From the NCBI GenBank assembly GCA_029260215.1, contig JAJDDQ010000033.1, forward strand, positions 1 through 45,517: a stretch of DNA of 45,517 bases. The letters are read 5' to 3'. How positions within the stretch are numbered: position 1 is the first letter of the stretch; every line of letters starts with the position of its first letter. Source of the stretch: Phycisphaerae bacterium. Lineage in GTDB: Bacteria > Planctomycetota > Phycisphaerae > UBA1845. Positions 1 to 45,517 of this stretch are shown in pieces. The position numbers and the translations under genes are program-made. Under the pieces are notes generated by a model. That model was not told the DNA's origin. It saw only the letters and a list, made by a program, of their open reading frames with translations, and ran no database searches.

Positions 1-30
1 CTGATGAACATCGATTCCGATCGACCACAT
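1..30 (-). CDS. IS110-like transposase, first 10 codons (cut by window edge)
   Basis: Reading leftward from 30, an ATG opens MWSIGIDVHQ and runs off the window. IS110-family transposases (DEDD recombinases) typically begin with a short block ending G-I-D-V-H-K/Q, whose Asp is the first catalytic acid. The start is supported by AAAAAGGAG (38-46 on the opposite strand), 7 nt upstream of the ATG. Only ten residues are visible, so the family call rests on the start motif and the IS-rich surroundings. A RuvC-like or other actin/RNase-H-fold start remains possible. Confidence 0.55.
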   Translation of the reverse strand, partial: MWSIGIDVHQ

Positions 31-155
31 AGTGAGTCTCCTTTTTGAGGTTCTGGGGCTTCCATGTCGGGGATACGACCCCCGATTCAAGACCCCGAAC
101 GTACCCAAGGGGAGGCTCGCTTCATAGTTTCACGGTCTGGCGGCGCAGTCGGTAG

Positions 156-466
156 GCCGTGGAAATTGCGGAACACCACGGCCTGGCTGCGCCAGACCGT
201 GCCACCCAGAATGGGATGCGCCGATGTTTCCTGGCGGGATTGCCCGGCGACGCGATCGATGCTGTGCTGGCCACCGCCGGGCCGAATTTGCGAAAACTGT
301 TGAAACTTTACTGCCGGGCCGCCGGGCGGTTTGTCTTTGCGCTGCGCGCATCCGCGATCCAGACGGTGCTCGCGCTGGCCGGCTAGGCCAAAACCACAAA
401 TCGGGACAATCAATTCCAGCCGAAAAAGTATCTTGCCACTGCGCAGGCGGATTTTTAGGGACGACC
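156..466 (+). pseudogene. IS5-like transposase, decayed C-terminal fragment
   Basis: After an in-frame TAG at 153 the frame reads through a GMRRCFLAGLPGDAIDAVLA block and NLRKLLKLY, which matches the usual C-terminus of IS5-type DDE transposases (R-x-x-L-x-G-x-x-GDA-x-x-A-x-L...NL+.LL). At 384-386 a TAG replaces the TGG (Trp) found in the second copy at the right edge of the window. Beyond it, similarity to that copy continues in frame (QFQ..KKYL) up to about GGGACGACC at 457-466, probably the element end. The N-terminal and catalytic part is missing, so this is a dead remnant. By eye 90 of 97 bases (288-384) match the reverse complement of 45421-45517. Confidence 0.7.
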
Positions 467-706
467 AATCACCCTGAATCCTTGAAGCAGTGAACAATTC
501 AAACACGAATACAGGAGCATTCTACAGGATCGACTGCGCGCATCTCAACCACATGGCCGTCCCTTCACGAACGTCCTAGCCGAGAGATATTGCAGGACTT
601 CGCTGAACAAGCCTCCCGAAACTACCAACGGAGTGTGATCCCAATCGCTGCTTGCTGGGTTCGAAAGGATCGCGGTGACAGGGCGGTGGAATCGTGCAAA
701 AAGAAA

Positions 707-746
707 GCTCCGGTGTGCCTCGGGCTATCCCGAAACACACCGGAGC
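707..746 (-). terminator. Rho-independent terminator of the 1513-aa secreted protein gene
   Basis: An 11-bp perfect stem (707-717 with 736-746) encloses a second 5-bp stem (720-724 with 729-733). Read on the minus strand it is followed by TTTCTTTTTG. It lies 34 nt past the stop at 780. The rest of 467-779 shows no gene. Confidence 0.75.
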
Positions 747-779
747 GAATGATCTACTTAACCCAAACCTGAATCAGGC

Positions 780-3700
780 TTAGGCAGTCGTCGGACGACG
801 GAACTTGATCACCAGACCGAGCACAAAGACCATCGACAGGATGATCATGCCCCACTGGTTGACCGTCGGAACGTTGGTGAACTCCGCACAGTCCGGATCG
901 TTCTGGAAGTTGCAGGAATCCGGGCAGCATCCGTCATCAGCGCCGCAAGCGCGAATCTGGAAGTCGCTGGGACATTCGCCCGCACCATCACAGAGTTCCT
1001 CCGGATCGCATTCGTCTTCCGACGCGCGACAGAGGGTGGTATCCGACAAATCGTTCACCAAGCAGTTGCCCAGGCCATTGCACGTATCCTGGTCACTGCA
1101 AATCGTCGCGGCGTCGCCGCAATCGGTGCCAGAGGAGGCGTGATTGGGCGAGCACATGCCGCTACCGTTGCAGGTGTCCGGATCGGTGCATTCCGTGTCC
1201 GAACCGTCGCCGCATGCGGTACCGTTGGAAGCATCGTTATCCTGACACGCACCGGCGAGGCAGGTGTCCGGATCCGTGCAGTCCGAGTTGGCGGAGCTGC
1301 CACACGACGTGCCATCGGCCTCGTCATTGCCCTGGCACATGCCGGCACCGTCACAGGTGTCCGGGTTCAGGCAATCATCATCCGTGCCGTCACCACAAGC
1401 GGCGCCGGACATCGCGTGATTGTCCTGACACACACCGGCAAGGCAGGTGTCCGGATCCGTGCATTCGGTATCCAAAACGTCGCCGCAACCCGTGCCGTCA
1501 GCTTCGTCATTGCCAAGGCATGTACCCGCACCGTCACAGGTATCCGGGTTCAGGCAATCGTCGTCCGTGCCATCGCCGCAGGCGGTGCCCATCGACGCGA
1601 GGTTGTCCTGACATGTCCCAGCACCGTCACAGGTGTCGGCTGGGTTGCAGGTCGTATCCGTGGCGTCGCCACAGGCGGACCCGGAGGCATCCAACGTGCA
1701 CGTGGACGAGCAGCAGTCGCCGTCGTCGTTGTTGCCATCGTCGCATTCCTCGCCCGCATCCACGGTACCGTTTCCGCAACATCCGTTCATGGCACCCGGC
1801 GTCTCAAAGGCGTCCGGAGAACCGAACGAGCCGATCGCGAAATCGCCCGTGGTATCTTCACAACGATAAACGTGAGCGGGGACAAAGTTGCCGTCCGGTC
1901 CGACGCCACCAGTTTGGCCGCCCTGACCGTCGAACATGTAATCCCACTCGTTGAATTCGCTGGTCGGCGGATTGGCCGTCTCGACGAGCGAGATAGCATC
2001 CTGGATACCGGCCCACGCAGGTGCGTCAATGTTGCCATCGCGATTGGTGTCAACCAAGTTACCCACCGCAGAGTTGAAGCCCGCGACAAGCATATGCGTC
2101 AGGTTTTCACCATTCTCAAAGTTCAGAGAAACCTCGAGGTCAGGCGCACCGAACGTGCCGGCGAAGACAGCATCACCCACAACCAGATAACCATCGGCGG
2201 GAATCACCAGGCCGGTCAAGTCGACAGCTTCCTCGATGCTACCACTACGACTACCGGGGTTACCGCTGCCGTCACCACCATCGTCACCGATGGTCATGTA
2301 GGTCAGGCCGTCGAGCGACGTACCGGGCGTGCCGACGATTTCGAAGTACTCGTCATCCGAACCCGGATTGTCAATGCGCAACTCATTGATTCGCGCATCA
2401 ACACCATTGGTGCATGCAGCCGTGCAATCCGAATCGTCACCCTGGTACACACCACCACCAGCTTCGCAGTCAGGCTGCGTCAAATCGGTAGCACAGAATC
2501 CTGCGTAGCAGCAGGCACCAGTCGGAAGGACGCAAGTGATGGCCAAGTTTGATGGGCCTAGCTGTGCTGGCGAAAATCCGCCAAGGCGAATCTTGTAGCA
2601 ATTGCCAGCCACAACGGCCGTTGAAGCGATGGAAGAGAAACCCGCACATCCTGCACCGTCGTCGTTGCACTCAACAAGCTCGGCACCGGTCGGCGGACAC
2701 GGCAGAACGCTGCAATCAGCGCCGCCCGCGTCATAAATCGCGATACGCGTATCGTGCCCGGTGTCGCCCGTGGTCGGGTCACCGTCGTTGCACGTGCTGG
2801 CCACAAGCGTACCCGTGCAGGTCGCGTTGTAGTTGAACCAGATGTCAGCGAAGAGCTGGCCGCCGTCTGTACCGTACTCGCAGCCGGTCCCCGGGTGGGC
2901 CATGCCGTCGACGGAAGCACCGGTCGAATCGACGGCGTTGACACCATCGAAGATCGCCGTCCGGTTGTCACAGAAATCGTTGACCAGGCAACCGTCGAGA
3001 CCGGCACAATCGATGTCGAAACAATCGATAAGCCCGTCGCAGTCGTTGTCGATGGCGTCGCCGCAAGTGCCTTCGTTGGCAGGAGCCGCACCACAGTCGA
3101 TCGCACAGTTGCACTGATCTTCACCGATACCGGCGTCACAAACCGTGTCGCCGCATGCGGACGGTCCAACCTCGATATCGTCGATGGCCATGTCACCCGC
3201 AAAGCCGCCGCCGCCAACACCCGTGATACGGATGCGCAACGTCGCACTGGACGGCAAAGCCACAGTGGCCTTCAACCAGACATCGCCCTGGGTGCCCGTG
3301 GCGATCACGGTCGGCACGGAGAACGACGTGCAGTCGTCCGTGCTGAACGAAACGGAGAGCTCTCCGCGGTCCGCACCGAGCATGTGATACCAGAAACCGA
3401 GCTCCGGATTGGTCACAGCGGTCGTGTCGTAGCAGGAACTCAGCAAATTGAGCGTGTCATCGGTACACGGCGTGCTGGCTTCCATGTAGGCGTAGTTACC
3501 CGTCGCATCGCCGATCGTGTGGTCGACGCTCGGACCGGTGCCCGGCGAACCGGTTCCGCCCTCATCAACCTGCCAATCATTGCTGTCGCCGGATTCGTTG
3601 GCCCAGTCCGGACCGATCGTGCAAGCGGATCCGCAGGTTCCGGCGCACAACGCGTCGTCCTCGAAATCCTCAACATGCGGGAAGACCGAGATGACCGCAC

Positions 3701-5321
3701 CACAGGGGCAGCCGCAAGCGGGCGCCCCGGCGCAATCAGCGTCGGCACAGTCGATGTCGCCATCGAAGTCGTTGTCGATGCCGTCGGCACAATCTTCGGG
3801 AGCGGAGGCGAGGCAAGCGATGTCGAGCGTACCCGTCTCATCACTGCCGTTGAAGCCGCTGACGCGCATCAGGTAGGTGTTGCCTGACGTTACCAAAGCG
3901 CTGGCCTCTGCGGCGAATCCGGAACCCAAACCGCAGGTATCATCCGCACAACCGATGGCAGCCACCGGCGGACAGGTGCCCTCGCCAAAGATTTCCAAAA
4001 CCGTATCCGGCTCGACTGCATCGGCGCATCCCGCACCGGCCGTCACTTGGCCCGTGCATGAAGCGGTGTAAGCAAACCAGACGTCGTCGGCCAGGTTGGC
4101 GTCACAAGCGATTGGAGCCGTTCCGTCGAGTGTCGCGCCGGTTGTATCAAAAGCGTGTGATCCGTCGCCAACCGCGACCGCACCCACGCAATCATCGTTG
4201 GACGCACAGGAAATATCGAGCGTTCCAAGCTCAGAACCACCATTGAAACCGCCGAGGCGGATCATGTAGGTGTTTCCAGCGACAACGGAGACGTTCGCAT
4301 CGGCGGCAAAGCCGGAGCCGGTGCCGCACGTGTCATCGGCACAACCGATGGTCGTCGCGAGGCCCGCACAAGTGCCTTCACCGAAAACCTCAAGAACAGT
4401 ATCAGGCTCGGCAGCATCATTGCAGCCAGCCTCAATCAACGCACCACCGGTGCAGGTCGCGGTGTACGCAAACCAGACGGCTGGACCAAGATTTCCGTCG
4501 CAAGCCGCAGGAGCAGACCCATCGAGCGTGGCCAAATTTGTATCGAACGCGAACGATCCTTCGCCGACCGCTGTCGCACCGGCACAAAGATCATTCACCG
4601 GGATATTGCAATGCGGGTCCGCTACGCAATCAGCGTCGGCACAGTCGATGTCGCCATCGACGTCGTTGTCCAGGCCGTCATCGCAGATTTCCGCAGCAGC
4701 CGGAGCACAGGAAATATCGAGTGTGCCGACCTCAGCCGCACCATTGAATCCGCTGATACGGATCAGGTAGACGTTTCCTGACATCACGGCTCCGCCGGTC
4801 AAAGCAGCGAAACCGGATCCTGTACCGCAGGTGTCGTCAGCACAACCGAGCGTTGTCGCCGCTGGCGGAGGACATGTCCCTCCAGTGAAGACCTCAAGGA
4901 CGGTGTCCGGCTCGATGGCGTCGTTGCATCCCGCACCAACCGACACGGTACCCGTGCAGGAAGCGGTGTATGCAAACCAGACGGCTGGACCCAAGTTGCC
5001 GTCGCAGGCAACTGGGGCTGTTGCATCAAGGGTCGCACCGGTCGTGTCGAACGCGAACGATCCGTCACCAACCGCAGTTGCGGTCAGACACAGGTCATTG
5101 GCGGGGCCTGGTCCTTCCGCCGGTTGATTCTGCGGCTTGTCAGCCTGGCGGGCCATCTTTACCGCCTCGTACTTGTCGAGGCCGCTGATGTTGGCGACTT
5201 CGCCATTGCCACCCTTGGAGAAGCCTTCTTCAATACGGTTCTGCGCGTTCGACGCCTGGGCCGCAATCAAAGCGACGCTCAGGGCCGTACACAGAACGGG
5301 CATCCACTTTCTACTAGTCAT
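780..5321 (-). CDS. Giant modular secreted protein with IPTL-CTERM sorting tail
   Basis: This 1513-aa protein has a signal peptide (about 1-26, cut near ASNA-Q). Next come three tandem beta-domains of about 130 aa (75-205, 242-371, 375-503), each with NDLC/NDDC...VWFAYTA.CTG...EPDTVLE.F...GCADDTCG...GTLDI.C. They are separated by Asp-rich Ca-binding linkers ([15 protein letters not shown]). A MAM/jelly-roll-like region follows (about 548-720), then a fourth related domain (780-930), one ACCYAGFC-type repeat (935-966), a lamin-tail-like domain (about 970-1175), a DUF4215-type Cys repeat ([12 protein letters not shown]) and many short CGD...C..PDTC.G.G.C repeats (1215-1450). The end is [10 protein letters not shown], a hydrophobic helix and KFRR, the pattern of IPTL-CTERM signals handled by exosortase H. 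ATG at 5321 has AAAGG 7 nt upstream. It is probably surface-anchored; ligand unknown. No exosortase gene is in the window. Confidence 0.85.
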
Positions 5322-5452
5322 ATCGTAACCTTTCCAGATTCCTCCGTGCCGCGCGTGTTCCTCCCCACTAAGAGACGACCGGCGCGACAGCTTCGAATTT
5401 TTCCTTTACCTTTCCTCAAACCGGGAGCGCTTGAATGCACAAGCGCGGGATT

Positions 5453-6148
5453 TCAAGCGTGGAGAGACGCGAGAGCTGGCGGGGCGCGGGGGCGTGAAAT
5501 CGCTGGTACACAGCGGGCAAACAAACGATCGGTCCGCAGCACGATCAGCGCGACAGACTTATCGATGCAATGTGAAAACGTAACGGCATATTGGCCGTTG
5601 CGGACGCGGACAATGATTTCCACGAGCCAAGCGCTCGCAAAAGCCAGAACCAGCGCGATCGAAACATAACCCAAACCACGACCGAGGAGCGACAGCAGAA
5701 GGCTGTTCTCCTGCGTGCCCGCCAAGAGGCCATGCCTGAAGGCCAGCGGGCGAATGGCCAACTCGACCAGTATCCAGCCATAGCTGAGCAGGAACGGGCT
5801 GAAGCCAATCCGCCTGGTCATGACTGAACCAAGGAACGCGTACAGCGCCGGGGCGCCAGCTACGAGCGCGATGTTCGTCAGAGTGATTTCAAAGTTGAAT
5901 GAGTCGAAAAGCTGTGCGAATCCGAGAAGGCTCACGCCCCAAACCGCTCCGCCGATGCAAGCCCAAACGGGTGTCAAAACACGAACCGACCACAACACGG
6001 GCAGTATGGCCAACAGCCCAAGCCAAGGCAGCTTCGGGGTGGCCAGCGCAGCCGCCAAGACATAGGCAGACAGCACGAGTGCGGGCGCAATGCGCAGCAT
6101 CGCGAAGCCGCGGCCACATCCCAATTTGTTGTCGCTCGTACGACTCAT
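5453..6148 (-). CDS. Lnt-like integral membrane protein lacking the nitrilase domain
   Basis: About 231 aa, mostly hydrophobic, with roughly six membrane segments. The stretch WLGLLAILPVLW, then a segment ending ALYAFLGSVMTRR, then YGWILVELAIRPLAF...GLL and GRGLGYVSIALVLAFASAWLVE, resembles the N-terminal membrane half of apolipoprotein N-acyltransferase (Lnt). There, the lines before the catalytic domain read W...E..R...GFPW...G and G..GVS.LV...NALLAE. The carbon-nitrogen hydrolase domain with Glu-Lys-Cys is absent: after the last helix only about 45 mostly charged residues remain. It may be a truncated paralogue or a membrane partner. ATG 6148 was chosen because the longer frame to 6247 is low-complexity; no clear SD is visible, and ATG 6100 is an alternative. 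Confidence 0.5.
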   Translation of the reverse strand: MSRTSDNKLGCGRGFAMLRIAPALVLSAYVLAAALATPKLPWLGLLAILPVLWSVRVLTPVWACIGGAVWGVSLLGFAQLFDSFNFEITLTNIALVAGAPALYAFLGSVMTRRIGFSPFLLSYGWILVELAIRPLAFRHGLLAGTQENSLLLSLLGRGLGYVSIALVLAFASAWLVEIIVRVRNGQYAVTFSHCIDKSVALIVLRTDRLFARCVPAISRPRAPPALASLHA

Positions 6149-6554
6149 GAACAGGTCCGAACAGTCAGCCGTTCTTGGCCACGGTACCCACGAGGCACCA
6201 TGAAAACCGGGCAAAACGGCGTTCGATTTGGGTGGCACCCTGCACACGTTTCCATGCGCGGACTACCGGACCCTGTTTGTCACATCCCTATAACTACCAA
6301 AAGCACCTATCGAAAGTCAAGCCTTAACGGACGTTCTCGAGGCTGGCAGCGAAAGTTTTTCAAGTCAGGCACAACAGGCAATACCAGCCCATATATCCGA
6401 AGCGGTACAATCGGAAATTGTTGCCTTGGAGACAGGTGCTGGCGCTTCAAAAAACGGGTTGCGTGACAAACAGTCGTCGCAATCTCAGCGATGTTCAGGG
6501 TCATCCGCGCGAATTGAGTTCGTGGCTGGCCGCATAACTTAGAGCGAAGCTGAT
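6149..6554. other. Intergenic stretch without a recognisable gene
   Basis: About 400 bases lie between the Lnt-like gene and the monoheme lipoprotein gene. No ORF with a plausible start and no strong hairpin was seen. It presumably carries the promoter of the Lnt-like gene, but no convincing -35/-10 pair stands out. Confidence 0.4.
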
Positions 6555-7043
6555 CTAAAGCGAGGCGAGAAAGGCTTCGAGATTGGCGAGCTGCTGGTCG
6601 GAAATGTCGGGCGGAGCGCTGAAATGACCGCCGGATTGACGAAGCTGCCGATTCAGGGTCTCAAAAACGGCACCGACGAGGACGGGAGCGTCCAGGGCGC
6701 ACCCGCCTGACGCGTCGTCGCAGTGGCATCCGGTGCAACCGTTGTTGTTAAAGAATTCTTCGCCCAGAGAGGCTACCGGGTCGGCTAGGGCGTCGCCGGC
6801 TCCGGAATCGACTCCGCCGCCGTTATTTCCACCGTCGATCGGCGGTTCGGGGAGATTTTCGTCCAACGTGACGGCGATATCCGTCAGCAGCAGATCGAGC
6901 GAGGTCTGCCCCTGGACGGTGAGGGCGTCAAGAATGAGAAAACGGGCATCCGTTCCGCAGCCGCACGTCGCAACCAACGCGGCGATGGCAGAAAATGACG
7001 CGAAACGTAGGGGCTGACGTTGGAGAATGTTCTTGTAGCGCAT
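6555..7043 (-). CDS. Monoheme c-type cytochrome lipoprotein
   Basis: 162 aa. An N-terminal hydrophobic stretch ends in VATCGCG, a likely lipobox (Cys 27 or 29). A low-complexity Gly/Pro/Asp linker (about 67-85) follows, then a small cytochrome c domain: EEFFNNNGCTGCHC (single CXXCH) and a C-terminal helix ISDQQLANLEAFLASL. This helix matches the [LI]SD[ED]-[EQ][LI]..L..YL end of class I cytochromes. Where the family normally has the axial Met (xMPP) the sequence has SAPP; a His three residues earlier (GGHFSAPP) could be the sixth ligand. It starts 3 nt after the stop of the pentaheme gene, so the two are cotranscribed and probably translationally coupled. It is predicted to be an outer-membrane or periplasmic electron carrier next to the conduit genes. 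Confidence 0.7.
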   Translation of the reverse strand: MRYKNILQRQPLRFASFSAIAALVATCGCGTDARFLILDALTVQGQTSLDLLLTDIAVTLDENLPEPPIDGGNNGGGVDSGAGDALADPVASLGEEFFNNNGCTGCHCDDASGGCALDAPVLVGAVFETLNRQLRQSGGHFSAPPDISDQQLANLEAFLASL

Positions 7044-7046
7044 GTT

Positions 7047-7631
7047 CTATTTCCCGTTCCGGCTGTTGGGTCGTCCCGGTTTCAAGAGGAATTCGCCGCC
7101 GAAATGGGCATCGTGACAAGCGATGCAATTCGACGCGTTGTCACCGGCGTGTGCGGGCTGGCTGAGGTCTTCCGGGTAATCGTGGCAATCTGCACAGGTT
7201 TCGAGCACGGAGAGATTCAGCAATGCCAGATGGCTGGAACGGTGCGGGTTGTGGCAGGCGAGACATTCCCCTTCGCTGACAGGTGCGTGCGTGACACGAT
7301 CGGAGAAATAATCTTCGTGACACTCGGCGCAGGTGTCCATGAAGTTGGATTTGGGCTTCATGTACTGCGACGGTGTGTGACAGGCTGAACATTGGTGGGC
7401 GCGGTACGGCTCGTGAATCGAACGTACATTGGCGGCTAGTTGCGAACCGGGTTCGTCGGACTTCTCGGTTTCGGGAACAGCGACACCTGATTCCGGCGCG
7501 ACTGCTGCGACGGGGGCTGGCTGCGGAATTTCGAAGAAGAAGTTCTTCAGGCGGAGTCGCGACTCGGTCGAGCAACTGATCGCGATCGCAACCGCGAAGG
7601 TCAGTGTTGCCAGGCACGCTGTCTTTCGCAT
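7047..7631 (-). CDS. Pentaheme c-type cytochrome lipoprotein
   Basis: 194 aa. The signal sequence ends AVAIAISC-STES, a lipobox-like site at Cys 20. After a Pro/Ala-rich linker come five CXXCH hemes: CSACH, CAECH, CLACH, CADCH and CIACH. They are spaced and followed by HxPH/NPH-type second histidines as in doubled-CXXCH (cytochrome c3/c7-like) proteins, which suggests bis-His hemes. ATG 7631 has GAAAGG 7 nt upstream. It is first in a two-gene minus-strand unit with the monoheme lipoprotein and is divergent from the beta-barrel gene. A lipidated pentaheme is a good candidate for the periplasm-facing donor that docks to the barrel; this role is inferred. Confidence 0.8.
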   Translation of the reverse strand: MRKTACLATLTFAVAIAISCSTESRLRLKNFFFEIPQPAPVAAVAPESGVAVPETEKSDEPGSQLAANVRSIHEPYRAHQCSACHTPSQYMKPKSNFMDTCAECHEDYFSDRVTHAPVSEGECLACHNPHRSSHLALLNLSVLETCADCHDYPEDLSQPAHAGDNASNCIACHDAHFGGEFLLKPGRPNSRNGK

Positions 7632-7689
7632 GTCGAACGCCTTTCAAATCGCGTTGATGTCGCAAAGTCTTTCGGTGCCATTCTCACAA

Positions 7690-7717
7690 ATACTAATGAA
7701 CCCGCGGCAGCATGCAA
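7690..7717 (-). promoter_or_regulatory. Possible promoter of the pentaheme-monoheme unit
   Basis: TTGCAT (7712-7717, read on minus), 16 nt, then TAGTAT (7690-7695). The match to sigma-70 consensus is only partial. It lies about 60 nt upstream of the ATG in the divergent gap 7632-7902. Confidence 0.25.
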
Positions 7718-7902
7718 CATCATTGTCGCGGTTCTGTTTGGCAGTGCGTTTTCGAGGAGGTCTTGGGGGGGATGGAAGTGTGAAGCTGAAAAAGATCGTT
7801 GCGATGAGTGGTTTGTTCGCCTAGTCTCGCCGCACGGTCGTTCGCCCGATCGCCCTTGGCGTGGTGCGCGATGGCGGGCGACACAGTCTTCGAGGTCCGA
7901 CG

Positions 7903-9963
7903 ATGGGCGCCGCGGTTAAGACGCAACGACTCATATTATTGGCTTCCATCGCCTTCGCGACGTCGATTGGCCTGCCCGCGCTTGCCCAGGAAAAGGACAA
8001 GACCGACGAAACGGCTACCCGCTGGTTTACGCTCGATGTCGGCGACGCCTATTTCGAGATCGAAGCCCAATACGATTACATCGACGTGGAATCCAAGGTT
8101 CGCAGCGGACCTCGGCCTCGGCGGCGGCGGCAGACCAATCGGGAGTCGGGTTTTGAGGAGCGCGTAGGGTTCGACCTGGCTGGTTCGATTCTGGACCCGC
8201 GATTCATCAACTATCGGGCGGACCTGAGTTTCGCACTCGCACAGAATCGATTCGACGAGCGCGGCGTCTTCGGAACGCGTACCGACAACGACAACGGCTA
8301 CCTGCTGGAATACAACGCGCGCATGAACTTCCTGCAAGGCAAAAAATTCTCGGGGTCGGTGTACGGACGGCGAAACGACGACCGCATCAACCGTCGTTTT
8401 CAGCCAACATTGAAGCAGCGGACGACCACCTTTGGTACGAGCTGGACCTATGCACATGCGAAGCTTCCGATGGAATTGTCGTATGATTTTCGGCGTACGG
8501 ATCGCTCGGGCAATCGCGACAGCCTGGACAATGAGCAATACCTCGACAGCGTGCTGCGCTACCACACCGACTGGAACATCTCCGACACGCAACAACTCAA
8601 GGTCAACTACGAGCACGCCGAAACGGAACAGGAATATCAGGGCACGCGCGACCTGTTCAAGACGACGCGCGATCTGTTCAGGGTCGATCACGAGCTCGCC
8701 TTCGGGCCTGAAGATAAGCACACGCTCAACACGCGCGTCCGCTGGCAGGAGGAGTCCGGCGATTTCGCGCGGGACATTTTCGAGGTCGGGCCGGAGTTAC
8801 GACTTCTTCACAGCAAGGATTTCAGTACGACGTATCGTTACCAGTTCAACCGCGAGCGCTACGCGGGGCTGGATGTCGAAACACAGCGGTTTGACTTTCA
8901 GGCTGTCCATCAGGTTTACACGAACCTGACGACGACGATCGATCTGTTCGGTCTTTACGAAGACGTGGAGAACGATATCAACACCGTTCAATACGGCGGG
9001 TCGGTCAACTGGCAGTACAACCGCAGCAACCGTTGGGGGCATTTGTACGCCAACCTGTCATTGGCCTACGACACGGAAGAGGTCAGCGGCGACGATGGTC
9101 AACGCATTGTCCTGGACGAGTCGGCTACGTTTCGCGAGCCGGTCGATGTTCGGCTTCGCAATCGTAACGTGGTGTTCAGTTCCATCGTGGTGACCGACAG
9201 CAGCAATCGTCGCCTGTATCGCCCGGGGATCGATTACATCGTCGTGCGTCAAGGCAACGTCGCCCGGCTTCGGCGCGTGCGGACGGGCTTGATCGCGGAT
9301 GGGGACTCCGTGCTCATCGACTATCAGATCAGCACACCGCAGGACGGCACGCTGGACACGATTCGCAGCGACTTTTCGATCGAGCAGCGGTTCACCGGCG
9401 GCTTGACGCCTTACTACCGTCTTTCGTATCGCAACCAGGAAGACGACGTGTCATCCGGTTTTGCCCGGCGGGCGGATCGGACGGATCACCATCGCCTCGG
9501 CCTGCGTTACGAGCAGACCGGCTACACGCTTGGCGTGGAGTACGAAATCTTCGACGATACGGTAGAGCCATACGATGCGTTCCACATCAACGGGCTGGTT
9601 CATATCGTTCAGCGAACGGATCACACGGTGGACACGTCAGCCCGTTTTTCGCGTTTGTTGTTCGAGGGTGGTTTGGACAATCGCAACGTGACTATGGTGG
9701 ATGTGGAGCTGGATCACCGGTGGCGATTGTCGCGCGATATTTCGACGATCGAACGGGTGGCTTATCGATACCAGAGCGATTCGAGTCGCGGCATTACGCA
9801 GGGCTGGGATGCGTCGGCGGGTGTGAACTTCAAGATGGGGCAACTGGAAGGCGAACTGACTTTGGATTACGACCGGCTTGATCTGCCGGGATCGGAAGAG
9901 AACGACTTCGGTGTATTCTTCCGTATACGAAGGGACTTTCGGAATGTTTTGGCGCGGCGGTAG
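7903..9963 (+). CDS. Outer-membrane beta-barrel, putative porin of an electron conduit
   Basis: 686 aa. The signal peptide (about 1-28) ends LPALAQ. The rest is almost all alternating short strands rich in Tyr, Arg, Asp and Thr (for example FSTTYRYQFNRERYAGLDVE), typical of large outer-membrane barrels. Around residues 412-475 a non-barrel insert reads VVTDSSNRRLYRPGIDY...IADGDSVLIDY. There are no cysteines, so it carries no heme and lacks the CXXC pair of MtrB proper. The end is FFRIRRDFRNVLARR, without the usual terminal Phe. ATG 7903 is preferred over an upstream GTG at 7861 because CGAGG lies 7 nt before it and the signal peptide begins there. Flanked by lipid-anchored and multiheme cytochromes, it fits the porin slot of a porin-cytochrome complex. 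Family membership cannot be proved by eye. Confidence 0.7.
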   Translation: MGAAVKTQRLILLASIAFATSIGLPALAQEKDKTDETATRWFTLDVGDAYFEIEAQYDYIDVESKVRSGPRPRRRRQTNRESGFEERVGFDLAGSILDPRFINYRADLSFALAQNRFDERGVFGTRTDNDNGYLLEYNARMNFLQGKKFSGSVYGRRNDDRINRRFQPTLKQRTTTFGTSWTYAHAKLPMELSYDFRRTDRSGNRDSLDNEQYLDSVLRYHTDWNISDTQQLKVNYEHAETEQEYQGTRDLFKTTRDLFRVDHELAFGPEDKHTLNTRVRWQEESGDFARDIFEVGPELRLLHSKDFSTTYRYQFNRERYAGLDVETQRFDFQAVHQVYTNLTTTIDLFGLYEDVENDINTVQYGGSVNWQYNRSNRWGHLYANLSLAYDTEEVSGDDGQRIVLDESATFREPVDVRLRNRNVVFSSIVVTDSSNRRLYRPGIDYIVVRQGNVARLRRVRTGLIADGDSVLIDYQISTPQDGTLDTIRSDFSIEQRFTGGLTPYYRLSYRNQEDDVSSGFARRADRTDHHRLGLRYEQTGYTLGVEYEIFDDTVEPYDAFHINGLVHIVQRTDHTVDTSARFSRLLFEGGLDNRNVTMVDVELDHRWRLSRDISTIERVAYRYQSDSSRGITQGWDASAGVNFKMGQLEGELTLDYDRLDLPGSEENDFGVFFRIRRDFRNVLARR

Positions 9964-9988
9964 TGCTTTGTAAAGCTTGAAACAAAGT

Positions 9989-10093
9989 GTGGGTGCCCCA
10001 CCTCTTCAGAGGTGGGGAAGTCGAATAGCCCTTGGATTCGACTCCCCCACGGCTAAAGCCGTGGGGCACCCGGCCCGCCAATTGAGTCGTGAC
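9989..10093. repeat. 105-bp dispersed palindromic repeat, copy 1
   Basis: The element begins GTGGGTGCCCCACCTC and ends CAATTGAGTCGTGAC. It contains the hairpins CCCCACCTCT/AGAGGTGGGG and CCCCACGGCT/AGCCGTGGGG, a middle GTCGAA...TTCGAC pair, and outer arms GGGTGCCCCAC/GTGGGGCACCC. It can therefore fold alternatively as separate hairpins or as a branched structure. A nearly identical copy lies at 20406-20510, and its first hairpin recurs at 31845-31879. It occupies the gap between the barrel and NHL genes; the rest of 9964-10231 holds no gene. Confidence 0.85.
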
Positions 10094-10231
10094 GGTACAC
10101 TAGCGCGGTGGTACGTGAATGTTGTATGTTTTGGGACCGCCGACCTGCGAGGCGCTTCTCGTGTCGCACGCGACACGGCTAAACGGGTGAGGACGACATT
10201 CTGGTGAGGATGACATTAGGATGCTGACGAC

Positions 10232-11320
10232 GTGACGGATTGCATCGGACGACATGCTTACGACAAGAAACCGACCCTGACTGGGGGATGGTCTCGCTGC
10301 GCGCAGATCGGCATCTGTGTCCTGTCGATTGTTCTGCTCGACGGTTGCGGGCGGGCGCGGGGGCCTTTGTTCGAGCAGATCGGCACGCCGCGCGTTTGGC
10401 CTGCGTCGCCGGCTGCTCCACGCATCCGATTCGTCGGCGTGCTGCGCGGCAGTGAAGACCTGAACGCTGAGGTGTCGTCCGGAGAGTCGTTCAAGGCTGC
10501 CTTCCGTGGTGTGAGGCCGCCGATCGCGTTTTCAGGCCCGCACGCCATCGCGGTTCACGCCAACAACACGTGGCTGGCTGTCACCGACGTTTCGCTGGCG
10601 GCTGTTCACATCATCGACCTTGCGAACCGCACGCACACGCTTACGCGAGGCTGGTCCGACGAGCGTTTCGAGGTTCCGGTCGGCGCTGCGTGGGCGGGCG
10701 ACGAACTCTACATCGTCGACGGCGGACGCGGGGAAGTCATCGCCCTCGACCTCAACGGACGCCATCTGAGACACTTTGGCCAAGGGATATTGAAACGTCC
10801 GGTGGGTGTGACCTATGTACCGTCACGCGATCGACTTTACGTTGTCGACGGCGGCGGACACAACATCCACGTATTCGACCGAGCCGGCGCGGAGACAGCC
10901 GTCATCGGATCGCGCGGCACGGATTGCGGCCAATTCAATTTTCCGTCGCACATCGCCAACGACGGCGAGCGATTGCTCATCGCGGACGGGGCCAACGCTC
11001 GGGTGCAGTTGCTGAGTCTCGACGGCGGCTGCCTCGCGTCTTTCGGTCAAAAGGGTGACGGGGCCGGTGATTTTTCCCTGCCCAAGGGCGTTGCGTTTGA
11101 TTCGGCAGGCCACCTCTTTGTGGCGGATGCTCACTTTGAGAATATCCAGGTTTTCAATGATGCGGGCCAACTCTTGATGGCATGGGGCGAGGAGGGTAGT
11201 GAGAAGGGTGCGTTCTCACTGCCGGCGGGGTTGGCCATCGACGGTGATGACCGCATCTGGGTGGCGGACGCGGGGAATCGCAGAATTCAGGTGTTCGAAT
11301 ACGTCGGAGCGGAACCATGA
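10232..11320 (+). CDS. NHL-repeat beta-propeller lipoprotein
   Basis: 362 aa from a GTG start (GGATG 9-13 nt upstream). The N-terminal hydrophobic stretch ends LLDGC-GR, a lipobox at about Cys 37. The body is a propeller of roughly 40-residue NHL blades, e.g. RPVGVTYVPSRDRLYVVDGG, FPSHIANDGERLLIADGANARV, LPKGVAFDSAGHLFVADAHF and LPAGLAIDGDDRIWVADAGN. The blades share the pattern P.G[VI]A.D....[LI][YFW][VI]AD..N.R[IV]QVF. Its stop overlaps the ATG of the large cytochrome gene by 4 nt (ATGA), so the two are translationally coupled. NHL proteins of this kind accompany multiheme cytochromes in known electron-transfer clusters, probably as docking or assembly scaffolds; the role here is inferred. 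Confidence 0.8.
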   Translation: MTDCIGRHAYDKKPTLTGGWSRCAQIGICVLSIVLLDGCGRARGPLFEQIGTPRVWPASPAAPRIRFVGVLRGSEDLNAEVSSGESFKAAFRGVRPPIAFSGPHAIAVHANNTWLAVTDVSLAAVHIIDLANRTHTLTRGWSDERFEVPVGAAWAGDELYIVDGGRGEVIALDLNGRHLRHFGQGILKRPVGVTYVPSRDRLYVVDGGGHNIHVFDRAGAETAVIGSRGTDCGQFNFPSHIANDGERLLIADGANARVQLLSLDGGCLASFGQKGDGAGDFSLPKGVAFDSAGHLFVADAHFENIQVFNDAGQLLMAWGEEGSEKGAFSLPAGLAIDGDDRIWVADAGNRRIQVFEYVGAEP

Positions 11321-13116
11321 TTCAGGGTACACGACATTGGGCGGTGGTGGCGTGCGTTGTCGGCGCGTCCGTCGCGATGGCGGACGAGTCCATTGTGAAT
11401 TCGCCGCACGACCTTTCCGCCCGCAGTCCGAACCCGATTCGCGCGGTCGATGAGGGGCGCATTTGTATTTTCTGCCACGCACCACACAACGCAGCCCCGC
11501 AAACGCCGCTGTGGAATCGTGAAAATCCGCGCACGCATTACCGCGTCTATCGCAGTTCGACCACCGACGCCCGTATCGATCAGCCGTCCGGCTCGTCCAA
11601 GATGTGTCTGAGCTGCCACGACGGCTCTATGGCGCTTGGCAACGTGCTGTCACGCAACGTCAACGATCCGATTGTCGTGACGGCTCGGACGATGCCGCCC
11701 GGAACCTCGGACCTGACCAATGATCTGTCCGACGATCACCCGATCGGGTTTCGTTATGATCGAGCACTCTCCAACATTGATTCGCAGATCCGCCCGCCGG
11801 AGATCGTCAGCCCCATATTGCCGCTCGGGGCCCACAATGAAATGCACTGCTCGACCTGTCACGATCCGCACAACAACCAACTGGGCGACTTCCTGCGCAT
11901 CACCGACCAGATGTCAGCCATCTGCGTCACCTGCCACGATCGAGACGGCTGGCATCAATCCGCGCACGCGCTCAGCCCCAAGCGCGTCTCGAGTAGAACG
12001 GTCGATCCGACCCTACGACTCAAATACGATTCCGTTCGTGACAATGGCTGCATGAACTGCCATCGCATTCACTCCGCTCCGGGCAGGGAGCAACTGCTGC
12101 GCCACTCGGGTGACGACGACAACTGCCTGAACTGTCACGACGGAAGCGTCGCCCGTTTCAACATCGCATCCGAGGTGGGCAAATTCAGCGCCCACGACAG
12201 TCGCGATTTCGGCAGGGACCACGATCCGACGGAATCACCGTTCACCATGCGTCGCCACGTTGTCTGTGCGGACTGCCACAACCCGCACGCAGCCAAAAGC
12301 TCAACCGGACCCGTGGCGGCTGGAGCACGCGGGGCACGCGTCCGCGGAGCCATCGAGTTCGTTTCCGGTGTAACAATCACAGGTCGAGAGACAGACAATG
12401 CGGATTTCACGTATGAAATCTGCTTCAAGTGTCACGGAGACAGTGTGGCCCGCCCGCGCATCACGATCAGCCGGGACGTCACCCAAACCAATACGCGACT
12501 GGAATTCCAAACATCGAACCCATCATTCCATCCGGTGGCAGGGCCGAGACGCAACAGTGACGTGGTCAGCCTTCTACCGCCCTACCGCGTGGGCGACGTG
12601 ATTTCCTGCACGGATTGCCACAGCAGCGACAATGCCCGCTCAGCCAGCGGGTCCGGAGCGAATGGGCCTCACGGTTCGATCTTTGAACCTCTGCTCGAAC
12701 GAAACTACGAGACGGCGGACTTCACTGCGGAATCGGCTGAAGCGTACGCTTTGTGCTACAAATGTCACAATCGCGACAGCATTCTGAATGACGACAGCTT
12801 CGCAAGGCACCGCCGGCATATTTTGGCTATTCGCGCACCGTGCAGCGCCTGCCACGATGCACACGGGGTTAATCGCGGGCAAGGGAATGCCACCAACCAC
12901 GGCAGTTTGATCAACTTCGATCTATCGATCGTCAGCCCAGCCGCCACGCCGTCGGGCTTGCGTCTAGAATACCAGGACACCGGACGACTGTCCGGCAACT
13001 GCACGCTGACCTGTCACGGATTCGCACACATCGAACTGCCGTATTTCAACAGTACGGGCGGCAAGACGGCTGCGTCGTCGCGACGGATCAGGACCAATGC
13101 GGGAGCAGGGCAATGA
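11317..13116 (+). CDS. Large exported multiheme cytochrome c (11 CXXCH plus one CX3CH)
   Basis: 599 aa with an N-terminal signal peptide (about 1-22, ending VAMA-D). CXXCH hemes begin at residues about 50, 97, 178, 203, 245, 270, 317, 369, 431, 480 and 509. A twelfth site at 562-567 is CTLTCH, that is CX3CH. Many are followed by HDPH, HNPH or HDGS, as in doubled-CXXCH families, and NHL-linked cytochromes share blocks such as CHAPHNAAPQTPLWNR and DLSDDHPIGFRYD. There is no lipobox or membrane anchor, so the product is soluble periplasmic or surface-exposed. The gene overlaps both neighbours by 4 nt, between the NHL lipoprotein and the tetraheme gene. It is the best candidate for the outward-facing electron acceptor or wire of the cluster; that role is inferred. 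Confidence 0.85.
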   Translation: MIQGTRHWAVVACVVGASVAMADESIVNSPHDLSARSPNPIRAVDEGRICIFCHAPHNAAPQTPLWNRENPRTHYRVYRSSTTDARIDQPSGSSKMCLSCHDGSMALGNVLSRNVNDPIVVTARTMPPGTSDLTNDLSDDHPIGFRYDRALSNIDSQIRPPEIVSPILPLGAHNEMHCSTCHDPHNNQLGDFLRITDQMSAICVTCHDRDGWHQSAHALSPKRVSSRTVDPTLRLKYDSVRDNGCMNCHRIHSAPGREQLLRHSGDDDNCLNCHDGSVARFNIASEVGKFSAHDSRDFGRDHDPTESPFTMRRHVVCADCHNPHAAKSSTGPVAAGARGARVRGAIEFVSGVTITGRETDNADFTYEICFKCHGDSVARPRITISRDVTQTNTRLEFQTSNPSFHPVAGPRRNSDVVSLLPPYRVGDVISCTDCHSSDNARSASGSGANGPHGSIFEPLLERNYETADFTAESAEAYALCYKCHNRDSILNDDSFARHRRHILAIRAPCSACHDAHGVNRGQGNATNHGSLINFDLSIVSPAATPSGLRLEYQDTGRLSGNCTLTCHGFAHIELPYFNSTGGKTAASSRRIRTNAGAGQ

Positions 13117-13700
13117 AAATGATACATTGGAAGCGTGTCGCGATCGCAGTCACGATATCCTCACTGATAACCGGGTTGGCGGTCGCGGACCTGAAAGGCT
13201 CCAAGCACGATTTCACCCGTGCGGAATGGTCTGAGGGTGACGGCTGCGGTGCCTGCCACGTGCCGCATCAGTCGCAGATGCCCAAAGCCGCTCCGCTGTG
13301 GGATCCCGACGCGGACCTCGAGCGCACATTCGGCACACCGCCGCAGGATATCGCTCCGGGGAACGGAACACTGATGTGCATTCGCTGTCACGACGGCACG
13401 ATCGCACGGGACACGATCCCCACCGAAACCAGGAAAACGCGATTCGTCTACACGCAACACCCGGGCTTGTTCTCAACCGGGCATGGCACGAGCGATCACC
13501 CGGTCGGCATTAAGTTTCCGAACATCGATTCCGGTTTTCACCCAGCCAACATCGTGACAGCCGACGGCGCGGTCACCCTGCCGGACGATCGCGTCGAGTG
13601 CATCTCCTGCCACGATCCGCACAATCAGTCCGGCGTGGACAAAATGCTGGTCAAGAGCAATAAGGGAAGCGCCCTTTGTCTGACCTGCCACAACAAATAG
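13113..13700 (+). CDS. Tetraheme cytochrome c, doubled-CXXCH type
   Basis: 195 aa with signal peptide (LITGLAVA-D). Four hemes: CGACH (45-49), CIRCH, CISCH and CLTCH, the last ending the protein (CLTCHNK). The order of blocks, CxxCHVPH...PLWDPD, CxRCHDGT, DHPVGI, CISCHDPHNQ and GSALCLTCHNK, repeats the plan of the first four hemes of the upstream 599-aa cytochrome. It thus looks like a short paralogue, probably from an internal duplication. ATG 13113 overlaps the upstream stop by 4 nt. It is predicted to be a small periplasmic shuttle or a subunit of the same complex. Confidence 0.8.
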   Translation: MKMIHWKRVAIAVTISSLITGLAVADLKGSKHDFTRAEWSEGDGCGACHVPHQSQMPKAAPLWDPDADLERTFGTPPQDIAPGNGTLMCIRCHDGTIARDTIPTETRKTRFVYTQHPGLFSTGHGTSDHPVGIKFPNIDSGFHPANIVTADGAVTLPDDRVECISCHDPHNQSGVDKMLVKSNKGSALCLTCHNK

Positions 13701-13712
13701 CGATCGCTCGAA

Positions 13713-14852
13713 ATGGTTCAAATGACAGAAACTGCAAATGAGCGACCGAGTGTTGCCGACGTGGATACGAAACCCGCATCGCCGCACCGCTTCGCGCATC
13801 GACTCCGCCCGTTGGCAGGCCTAGTCGCATTGTGTGCGGTCTTGGTGCTGACAGGCTGCGCCGCGCCGAAGACGCGAACGCAGATCGTTTACTTTCCGTC
13901 CAATCCGGGTCAGGCCCGCGTGGTCCAATTGAAATCCTTCAACAGCCTCGACGAGATCACACCTCGGCCACTGACTTTTGCCGAATCCGTGCGCGGCGAT
14001 CGCGTCGTTCCGTTCGTCGGTCGTCCGGCGGGGTTGGCCTATGCGAACAACCGACTTTTTGTGTGTGACACTGAGTACAATTCCGTTCACGTCTGGAATC
14101 TCGAAACCGGCGCAACAGAGGTTCTTGGCGATCAAAGCGCGTTCAGCGAACCGGTTGGGGTCGCGGTGGATCAGAGCGGACGCAGCTTCATTGCGGATTC
14201 CGATGGCGGTGTTGTGCGTTCGTTTGACGAGGGTGGAAATTCGGGGCGGGCGTACCGTCCAGCCGACCGTGAAGCCTATCGCCCCGTCGCAGTCGCGACG
14301 CACGCTGGCCGCTTGTACGTGGCTGACATCGCAGCACACCACATTGACGCCTTCGACATTGACAGCGGAGACTTGCTCTTCTCGTTCGGTGGCGTCGGCA
14401 GCGAACCCGGAAAGCTGTACTTCCCGACGGGTGTGGCTGTCGCGGGCGACGGAACTCTGTACGTCAGCGACATGTTCAATGGTCGCGTGCAACACTTCAG
14501 TGCAACCGGCCAACCGCTCGATCAGATAGGCCAACCCGGCGACCGGTACGGCGACTTAGCCAAACCGCGTCAATTGGCTGTGGGGCCTGACGGTGTTGTG
14601 TTCGTTGCGGATTCCGAATTTGCCCGTATCCACCTCTTCGACGCGCAAGGCCGACTGCTGCTGCTCATTGGCGGATCCGGCGATTCGGCAGGCAGTACCC
14701 CCCTGCCGATCAGCGTGACTGTGGCGGTTTCTGTCCCAAACGCGCTGCGCGAACTCGTACCGCCGAACTTCGAGCCTGACTATTTCATCTTCACGTCCAG
14801 CAGCCTCGGAACGCATCGGCTCAGCGTATTCGCCGTCGGCAGAGCACGCTGA
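13713..14852 (+). CDS. Second NHL-repeat beta-propeller lipoprotein
   Basis: 379 aa. An unusually long N-terminal leader of about 38 aa precedes the hydrophobic stretch ending LVLTGC-AAP (lipobox at about Cys 49). NHL blades follow: RPAGLAYANNRLFVCDTEYN, EPVGVAVDQSGRSFIADSDG, RPVAVATHAGRLYVADIAAH, FPTGVAVAGDGTLYVSDMFN and KPRQLAVGPDGVVFVADSEF. It starts 12 nt after the tetraheme stop, completing the plus-strand unit. A start at the fourth codon (ATG 13722) is also possible; no SD separates them. The paralogous lipoprotein at 10232 suggests a pair of propellers acting with the two cytochromes between them. Confidence 0.8.
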   Translation: MVQMTETANERPSVADVDTKPASPHRFAHRLRPLAGLVALCAVLVLTGCAAPKTRTQIVYFPSNPGQARVVQLKSFNSLDEITPRPLTFAESVRGDRVVPFVGRPAGLAYANNRLFVCDTEYNSVHVWNLETGATEVLGDQSAFSEPVGVAVDQSGRSFIADSDGGVVRSFDEGGNSGRAYRPADREAYRPVAVATHAGRLYVADIAAHHIDAFDIDSGDLLFSFGGVGSEPGKLYFPTGVAVAGDGTLYVSDMFNGRVQHFSATGQPLDQIGQPGDRYGDLAKPRQLAVGPDGVVFVADSEFARIHLFDAQGRLLLLIGGSGDSAGSTPLPISVTVAVSVPNALRELVPPNFEPDYFIFTSSSLGTHRLSVFAVGRAR

Positions 14853-14932
14853 CCGTTCGTGAGTCAACGGGCATGTGTCGGTCTGTACGAGCGGCTGTTC
14901 CCGCTTGTCACGCGATCGAAGTCAACACCATT

Positions 14933-16297
14933 CTATTGCAAAATGATCGGCCCACTGGTTGTGTCGAGGTAAGCTGCAAAGTCGGCTGAATCAATGTCGT
15001 CGTCGCTGTCGAAATCGAACGCTGCCCGACAGGCCGCCGACGCATTGCCGCCCGCCCCTGTGAAGCACGTTTGCATCTGGGCGAAGTCAGCTTTGTCGAT
15101 GTCTCCGTCTGCGTCGGCGTCGCCGGTAGGATGGTCGGGCCTGATGCGATAGACCGTACCGGCCCACGTCACGACGTACATGAATCCGTTGGGTGCGATT
15201 TCGATGTCGGTGATAATCTGAAACCCTTCAGCGAAAATGATCGACGTCATCTCCACATAGGTCGCTCCGAAATGATCGCCTGACAGATTGGGATCGCCGA
15301 ATACGAACCCGTCGCGTGCATTGTTCAGATCGAATCGGTAGATACGCCGGTTGGATGAGAAATGTCCTTCGCCAACGAACACATCGTTCCAGACGTTGGC
15401 CCCCATGACGGGACTCGGCTGAAACGTTACCGCGGTGGGCGAAGCTTTGACACCCGTCACAAATTCCGGATCACTATAATGCGCGCCGTCGACCTCGTAC
15501 AAACCCGCCGGAGGGGTTGGAGCAAAACCGAACACCTCTTCCCAACCACTGTTGGTGCCAGCCGTCATCAAATTGACCTCGTCGAGGAATCCGTTGTCAG
15601 GACCGTTCTCCGATTGCCACAACTCGCCCGTGAGTGGATCAATGCCAATCCCGTATTGATTGCGCCCGCCGTACGAGTAGATGTACTCCCACCCGGAGAC
15701 CGATGCGAAGGGATTGTCAGCCGGAACGCTCCCGTCGCGATTCATGCGCAAGACAACCCCGACCTCAATCGTTGTAGCCGTGTTGAAGTTGGTCGTCTGC
15801 GTGTTGACGTGCTGATCGCCATTGCAGACAAACAACGTTCCGTCCAAACCGAAAGCGAGAATGCCGCCGTGGTGGCCTGTGGACATGGCGGGGATTTCAT
15901 GCACCACGAATTCCGACGAAGCGTCTAGCTCCGTTCCGGTCCAATGAAATCGCGAGATGCGAATGTTCGTGCCCGCCCGTGAATAGTATGCGTAAATGAA
16001 TCCGTTTTCGGCGAAGTCAGGATCCTTGACCATGCCGTGCAACCCTGGTTCCAGCCCACCCGTTACGGGAACCGTCAGCACGGGCTGGGGCTGCAGCACC
16101 CCGTTTTGGACAAGCCTCACGCGTCCCGATTGCTCGTTGACCAGAAAGGTGCTGTTGTCCAGGAAAACCATCGACGTCGCGCGCTGCAGGCCCGCAACGA
16201 CCGTTTCGAGAATCAAGCCCGGTTCATGAACGGTTTGCGCCGTCAGAGACGAACCCGCTGCACAGGAAACAGTCCACATCAACAAGAATCGTCGCAA
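14933..16297 (-). CDS. Secreted PQQ-dependent sugar dehydrogenase-like propeller with dockerin-like tail
   Basis: 454 aa from a TTG start chosen because AGAGGAG lies 8 nt upstream and the signal peptide (LRRFLLMWTVSCAAGSSLTA-Q) begins exactly there; the frame extends upstream to 16408 without an SD. The body is the soluble glucose/sorbosone dehydrogenase propeller: GLQRATSMVFLDNSTFLVNE, GLHGMVKDPDFAENGFIYAYY, STGHHGGILAFGLDGTLFV with the His pair, YSYGGRNQYGIGIDPLTGEL and WQSENGPDNG..DEVN. The last 60 residues hold two Ca-binding loops (DADADGDIDKADF and DFDSDDDIDSADF), as in type I dockerins. The enzyme probably oxidises sugars outside the cell and passes electrons on. Its position next to the cytochrome cluster is suggestive but on the opposite strand. 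Confidence 0.8.
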   Translation of the reverse strand: MRRFLLMWTVSCAAGSSLTAQTVHEPGLILETVVAGLQRATSMVFLDNSTFLVNEQSGRVRLVQNGVLQPQPVLTVPVTGGLEPGLHGMVKDPDFAENGFIYAYYSRAGTNIRISRFHWTGTELDASSEFVVHEIPAMSTGHHGGILAFGLDGTLFVCNGDQHVNTQTTNFNTATTIEVGVVLRMNRDGSVPADNPFASVSGWEYIYSYGGRNQYGIGIDPLTGELWQSENGPDNGFLDEVNLMTAGTNSGWEEVFGFAPTPPAGLYEVDGAHYSDPEFVTGVKASPTAVTFQPSPVMGANVWNDVFVGEGHFSSNRRIYRFDLNNARDGFVFGDPNLSGDHFGATYVEMTSIIFAEGFQIITDIEIAPNGFMYVVTWAGTVYRIRPDHPTGDADADGDIDKADFAQMQTCFTGAGGNASAACRAAFDFDSDDDIDSADFAAYLDTTSGPIILQ

Positions 16298-16528
16298 CGC
16301 TTGTTCTCCTCTTTGCAAGCGGAATGAGCGAAGCAAACTTGAGGGCCGACTCAACACAAATACATCGGTTCGTGACGCGCTGCACCTACACCCGACCGGC
16401 ACGAGCATACCGTTTCTTGTGCGATGGTTTCAAGCGAAAGCTGACGCAGAGTTGTGCAATCCTGTCTCCACCTAAAGTAGGGCTTGGAGCAATAATGTGC
16501 CGCTTGCGACGGCGTTGATGATCCGCAC

Positions 16529-17857
16529 TCACACAGATTTCGGAAGACCGTTCCTGATTACGCCTTCAACAACGTCGCAAAAGAAATCGATTTCGCCAAG
16601 AGTAGTGTAAACATTCGGCGAGATGCGCAGCCCGTCGATTTTCCCGTACCGGATCGCGATCGTGTAAATCTTGTGCTTTTTCCACAGATGGCTTTGCAGG
16701 GCAGCCGTGCCGATGCCCTCAAAACCGATGGTGGCGATCGCGCATGATTGTTCAGGCTTTAGGCTTGTGAAGAATCGGACGCGGTCGTTTTGTGTGAGTC
16801 GTTTCGCGAAACGGTCGCGCAGAAAGCGCAGGCGCGCCTCCTTTCGCTTCGGGCCTATGCCTTCCTGGAAGACGAGTGCTTCCGCGATCGCCAATCGCGG
16901 AGCCGACGGATGCGTGCCGATCTCCTCGAATTTTCTGATGTCGTTCGCCCTGGGATCGGGGGCGGCCATCAAAGGCCAATGGCGCTCGATGCGGTCTCTG
17001 CGAACATACAGAAACCCCGTGCCGATGGGCGCGTGCAGCCACTTGTGCAGGCTTGTCCCATAAAAGTCAGCCCCGACAGCGCCGCCGTCGTAGACAATCT
17101 GGCCAAAGGCGTGCGCGCCATCGACAATTGTGGTGATGCCCTTCGCCCTGGCCATGCGACACACGTCTGCCACCGGAAAAACCTGCCCGGTATAGGTGGT
17201 CATATGCGAGACGAGCAGCGCACGCGTACGCGACGTAACGCGGCTCTCGAACGCCCGCGTCAACTCTGCCAGCGAACCGGGTGGGTTGGGAATGTCGAAG
17301 GTAACCAGCTTGATCCCGTCGCGCTGCTCGCGCTGTTTGAGCGTGTTGATCATGCGCGGGTAGTCTTGATCCGTAGTCAAAATCTCGTCGCCCGGCTCAA
17401 GGTCCAGACCATACAATGCGATCTCAAGCGATTCACTCGTGTTCCGCGTGATGGCCAACTCTTCCGCATCGCACCCGAACTGCCGCGCCAACCTCTGCCG
17501 CACAAGTTCGATCTGCGGATCAAGCACGTGCCACAGATTACGCGACGGAATCTGATTGCTGAATTCCAAGTGACGCCGGAGCGCGTCCTGTGTCATGCGC
17601 GGAGACGGATTCACCCCGCCGTTGTTCAAATTGATGACACTGCGATCGACCGCGAATGCCTGCTGAATGTGCGACCAGAATGATTCGTCGCCCGCCAACG
17701 CCCCGGCTGAGTCACTCGATGCGTCCTTGCCGGCGGCGCATGCCAAGCTGACCGCACCGTCGCGAAACGCCACGTACCCCATCGCACCGACCGCGACGAA
17801 TCCCATGAAGCGTCGCCGCGTGGTCGATGCGGGCGTAAAATCCTCCCCAACCATCAT
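16529..17857 (-). CDS. Tat-exported class V aminotransferase-fold enzyme (isopenicillin N epimerase-like)
   Basis: 442 aa. The N-terminus has a twin-arginine signal TTRRRFMGFVAVGAMGYVAF. The fold-type I PLP enzyme follows: INLNNGGVNPSPR at the start, an ITRNTSESLEIAL PLP-phosphate region, TTIVDGAHAFGQ with the PLP-N1 Asp, and the Schiff-base Lys in YGTSLHKWLHAPIGTGFLY. This matches isopenicillin-N-epimerase/cysteine-desulfurase-like proteins; the substrate is unknown. The ATGATG at 17857/17854 overlaps the thioesterase stop (ATGA), and AAAGGAG sits just upstream. A longer frame to 17908 was rejected on that basis. An exported PLP enzyme of this fold is uncommon. Confidence 0.8.
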   Translation of the reverse strand: MMVGEDFTPASTTRRRFMGFVAVGAMGYVAFRDGAVSLACAAGKDASSDSAGALAGDESFWSHIQQAFAVDRSVINLNNGGVNPSPRMTQDALRRHLEFSNQIPSRNLWHVLDPQIELVRQRLARQFGCDAEELAITRNTSESLEIALYGLDLEPGDEILTTDQDYPRMINTLKQREQRDGIKLVTFDIPNPPGSLAELTRAFESRVTSRTRALLVSHMTTYTGQVFPVADVCRMARAKGITTIVDGAHAFGQIVYDGGAVGADFYGTSLHKWLHAPIGTGFLYVRRDRIERHWPLMAAPDPRANDIRKFEEIGTHPSAPRLAIAEALVFQEGIGPKRKEARLRFLRDRFAKRLTQNDRVRFFTSLKPEQSCAIATIGFEGIGTAALQSHLWKKHKIYTIAIRYGKIDGLRISPNVYTTLGEIDFFCDVVEGVIRNGLPKSV

Positions 17858-18300
17858 GTCTCCTTTGGGGCTGCGTGACGCGGCTGGGTGTGCTGATGAA
17901 TGGACCAAATCTGATCGGGCATGACCATAGGCCTGCCGTCGCGCCCCACGCAGGCAAGCGTCGTCGCCGCCGTGGATTTCAACTCACCGTCAATAAGCAT
18001 CCGATAGGCGTGGTCGATGCGTGTGCGCGTGAATCGCGAGATGGACGTCTCCACCGTCACCACGTCGTCGTAGCGAATCGGGCGATGAAACTTGCACTCC
18101 AGATGTGCGACGACGAAGAAAACATCGGCAGCCTCCAGATCACGATAGGAGATTCCCTGCTCGCGCAGCGCGTGCGTGCGCGCCTCCTCCAGGTATTCAA
18201 AATACTTGGCGTGATGAAGGTAGCCCATCGGATCGCATTCGGCGTAGCGCACGCGAACGTCGTGACGGTGAGCGTTGTTTTGGAATTCAGTCTGCGGCAT
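17854..18300 (-). CDS. YbgC/4HBT-type acyl-CoA thioesterase
   Basis: 148 aa hot-dog-fold protein. The N-terminal motif VRYAECDPMGYLHHAKYFEY carries the Asp and the D-x-x-G-x-x-H/N-x-x-[KR]YF pattern of 4-hydroxybenzoyl-CoA thioesterase/YbgC enzymes. The length is typical of the family. VECKFHRPIRYDD-type strands (here LECKFHRPIRYDDVVTVET) form the second half. It hydrolyses short-chain or aromatic acyl-CoA in the cytoplasm; the substrate cannot be told from sequence. ATG 18300 is preferred to an upstream TTG at 18318. It lies 25 nt after the M28 peptidase stop and overlaps the aminotransferase start, forming a three-gene unit. Confidence 0.8.
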   Translation of the reverse strand: MPQTEFQNNAHRHDVRVRYAECDPMGYLHHAKYFEYLEEARTHALREQGISYRDLEAADVFFVVAHLECKFHRPIRYDDVVTVETSISRFTRTRIDHAYRMLIDGELKSTAATTLACVGRDGRPMVMPDQIWSIHQHTQPRHAAPKET

Positions 18301-18325
18301 ACGCGATACCGGGTTCAACGCACGT

Positions 18326-20224
18326 CTATTGGCCTGCGAGTTTCACCTTCATGTCCATTTGCTTGTCGCCGCGTTTGATGATGACGGTGACGACATCACC
18401 CGGCTTGTTGTTGCGCAGCGCGCCCATGTAATCGTACACACTGCCAACGTCGGTATTGCCGATCTTCAGAATCAGGTCGCCGCCTTTCAAGCCCGCCTTC
18501 TCAGCAGGGCCAGCCGCGGACACACCGTCGATCTCCATACCCTCACGCTTTTCCGTATCCATGTACGAAGGCATGACGCCCATCACCACACGCGGACGAG
18601 TCGATGCCTGCACCTCGCCGGTGTCGCTGCTCATCAGCGATGACCTACCGGTGCGGGCCACTGGCTTCTTGTACGTCGGGCGGCGGTCCGCGTTGATAAT
18701 CTCCAGCGCAGTAGCCGCCACCAACTCCGCCGAACGCGCCCCGCCCTCCATGTTGACCTTGTCGGTATCGTCGCCGGGGCGGTGATAATCGCCGTGCAAA
18801 CCCGTGAAAAAGTGCATCGAGGGAATCTTCTTGCGATAGAACGACGTGTGATCACTGGGGCCGACCGCACTGGCACTGGCCCGAAGGGACATGCCCGCCG
18901 CGATCGCAAGGTGCGACATCATCTCATCGAACTCCTCAGCCGCTTCCGTGCCGAAAACCTGAATCGTGGCTTCGTCATTCATCCTGCCGATCATGTCCAT
19001 GTTCAGCATGGCTACGGTATCTTCAATCGGTACTGTGGGGTTTTCCACGTAGTGCTTGCTACCGATAAGCCCCGTTTCCTCGCCGGTGTAAGTCATCAAG
19101 AGGACGCTTCTCTTCAGAGGGTGCTGCCCCGCCAGCACGCGACCCACCTCAATCACGCCAGCCGTTCCCGACGCATTGTCGTCGGCGCCGTTGTGAATTT
19201 CTGCCTCCGTCGAACGCGGTTGACCGAAAGACGGCATTCGCGGCACCGAGTTACCCAGATGATCGTAGTGCCCACCGATGGCGACGAACTCATGCGCCAA
19301 AGGCCCCTCGCCGCGAATAATACCGAGAACGTTGCGCACCTCCGCCGTCTCCACTTCGATGCCAGCCTGTCCCGCGGCATGAACGCCCGCCACCGGTGTC
19401 GAAACATTCTCGCCCTCATCCAGACGATTCTGCAAGGACTCCAGCTCCGGCAGGTTGCCCGCCGCCAAAATCTTCCCAGCCAGCTCCTGCGTGATGTGAT
19501 ACGACGGGACACCGAATCGGCCACCACCCCGACCGAAACGCATCAACCGGTCCGATGCACCGTCCTCCACGCGATTAACAATCAGCACCGCCGCCGCACC
19601 GGCATCGCGGGCCTCGTAAACCTTCGCGCGAAAACTGGCGTACCGCGTTGATCGACCACCGTCAGCCCAATCGGGAGGCTCGCGACGGAGCATCAACACA
19701 ACCTTGCCGTTGACATCCACGCCCTCGTAGTCGTTGTGGCTCTTCTCGGGATTGACGATGCCATACCCAACGAAGACAACGTCCCCGTCGAAGGCGTCGT
19801 TCGATGAAAATCTGAAGGGGGTAAAATCTTCGCCGCACGCAATTGACGCTTCAACTCCGTCAACTCTTAACATGCATTCGTCAGTAAGTGACGTGCCCGT
19901 TGCCATCTCAAACGTCTGAAAATACGTACCGTCGTCACCGCCCGGTTCGAGTCCGATCGACGCGAACTGGCCCGCGATGTATCCAGCCGCCATGTCGATC
20001 CCCGGCGTGCCCACGCCGCGACCGGTCATGCTGTCGTCAGCCAAAATGGAAACGTGCTGTGCGAATGCGCCCGGATCAACATGCAAGCCGAGTGACGGCG
20101 AACCTTGATCAACATACGCACCGCGCCCGACATGCGAAACTGCACTTTGCGGCGATGCACAGCCGACAACCACGACGGCCGACGCCGCCATACACAGCAC
20201 GACTCTACTCAGAAACTTAAACAT
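18326..20224 (-). CDS. M28 family aminopeptidase lipoprotein with PA and PDZ domains
   Basis: 632 aa. The signal sequence ends VVVVGC-ASP, a lipobox. A PA (protease-associated) domain covers roughly 125-270. The M28 zinc-peptidase core follows with ligands in order: GGHYDHLG, NGADDNASGTAGVIEV, TGEETGLIGS, NMDMIGR and the last His in HGDYHRPGDDTDKVN. A C-terminal PDZ domain (about 535-625) has PAEKAGLKGGDLILKIGNTDV. It is thus a two-metal exported aminopeptidase tethered to a membrane. It is first in a unit with the thioesterase and the Tat-exported PLP enzyme. Confidence 0.88.
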   Translation of the reverse strand: MFKFLSRVVLCMAASAVVVVGCASPQSAVSHVGRGAYVDQGSPSLGLHVDPGAFAQHVSILADDSMTGRGVGTPGIDMAAGYIAGQFASIGLEPGGDDGTYFQTFEMATGTSLTDECMLRVDGVEASIACGEDFTPFRFSSNDAFDGDVVFVGYGIVNPEKSHNDYEGVDVNGKVVLMLRREPPDWADGGRSTRYASFRAKVYEARDAGAAAVLIVNRVEDGASDRLMRFGRGGGRFGVPSYHITQELAGKILAAGNLPELESLQNRLDEGENVSTPVAGVHAAGQAGIEVETAEVRNVLGIIRGEGPLAHEFVAIGGHYDHLGNSVPRMPSFGQPRSTEAEIHNGADDNASGTAGVIEVGRVLAGQHPLKRSVLLMTYTGEETGLIGSKHYVENPTVPIEDTVAMLNMDMIGRMNDEATIQVFGTEAAEEFDEMMSHLAIAAGMSLRASASAVGPSDHTSFYRKKIPSMHFFTGLHGDYHRPGDDTDKVNMEGGARSAELVAATALEIINADRRPTYKKPVARTGRSSLMSSDTGEVQASTRPRVVMGVMPSYMDTEKREGMEIDGVSAAGPAEKAGLKGGDLILKIGNTDVGSVYDYMGALRNNKPGDVVTVIIKRGDKQMDMKVKLAGQ

Positions 20225-20405
20225 CGGGCCGATCTCCGCTTTACACTTGGGTGAACGTCGTATTCAAAACGGAGGCATCTTAGCCCCCGCCGCAAAGCCG
20301 GGCAAATCGCACACCCCGCACCCCAAACCGCCGCCTTTGGAACGATCCGCCAGACAATGGTACGATACGGCCGAAGCCAGTGCTCTGTCGCGCATGGAAC
20401 GATGC

Positions 20406-20510
20406 GTGGGTGCCCCACCTCTTCAGAGGTGGGGAAGTCGAAAGACCCCTGAATTCGACGTCCCCACGGCTAAAGCCGTGGGGCACCCAACCCGTCAATT
20501 GATTCGTGAC
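20406..20510. repeat. 105-bp dispersed palindromic repeat, copy 2
   Basis: Same length, order of hairpins and end sequence (ATTGATTCGTGAC) as the copy at 9989-10093. The stems are conserved and most differences fall in the middle loop (AATAGCCCTTGGATTC against AAAGACCCCTGAATTC). It sits between the divergent M28 peptidase and TMTC-like genes; the rest of 20225-20511 shows no gene. Confidence 0.85.
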
Positions 20511-20511
20511 A

Positions 20512-23133
20512 ATGCGCCGAGTCGGCCCGTCGAACCGGGGCGACGTCTTTTCAAGAAACGGTGAACCGACCTCCGTGAACCTGCAACAGCATCCCAAAAC
20601 CAAGAATGTACTGCCGTACGCAGCCGCGACGTTCGCCCTCGCCCTCCTCGCGGGTTGGCCTTCGCTGAAAGGCGGTTTTCTCGCCGGAGACGACTACCAC
20701 CTCGTCCTCAACCACGTGCTCGTGAACCACCCCTCCCCCGAGCACGCCTGGAAAATCCTGACAATCGTCCACCGCGACCTGTATCAGCCCATCCCGCTCA
20801 TCAGCTTCTCGCTCGATTTCACGCTACTCAGATGGCTGAACCTCCTGCCCGTAACCGAAGGGCCGCAGGCGGGTGCGTGGCTTTTCCATCTGACCAACAC
20901 CATCATCCACGCAGCCAACGCCATCCTCGTGCTGCTGGTTGTGCGGCGACTGTCCGCAAAACTCTCAATCGCCGTCGTCGCAGCAGCCATCTTCGCCGTT
21001 CATCCCCTAGCATCCGAGCCGATCGCGTGGATCAACGGGCGTATGATGCTCCTCAGCTTCTTCTTCACCATGTTGACCGTGCTCTCCTTTGAACGCTTCG
21101 CCGAGCGCAAGTCCATACCGGCTGCAGCGCTGACACTCGTATTCACCTTCCTCGCGCACATGAGCAAGATCAGCGTCGCCCTGCCACTGTTGGCCGCCGT
21201 CTTTACCATCGTCCGCCGCAAAAAACCGGACAGACAATGGGTGATTCTGTGGATCGCGGTGGCAGTCGTGACGGCTGCGTTCACCGTGTTCAACATCTCC
21301 AGCAGCGAGAAGATGTTCGAACGCGCCGGAGACGAGATGGCCGGCTCGCCGGTGATCTACGTGATCTGCGCGCTCGCTCAGTATTTCCGACAATTCGTCA
21401 TACCGGTGGGCCTGTCACCGTGGTATCCGCCGCCCGCCGACATCACCTGGACATCGCCCTTCGTTCTCTCAGCGGCTGTAACGGTCGGGCTGGTTTTCGT
21501 CGTCATCGCCGCGACGGCGAAACGCGCCCCCGTCGGCCTACTCGGAATGTTCTGGTTCCTCGCAGCCGTCGCGCCGACCCTGCCCATCGTGCCCGCCCGG
21601 CGTGCGCTCGCAGCCGACCGCTACGTCTATCTGCCCAATGTCGGACTCGTCTGGATCGCCGCCACATTGCTCGTGGCTGGTTTCCTCTACCTGCGCCGAC
21701 GCACACGCCGCCCGACAGCGGTAAACGCGATCGCGTACGTCGGTGGATCAGCCGTCGTCATCTCGCTCCTCGCCACCTCGTGGTCCGTGCAGGCCCACTA
21801 CCGCGACAACATCGCCTCAGCCGAACGCATGATCGTCATCAGCCCCGACGACCCCGGCGTTTACGAAGCAGCAGCCTGGGCGTACTACCGCGACGGTCGC
21901 TATGAAGAAGCCATCGCACGCGCCGTCGAAGACCTGAAACGACATCCCGAGCAGATGGCCTGCGAAGTCTTTCAGGTTGTCGGGATGGCTCAGTTCCGCC
22001 TAGGCCTCCACGGCCAGGCCCTCGCATCACTGCAACAGGCCATCAAGGTCGATCCCGATTACGGCAAGTGCTATTCGCGCATCGCACAAATCCAGGCCCA
22101 TCTCGGTCAGACCGATTCAGCCATCGCGAACTACGAAAAAGCCGTCGAGATTATGCCATTCTACAATCCCGCCCTGCTGCCCCTCGCCGCCCTCTACCGC
22201 GACGCAGGCCGCACCGAAGACGCCGTCAAGACATGGCAGCAGGTTCTCGAAAACAATCCGTACGACGTGACCGCGCATCTGCGACTGGCTGAGGTCGACC
22301 TGGCTGCCGGTCGCTTCGCGGAAGCTCGAAAACGGTTGACCGACCTGCTCGGCTGGGTGCCGGAAAACGCAGCCGCATGGACCAACCTCGGCGTAGCCTG
22401 TGAGCGATTGAATCAACCGCTCGATGCAGGCCAAGCCTACGACCGGGCGCTCGCCCTCGATGCGGGCAACATTACGGCTGCCATCAACAAAAGTCGCCTT
22501 CTCGCCCGCCAAGCAGACCCGAATCGAGCGTTAGCATTCTTTGAATCCACGCTAAACCGCGACCCGACCAACGTAAAACTCGTCGCCGCCGGCATCCAGT
22601 TGGCCATCGACCTTAACCGCCGCGACGCCGCAGCCGCACTGGCCATCAATGCCTACAACCAGGCACCAAACGACATCAGCCTCCGAGCGTGGACCGCGTT
22701 CGCACTTATCGAAGCCGGTGACATTCGTCGCGGAAACGAACTCCTCGAACAGCTCATGTCACACATTGAACCAAGCAATCAGCCAGCCACAACATGGACA
22801 CCGCGCGATTGGCCGGCCCACCCGCGCGCGGTCAGCCTGCTCGCAAATGTCGCGTTGCGCATGCGAACCGGTCAATACCCCGAATCCATCGCCGCCACCG
22901 AAAAGCTGCTCGACACAGGCGTTCCGCAGGCTGTCCGATTATTGATAAACGACATGCAGCGCTTTTCCGAAGCGCACCCCGAAAACCCCTGGCCCTTCAT
23001 CCACATTGCCAACGTCATGATCCGTCAACAGAACTGGGAAGCCGCCCGGTTCGCGATCGAGGAATCGCGAAAACGCTGTCACACCGACGATTGCCGATCA
23101 GCGCAGGCAGCCGCACAGAGCGGAGCATTTTAG
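20512..23133 (+). CDS. TMTC-like membrane glycosyltransferase with TPR tail
   Basis: About 873 aa. The N-terminal half (to about residue 430) holds roughly ten membrane segments and an early luminal/periplasmic loop GDDYHLVLNHVLVNHPSPEH...YQPI. This resembles the DD/DE loop of GT-C protein O-mannosyltransferases of the TMTC/DUF1736 type; HPLASEPIAWINGR fits the same family. The second half is TPRs: DPGVYEAAAWAYYRDGRYEEAI, CEVFQVVGMAQFRLGLHGQA, KCYSRIAQIQAHLGQTDSAI, AAAWTNLGVACERLNQPLDA and more. It probably transfers a lipid-linked sugar to exported proteins. The start is uncertain: ATG 20512 lies right after the repeat, and GTG 20575 just before the first helix is an alternative; neither has a clear SD. 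Confidence 0.7.
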   Translation: MRRVGPSNRGDVFSRNGEPTSVNLQQHPKTKNVLPYAAATFALALLAGWPSLKGGFLAGDDYHLVLNHVLVNHPSPEHAWKILTIVHRDLYQPIPLISFSLDFTLLRWLNLLPVTEGPQAGAWLFHLTNTIIHAANAILVLLVVRRLSAKLSIAVVAAAIFAVHPLASEPIAWINGRMMLLSFFFTMLTVLSFERFAERKSIPAAALTLVFTFLAHMSKISVALPLLAAVFTIVRRKKPDRQWVILWIAVAVVTAAFTVFNISSSEKMFERAGDEMAGSPVIYVICALAQYFRQFVIPVGLSPWYPPPADITWTSPFVLSAAVTVGLVFVVIAATAKRAPVGLLGMFWFLAAVAPTLPIVPARRALAADRYVYLPNVGLVWIAATLLVAGFLYLRRRTRRPTAVNAIAYVGGSAVVISLLATSWSVQAHYRDNIASAERMIVISPDDPGVYEAAAWAYYRDGRYEEAIARAVEDLKRHPEQMACEVFQVVGMAQFRLGLHGQALASLQQAIKVDPDYGKCYSRIAQIQAHLGQTDSAIANYEKAVEIMPFYNPALLPLAALYRDAGRTEDAVKTWQQVLENNPYDVTAHLRLAEVDLAAGRFAEARKRLTDLLGWVPENAAAWTNLGVACERLNQPLDAGQAYDRALALDAGNITAAINKSRLLARQADPNRALAFFESTLNRDPTNVKLVAAGIQLAIDLNRRDAAAALAINAYNQAPNDISLRAWTAFALIEAGDIRRGNELLEQLMSHIEPSNQPATTWTPRDWPAHPRAVSLLANVALRMRTGQYPESIAATEKLLDTGVPQAVRLLINDMQRFSEAHPENPWPFIHIANVMIRQQNWEAARFAIEESRKRCHTDDCRSAQAAAQSGAF

Positions 23134-23136
23134 AGC

Positions 23137-23212
23137 ATTTTAAGGGGTCGGGAGTCGTTTTCTTGACTCCTGCTCATTGGGCCCACAAAAACGACTCCCG
23201 ACCCCTTAAAAT
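23137..23212. terminator. Perfect 25-bp inverted repeat, bidirectional terminator
   Basis: Arms 23137-23161 and 23188-23212 are exact reverse complements (core AAGGGGTCGGGAGTCG) around a 26-nt loop. Each arm carries T-rich ends, giving a U-tract in either direction. It separates the convergent TMTC-like and zinc-ribbon genes. Twelve bases of the core (AGGGGTCGGGAG) recur at 44943-44954, so it may also belong to a dispersed repeat family. Confidence 0.75.
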
Positions 23213-23240
23213 CTTCCGTCGAGCTGTCAAAGTCGTCGAA

Positions 23241-23630
23241 CTATCCGGCCGTCCGAATGGCCGTTCCACATTCCGGGCAAATGCCCGATTCATTGCCCGT
23301 CAGATTGTAACCGCATTCACGACAGCCCCCCGGGGGTATTGAACGATTCTGACGCAAGCGTGAAACGACCAGTCCCAAGCAAACGCCAACGGTCAAATAG
23401 AATAGAGTTCCCAGCACAATAAACGGCGTGACGCCCGAATCCCCAGGGACAGACATTAGCTCAAAGAGCCACGTTACCGCAAGAGAATCAACCACCATCA
23501 TGATAGGAAAATCAACAATAAAGAACAGCATGAGGTTGTCAGGATCGGACCGTCCAAGCAGTACGATACACGCCGAGAGAATGAAGTGGACCAAGGCAAG
23601 GACTAGGCCATACTTGACCGGTATACGCAC
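23241..23630 (-). CDS. Small membrane protein with C-terminal zinc ribbon
   Basis: 129 aa. Three hydrophobic segments (VLALVHFILSACIVLL, LMLFFIVDFPIMMVVDSLAV, FIVLGTLFYLTVGVCLGLVV) are followed by a basic linker and a four-cysteine ribbon: CRECGYNLTGNESGICPECG. To my knowledge this ribbon is common at the ends of planctomycete hypothetical membrane proteins; its function is not known. The GTG at 23630 has TTGGAG 8 nt upstream. A longer frame reaches 24008 but is antisense-like over the next gene; ATG 23723 is the other reasonable start. Confidence 0.6.
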   Translation of the reverse strand: MRIPVKYGLVLALVHFILSACIVLLGRSDPDNLMLFFIVDFPIMMVVDSLAVTWLFELMSVPGDSGVTPFIVLGTLFYLTVGVCLGLVVSRLRQNRSIPPGGCRECGYNLTGNESGICPECGTAIRTAG

Positions 23631-23712
23631 GACAGAGTCTCCAACAATGACTACAAGGCCTCGCGATCCGCTCCCCAAAAAAGAGAGGAAAAGATATTCG
23701 CCGCACAACTCG

Positions 23713-24519
23713 TCACGGCGCATCGATTGTGCCGCGTTCGACTTGGCCATGCTTCGGATCGATGCGCCGGAGAATAGCCCTGCGCAGTACCAGCAGCGGC
23801 ACGGTGAGCTTGCGGTGCGTGCGTACCACGAGCGGCTTGCGATAGGATCGTTCACGTTCGTCGGCACTGAGCTGGTCCGGACGAACGCGCCGATGCATCT
23901 TGAGCAGGTGATACAAATCGCCCGACTGAAACCAGTTGCGCACGTGGCGGATGCCCCAGCTCCTGCCACCCTCCGACGCAGGCCAATGCCACGCAAGTTG
24001 AAAATCAATCAGGTACGGCTTCCCGTCATCGCCCAGAATCACGTTCTGCCGCTTCTCCAGATCAACGTAGGCCATGTCACGCCGGTGCATTTCGTCGATG
24101 GCAGACCGCAACGCGGCAAAGAAGTCATCCGGCACAGCCGATTCCCGCGATAGCGGCGCGCCCTCGACGAATTCGTGTGCGATGGCTGTGCGCCCGACCC
24201 GCCCGATGAAGCGCGGCACGGCCGGCAGATCGCTCAAGGCTTCGTACAAGCGCGATTCATTCCACGAAAGGAACCGCCCGATCCACGACATCGCAAACCC
24301 AAAGAGCGGCTCACTCCGCCCGAACTTGACAACGATCTTTTCATCATCGCCGACATACAAAGACGTCGCCGCAAAAAAATCGTGCTTGAACAATCGCGCA
24401 AAGCGATAGGCCTTCCCGTCGATGACGACCGTCTCGGGCGGCGGGAATCGCCCCAGCGCCAGCAAGCTTGTCGGAACCCGTTTCACGGACACAATTGTAA
24501 GGCCGGTGCGACTCGGCAC
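23713..24519 (-). CDS. Kinase-fold protein (Kdo/RIO-like)
   Basis: About 268 aa. Kinase landmarks appear in order: VVKFGR (ATP-anchoring Lys), ESRLYEAL (helix-C Glu candidate), FIGRVGRTAIAHEFVEGAPL (hinge) and IDEMHRRDMAYVDLEKRQNVIL (catalytic loop). A metal loop LIDFQLAWHW follows, with DFQ instead of DFG. The compact size and the D-L-x-K-R-x-N catalytic loop fit lipopolysaccharide-kinase/RIO-like families rather than Hanks-type kinases. The substrate could be a glycan, a lipid or a protein. The start is uncertain: GTG codons at 24519, 24492 and 24486 are all possible and none has an SD. Confidence 0.6.
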   Translation of the reverse strand: MPSRTGLTIVSVKRVPTSLLALGRFPPPETVVIDGKAYRFARLFKHDFFAATSLYVGDDEKIVVKFGRSEPLFGFAMSWIGRFLSWNESRLYEALSDLPAVPRFIGRVGRTAIAHEFVEGAPLSRESAVPDDFFAALRSAIDEMHRRDMAYVDLEKRQNVILGDDGKPYLIDFQLAWHWPASEGGRSWGIRHVRNWFQSGDLYHLLKMHRRVRPDQLSADERERSYRKPLVVRTHRKLTVPLLVLRRAILRRIDPKHGQVERGTIDAP

Positions 24520-24623
24520 CAGCGATCATTTACAGCCATCGCCTCCAATGTCGCCGTGCACACCGCTTGGGGATATAATCCGTTCAAATACTTGCTGAAG
24601 GACACAGGCCTTCCGCGTGGCAC

Positions 24624-24657
24624 TTTGGCTGTGAGACCCTTTTGGCTGTGAGGCCCT
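24624..24657 (+). repeat. Tandem 17-bp direct repeat
   Basis: TTTGGCTGTGAGACCCT at 24624-24640 is followed directly by TTTGGCTGTGAGGCCCT, one mismatch, with a partial third unit (TTGGCAGTGTGG) after it. It lies in the leader of the pterin-synthase-like gene. Confidence 0.6.
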
Positions 24658-24667
24658 TTGGCAGTGT

Positions 24668-24690
24668 GGCACCGGTTTTCAACCGGTGCC
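24668..24690. repeat. Perfect hairpin upstream of the pterin-synthase-like gene
   Basis: GGCACCGGTT and AACCGGTGCC pair over 10 bp with a TTC loop, 26 nt before the ATG at 24716. No T-run follows. It could be a small dispersed palindrome or a leader structure. Confidence 0.6.
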
Positions 24691-24715
24691 TCGACAACCG
24701 GAGAACACCGCGTCG

Positions 24716-25138
24716 ATGTACGAAATCACGGTTCAGGCCCAATTCAATGCGATGCACGCCCTGAAGCTGCCCGACGGCACGATCGAACCGCTCCACGGCC
24801 ACGATTGGCGCGTATGGGTCACCGTGGGCGATTCCGGTCTTGATGAAAGCGGCTTCGTAGCCGACTTTGAGGACGTTTCGCGGTCACTCGAAACCGTTCT
24901 TAGCAGCCTCCGCTACACGCAACTCGACGATCACCCTTGGTTCGCCGGGTTCAGCCCGTCAACGGAGCGCGTCGCCCGCGTAATCTGCGATCGCCTCCGT
25001 GAAACCACCAAATGGGCGGAAAAACTGCTCATGGTTGAGGTCGAGGAGGCCCCCGGCTGCCGGGCACGCTACCGTCCTCAGCCGGACACGGGGTGCAGGA
25101 CAGGCCACGTAGTTGACGATAAAATGGGCGAAACGTAG
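24716..25138 (+). CDS. 6-pyruvoyltetrahydropterin synthase/QueD-fold protein without the usual Cys
   Basis: 140 aa. The N-terminal strand ITVQAQFNAMHAL supplies the first zinc His, and PLHGHDWRVWVTV supplies the other two (HGH). FVADFEDVSRSLETVL and LDDHPWF follow, as in QueD/PTPS. The catalytic Cys normally three residues before the L-H-G-H (C-x-x-L-HGH) is replaced: the sequence reads TIEPLHGH, with Ile at that position and Glu next to it. It could be a variant pterin/7-deazaguanine enzyme or one with another role. ATG 24716 is preferred to a 10-codon upstream extension. It lies just upstream of mcsA but is separated by 41 nt. Confidence 0.72.
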   Translation: MYEITVQAQFNAMHALKLPDGTIEPLHGHDWRVWVTVGDSGLDESGFVADFEDVSRSLETVLSSLRYTQLDDHPWFAGFSPSTERVARVICDRLRETTKWAEKLLMVEVEEAPGCRARYRPQPDTGCRTGHVVDDKMGET

Positions 25139-25179
25139 TATCCTGTGGGTTCTTTTGTCGGGAGCGACGCGCACAAGAC

Positions 25180-25671
25180 ATGGTTTGTCAACGCTGCAAT
25201 AAAGCTCAAGCCACGGTGCATCTCACCGACATCGTGCCCCCCGAAGGTGAAAAACGTGAGCGGCACGTCTGCGAACGCTGCGCAGCGGAGGAGGGCCTTA
25301 TCGTTCAGAAACACGAACCCATCGCCGCCATCCTGGACAGCTTCATCAAGCAGGCGTCCGGCTCGGAAAAAGTCGTTGACGTTGCCTGCCCCGAGTGCGG
25401 CATGACTTTTCGCGAGTTTCGCAGCCACGGCCTGCTGGGCTGCCCGAACGATTACGACGCCTTCGAACGACCCCTGACCGCCCTGATCAAACGCGCACAG
25501 GACGGAGCCACCCACCACGTCGGCAAAACCCCCGCACGGCTCGGAGCGGAACCATCCATACACGTCAAAATCGCCAAGCTGAAGCGACAGATTCACGAAG
25601 CGGTCGAGGTTGAGGATTACGAGTTGGCCGCCCGTTATCGCGACACCCTTGCGGAATTGGAACAATCGTGA
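25180..25671 (+). CDS. mcsA: McsA, zinc-finger activator of protein arginine kinase
   Basis: 163 aa. Two pairs of N-terminal CXXC motifs (CQRCNK and CERCAA) and a second ribbon (CPECGMTF...GLLGCPNDY) are the zinc-binding part. A C-terminal UVR motif, IAKLKRQIHEAVEVEDYELAARYRDTLAELE, completes the McsA/UvrB-interacting layout. McsA binds and activates McsB, which tags proteins on arginine for ClpCP. It overlaps mcsB by 4 nt (GTGA), so the pair is coupled. No ctsR or clpC is within the window, unlike the Firmicutes operon. Confidence 0.9.
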   Translation: MVCQRCNKAQATVHLTDIVPPEGEKRERHVCERCAAEEGLIVQKHEPIAAILDSFIKQASGSEKVVDVACPECGMTFREFRSHGLLGCPNDYDAFERPLTALIKRAQDGATHHVGKTPARLGAEPSIHVKIAKLKRQIHEAVEVEDYELAARYRDTLAELEQS

Positions 25672-26726
25672 CCATCGACAACCTGACCAAACAAACCGGC
25701 GAATGGCTGCGCGGCGAGGGGCCTTATTCGGACGTCGTCATCTCCTCGCGCATCCGGCTGGCACGGAACATCGCCGGATTCCCGTTTCTCAGCAAAGCCT
25801 CCGACTCCGATCGCAAACAGATTTTCCGCCTGCTCTCCGACTGCATCGGCGACTTGGAGTTCGGCCAGGAAAACCTCATCGTCGATATCGAAGATGCTCA
25901 GGAGATAGACCGGCAACTTCTCGTCGAACGACACCTCATCAGCCGCCAGCACGCCGAAGGTGAAGGAACGCGCGGTGTGGCCGTCTCCGCCGGTGAGAAA
26001 CGCGCCCTGATGATCAACGAAGAGGACCACCTGCGCATCCAGACCATGCGCAGTGGCCTGCAACTCATTCCGCTGTTCGAGGAGATCAACGCGCTCGACG
26101 ACAGCCTCGAATCACAGGTCGAGTACGCTTTCGACAAACGCCTCGGATTCCTCACCGCCTGCCCGACCAACGTCGGCACGGGCATTCGCGTATCGGTCAT
26201 GCTGCACTTGCCAGCCCTGAAAATCACAAACCACATCGAACAGATGTTCCGGGCAGCCAAGGATCTGAAACTGGCAGTCCGAGGCCTGTACGGAGAGGGA
26301 ACCGACGCAATCGGAGATTTCTTCCAGGTTTCCAACCAGGTCACGCTGGGCCTGTCCGAAGAGCAAATCGTCGATGAATTCGCCACGAAGACGATTCCGC
26401 AATTCGTCGAATACGAGCTGGCCGCCCGCAACACACTGCTCAAGGAGCGCGTGCATCTCCTGGACGACAAGATATGGCGCGCCTACGGCACGCTCGAAAA
26501 CGCCCGGGCACTCAGCAGCGACGAAACCCTGTTCCTGCTCTCGCACCTGCGTATGGGCGTCAGCATGGGCCGCTGCCAAAAGATCGACACCGACCAGATC
26601 AACCGCATGTTCATCAGCGTTCAACCCGCCCACCTGCAAAAGCTCACCGGCCGGCGACTCGGCGGCGAAGAACGCAGCGTCGCCCGAGCCGAGTTCCTGC
26701 GTCAGTCACTCGCATCAAGAAACTAA
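25668..26726 (+). CDS. mcsB: McsB, protein arginine kinase
   Basis: 352 aa from GTG, the typical length. It has the phosphagen-kinase catalytic fold: VVISSRIRLARNIAGFPF at the start (nucleotide-binding SSRxRxARN), INEEDHLRIQ with the conserved catalytic Glu in NEEDH, GFLTACPTNVGTGIRVSVM (CPTNxGTG loop) and RGLYGEGT near the end of the core. The C-terminal helix-rich part is that of bacterial McsB rather than of creatine kinase. It phosphorylates arginines on misfolded proteins. The start overlaps the mcsA stop. Confidence 0.92.
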   Translation: MTIDNLTKQTGEWLRGEGPYSDVVISSRIRLARNIAGFPFLSKASDSDRKQIFRLLSDCIGDLEFGQENLIVDIEDAQEIDRQLLVERHLISRQHAEGEGTRGVAVSAGEKRALMINEEDHLRIQTMRSGLQLIPLFEEINALDDSLESQVEYAFDKRLGFLTACPTNVGTGIRVSVMLHLPALKITNHIEQMFRAAKDLKLAVRGLYGEGTDAIGDFFQVSNQVTLGLSEEQIVDEFATKTIPQFVEYELAARNTLLKERVHLLDDKIWRAYGTLENARALSSDETLFLLSHLRMGVSMGRCQKIDTDQINRMFISVQPAHLQKLTGRRLGGEERSVARAEFLRQSLASRN

Positions 26727-26744
26727 ATCTGATTTCGACGTAAC

Positions 26745-26779
26745 ACGCAACGAGCCGCGAACTTCAGTTCGCGCGGACT
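26745..26779. repeat. Dispersed short palindromic repeat, copy A
   Basis: ACGCAACGAGCCGCGAACTT continues as CAGTTCGCGCGGACT. Its centre CGCGAACT-TC-AGTTCGCG is an 8-bp stem. A directly oriented near-copy lies at 28862-28895, so the two bracket mreC-mreB. It is in the convergent mcsB/mreC gap. Confidence 0.75.
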
Positions 26780-26855
26780 TTCGAAACGCAGAAAAATATT
26801 CGGTCCGCGCGGATTTCCAATGTACAGGAAGTCTCCGGCTACGACAGGACCGAGC

Positions 26856-27758
26856 TTACAACCCAGGGTCCACGACCCAAACGCGGCGCACGTCGTTCAT
26901 GTCGACGCCCGGATCAATGTGAAGTGTGTACAGGAGGGCGTTGTCGGGAACGGTCTCCATAGCCGCCACCGTTCCGATGCGCACCGACGGCGGCAGGACG
27001 CTTTCATCGTCGCGCGTCAGAACGACGTCGCCGACGCGAATCAGCCGTTCATCGACATACTTGTGATGAACCTCCCGAATCTCGATCCTCCCGCGACCGC
27101 TGCCCGCGAGAAGGAAGTCAGCCTCAACACTCTCGAACCGATCGCCCTCCACCCTGCCGATCGAAACGGGCAGGCGTGTCTCCGGGTCACTAAGCAAACG
27201 CACACGCGAAGCGTGCGTGCCAGCCTGTTCCACCACACCGATCAGCACCTCCGCCGCCAGCACACCCATGCCGTCACGCGCGCCATCGTCCGAAGTCAAA
27301 TCAATCGCAAAATGGCGAGACAGGACACCCATCGGCCCTTTGATCCCCCGGCGCGTCCCGCCCAGAATCAGCTTCGATTCCCGCCAACCGGCTGCATCGT
27401 CTGCCACCACGTGCGAGGGCATCAACCGGCCTCGCTGCCCCAGCCCGCGTAGCCGCACGCCCGCGAGCGACTCATTTTCCTGAGAAAGAAACCGGTTTTG
27501 CGCGGAAAGCGTTTCGATCATCGAACGCAAACGTTCAATCTCGCGATCGTCGCGCGCGTCATCGGCATCGTCCGCCGACGATCCAACATCCAACAGGCGC
27601 GATGCACCGTCCTGAAACGGAACCAGAATTTGAACAAGATTGATGCGCCCGCCCGTCAGAGCAGGGGGGAGAACGATCCCGACGAGCGAAAGGCCCAGCA
27701 ACACCAGGGCAAGTCGCCAAACGTTAGGTCTTGAGCGTCCTGTTGGGTAACGATTCAA
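26856..27758 (-). CDS. mreC: MreC, rod-shape morphogen
   Basis: 300 aa from TTG. One N-terminal membrane helix (LALVLLGLSLVGIVLPPAL), a coiled coil (DREIERLRSMIETLSAQNRFLSQENESL, about 70-97), then the paired beta-barrel domains of MreC: SHVVADDAAGW, GVLAAEVLIGVVEQ, RVRLLSDPETRLPV and VGDVVLTRDDESVLPPSVRIGTV. MreC is the periplasmic partner of MreB and the elongasome. It starts 12 nt after the mreB stop. No mreD, pbp2 or rodA follows in the window, so the cluster is reduced. Confidence 0.85.
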   Translation of the reverse strand: MNRYPTGRSRPNVWRLALVLLGLSLVGIVLPPALTGGRINLVQILVPFQDGASRLLDVGSSADDADDARDDREIERLRSMIETLSAQNRFLSQENESLAGVRLRGLGQRGRLMPSHVVADDAAGWRESKLILGGTRRGIKGPMGVLSRHFAIDLTSDDGARDGMGVLAAEVLIGVVEQAGTHASRVRLLSDPETRLPVSIGRVEGDRFESVEADFLLAGSGRGRIEIREVHHKYVDERLIRVGDVVLTRDDESVLPPSVRIGTVAAMETVPDNALLYTLHIDPGVDMNDVRRVWVVDPGL

Positions 27759-27770
27759 CGCGATCCGTCG

Positions 27771-28823
27771 CTAATAATCATCGTCGGCTTCGACCGCCGC
27801 TTTCCACAGTGACAGGTTCTCCAGATAGACAGCCGTCCCCCGCGCAACGCAACTCAACGCATCGTCGACAACAGTGCATTCCAACCCGGTCGTCGCAGAG
27901 AGAATATCGCCTATTCCGTGCAGCAATGCCCCTCCACCCGCAAGGTGAATGCCGTGCTCGACGAGGTCGGCAGCCAGTTCCGGCTCGGCTTGCTCAAGTG
28001 CTCGAATGACGCATTCGGCGATTTGGCCCACCGGCTCCTTCAGTGCTTCACGGACCTCGCCGCTGTTGACCAGCGTCCGCCGCGGCAGGCCGCTGATCAG
28101 GTCGCGACCGCGCACTTCCATCTCGCGTTCGCCGTCGGGGAATTCCGCAGCAGAGCCGATCGATATCTTGATCCGCTCAGCCGTCTGGTATCCGATCATC
28201 AGGTTGTAACTGCGACGCATGAAATTGACGATCGACTCATCGAATGCGTCACCCGCCGTCCGCAGGCTTTCGCACACGCTGATGTCCGCCAGCGACATGA
28301 TGGCCACCTCGGTCGTCCCGCCGCCGATATCCACGATCATCGACGCGGTCGGCTCGGCAATCGGCAGCCCAGCGCCAATGCCAGCCGCCATCGGCTCTTC
28401 AATAAGATAGACCCGACGCGCCCCGGCGCGCTCAGCCGAGTTGTACACCGCGCGTTTTTCGACGGCTGTGATTCCCGACGGAATCGCGATGACCACACGC
28501 GGCTTGACGAAGCGGCGCCGCCCGTGGACCTTGCGGATGAAGTAGCCCAGCATAGCTTCGGTGATGTCGAAATCCGCGATGACGCCGTCTTTGAGCGGAC
28601 GGATGGCTTCGATGGACCCAGGCGTCTTGCCGAGCATCTCCTTGGCGACCAGGCCCACCGCGTTGCCGTTGTCGAGTACCTGATTCGTGCCCTTGCGCAC
28701 CGCCACCACGGACGGCTCATTGAGCACAACGCCCTCGCCCCGAACACACACAAGCGTGTTGCACGTTCCGAGATCGATGCCCATGTCCACGCTGAAAGCG
28801 CCAAGAATGGAATCGAAAATCAC
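27771..28823 (-). CDS. mreB: MreB, actin-like rod-shape protein
   Basis: 350 aa. Actin-family nucleotide motifs are clear: phosphate 1 MGIDLGTCNTLV, connect 1 KPRVVIAIPSGIT, YLIEEPMAAGIGAGLPI, phosphate 2 MIVDIGGGTTEVAI, and adenosine GIHLAGGGALLHGIG. GTG 28823 is preferred because GAAGGA lies 9 nt upstream; the frame continues 7 codons further to a TTG. The residue after DLGT is Cys-Asn, as DLGTxNT in the family. It forms membrane-bound filaments that organise cell-wall synthesis. The first gene of the pair mreB-mreC. Confidence 0.93.
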   Translation of the reverse strand: MIFDSILGAFSVDMGIDLGTCNTLVCVRGEGVVLNEPSVVAVRKGTNQVLDNGNAVGLVAKEMLGKTPGSIEAIRPLKDGVIADFDITEAMLGYFIRKVHGRRRFVKPRVVIAIPSGITAVEKRAVYNSAERAGARRVYLIEEPMAAGIGAGLPIAEPTASMIVDIGGGTTEVAIMSLADISVCESLRTAGDAFDESIVNFMRRSYNLMIGYQTAERIKISIGSAAEFPDGEREMEVRGRDLISGLPRRTLVNSGEVREALKEPVGQIAECVIRALEQAEPELAADLVEHGIHLAGGGALLHGIGDILSATTGLECTVVDDALSCVARGTAVYLENLSLWKAAVEADDDY

Positions 28824-28861
28824 CAGGCAGTTTCCTTCACCCAAGAGCGGGTTCCAGCAAG

Positions 28862-28895
28862 ACGCAGCGAGCCGCGAACTTCAGTTCGCACGGAT
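28862..28895. repeat. Dispersed short palindromic repeat, copy B
   Basis: ACGCAGCGAGCCGCGAACTT continues as CAGTTCGCACGGAT. It matches copy A at 26745-26779 in the same orientation with a few substitutions; the GCGAACT-TC-AGTTCGC stem is kept. It lies just upstream of mreB. Confidence 0.75.
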
Positions 28896-28974
28896 TCCGG
28901 ATACGCCGACACCGAAAACCAACACAACGCCTTGCACGAACCTCGACCCGGGCAACACTGTGTTCAACGAGATA

Positions 28975-29124
28975 CTAAGCGCCGCCGAACGGCAGCCACG
29001 TCCCGAAGAGCTGCTGATTGCGCACCGATACGAACACCGTCGCGATGAGCACGAACAGCGTCGCAATCGCCAAAAGGACCGTATACGTGTCACTCTGAGG
29101 GGTCGAGCCAGGCCCTTCGCTCAT
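28975..29124 (-). CDS. 49-aa single-pass membrane protein upstream of mreB
   Basis: The ATG at 29124 has TGGAG 9 nt upstream and opens a 49-codon frame ending TAG. It reads a polar N-terminus MSEGPGSTPQSDTY, one hydrophobic helix TVLLAIATLFVLIATVFVSV, and a short tail RNQQLFGTWLPFGGA. The hydrophobic helix, clean stop and SD make it a credible gene despite its size. It lies between mreB and a coiled-coil membrane protein, all on the minus strand, so it may belong to the same envelope function. No family recognised. Confidence 0.6.
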   Translation of the reverse strand: MSEGPGSTPQSDTYTVLLAIATLFVLIATVFVSVRNQQLFGTWLPFGGA

Positions 29125-29247
29125 CGTCTGCGTCTCCAGAATTGCGGCAACCGCCGCCGCGTACCGTCTGTCGCGACCGCGTCCGTGCGGTTCAAGTCAA
29201 ACTAAAGAATACACCAAATCGCCCGCCATTTGAAGCGGGGACTCCGC

Positions 29248-30144
29248 CTAATGTGGATTGGCGAAGTGATACTCGTCTTCGGCGCTGTCGCCCTTCTTCG
29301 GCGAAACGCCCGGAGCAGACCGAATCAGTCGCCCGGAAGCGAGATTCGGCTCAACATCGGTGATCTCAACATCCCCGACATATTGCGCACCACGCGAAAG
29401 CACGAAAATCGCACCCTTGCCCACGCGATCAGCCGATCCCACGCTCAGCGTGACCAGATTGCCGTCAACAAACTCAACCTGCCCCGCAATCCGCGGAGCG
29501 TTCGGGGCAGACTGCGGAACGATGTTGGACGACGGGCCCCGACCTTCGTACGAAGCCGACACACCCGAAGCAGCCAGCCCGACCTGAGAAAGCAGTTTCC
29601 CGTTTTCCTCGCGAAGAATATGCACCTGCTGAGCCTGCTGGCGATTCTGCTGATTCATCACCGCCACCTGCGTGGTCAACTCGTTGACACGCTGGTTCAG
29701 GTCGATATTGCGACGCTCCAGGTCGATGCTGCGTGTCTCGATTTGCTGACGCTGCTTGTCGATGGCTTCACGAGCGGATTGGGCGATCCCAAGCTCATTC
29801 GTCAATCTCTGGGCCAATGCGTCCGCCTGACGCTTGTCGACCGTCAGTTGAGCGATCTCGCCCCGCTGGGCAGCCGACTCAGCCGAAAACTCCTGCACCT
29901 GCCCCTCAAGCGTGGCGATGCGATCCAGATGGCTCTGAATCGTATCCCGGGCAGCCGCCAAGGATGCAACACCAGCCGCCTCGACGGCGCGCTTGGCTGA
30001 ATCCGCCAATTGAGCCTTCGTCTTATAATCTGTGGCCAGACTCCTCCAGTCGTTGGTACGTGCGGTGAATGCAATCACCGTCATGGAGAGGGCGATACAA
30101 ATAACCGCCAACAGAATGACCAGTACCTTGGTAACGGCGCTCAA
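29248..30144 (-). CDS. Membrane-anchored coiled-coil protein with C-terminal beta domain
   Basis: 298 aa from a TTG start, decided by TAGGAG 8 nt upstream. An N-terminal membrane helix (VLVILLAVICIALSMTVIAF) is followed by a long coiled coil (about 35-190: Gln/Arg/Ala/Leu-rich heptads such as LERRNIDLNQRVNELTTQVA). A linker leads to a beta domain of about 70 aa: GQVEFVDGNLVTLSVGSADR, KGAIFVLSRGAQYVGDVEIT and DVEPNLASGRLI. The layout is MreC-like but the sequence is not MreC. A protein of the same architecture is at 43490-44836. The position upstream of mreB suggests a cell-envelope role; this is inferred. Confidence 0.65.
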   Translation of the reverse strand: MSAVTKVLVILLAVICIALSMTVIAFTARTNDWRSLATDYKTKAQLADSAKRAVEAAGVASLAAARDTIQSHLDRIATLEGQVQEFSAESAAQRGEIAQLTVDKRQADALAQRLTNELGIAQSAREAIDKQRQQIETRSIDLERRNIDLNQRVNELTTQVAVMNQQNRQQAQQVHILREENGKLLSQVGLAASGVSASYEGRGPSSNIVPQSAPNAPRIAGQVEFVDGNLVTLSVGSADRVGKGAIFVLSRGAQYVGDVEITDVEPNLASGRLIRSAPGVSPKKGDSAEDEYHFANPH

Positions 30145-30349
30145 GGGCGTATCTCCTAGCTATTCATCAACTCGGGCAACCGTACGGGCAGGCAGGGTGA
30201 CCAGGTTTGCCGCACCATGAATCCGGCTTGCCGCACGCGATTGAAGCCGAAATCCCAACGCAGAACGCCGAAACCAGCCCGCGTTCAAACACCGCCGCAG
30301 GACGCCAAGCCACCCGATCGATCCCACACCGGACCGTTCGATTGAATGT

Positions 30350-30378
30350 CGTATAGCGTACGAATCGGTTCCTTTCAA
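30350..30378 (-). promoter_or_regulatory. Sigma-70-like promoter of the coiled-coil protein gene
   Basis: On the minus strand TTGAAA (30373-30378), a 17-nt spacer and TATACG (30350-30355). It is about 200 nt upstream of the TTG start at 30144, in the gap 30145-30443, which otherwise shows no gene. Confidence 0.4.
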
Positions 30379-30443
30379 GTCCCCAACGCACAGGCACCCG
30401 CACAATAGCCCGTTTACACGCTGATTTCAGCGATCCAAAACCA

Positions 30444-31757
30444 TCAATTGAGGCGGGAAATCAACCCGCAAGCCCGCGAGGATTGTGCGGCGTCAAGATA
30501 GACAAGCTGGCCACCGACCACCGTCGCGACGGCTTTCCCGGTGACCCGCCACCCGGCGAAAGGCATGTTGCGACTCCTCGAATGCATGCCGGCTGGATCG
30601 ATTTCCCACTGCAATTCAGGGTCAATCAGCGTGATATCAGCCCGCTGCCCCGCCCCAAGCGACGGAGAAGGCAATCCCAATATCTCCGCCGGACGATGGC
30701 ACATACGCTGAATCAGGTCAGCCCAGCTCAACCGCCCGGATGCCACAACAGCCTCGATCGCAAGCGCCAGCGAAGTCTCCAGCCCCACGATGCCCGGCGG
30801 CGCTTTGAGAAATCCCCTGCTTTTTTCCTCCGCAGCGTGAGGAGCGTGGTCGGTGGCGATGCAATCGATGCTGCCGTCCGCCAAACCGGTCAAACACGCT
30901 TCCACGTCAGCCGCCGACCGCAGGGGCGGGTGCATTTTCGTGTTCGGATCACGATTCGCACAGGCTTCGTGCGTCAATAGCAGGTGGTGCGGGCAGACCT
31001 CCGTCGTCACCGGCAAGCCCTCCGCCTTGGCACGCCGCACGAGTTCAACTGCCTTGGCGGTCGAAACGTGGGCGATGTGGTAGCGGGCACCTGTCTCGCG
31101 CACCAAGCGAATGTCCCGCTCGATCATGGCCTCTTCCGATCGTGGGTCGAGACCGGGCAACCCCAGGCGATCAGCCACCTCGCCCGCATGCATCACGCCG
31201 CCCGCAGACAGAGCCTTGTATTCGCAATGTTGAATGATGACCGCGTCGAGTTGGGCAGCCAGCCGGAACGCTTCGAGCATCACGTCGTCGTCTTCCACGC
31301 CGTCGCCGTCGTCGCTGAACGCGACGGCACCCGCGTCGCACAGGGAGGCCATGTCCACCACGTCCCGCCCCCCTCGGCCAACAGTGATGGCCGCGATGGG
31401 CAGGACCGTGGCGTAGCCGGCTTCCTTGGCTCGTTGACGAACGAGCTGGATCGTTTCAACGCTGTCCATCACCGGCGACGTGTTGGGCATGCAAGCCACC
31501 GTGGCGAATCCGCCCGCAGCCGCAGCCTGGGTTCCGGTCTCGATGGTTTCCTTGTGCTCCCCGCCCGGCTCGCGGAGGTGAACATGCATATCGATCAAGC
31601 CGGGACAGACGATCAGACCAGCCGCGTCGATGACGGCTGCCTCGGTCGCCCCGCCCGGACGGTCAGCCACCCGCTCGCCGTCAACATGCACGTCGCCGAC
31701 AGCGTCGCAGCCGTTCGCAGGGTCAACGACCCTTCCGCCTTTGATGGTAAAGACCAT
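30444..31757 (-). CDS. pyrC: Dihydroorotase, class I
   Basis: 437 aa. Amidohydrolase motifs: GLIDMHVHLREPG (metal HxH and substrate Arg), GGFATVACMPNTSP, VAFSDDGDG, IIQHCEYKALS, RYHIAHVSTAKAVELVRRAK, TTEVCPHHLLLT, NTKMHPPLR and DCIATDHAPHAAEEK. The Asp in FSDDG where class II enzymes have a carboxylated Lys marks class I. It closes carbamoyl-aspartate to dihydroorotate in pyrimidine synthesis. ATG 31757 begins right at the fold (MVFTIKGGRVVDP); the frame runs 33 codons further without similarity. Not adjacent to other pyr genes here. Confidence 0.9.
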   Translation of the reverse strand: MVFTIKGGRVVDPANGCDAVGDVHVDGERVADRPGGATEAAVIDAAGLIVCPGLIDMHVHLREPGGEHKETIETGTQAAAAGGFATVACMPNTSPVMDSVETIQLVRQRAKEAGYATVLPIAAITVGRGGRDVVDMASLCDAGAVAFSDDGDGVEDDDVMLEAFRLAAQLDAVIIQHCEYKALSAGGVMHAGEVADRLGLPGLDPRSEEAMIERDIRLVRETGARYHIAHVSTAKAVELVRRAKAEGLPVTTEVCPHHLLLTHEACANRDPNTKMHPPLRSAADVEACLTGLADGSIDCIATDHAPHAAEEKSRGFLKAPPGIVGLETSLALAIEAVVASGRLSWADLIQRMCHRPAEILGLPSPSLGAGQRADITLIDPELQWEIDPAGMHSRSRNMPFAGWRVTGKAVATVVGGQLVYLDAAQSSRACGLISRLN

Positions 31758-31844
31758 GACCGTAGTTGAATCGCACTGCCCACCCAGTTCAAGTGCCGCG
31801 CCGGAGACTGGTTGCAAGGGAAGCGAATCCGAGACAGAGCAATT

Positions 31845-31879
31845 CGACTTCCCCACCTCTGAAAGAGGTGGGGAAGTCG
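31845..31879. repeat. 16-bp hairpin related to the 105-bp repeat, between ppdK and pyrC
   Basis: CGACTTCCCCACCTCT and AGAGGTGGGGAAGTCG form a perfect 16-bp stem with a GAA loop. The core CCCCACCTCT/AGAGGTGGGG and GAAGTCG are the first hairpin of the 105-bp repeats. With no T-run it is a weak terminator candidate; it may limit read-through from ppdK into pyrC. Confidence 0.75.
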
Positions 31880-31889
31880 TGCGAGAACG

Positions 31890-34800
31890 CTATCGCTTCG
31901 ACCTCGCTCGCTTCTTCCTGGCAGCCGGTTTCTTGGTCGTGTTCTTGGCTGGCTTGCGTTTCTTGCTCGCGACGGCTTTGGCTGGTGCTTTTTTCTTGGC
32001 TTTTTTGGCGATGGTTTTTTTCTTCGCGACCGCCTTTTTGATGACTCGCTTCTTGGCGGTGGTTTTCTTACCGCTCGATTTCTTCGCGGTCTTGCGGGCC
32101 ACCTTCTTCACCGTGGCTTTTTTCGCGGTTTTGCGTACCGATTTCTTCGCTTTGGGTTTGCTGCTGCTTTTCCTGGCTTTCTTGCGGGTGGATGTTTTTC
32201 CACCGTCCTCGATCGCAGCCTGAGCGGCGGCCAACCGAGCTATGGGCACACGGAGGGGGCTGCAGGAAACGTAGTCCAGCCCCACCTGATGGAAAAACTT
32301 TACGCTGCGCGATTCGCCGCCGTGCTCTCCACAGACACCGAGCTTGTAGTTCGGGTCCACCGCACGAGCGGATTCGCTGGCCATCCGCACGAGCAACCCG
32401 ACACCGTCAAGGTCGATCGACTCGAACGGGTCGTGCTCGAAAATCGCGTGGCCTGCCTGATCGACATAGGCGGGCAGGAACCGGCCTGCGTCGTCGCGGG
32501 ACAGGCCCAGCGTCGTCTGCGTCAGGTCGTTCGTGCCGAAACTGATAAATTGCGACACGGCTGCGATGCGAGCACCCAGAAGCGCCGCCCGGGGTGTCTC
32601 CACCATCGTCCCGACCAGATAGTCGATTTCCAGCCCGGCGTTGTCGAGAATCGCGTCCGCCACCGCCCGCGCCTGATCCGCGAGAATGCGCAGCTCCTTG
32701 TCATCGATGGTCAGCGGAATCATGATTTCCGGCAGAACAGTCACGCCGTCCTGTGTGGCTTCGACGGCCGCTTCCATAATCGCAGAAACCTGCATTTCGA
32801 GAATTTCGGGGTAGGTAATGCAAAGACGACAACCGCGATGCCCGAGCATCGGATTCGATTCGTGCAACTGCTCCGACCGATGGCGGATGTGGTCACGCGA
32901 GAGGCCTGTGTAGTCCGCCAGACGCCCAATGTCAGCCTCCTCCTTGGGCAGGAATTCGTGCAGCGGCGGATCGACCAGCCGGATGGTCACCGGCTTGCCG
33001 TTCATGGCCTGGAAGATTCCGATAAAATCCTGCTTTTGGAACGGCTGGAGCTTGTCCAGTGCGCGGCGTCGCTCCTCGGCGGAGTCGGCGACGATCATCT
33101 CCTGCATAGCCAGCCGCCGTTCCTCGGTCTCGAAGAACATGTGCTCCGTGCGACACAGACCTATACCCTCAGCCCCGTGCTCCACCGCGCGGGCGGCGTC
33201 CTCGGGGGTGTCGGCGTTGGTGCGCACTTTCAGCCGGCGCAGCTCATCACACCAGCCTAGCAGCGTGTTGAATTCCTCCGGCGGCTGCGGCTGTTCGAGC
33301 GGGATTTGGCCGTCGTAGATGGTTCCGGTCGTGCCGTCGAGCGTGATGGTGTCGCCCTGTCTCAGCACGCGCCCGTTCATGCGCATCGTGCCCTGGTGCT
33401 CGTCGATATCCAGATCGTCGCAACCCACGATGCAGCACTTGCCCCAACCGCGAGCCACCACGGCGGCGTGCGACGTTTTTCCGCCCGTCGCCGTCAGGAT
33501 GCCCACAGCCGCGTGCATGCCGCCCACGTCTTCGGGCGAGGTTTCCTTACGCACGAGAATGACGCTCTGGCCCTCAGCCGCACAGCGTTCCGCTTCAGCC
33601 GGCTCGAACACGATGTCACCGCTGGCGGCTCCGGGAACAGCGTTGACGCCCGCACCCAGCCGGCGACCGGCCAACTCGTCGGTGGAGATTTCGGCACCGA
33701 TGACCGGGTAAAACAAACGTTCCAGATCGACCGCGCGCATGCGCTGGACGGCTGCGATTCGGTCGATCACGGGTTTGCCCGCTGCCTTGACCAGCTTGGC
33801 GGGGAGCGCTTTGCATTTGACCAGCCGCTTAAGCTCCTTGTCGGACACAATCGGCTGCGTGGCTTGATCGACGGCGATTTTGAAAGCAGCAGCAGCCGAC
33901 CGTTTTCCGGTGCGACATTGCAGCATGTAAAGCGTGCCGCGCTCGATTGTGAACTCGATGTCCTGCATCTCGCGGTAATGCGTTTCGAGAATGATGCGTA
34001 CCGCCTGCAACTGGTCCCAGGCTTTGGGCATTTTGTCGGCGAGGTCCGCAACTTTCAGCGGTGTACGGATGCCCGCGACAACGTCTTCACCCTGGGCGTT
34101 GATGAGCAGATCGCCGTAATAGATGTTTTCGCCGGTACTCGGATCGCGCGTGAAACACACACCGGTACCGGAGTCGTCGCCCAGATTGCCGAACACCATT
34201 TGGCAGACATTGACGGCTGTCCCGTCCAACCCGGTGATGTTTTCGACGCGCCTGTAGGTGATGGCTTTGTCCGCCATCCAACTGCCGAAAACCGCGTTAA
34301 TCGCGCCGCGCAGTTGCTCAGCCGGGTCTTGCGGAAACGGTTGTCCGGTCGCGTCGGAGTAGATCATCTTGTGCGCGGCGACAGTCTCTTCCAGTTCCTC
34401 CTCGTTCACATCGGTATCGTTGACGCGCTCCGTGGACGGAACGGACAATCTCCATCGGGTGCGCTGTTCCTTGACGCGACTGAACGAGTCGTCGAAGCGT
34501 TTCCGTTCGATCCCCTGGGCAGTGCTGCCGAACATCATGATCAGGCGGCGGTAAGCGTCGAGTGCGAAACGGCGGTTGCCCGTCGAGGCAGCCAACCCCT
34601 CCATCGACTCGTCGTTCAAGCCGAGATTGAGAATCGTCTCCATCATGCCCGGCATGGAGACGGCTGCTCCCGAGCGTACGGAGACAAGCAACGGGTCTTT
34701 CTCGCCGCCGAACTTCTTTCCGCAGACGCGCTCGAGCGTTTTGAGATTCTTCTGAACCTGCTCTTCCATGCCCGCAGGCCAACGTCGCTGGTGTCGTGTG

Positions 34801-34970
34801 TAATCGGAGCAGGCCTGTGTCGTGATGGTAAAACCCGCGGGTACAGGCAGGCCTATTCGGGTCATCTCAGCCAGGCCTGCGCCCTTGCCGCCGAGGAGCA
34901 TTTTGCTCTGCCCATAGCCTTCCGCCCGTCCGCCGCCGAAAAAAAAGACGTACTTGGGATGTCGCGCCAC
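31890..34970 (-). CDS. ppdK: Pyruvate, phosphate dikinase with histone-H1-like basic tail
   Basis: 1026 aa. The first ~915 residues are a standard PPDK: nucleotide-binding GGKGAGLAEMTRIGLPVPAGF and SVRSGAAVSMPGMMETILNLG, the swivelling phospho-His domain GGKTSHAAVVARGWGKCCIVG, and the PEP/pyruvate TIM barrel with GHRGCRLCITYPEI, GTMVETPRAAL, FGTNDLTQ and the final CGEHGGES. It interconverts pyruvate+ATP+Pi and PEP+AMP+PPi. The last ~100 residues, after IEDGGKTS, are nearly all Lys/Ala/Arg/Ser/Thr (KKATVKKVARKTAKKSSGKK and similar), like histone H1 or AlgP tails. GTG 34970 is chosen because AAAGG lies 9 nt upstream. Confidence 0.92.
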   Translation of the reverse strand: MARHPKYVFFFGGGRAEGYGQSKMLLGGKGAGLAEMTRIGLPVPAGFTITTQACSDYTRHQRRWPAGMEEQVQKNLKTLERVCGKKFGGEKDPLLVSVRSGAAVSMPGMMETILNLGLNDESMEGLAASTGNRRFALDAYRRLIMMFGSTAQGIERKRFDDSFSRVKEQRTRWRLSVPSTERVNDTDVNEEELEETVAAHKMIYSDATGQPFPQDPAEQLRGAINAVFGSWMADKAITYRRVENITGLDGTAVNVCQMVFGNLGDDSGTGVCFTRDPSTGENIYYGDLLINAQGEDVVAGIRTPLKVADLADKMPKAWDQLQAVRIILETHYREMQDIEFTIERGTLYMLQCRTGKRSAAAAFKIAVDQATQPIVSDKELKRLVKCKALPAKLVKAAGKPVIDRIAAVQRMRAVDLERLFYPVIGAEISTDELAGRRLGAGVNAVPGAASGDIVFEPAEAERCAAEGQSVILVRKETSPEDVGGMHAAVGILTATGGKTSHAAVVARGWGKCCIVGCDDLDIDEHQGTMRMNGRVLRQGDTITLDGTTGTIYDGQIPLEQPQPPEEFNTLLGWCDELRRLKVRTNADTPEDAARAVEHGAEGIGLCRTEHMFFETEERRLAMQEMIVADSAEERRRALDKLQPFQKQDFIGIFQAMNGKPVTIRLVDPPLHEFLPKEEADIGRLADYTGLSRDHIRHRSEQLHESNPMLGHRGCRLCITYPEILEMQVSAIMEAAVEATQDGVTVLPEIMIPLTIDDKELRILADQARAVADAILDNAGLEIDYLVGTMVETPRAALLGARIAAVSQFISFGTNDLTQTTLGLSRDDAGRFLPAYVDQAGHAIFEHDPFESIDLDGVGLLVRMASESARAVDPNYKLGVCGEHGGESRSVKFFHQVGLDYVSCSPLRVPIARLAAAQAAIEDGGKTSTRKKARKSSSKPKAKKSVRKTAKKATVKKVARKTAKKSSGKKTTAKKRVIKKAVAKKKTIAKKAKKKAPAKAVASKKRKPAKNTTKKPAARKKRARSKR

Positions 34971-35020
34971 GTGAGTATACCTTTCACGCAATGGAGTGGT
35001 TTGATTCGAGGACGGCGCGC

Positions 35021-35049
35021 ACTATACGTACCGTCCCATTAGGTGTCAA
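35021..35049 (-). promoter_or_regulatory. Strong sigma-70-type promoter of ppdK
   Basis: On the minus strand TTGACA (35044-35049), exactly 17 nt, then TATAGT (35021-35026). The predicted transcription start is about 45 nt upstream of the GTG at 34970. Confidence 0.7.
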
Positions 35050-35209
35050 CGAAATCGGCGTAACCCGCTACAACGGCAGCGACGGTGGAAAAACGCTGCA
35101 TCCGCGCCCTAAACTTGCATGGGGTCCGGCGACGGGGTTACACTGCGTGGAACCGATATTGAACGTCGGATGAAACAGCAAAGACACGCCCACGGAACGA
35201 TCCGCGACG

Positions 35210-36949
35210 ATGGCCAAACGAAAAAGACTCGGCGAGTTGCTCGTCGAATGGAAAAAGTGCGACGCCAGCGCCGTCAAAGAGGCGCTCCAGTACGCCCGGG
35301 ACCACGGCAAGCGCATCGGCGAAGCCCTCATCGAGCTGGAGATGGCCGACGAGGACGACGTCACCCGCGCGCTGGCCTCCCAGTTTAACATGGAGTACGT
35401 CGAGCTTACCAGTGATCTCGTCGACGAAGACTCCCTGAAGATGATCCCCGAGGACGTCATCCGCACGCACAACGTCGTGCCGCTCGGTCGCGTTGACGGG
35501 CGGTTGAAGGTGGTCGTTACCGATCCGCTCGATCTCGAAACGATGGACGTGCTGCGCTTCCGCCTCAACACAGACTTGATCCCCGTGTTGGCCCCGCCGA
35601 ACAAGGTCAAGGACTTCATCGAAAAGTTCGTCAACCCCATGACGGACGAGATGTCCAAGACGATGGCCAGCATCGACCACGACGCGCCCGAAATGGAGCT
35701 CGATTCTGACAAGACGGGTGCCCTAGATGCCGACGATGCCGACGCACCCATCATCCGCCTGATCAACCTGCTCATCACCGAAGCTGTCCGCTCACGGGCC
35801 AGCGATATCCACATCGAGCCGATGAACAACCGCGTCCGCGTGCGCTACCGCATCGACGGCGTGTGTATCATTCGCGACGACGTACCCAAGAACATGCAAA
35901 GCGCCGTCACCACACGATTCAAAATCATGTCCGGCATGGACATCGCCGAAAAACGCCTGCCGCAGGATGGCCGCATCAAAATGAAAATCGGCGGCGGGCA
36001 AATCGACTTCCGCGTCAGCGCCTGCCCCAGCTATCACGGCGAGTCGATCGTTCTGCGTATTCTTCGGCCTGACGCGGTCAACATCGGCATCAGCGCCCTT
36101 GGCTTTGAGGATGACGACTACGCTCGCTTCCAGAGAACCATCAAACGCCCGAACGGCATATTTCTGGTAACCGGCCCGACCGGCTCGGGAAAAACCACGA
36201 CGCTCTACGCTGCCCTTCAGGAGTTGAATCGCCCGGACCGCAAGATCATCACGGCTGAGGATCCGGTCGAATACAACTTCTCGGGCATGAACCAGTGTCA
36301 GGTTCGCGAAGAGATCGGGCTGACCTTCCCGATGATTTTGCGCTCGATGCTGCGCCAGGCTCCGAACATCATCCTCGTCGGTGAAATTCGAGACCGCGAA
36401 GTCGGCGACGTCGCCATCCAAGCCGCCCTGACAGGCCATCTCGTGTTCAGCACGTTGCACACCAACGACGCGCCGTCGGCCATCACCCGCCTCATCGACA
36501 TGGGCATCAAGCCGTTCCTCGTCGCCAGCGCAGTGCAGGCCATCATGGCCCAGCGCCTTGTCCGATCCATCTGCAAGGAATGCAAAGTGCCGGACCCGAA
36601 CCCGGACAAGAAATCGCTCCGTATCCTGGGCTTCACCGACGAGCAGCTTGTAGGCAAAACGCTTTACAAAGGTGCAGGGTGCTCTCGATGCGGCGGCAGC
36701 GGATACCGAGGCCGACAAGGTATTTTCGAATTCCTCCTGCTCAACAACGACATTCGGGAATTAGCCTTCAACCGCGCGCCAACCATCGAACTGCGACGGG
36801 CAGCACGCGCGACAGGCATGAGAAACCTGGCTGAAGACGGGAAACTCAAGGTTCTCAGCGGCATCAGCACAGCCGACGAAATCGTCCGCGTCGCTCAGGC
36901 AGAACTCGGCGCTGACCTTGGCGATGAAGAAGAAGGGGATGACGACTGA
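35210..36949 (+). CDS. PilB/GspE-type secretion or pilus assembly ATPase
   Basis: 579 aa. An N-terminal GspE-N/MshEN domain (about 1-150: LGELLVEWKKCD, IGEALIELEMADEDDVTRAL) precedes the ATPase. Then: ARASDIHIEP-type site (here SRASDIHIEPMNNRVRVRYR), Walker A GPTGSGKTTTLY, Asp box TAEDPVEYNF, Walker B ILVGEIRD, His box GHLVFSTLHTNDA and a four-Cys zinc site CKECKVP...CSRCGGSGYRGR. The C-terminus is acidic (GDEEEGDDD). It powers type IV pilus extension or type II secretion. No other pil/gsp gene is in the window, so the system cannot be specified. The ATG has only a weak upstream SD. Confidence 0.9.
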   Translation: MAKRKRLGELLVEWKKCDASAVKEALQYARDHGKRIGEALIELEMADEDDVTRALASQFNMEYVELTSDLVDEDSLKMIPEDVIRTHNVVPLGRVDGRLKVVVTDPLDLETMDVLRFRLNTDLIPVLAPPNKVKDFIEKFVNPMTDEMSKTMASIDHDAPEMELDSDKTGALDADDADAPIIRLINLLITEAVRSRASDIHIEPMNNRVRVRYRIDGVCIIRDDVPKNMQSAVTTRFKIMSGMDIAEKRLPQDGRIKMKIGGGQIDFRVSACPSYHGESIVLRILRPDAVNIGISALGFEDDDYARFQRTIKRPNGIFLVTGPTGSGKTTTLYAALQELNRPDRKIITAEDPVEYNFSGMNQCQVREEIGLTFPMILRSMLRQAPNIILVGEIRDREVGDVAIQAALTGHLVFSTLHTNDAPSAITRLIDMGIKPFLVASAVQAIMAQRLVRSICKECKVPDPNPDKKSLRILGFTDEQLVGKTLYKGAGCSRCGGSGYRGRQGIFEFLLLNNDIRELAFNRAPTIELRRAARATGMRNLAEDGKLKVLSGISTADEIVRVAQAELGADLGDEEEGDDD

Positions 36950-36977
36950 TCGTCCAAGCCCGGTTCGCCTTCGGACA

Positions 36978-38201
36978 TCACGCGTCGTCCAGCACGTCGA
37001 TCGCGGCGAAACGTTTTCCTTCCAGAAACTCAAGCGACGCTCCACCGCCGGTCGAAACATGCGTGATGCGTTCGCTCAAATGTGCGGCCTCGACGGCTGC
37101 GGCTGAATCACCCCCGCCGACCACGGTGACGGCCCCGCGATCAGTCGCGTCCGCCACCGCATTGGCAATCGCAACGGTGCCCCTGTCAAAAGGCTGAGTC
37201 TCAAAAACGCCCATAGGCCCGTTCCAAACGATGGTTTGCGCGTCCGCCAGCGCGTCGCAGTAGGCCTTGATCGTCTTCGGACCGATATCCAACCCCATCA
37301 AACCATCCGGAATCGTCTCCGTGCACAACTGCGTCGCCACACCCGCACGAATCTCGGCGGCTGCCACGGAATCGACCGGCAGCATCAACCGACCACCGCC
37401 CTTGGCCTGTAACGCCCGTGCGGTCTCGTACCGGTCCGGCTCGACGAGACTTTTGCCCACGTCGATGCCCCGCGCCGCCGCAAAAGTGTAGGCCATCGCT
37501 CCGCCGATGAGCAGCCTGTCGCACTTGTCCAGCAGGCGATCGATGGCACCGACTTTGTCGGAAACCTTGGCCCCACCGAGGATTACAACAAAAGGCTTCT
37601 TCGGATTGGCGACCGCCTCACCCAGAAATCGCAACTCTTTGGCTACGAGGTAGCCGATGACCCGAGGCTTGCCCTCCATATGCTGCGGAACGGTGAGCAT
37701 GCTCGCGTTGTCGCGGTGGCAGGTGCCGAAAGCATCGTTCACGTACACGTCCACACCATTTGCCAGCCGCCGGGCGAAGTCGTCCTTTTGAGCACGCAGA
37801 GCGGGGTCGTTGGCTGCGTCTTTGTCCTTGATCGTCTCAGCCGCGTGAAAACGCAGATTCTCCAGCAAACAGCATCGGCCATCGGACAGATCGCCGACCG
37901 TCTTCGCGAAATCGCCCGTCACAAGGGGCACATCCTGCCCGAGCAACTCGCCCAGCCGAGCTGCCACAGGTGCCAGGCTGAACTTCCGGTCCGCAGCCGC
38001 GTCGCCGGTCGGTCGGCCCAGATGGCTCATGAGAATCAGCCTGCCGCCGTCAGCCAGCAGCTTTTCAACAGTAGGCACAGCCGATCGGACGCGACGGTCG
38101 TCGGTGATACCGCCGTCGGCGTTCAGCGGCACGTTCAGATCGAGGCGGACCAGCACGCGTTGGCCTTTGACATTGACGGCGTCGATGGTTCGTTTGGTCA
38201 T
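36978..38201 (-). CDS. pgk: Phosphoglycerate kinase
   Basis: 407 aa, usual length. N-domain: KGQRVLVRLDLNVPLN, LMSHLGRPTGD, LLENLRFH and VYVNDAFGTCHRDNASM. C-domain: PFVVILGGAKVSDKVGAIDR, IGGAMAYTF, IVWNGPMGVFE, and the nucleotide-binding GGGDSAAAVE and HVSTGGGASLEFLEGK. It transfers phosphate between 1,3-bisphosphoglycerate and ADP. ATG 38201 has AAGGA 11 nt upstream; a frame of 12 more codons to 38237 has no similarity. Convergent with the pilB-like gene. GAPDH, its usual partner, is not nearby. Confidence 0.95.
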   Translation of the reverse strand: MTKRTIDAVNVKGQRVLVRLDLNVPLNADGGITDDRRVRSAVPTVEKLLADGGRLILMSHLGRPTGDAAADRKFSLAPVAARLGELLGQDVPLVTGDFAKTVGDLSDGRCCLLENLRFHAAETIKDKDAANDPALRAQKDDFARRLANGVDVYVNDAFGTCHRDNASMLTVPQHMEGKPRVIGYLVAKELRFLGEAVANPKKPFVVILGGAKVSDKVGAIDRLLDKCDRLLIGGAMAYTFAAARGIDVGKSLVEPDRYETARALQAKGGGRLMLPVDSVAAAEIRAGVATQLCTETIPDGLMGLDIGPKTIKAYCDALADAQTIVWNGPMGVFETQPFDRGTVAIANAVADATDRGAVTVVGGGDSAAAVEAAHLSERITHVSTGGGASLEFLEGKRFAAIDVLDDA

Positions 38202-38383
38202 GGTGCGAGTATTCCTTGAAGCAACGGTTTCAAACAATGCGGCGCAGGACAGCCACGTGTCGCGGAATGAGCCTGCCTTGAGTCCGAGTTCCGATTATGA
38301 ATCGCCGGCGAGCACGGTCAATGCTGTTTTGAGCGACGATGGCCTGTTTTTCCCGCACTTAAATAGTTTTTTCGGGTTTTCCT

Positions 38384-38412
38384 TTGACAGAACTCCAAAC
38401 GTATTGGACATA
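38384..38412 (+). promoter_or_regulatory. Possible promoter of a short transcript upstream of cls
   Basis: TTGACA (38384-38389), 17 nt, then GACATA (38407-38412): perfect -35, weak -10. A start near 38419 would give about 105 nt ending at the terminator at 38484-38526. Confidence 0.35.
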
Positions 38413-38483
38413 CATAGTGTGCGTTGTGCATTGCATAACGCCGCACGAAAAAGCCTAATTCCTCCTTCCTCCTCCTTAGGGTT

Positions 38484-38526
38484 TTCGCCGGAGCAGTACG
38501 AGTGCTGCTCCGGCGAATGCCTTTTT
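38484..38526 (+). terminator. Rho-independent terminator or attenuator upstream of cls
   Basis: A 13-bp GC-rich perfect stem (38484-38496 with 38505-38517: CGCCGGAGCAG/CTGCTCCGGCG), an 8-nt loop and then TGCCTTTTT. It points in the plus direction, 120 nt before the cls ATG, where no protein gene ends. The rest of the gap 38202-38644 holds no convincing gene. Confidence 0.75.
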
Positions 38527-38644
38527 ACCGGTTCGCCGACCCATCGCTGGACGCCGCCGTACGCACCAGTTATCACGCCATGAGTCCTCGCGCGTTCGAA
38601 GCGCGACCATCGAGGGTCGAAAATTGGACATTCGCAGCACAATC

Positions 38645-40090
38645 ATGCCCGAAGATTCTCTAACGTGGCTGGGAGCAGCGTGGCTTATCGCCTGGTTGGC
38701 ACCGGCGCTCATCGCTTCATCCCACGCAATTTTGCACAAGCGTTCCCCGGAGTCTGCCACGCTCTGGGTTGTAGTTTGCATGAGCCTGCCGCTGGTGGGC
38801 GCTTGGCTGTACCTAGCGTTCGGAATCAATCGGATCGAGCGGCGCGCGATGCAGCGCGTCGCCGGTAAGGAAACGCCCGACATCAAACCCGTCGTGCCCG
38901 AATCCTCACGCGATCACACCAGAACGCTCGAACACATCGGGCACCTTCAGCCGCTGCGCAGGATCGCCGACAAAGTCACACGCATGCCGCTGCTGGCGGG
39001 GAATCGTCTCAAGCCGCTGCACCACGGCGAAGTGGCCTACCCTGCCATGCTGGACGCAATCGCCCACGCCAAGAAGTCCGTAACGCTGACCAGCTACATT
39101 TTCGACTGGGACGCTGTAGGCCGGAGTTTCACCGAAGCACTGCGCGAAGCCGCCAGTCGAGGCGTGCGCGTACACGTGCTGGTCGACGGCATCGGAGCCG
39201 TCCACTCCTTCTCCCGCATGGGCCGACATCTCATGAGCGCCGGTGCGGAGGTGTCAGCCTTTTTTCCTCTGCGATTTCCACTGGGTCGCGTGCGCGTCAA
39301 CCTGCGCAACCACCGCAAGATTCTCGTGGTCGACGGGCGCGTCGGGTTCACTGGCGGCATGAACATTTCCCAGCGATACCTGATTACGCGCAAAAGGCGA
39401 CACGAAAGCGAAGACCTCCATTTCCAACTCGAAGGCCCCATCGTCGGCGAACTTCAGCAATCATTCGCCGAGGACTGGTACCTCGCGACCGACCACATTC
39501 TGACCGGAGACGATTACTTTCCAATGCTGGAGCATGTCGGAGAAGCCGTCTGCCGAGGCATCGACAGCGGGCCGGATCAGGATTTCGAGAGCATCCACTG
39601 GGTCATGCAGGGCGCGCTGGCCACCGCCCAGCATACCGTACGCATCGTAACGCCCTATTTCGTGCCGACTTCGGACCTGCTTTCGAGCATGTCGCTGGCC
39701 GCTATGCGGGGAGTCGATGTGAAAATCGTGCTGCCGTCGTTCGTGGACCTGCCTTACATGCGCTGGGCAGCGGATGCCTATCTCTCACAGGTGCTCGAAC
39801 GCGGCGCGAAGGTCTATCATCGCCGACCGCCGTTCGTGCATACCAAGCTGATGATCGTTGACGACCGCTGGATTCTGCTGGGGTCCGCCAACATGGATCG
39901 CCGCAGCTTTCGCCTCAATTTCGAATTCAACGTCGAAGCCTACGACCCCAAGCTGGCCAGCTTGCTGGCTGACTGGTTCGACAAGCTCATCCCGCAAAGC
40001 AAGCAAGTCACGCGGGCGTTTGTTGAATCGCGCTCGCGACTGCTCCGCCTTCGCGACGGCGTAGCCAAGCTGTTTTCACCCTACTTGTAG
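38645..40090 (+). CDS. cls: Cardiolipin synthase (phospholipase D family)
   Basis: 481 aa. Two N-terminal membrane helices (AAWLIAWLAPALIASSHAIL and LWVVVCMSLPLVGAWLYLAF) precede two HKD domains: NHRKILVVDGRVGFTGGMN and HTKLMIVDDRWILLGSANMD. TSYIFDWDAVGRSFTEAL and GVRVHVLVDGIGA are typical of bacterial ClsA. The enzyme condenses two phosphatidylglycerols at the inner membrane. ATG 38645 is preferred to TTG 38624; no SD is obvious for either. Its leader carries a hairpin with T-run. Confidence 0.92.
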   Translation: MPEDSLTWLGAAWLIAWLAPALIASSHAILHKRSPESATLWVVVCMSLPLVGAWLYLAFGINRIERRAMQRVAGKETPDIKPVVPESSRDHTRTLEHIGHLQPLRRIADKVTRMPLLAGNRLKPLHHGEVAYPAMLDAIAHAKKSVTLTSYIFDWDAVGRSFTEALREAASRGVRVHVLVDGIGAVHSFSRMGRHLMSAGAEVSAFFPLRFPLGRVRVNLRNHRKILVVDGRVGFTGGMNISQRYLITRKRRHESEDLHFQLEGPIVGELQQSFAEDWYLATDHILTGDDYFPMLEHVGEAVCRGIDSGPDQDFESIHWVMQGALATAQHTVRIVTPYFVPTSDLLSSMSLAAMRGVDVKIVLPSFVDLPYMRWAADAYLSQVLERGAKVYHRRPPFVHTKLMIVDDRWILLGSANMDRRSFRLNFEFNVEAYDPKLASLLADWFDKLIPQSKQVTRAFVESRSRLLRLRDGVAKLFSPYL

Positions 40091-40180
40091 CATAGCGCAT
40101 CTGAGCCTTTGCGCTCCGTACACACTACGAACCATTTTCAGCTAGGTGAGAATCGACCGAACGATCCTGGACAAAAAAGA

Positions 40181-40208
40181 GGCGGCGGGTGAATCATCAC
40201 CCGCCGCC
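40181..40208 (-). terminator. Rho-independent terminator of the diheme peroxidase-like gene
   Basis: GGCGGCGGGTGA and TCACCCGCCGCC form a 12-bp perfect stem with an ATCA loop. On the minus strand it is followed by TCTTTTTTGTCC. It lies 50 nt past the stop at 40258. On the plus strand no T-run follows, so it mainly serves the minus-strand gene. Confidence 0.8.
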
Positions 40209-40257
40209 ATCGTGGATTAGCCGTTTTGACTAAGGCTCAATTCGCCCTACCGCCGAC

Positions 40258-43020
40258 CTACGGCTGGAACTCAACGTCCGGCAACGGGGTCAGTGGACAT
40301 AGCGTGCCAATGCCGCAGCTCGATCCTAGACCCTGCGAATTGCCGCCCGCCGCACTGCATTGACACGGAGTCAGGTTGCGACATGTGCCGTTCGGCAGAC
40401 AACATGCCTGCGACAACTGGATCGGACACAACTGTCCGGCACACGTCGTGCCGTCGCCACGATAGTTTCCGCACTCAGCCAAGCAATCCGCCTTGGTCCC
40501 GTTGTCCTTGCACGTTCCGTTCGGCAGACAGCATGCACCGGTCGGCTGTGGACAAAGGGCTGGCAACGACTGGCAACTGAAGCCGTTTTGTGGTGTTCCG
40601 CCCTGCTGCAGGCAGACACAATTCTGGAGACTGGCACACGTGCCATCGGGCAAACAGCAAGGCCGCGGTGCCGGCAACAGGCAGAACGGGCTGCAAGCAG
40701 ACCCCGGACCTTGGAAGAAACCGCACTGAGCAGCACAATCCGGCTGGAACATGATGGTGCAACTGCCATTCGGCAGGCAGCACGCACCGGGCACTGGACA
40801 GGCTGCTGTTTCGCAGGATGAGCCGATGTCCCCAGGAACTCCGCCCAACTGTTCGCACGCGCATTTTGTGACGTCAGTGCATGTTCCGTCCGGCAGACAG
40901 CACGAACGCGGGAGATCAATGCAGCACATGTCCAGCGAAGAACAGTCGATTCCCGATCCCTCAAAGTTACCGCACTGATCCGCGCAGTCTTCTTCCTGCA
41001 TCACTTGGCAGGTTCCGTCGGGCAGGCAACACGCACCCGGCTGCGGACAATCCGCCGTCAGGCAATACGATCCAGGGCCTCGGAACATTCCACCGGCCAA
41101 GTCGCACTCACACGCACCGTTGGTTTGGATGCAGTTTCCATCAGGCAGACAGCAAGCGCCTGGAATCGCGATCGGGCAGAGTTGGCCCGTGCAATTGGTT
41201 CCCGTTCCGCTGAACGATCCGCATTGCGCGTCGCAATCTCCCTGCGTGGTTTGGATGCACGTTCCGTCCGGCAGACAACACGCCCCGTCACAAGCAGGTA
41301 CTTCGACAATCGCCGTCAGAAAAGCTGTGACCTGATCGATTTCCGTCGATGTCATCGAAATTGGGAATCCACCCACCGAGTTGGCGAAGGCGGATGTGGT
41401 ATAGAATTCGACCGAAGAGCGAAGATCGCCCCGTTCGCCAGCGTGGAAGAAATTCTCCCGCACACGGGCGATATCCACCAGCGGACGAATGTCGAACTGC
41501 ATCTCACCCAGCGGCGGATTGCAATTCGGATCGTTTCCGCATTCAACATCTTCGTTCGGAAGCGGCAACGTTGGATCGCCAGGCCCGCCCTGACAACCGT
41601 CATTATTGTTGGCTGGGTCATTCACAACTCCAGTCGCGAGAGAGAACGTGGCACCAAGGAACGGCCCCGCGTGACAACCCTGGCAACCCTTGCTGGCGAA
41701 TAATGCTCGACCGGTATCAATGTCGCTTTGGGTCGGCGTGGCGTTGCACGCGACAAACGCGGCGATCAAGCGATCCAGGTTTTGGGTGAGATTGCCGCCA
41801 AGGTCGCCCTGGCCGTCGTTGACCTTGGTCTTGATGGAGTTCTGGAATTCCTCCATGAACGTCAATTCCTCGACCGTCGCCGTTCGCTGGCTCAACGGGC
41901 CGTTGTTCGGATCGAAGTTACGGGGCAGGAATTTCGGGAAATGCTGTTTCACCGCACCCGCGCAGAAATCACGAAGGTTGCTCGCCCCGCCAAACGCCGG
42001 ACTCCAGCCATAAGGCGCCGTCGCCGCGATATTCATCAAGTGAGGCGATGTGCGGAACACCGGGTTGGCGGAAAATCCGTGGACGTTCTCCAAAATCAGT
42101 GACCGTCCCCCGCGCATGAGGCAAGGATTCTCCAACTGAGAAAGATTCGGATCGAATTCCGCAACGAACAACAGATCCGTGGCGGGCAGGTTCGCAATGG
42201 TTGAGGGATTTAGACCAAACCCATCGGAATCGCGGTGACAGGTAAAGCACGACCGGCCATTGCCCAGAAACGGCTCGTCCCTGAAAATCTTCTCACCTTG
42301 ATCAAAGGTCGAAGCCACATTGATCGTCACCGTGCCGCCGTTGCCGTTGCGCGGTGCCGGTGCGGACAGTTGAAAATCGGCGTTCGACTGGCAAAAATCA
42401 CCAAGACACCCGAAGTTTTGGAATCGCTGCAACGACTGAGCGTTCGTGATCGGCAGCGCAGCCGCAGGCGTCCCCTCAAATCCCTGAGGGCCAACGTAGG
42501 GAATCAAGCCGTTGTTCACGTCGGGATTCGCGTTGTCCCCATACGAGACACACATGTCGATTACGAACGGGCCGGAGTGATCTTTGAAACAAACTTTGCC
42601 CGCACGATTGATGACGTTCGACGGAATGATGAAATCGGGGACAAGCCCGGTCGCCGCGACAAACTCGTTCGTCGCCATCAACGCGGAAAACAAGTTCGGA
42701 GTGTTGGGATCCTGCGTCCCCGGAATCTGGGGGGGATCGTTCGGAAAGAGAAACTCGCCAACATTTGCACCTGTGGCATCGAAAAACACCAGCTTGGCTC
42801 TTGAAACACCCCCGACAGGGCCCCAAGTGTTTTGACCGGCCACGTGTTTGATTTCGACAAACTGAACCAACGAGTCACCGTTGGCACCCGCCATCACCTC
42901 GTCGAACTGGACGATGTGGTTTGTCGCCCAGGCAGCGGGAGACGCTGCCAATACAACCGCGCACGCCGAAACAAACAATCGGCGCGCACCGCTTCCACAC
43001 GTAGGTTTCCTACATTTCAT
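40258..43020 (-). CDS. Secreted diheme peroxidase-like protein with eight cysteine repeats
   Basis: 920 aa. ATG 43020 has AAGGAG 8 nt upstream. The signal peptide ends AAWA-TN. Domains: an N-terminal lamin-tail-like region (about 33-220), then two c-heme motifs CFTCH (258) and CQGCH (446) in a MauG/cytochrome c peroxidase-type frame. Signatures of that frame are FRTSPHLMNIAATAPYGW, LRDFCAGAVKQHF and ENFFHAGERGDLRSSVEFY. After residue 577 come eight repeats of about 40 aa starting (A/S/P)CCLP[DN]G[TSN]C. Odd repeats have DC..(Q/E)CG...G.G..C and even ones have C.C...GG, so the unit is a two-repeat block copied four times. It is probably a secreted oxidoreductase; the repeats may bind envelope or matrix. 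No IPTL-type tail is present. Confidence 0.78.
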   Translation of the reverse strand: MKCRKPTCGSGARRLFVSACAVVLAASPAAWATNHIVQFDEVMAGANGDSLVQFVEIKHVAGQNTWGPVGGVSRAKLVFFDATGANVGEFLFPNDPPQIPGTQDPNTPNLFSALMATNEFVAATGLVPDFIIPSNVINRAGKVCFKDHSGPFVIDMCVSYGDNANPDVNNGLIPYVGPQGFEGTPAAALPITNAQSLQRFQNFGCLGDFCQSNADFQLSAPAPRNGNGGTVTINVASTFDQGEKIFRDEPFLGNGRSCFTCHRDSDGFGLNPSTIANLPATDLLFVAEFDPNLSQLENPCLMRGGRSLILENVHGFSANPVFRTSPHLMNIAATAPYGWSPAFGGASNLRDFCAGAVKQHFPKFLPRNFDPNNGPLSQRTATVEELTFMEEFQNSIKTKVNDGQGDLGGNLTQNLDRLIAAFVACNATPTQSDIDTGRALFASKGCQGCHAGPFLGATFSLATGVVNDPANNNDGCQGGPGDPTLPLPNEDVECGNDPNCNPPLGEMQFDIRPLVDIARVRENFFHAGERGDLRSSVEFYTTSAFANSVGGFPISMTSTEIDQVTAFLTAIVEVPACDGACCLPDGTCIQTTQGDCDAQCGSFSGTGTNCTGQLCPIAIPGACCLPDGNCIQTNGACECDLAGGMFRGPGSYCLTADCPQPGACCLPDGTCQVMQEEDCADQCGNFEGSGIDCSSLDMCCIDLPRSCCLPDGTCTDVTKCACEQLGGVPGDIGSSCETAACPVPGACCLPNGSCTIMFQPDCAAQCGFFQGPGSACSPFCLLPAPRPCCLPDGTCASLQNCVCLQQGGTPQNGFSCQSLPALCPQPTGACCLPNGTCKDNGTKADCLAECGNYRGDGTTCAGQLCPIQLSQACCLPNGTCRNLTPCQCSAAGGNSQGLGSSCGIGTLCPLTPLPDVEFQP

Positions 43021-43358
43021 GCGCTGAACTCCTTTTTCCCGAATTATCCAGAAATCCGTTACGACCCACACGCAAGCAGAAGTGAACACACACGCTTGCG
43101 AAACACGGCTGCACTTATAGCGTCACCGCTTTAATTGTCAAGGGTTATTACCGGGCGTCGACTGCCTGGAGGGGTATTCGCCCCTGTTGTCGATATTCCG
43201 CCTGTTGGGATTATGTGGATTGATTCTACCTATACTCTTGTCAGATATGATGTTGGAAATTGTCTGGGCGCCGTCTCAAGAGCTGGCTCGATCGCACGTC
43301 ACTCACCGGAAAATTCATCCTCCACACGAAATAATTTGACCGAACTGGAGAACGATTC
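43021..43358. other. Divergent intergenic region with one strong promoter
   Basis: The stretch separates the peroxidase-like gene and the small plus-strand ORF at 43359. It holds the promoter at 43114-43141 and, on the plus strand, a TATACT at about 43230 without a good -35. No other gene is seen. Confidence 0.4.
43114..43141 (-). promoter_or_regulatory. Strong sigma-70-type promoter of the peroxidase-like gene
   Basis: On the minus strand TTGACA (43136-43141), 16 nt, then TATAAG (43114-43119). The predicted start is near 43107, giving a leader of about 87 nt before the ATG at 43020. Confidence 0.65.
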
Positions 43359-43493
43359 ATGCAAAGCCTGCGTTTGGTTCAGGCGGGAAGTGTTCGAGTT
43401 GGGGGAACTAGCGAGCAGTGCGCACTCAAGGACGGCAGCGCCGGATTAGTCAAGAAACTGGTGCGGCCGAAGGCTGCCGAGGTGGCACCTTAG
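43359..43493 (+). CDS. Possible 44-aa basic protein
   Basis: The ATG at 43359 has CTGGAG 8 nt upstream and opens 44 codons (MQSLRLVQAGSVRVGG... ending KAAEVAP), stop TAG overlapping the stop of the converging coiled-coil gene by 3 nt. Composition is basic and soluble; no family is recognised. The SD favours translation but the short frame could be chance. Confidence 0.3.
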   Translation: MQSLRLVQAGSVRVGGTSEQCALKDGSAGLVKKLVRPKAAEVAP

Positions 43494-44836
43494 AATCCCA
43501 GGAATCGCAAGAATACATCCTGCGTCAAAATGGGGATGGAAAGCTCGGTGGCTGATGCGATCGCACCATCGTAAGCGTCGAGACGTCGCTGAAACATCCG
43601 CTGCCGTTCCTGCCCCGCCTGATCGAGACGCGAGCTGTCCGATGCCACGGCGGATGGCACCAACGGGGCAAAACCAGCCACGACGAAATCCACGCGGCTG
43701 GAGATGCCGCTCAAAACGGTTCCACCCCATTGCGTGATGATACTGCCGATGCGCTGGTCGCCGTCGATGTCGTTTCGCCCGTCTGCGTTCAAGTCAAACT
43801 CCCCGACGACCACAAAGCGAAGCGGTCTGGCGGGGTCGTAAACAGGGTTTGCGACCAAATCGCCGGTCAGGATGACCTCAAAAGGATCGATCGAGGCAAT
43901 GTTGCACTCAGCCGTCAGATCGTGAACCTGAACGACCTCGATCTGTGCCTTGGCCCGACCGTCCGGTGGGATGCCTGTGTCGGGGTAAACCGCGAAACGC
44001 AGGCCCGGCGTGAGGTTATGACGCCTTCCGAGGCTGATGTAGACCACGCCCTGCCGCGGGTAGGACTCTACGACCTGCCCGTCAGCCGCCCGAAGCGTCA
44101 GCAATTCTCCGGGGGTGATCTGAAGTTCGCCGACCTTGGCCTGCAAATCGGAGTAGCGGGATTCCAGTTCCTCTCGACGCGCGATCTCGTCGCGCAGCTT
44201 GTTTCGTTCGTCCTGAATGTCGCGAGCCGACTTTTGTCCGATTTCGTCGATGCTACGCTCGAAACCATCGACCTCGCCATCGCGAGCAGCCGCGTACTCA
44301 GCCCGGTTGGCTTCGATATCGTCGACGCGGCCTTTGAGTTCAGCCGTAGCGTTGTCGAACGCCGTTTTAAGCTCCTCGTGTTGCGCGAGCAGTTCCTGAT
44401 ATTGGATTTCAGCTTGCCCTGCCCGGTCTTCCGCCGCGGTGCGCAATTGGTGCTGGCTTTTGAATTCGTCGTAGAGGATGGTGGTGGCTGGCAAGATGGT
44501 CGTCGTTTGGAACGGCGTGGCATCCTCGACCAGCCCGTCGGAGACAATCCGTTCGAACAGGGCTGTCACCTTGGCGGTGATGACTTCGACGTCGTCGGTC
44601 TCCTCGCCGATGGCGATGTTGGCGATATCCGCCAGCATGCGGTCGGCCTGTGATTTCGACCGGGTAATATCGTTGTTGCGGCTACGCAGGCTCTGGTTTT
44701 CCTTGTCGATGGCTTCCTGGTCGGTGTAAAGCCAGACAAGGAGCACGGTGGACGCCATCCACAGGAAAACAAAACCGATCATCCAGACGTGTACGGCCGA
44801 AAACCCGCCACGTCCGGCTGCCCTTGCCTGAGCCAT
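43490..44836 (-). CDS. Second membrane-anchored coiled-coil protein with C-terminal beta domain
   Basis: 448 aa. ATG 44836 has CGGAG 9 nt upstream. One N-terminal helix (VHVWMIGFVFLWMASTVLLVWLY-like, about 14-35) is followed by a coiled coil (about 40-240, rich in Glu/Gln/Arg, e.g. EIGQKSARDIQDERNKLRDE). A beta domain (about 245-345) contains GQVVESYPRQGVVYISLGRR, GLRFAVYPDTG and KAQIEVVQVHD, and ends in LTGDLVANPVYDP. A Rossmann-like or BRCT-like region follows (FVVVGEFDLNADGRNDIDGD, GTVLSGISSRVDFVVAGFAP). The first three parts match the layout of the protein at 29248-30144. No enzyme motif is seen; a scaffold at the envelope is plausible. Confidence 0.6.
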   Translation of the reverse strand: MAQARAAGRGGFSAVHVWMIGFVFLWMASTVLLVWLYTDQEAIDKENQSLRSRNNDITRSKSQADRMLADIANIAIGEETDDVEVITAKVTALFERIVSDGLVEDATPFQTTTILPATTILYDEFKSQHQLRTAAEDRAGQAEIQYQELLAQHEELKTAFDNATAELKGRVDDIEANRAEYAAARDGEVDGFERSIDEIGQKSARDIQDERNKLRDEIARREELESRYSDLQAKVGELQITPGELLTLRAADGQVVESYPRQGVVYISLGRRHNLTPGLRFAVYPDTGIPPDGRAKAQIEVVQVHDLTAECNIASIDPFEVILTGDLVANPVYDPARPLRFVVVGEFDLNADGRNDIDGDQRIGSIITQWGGTVLSGISSRVDFVVAGFAPLVPSAVASDSSRLDQAGQERQRMFQRRLDAYDGAIASATELSIPILTQDVFLRFLGF

Positions 44837-44942
44837 GATTACCCGCTCCGAGAAAGTCCGTCGCCGCAAACCAACACTACAGCCCCGTGATTCTTAGGGG
44901 CGTGCCCGAACGTGTCAAGAAACCCAGGTCGGCCCAATTAAG

Positions 44943-44954
44943 AGGGGTCGGGAG
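44943..44954 (+). repeat. Fragment of the inverted-repeat core found at 23137-23212
   Basis: AGGGGTCGGGAG is the same 12 bases as in the left arm of the perfect inverted repeat. The following CAATCCTGTTTGG differs and no second arm is found. The rest of 44837-45088 holds no gene. Confidence 0.4.
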
Positions 44955-45088
44955 CAATCCTGTTTGGCACACAGCTTGCTCGGCGAGGACGGTGTGCGGT
45001 GTGGCGGGGGTTTCGGGGGAACAACGCTCGTTAAATGCGCGCAGCATCGACGGCCGACTCGTGCGGGCGACACGGCTGGTTAGGATTG

Positions 45089-45322
45089 CTAAGCCAGTTT
45101 TTCGATCTGGGCGAGAAGCTCCTCCTCGTCGGCTAATCCCTTGAAGTAATGACAGATTATCTCGTAGGTGCGCAGCGTCGGTTTTTTGCCGGTCCACAAC
45201 GCAATCAACAGACAGGCAATCCTGCCCAGGTATACCTGGATTTCGATTCCGTTGGCGGCGTGGCTTATCAAGTGCCGGCAACCCAGAACGTGCTTGAAAA
45301 ATCGGGTTCTCCTGCCAAAAAG
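45089..45322 (-). pseudogene. IS4-like transposase, C-terminal remnant
   Basis: Read on the minus strand the open frame gives FFKHVLGCRHLISHAANGIE, IQVYLGRIACLLIALWTGKK, PTLRTYEIICHYFKGLADEE and ELLAQIEKLA then stop. This is the usual C-terminus of IS4-type DDE transposases (FF+..K..LG.+HL.s...NGI.IQ.Y...IA.LL...TG+.PT+R..E....Y..G.A.EEEL). The frame is blocked by TAA at 45323-45325, right where the IS5-like element end (GGGACGACC) begins. The N-terminal part is therefore lost, apparently by insertion of that element. Confidence 0.75.
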
Positions 45323-45349
45323 TTACTAGGTCGTCCCTGAAAAAGCCTC

Positions 45350-45517
45350 CTACGCGGCGTCGAGATATTTTTTCGTCTGGAATTGCTGGAATTGATAGTC
45401 ACATTTTGTGGCTCTGGGCCAGCCGGCCAGCGCGAGCACCGTCTGGAGCACGGATGCGCGCAGCGCAAAGACAAACCGCCCGGCGGCCCGACGGTAAAGG
45501 CCCAACAGTTTTCGCAA
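45350..45517 (-). CDS. IS5-like transposase C-terminus (runs off window)
   Basis: 55 codons enter from the right edge: LRKLLGLYRRAAGRFVFALR, ASVLQTVLALAGWPRATKCD, YQFQQFQTKKYLDAA, stop TAG at 45350. It is an intact version of the left-edge remnant (288-440), where a TAG replaces the Trp codon of AGWPR. The beginning and catalytic residues lie outside the window, so activity is unknown. Family: IS5-like DDE, from the NLRKLL-type C-terminus of the left copy. Confidence 0.65.
   Translation of the reverse strand: MRKLLGLYRRAAGRFVFALRASVLQTVLALAGWPRATKCDYQFQQFQTKKYLDAA

Follow-up and report, generated by a model that had tools for sequence, protein, structure and literature searches.

The closest published counterparts of the gene cluster described here, within the open literature searched and as far as the available text of each report goes, are the Uet (undecaheme electron transfer) complex of Tenderiales and Gallionella (PMC10734462), a set of undecaheme clusters from karst MAGs (PMC13264449) and a locus of Geoalkalibacter (PMC12016550). 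The parts given for Uet in the accessible portion of PMC10734462 are UetJ, an undecaheme cytochrome with a doubled CXXCH and 11-12 haems; two NHL proteins, UetHI; a beta-barrel porin, UetC; an extracellular tetraheme, UetA; three periplasmic trihemes, UetDEG; and a peptidyl-prolyl isomerase, UetB. The karst study describes, in the text available, a group of 7 porin-cytochrome clusters with undecahemes or still larger multihemes at their centre, as well as two Planctomycetota MAGs with porin-cytochrome clusters (PMC13264449), while the available account of Geoalkalibacter includes one locus that holds an OmcE-like cytochrome together with two NHL proteins (PMC12016550).

The gene cluster and its resemblance to Uet

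The cluster lies in the window, by which we mean the whole 45,517-nt stretch of DNA that was analysed, and according to the ORF calls it consists of seven intact genes in two divergent units. These, and a palindromic element between them, are as follows.

6555..7043, minus strand: monoheme c-type cytochrome, 162 aa, 1 CXXCH, downstream of the pentaheme
7047..7631, minus strand: pentaheme lipoprotein, 194 aa, 5 CXXCH, lipobox AISC
7903..9963, plus strand: predicted outer-membrane beta-barrel, 686 aa from ATG, 0 Cys
9991..10071, no strand: palindromic element, 36-nt arms, within the 268-nt gap from barrel to NHL1
10232..11320, plus strand: NHL beta-propeller 1 (NHL1), possible lipoprotein (LLDGC), PF01436 E 4e-22
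11317..13116, plus strand: dodecaheme ('undecaheme') cytochrome, 11 CXXCH and one CX3CH at aa 562
13113..13700, plus strand: OmcE-like tetraheme cytochrome, 195 aa, 4 CXXCH, Sec-type N-terminus
13713..14852, plus strand: NHL beta-propeller 2 (NHL2), lipoprotein (LTGC), Pfam NHL E 9e-19

ORF, motif and Pfam scans bear out the first-pass annotation with regard to the two divergent units, the haem motifs (1 in the monoheme, 5 in the pentaheme, 11(+1) in the large multiheme and 4 in the tetraheme), the Cys-free barrel and the two propellers, and the ORF coordinates agree with the 4-nt overlaps that it reported among three genes; there are two of these, NHL1/multiheme and multiheme/tetraheme. It had left the large multiheme at 11-12 haems: the 11 CXXCH are there, and the additional CX3CH is kept in 78 of 78 relatives in the alignment, so that a count based on CXXCH only is too low. 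The Pfam family Paired_CXXCH_1 matches all three multihemes of the cluster. An alternative GTG start at 7861 would lengthen the barrel to 700 aa. Scanning for promoters and terminators gave no signal above shuffles. A second copy of the palindromic element lies at 20408-20488; it is probably a repeat element and no part of the conduit.

Set against the published Uet parts list, as far as its text was available, the window has an undecaheme and, as for UetHI, two NHL proteins, and also a tetraheme and a beta-barrel. The 11 CXXCH plus CX3CH and the Paired_CXXCH_1 match agree with a UetJ-type undecaheme, the tetraheme with its Sec-type N-terminus may be a counterpart of UetA, and the possible counterpart of UetC is a barrel of the same family as that of the gammaproteobacterial cluster L157, in which three trihemes accompany this barrel family, NHL and an undecaheme. 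The trihemes and shared parts of L157 thus link the family to the published Uet, and we count this in favour of a conduit. The place of the Uet trihemes is taken in the window by the divergent unit with its pentaheme and monoheme; no window ORF of at least 60 aa carries three CXXCH, and no UetB-type peptidyl-prolyl isomerase (PPIase) occurs among the seven genes and the three neighbours scanned, both of which count against the conduit reading. A PPIase is present near the relative L111. Also counting against a conduit is the observation, in the available text of PMC5371394, that the undecaheme gene of Ca. Tenderia showed no differential expression between two electrode potentials. On balance we think that these genes probably encode a Uet-like conduit of porin and cytochromes in the outer membrane. 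It would offer a socket to an extracellular cytochrome of OmcE type, which may form a filament.

Distribution and gene order

In GTDB, 570 stretches encode relatives of the dodecaheme. The best 80 of these, chosen by the cytochrome only, make up the named loci (L051-L130) and include at least 13 named phyla as well as a culture-collection strain, Aromatoleum tolulyticum ATCC 51758 (L125). Some further regions (L031-L050, L151) share their contigs with named loci; counts that pool them hold duplicates, and counts over L051-L130 do not. Because ORF calling was mechanical and always took the longest start, the sizes and boundaries given for genes of relatives are approximate, and some genes are masked in the maps by overlapping ORFs; the pentaheme, tetraheme and NHL type labels in relatives follow thresholds set by the analyst, who also tallied the paralogue and strong-match counts from match listings.

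Barrel homologues occur in 72 of the 80 named loci. Among the 53 of them with enough flank, the barrel is present in 50, at least two NHL proteins in 47 and an OmcE-like tetraheme in 46; the recurrence of the barrel in loci chosen by the cytochrome alone speaks for the conduit. The usual order across phyla in these best 80 of 570 is tetraheme - NHL - pentaheme - barrel - NHL - undecaheme, with the pentaheme between NHL2 and the barrel, and this comes close to the parts published for Uet (in the text available), the pentaheme replacing the trihemes. Closer to the window, among 19 regions from other genomes of the order, tblastn finds a match to all seven queries in eight and to the barrel in 18. 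Since the set also recurs across phyla, it is not a product of chance, and the co-occurrence in related genomes on which the first-pass annotation had staked its case is upheld.

That annotation had also taken the cluster for a distinct conduit type in a planctomycete-like bacterium. The window cytochrome does group with 17 Planctomycetota in an 18-row clade (support 100), and the monoheme hardly occurs beyond near relatives, as such a type would have it; against this, the same parts are found in at least 13 named phyla among the best 80 of 570 and much of the set has been published as Uet. We have rejected planctomycete specificity on the former ground, and give the idea of a separate planctomycete type almost no credence. 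Of the first interpretation, the barrel, the gene co-occurrence and the conserved, lipobox-rich NHL proteins stand. The window version is one planctomycete clade of this wider kind. The window's genome contains a second, diverged cluster, and of 36 genomes sampled from this Phycisphaerae family, 22 hold two diverged forms.

Within the cluster we recognised no redox protein of the inner membrane, which counts against a conduit, and the genome's only match to PF03264 (NapC/NirT) is on another contig. Both gammaproteobacterial clusters tested (L150, L155) are adjoined by a b561-type cytochrome and further multihemes, which we count for the conduit.

The beta-barrel

The 686-aa protein is predicted to be a large outer-membrane barrel. 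Its AlphaFold2 model (pLDDT 90.1, pTM 0.80) has about 28-30 long strands and a small inserted beta domain near residues 410-478, so the barrel claimed at first pass survives the structure prediction named beforehand as its test, and the model is part of the case for a conduit. No Pfam family matched the window barrel in the profile search. In particular, PF11854 (MtrB_PioB), against which the first-pass annotation had proposed to compare it, matches neither the window barrel nor 57 homologues, and a sample of 120 genomes of the class has no MtrB_PioB match, control genomes being likewise without one over the cut-off. In structure comparison MtrB, at Z 17.1, comes below two TonB receptors, Fiu (18.4) and BtuB (17.4), which makes the match non-specific. 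MtrB gives the longest alignment, 431 residues, among the 50 matches listed. Kinship with MtrB was rejected, having no profile support and a structural match also seen with TonB receptors.

The ushers FimD and PapC are also among the Foldseek matches. Together with the inserted beta domain and the PPIase near L111, this could be taken to mean that an usher-like barrel secretes OmcE-type cytochromes, NHL proteins and PPIase serving it as chaperones or caps, and that no electrons pass inside the barrel. We think such an export or assembly machine unlikely: ushers are only some of many barrels matched, four OmcE regions (L141-L144) are without this barrel in the stretch seen, and at L076, L099 and L111 the barrel occurs with the dodecaheme where no OmcE-like tetraheme was seen.

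The OmcE-like cytochromes

The dodecaheme combines an OmcE-like nanowire protomer and a multiheme portion in one polypeptide. Its residues 30-208 match OmcE both in structure (Z 14.4, rmsd 3.0 over 177 residues, 35% identity) and by profile (E 2e-43), and the remainder carries 7 CXXCH and the conserved CX3CH. In the structure search, the C-terminal part matched OmcS at Z 4.1; otherwise only HAO-like proteins came up, at Z 3.1-3.6. The hydroxylamine oxidoreductases among these are what might suggest a periplasmic or surface multiheme enzyme (e.g. a nitrogen or metal oxidoreductase) standing beside a generic porin, but Z scores of 3.1-3.6 are at noise level, and the family has, besides its haem motifs, 14 invariant His, enough for each of the twelve haems to be ligated from both sides, so that no open catalytic haem is evident; we hold an enzyme to be very unlikely.

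The separate tetraheme matches PDB 9yuq (E 1.5e-15) and OmcE (7tfs, E 6.6e-6). It belongs with the OmcE-type nanowire cytochromes by homology, by its four CXXCH and by the four distal His of OmcE, all of which it keeps and which are kept in 62, 58, 65 and 65 of 66 rows. The OmcE matches of both cytochromes are counted for the conduit, and the mere 26% identity of the window tetraheme to OmcE against it. Neither the OmcE-like fusion in the dodecaheme nor the OmcE likeness of the tetraheme was found in the open full-text literature searched, though either may have been noticed earlier elsewhere.

We put forward tentatively, as a possibility that we would not yet call probable, that the dodecaheme serves as a nanowire socket by joining an OmcE protomer to a trans-barrel haem module, and that the conduit nucleates and feeds an OmcE-type filament with the NHL lipoproteins clamping the joint. 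A conduit without a filament is a serious contender that falls somewhat short of an even chance; the tetraheme would then carry electrons as a monomer, at the surface or in the periplasm, and the dodecaheme would simply have inherited the fold of its OmcE-like domain. This reading accords with the wide variation of the OmcE-like tetrahemes across relatives (20-46% identity to OmcE), and with the absence of such a tetraheme from five of the 47 loci that have 6 kb on both sides (L067, L076, L099, L111 and L120), three of which have the barrel. The retention of the four distal His argues the other way, an interfacial haem of OmcE being ligated by a His of the neighbouring subunit, according to the available text of PMC12954529, which gives the OmcE helix a rise of 34 A.

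NHL propellers and lipoproteins

The first-pass annotation had made lipoproteins of the pentaheme, the monoheme and both propellers; this stands for the pentaheme (AISC) and NHL2 (LTGC), whereas the monoheme and NHL1 (LLDGC) have no lipobox by the strict pattern, which itself gives a false match in the multiheme at aa 13. In the 80 named loci (best 80 of 570) the pattern is found in 41/71 NHL2, 30/61 NHL1 and 25/42 pentahemes, as compared with 15/66 barrels, 5/79 dodecahemes, 3/61 tetrahemes and 49/772 other ORFs. The propellers thus hold up as a module, conserved across loci and rich in lipoboxes. In seven loci NHL2 is fused to an octaheme cytochrome, from which we conclude that propeller and cytochrome belong together, and an NHL gene adjoins the OmcE-like gene in the four Desulfobacterota regions L141-L144; both observations are counted for the conduit.

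In the pentaheme the five CXXCH lie within 93 residues after a linker, and its FFFEIP is a variant of a recurrent FFFDGVP-type motif directly after the lipidated Cys. The monoheme has a tblastn match in 8 of the 19 regions from the order and a profile match in only four of the 80 named loci (best 80 of 570), and by this measure seems confined mainly to near relatives.

Proposed arrangement and its meaning

The arrangement that we infer, which takes in the location of each haem protein, the electron path, the filament and the direction of flow, would have periplasmic carriers exchange electrons with the pentaheme, a lipid-anchored protein sitting at the barrel's inner mouth. The haems of the pentaheme and the C-terminal haems of the dodecaheme would cross or cap the 28-30-strand barrel. 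The dodecaheme's N-terminal domain, which is OmcE-like, would present an OmcE-type interface outside, and the separate tetraheme would dock on that domain as a single subunit or a filament, with the two NHL proteins as caps or anchors holding the cytochromes at the barrel.

To our knowledge, it is unsettled how filaments of extracellular cytochromes connect with the outer membrane, and the conserved set of barrel, OmcE-like tetraheme and OmcE-protomer-fused cytochrome is a direct candidate for that joint. A nanowire socket, if true, would be a general junction between outer membrane and nanowire in at least 13 phyla, present twice, in diverged form, in those 22 of 36 family genomes. The gene set also suggests that phyla such as Planctomycetota, Verrucomicrobiota, Bacteroidota and Calditrichota may exchange electrons with their surroundings more commonly than has been supposed, and it gives the NHL propellers a testable role.

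Comparison with known systems

A cross-phylum conduit combining OmcE-like cytochromes, this barrel and NHL proteins was not found in the open full-text literature searched, though it too may have been noticed earlier elsewhere. MtrCAB, MtoAB and PioAB resemble the window in having a large outer-membrane barrel and multihemes, but the cluster has neither a PF11854 match nor a decaheme MtrA; the MtrA/DmsE family (TIGR03508) gives matches of only 28-49 bits against a cut-off of 192, and there is no decaheme in the cluster. The very many haems of the PCC3 MHCs (He 2017; medians 34 and 21; available text of PMC5566968) are unmatched by the cluster, with its maximum of 12 haem motifs.

The DFE_0448-0465 island of Desulfovibrio ferrophilus is like the window, by description, in having multihemes beside NHL/propeller proteins (PMC9769857, PMC8322314, available text). 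According to the portion of PMC9769857 available, there is no porin-cytochrome conduit there and deletion of the outer-surface multihemes beside the NHL genes left Fe(III) oxide reduction unimpaired, a result that counts against the conduit reading. The verrucomicrobial porin-MHC clusters, likened here by description, also combine a porin with multihemes outside the Proteobacteria; octahemes are described and NHL goes unmentioned in the available text of PMC5615132. The undecaheme-centred karst clusters resemble the window cluster, by the description in the available text of PMC13264449 only.

The OmcE-type regions of Desulfobacterota have an adjoining NHL gene, as here; four of them, unlike the window, are without the barrel and the dodecaheme. 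OmcE of Geobacter sulfurreducens itself (PDB 7TFS) is homologous both to the tetraheme and to residues 30-208 of the dodecaheme, with its four CXXCH and four distal His aligned.

Gene content of the cluster

The seven genes that the first-pass annotation had read as a porin-cytochrome conduit are all present and intact, arranged as described in two divergent units, with 4-nt overlaps confirmed at the NHL1/dodecaheme and dodecaheme/tetraheme junctions. ATG 7903 is most likely the start of the barrel gene. The window is an entire contig, 45.5 kb long, from a genome of 4.97 Mb that is 97% complete.

Features of the cluster and its surroundings
780-5321: repetitive, apparently secreted protein (1513 aa); C-terminus VPTVNQWG, then a hydrophobic stretch and an Arg tail
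5453-6247, minus: ORF for a 264-aa hydrophobic protein, downstream of the monoheme gene
6555-7043, minus: monoheme cytochrome
7047-7631, minus: pentaheme cytochrome
7903-9963, plus: barrel
9991-10071 and 20408-20488: REP-like double palindrome in two copies, the first between barrel and NHL1
10232-11320, plus: NHL1
11317-13116, plus: dodecaheme cytochrome
13113-13700, plus: tetraheme cytochrome
13713-14852, plus: NHL2
Contig C23 of the same genome (region L149), around 112585: 656-aa NapC/NirT-family membrane multiheme, the genome's sole PF03264 match

The C-terminal end of the 1513-aa protein resembles a C-terminal sorting signal; the 264-aa ORF has no match in Pfam or NCBIfam. The barrel and NHL1 genes, separated by the palindrome in the window, abut or overlap in relatives (e.g. 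regions L150, L151 and L154).

The barrel and the cytochromes

The barrel is modelled with confidence (pLDDT 90.1, pTM 0.80); it has about 28-30 long strands in the DSSP list, with a small beta insert near residues 410-478, and its Foldseek and VIA-align matches include many large barrels. MtrB gives the top query TM-score (0.42) among the 50 rows shown and aligns over the most residues in VIA (431, Z 17.1), while the TonB receptors Fiu (Z 18.4) and BtuB (Z 17.4) outscore it in Z. As sole query, the window barrel matches 88 of 7069 ORFs from 100 loci.

For the large cytochrome, the earlier count of 11-12 haems is explained by eleven CXXCH motifs plus a CX3CH (CTLTCH) at residue 562. The latter was invariant in a first alignment of the family (n=12) and later found in 78 of 78 members; because it is so widely kept, the protein likely binds twelve haems. 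In its model (pLDDT 84.9, pTM 0.82), residues 30-208 superimpose on the filament subunit of OmcE, the Geobacter sulfurreducens nanowire tetraheme cytochrome (Z 14.4, rmsd 3.0 A, 177 residues, 35% identity), the second-best of the 47 chains compared reaching only Z 4.1. The same residues find OmcE by sequence at E 6e-29, and as a profile at E 2e-43. The separate tetraheme is also OmcE-like (E 6.6e-6 to OmcE, 1.5e-15 to PDB entry 9yuq). In an alignment of 66 rows, made up of 62 ORFs for tetrahemes from the loci plus the window protein, OmcE, 9yuq and the N-terminal domain of the dodecaheme, the four distal His are conserved in 62, 58, 65 and 65.

Strict lipobox matches are far more frequent in NHL2 (41/71), NHL1 (30/61) and the pentaheme (25/42) than in barrels (15/66), dodecahemes (5/79), tetrahemes (3/61) or other ORFs (49/772). 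In all seven loci flagged by the maps and examined for this (L046, L047, L048, L062, L064, L066 and L072; Pfam confirmation for one), a single reading frame encodes NHL2 fused with an octaheme cytochrome. The five CXXCH motifs of the pentaheme are packed into 93 residues after a linker, and directly after the lipidated Cys stands an FFFDGVP-type motif, strict in 23 of the 42 pentahemes from the named loci (80 regions picked by cytochrome) against 0 of 4944 haem-free ORFs there, and in 24 of 54 when unnamed regions are included; in the window pentaheme and its close relatives, FFFEIP or a similar sequence takes the place of the strict form. A docking role would be a guess.

Near relatives and distribution

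The cytochrome occurs in 50 of the 60 family and order genomes searched. Among 36 same-family genomes (own included), by our count from the match list, 29 carry a close copy at 54-100% identity (in some cases partial), 23 one that is more distant at 44-49% (partial in two) and 22 carry both. Twenty regions were taken from near relatives, one being the window genome's own paralogue; the seven genes do co-occur, all seven proteins having tblastn matches in 8 of the 19 others, where low scores of the tetraheme, pentaheme and NHL proteins may be cross-hits to sister genes. The barrel is matched in 18 of the 19 (absent from L042). The full order barrel - NHL1 - dodecaheme - tetraheme - NHL2 was mapped in L032, L033, L035, L038, L039, L040 and L045, the other maps being partial, partly because overlapping ORFs masked genes.

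The own paralogue (L031; contig C14, 92000-111900) comprises a dodecaheme, NHL1, barrel, pentaheme, NHL2 and 13-haem protein, with a tetraheme-like match at 108989-109606; its dodecaheme is 45-46% and its barrel 24% identical to those of the window, and these are the genome's only two barrels of the family. In a cytochrome tree made by a quick method and midpoint-rooted for drawing, the window protein falls in an 18-row Planctomycetota clade (support 100) and the paralogue in a separate Phycisphaerae clade within the multi-phylum part; from these positions the two clusters are, on sequence, different and long-separated versions. Among the matches listed, the closest named relatives are MAGs from Phycisphaerae, several of which belong to the OFTM series of the Oslofjord tunnel study. 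That study discusses family UBA1845, to which the window probably belongs, and reports Planctomycetota MAGs with iron-reduction genes, a porin-cytochrome complex among them; its text lacks the words NHL and Uet (PMC10732223).

At least 570 stretches encode a relative of the cytochrome at E < 1e-3, and the best 80, our named loci, place tree rows in 13 named phyla, a few rows being unplaced. The barrel profile matches in 72 of these 80. In the 53 with at least 6 kb to the left and 1 kb to the right of the cytochrome, we counted a barrel in 50, at least two NHL proteins in 47, an OmcE-like tetraheme in 46 and, at any position in the stretch, a pentaheme in 36; barrel, two NHL proteins and tetraheme stand together in 43. 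Among the 47 with 6 kb on both sides, no barrel was found in three (L056, L067, L120) and no tetraheme in five (L067, L076, L099, L111, L120). The most frequent arrangement runs tetraheme - NHL2 - pentaheme - barrel - NHL1 - dodecaheme, and a 13-haem protein often joins it. The cytochrome has a patchy distribution across Planctomycetota, with matches in 69 of 392 genomes at E < 0.001 and in only 21 (own included, by our count) at E < 1e-70. Neighbours in single loci include a TPR protein upstream of the tetraheme in L087, L091 and L113 (two of the three with an AhpC/TSA domain), a PPIase in L111, and ResB in L108 and L142 (confirmed in the latter). The L116 barrel gene (6834-8872) is split into two overlapping ORFs, probably by a frameshift or assembly error.

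OmcE itself is matched in 27 of 247 Desulfobacterota genomes. Four of eight such regions (L141-L144) have an NHL gene beside the OmcE-like gene, with neither a barrel of this family nor a dodecaheme within the stretch, so the link of NHL propellers with OmcE-type cytochromes is wider than the conduit; L146 and L147 carry the barrel cluster, and the maps left L145 and L148 unresolved. Cytochromes with 8 to 10 haems are also encoded in the L141-L144 loci. L141 (59% identity to OmcE), L142 (51%) and L143 (42%) look Geobacter-like by this identity and by their gene order.

Proposed electron path and comparison with known systems

From its parts, their conservation and their homologies, the cluster is quite probably an outer-membrane electron conduit, whose placement, path and any filament we infer. 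The pentaheme would sit on the periplasmic side of the barrel, and the dodecaheme through or on it with the OmcE-like domain outside, where the tetraheme would be the next conductor; the NHL proteins may serve as lipid-anchored clamps. Electrons may flow in either direction; the NapC/NirT-type protein is a candidate quinol-side partner and would suit export. Two published results count against a conduit: the undecaheme gene of Tenderia showed no differential expression between two potentials (PMC5371394), and deletion of D. ferrophilus multihemes, which resemble the cluster in lying beside NHL genes, left Fe(III) oxide reduction intact (PMC9769857).

In the open literature searched, to which subscription papers may add, we found no account of the cluster's occurrence in 13 phyla with a single barrel family, of an OmcE protomer fused into the 'undecaheme', of the conserved CX3CH, of the pentaheme and its FFFDGVP-type motif, of the NHL-octaheme fusions or of the paired paralogues in Phycisphaerae. 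Undecaheme-centred porin clusters in MAGs are already on record (PMC13264449).

In Gammaproteobacteria, the class of Sedimenticola, 22 of 369 genomes match at E < 1e-60, ten near full length by our count. The ten regions fetched (L151 being the same contig as L068) have barrel and NHL in nine and an OmcE-like tetraheme in eight; both barrel and NHL are missing from L156. Next to both clusters tested (L150, L155) lie a b561-type cytochrome and additional multihemes. Three trihemes precede barrel - NHL - undecaheme in L157, and L158 has two, a make-up like that of the undecaheme electron transfer complex Uet, whose published parts are UetJ (undecaheme), UetA (tetraheme), UetC (barrel), UetDEG (trihemes), UetB (PPIase) and UetHI (NHL) (PMC10734462); a scan of neighbouring genes in L157 and L158 gave no PPIase. 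Uet is described in electrode- and iron-oxidising hosts, in contrast to the export that the NapC/NirT-type protein would suit. The proposal of a distinct conduit type gives way to a kind already known as Uet, with cytochrome relatives in 13 named phyla.
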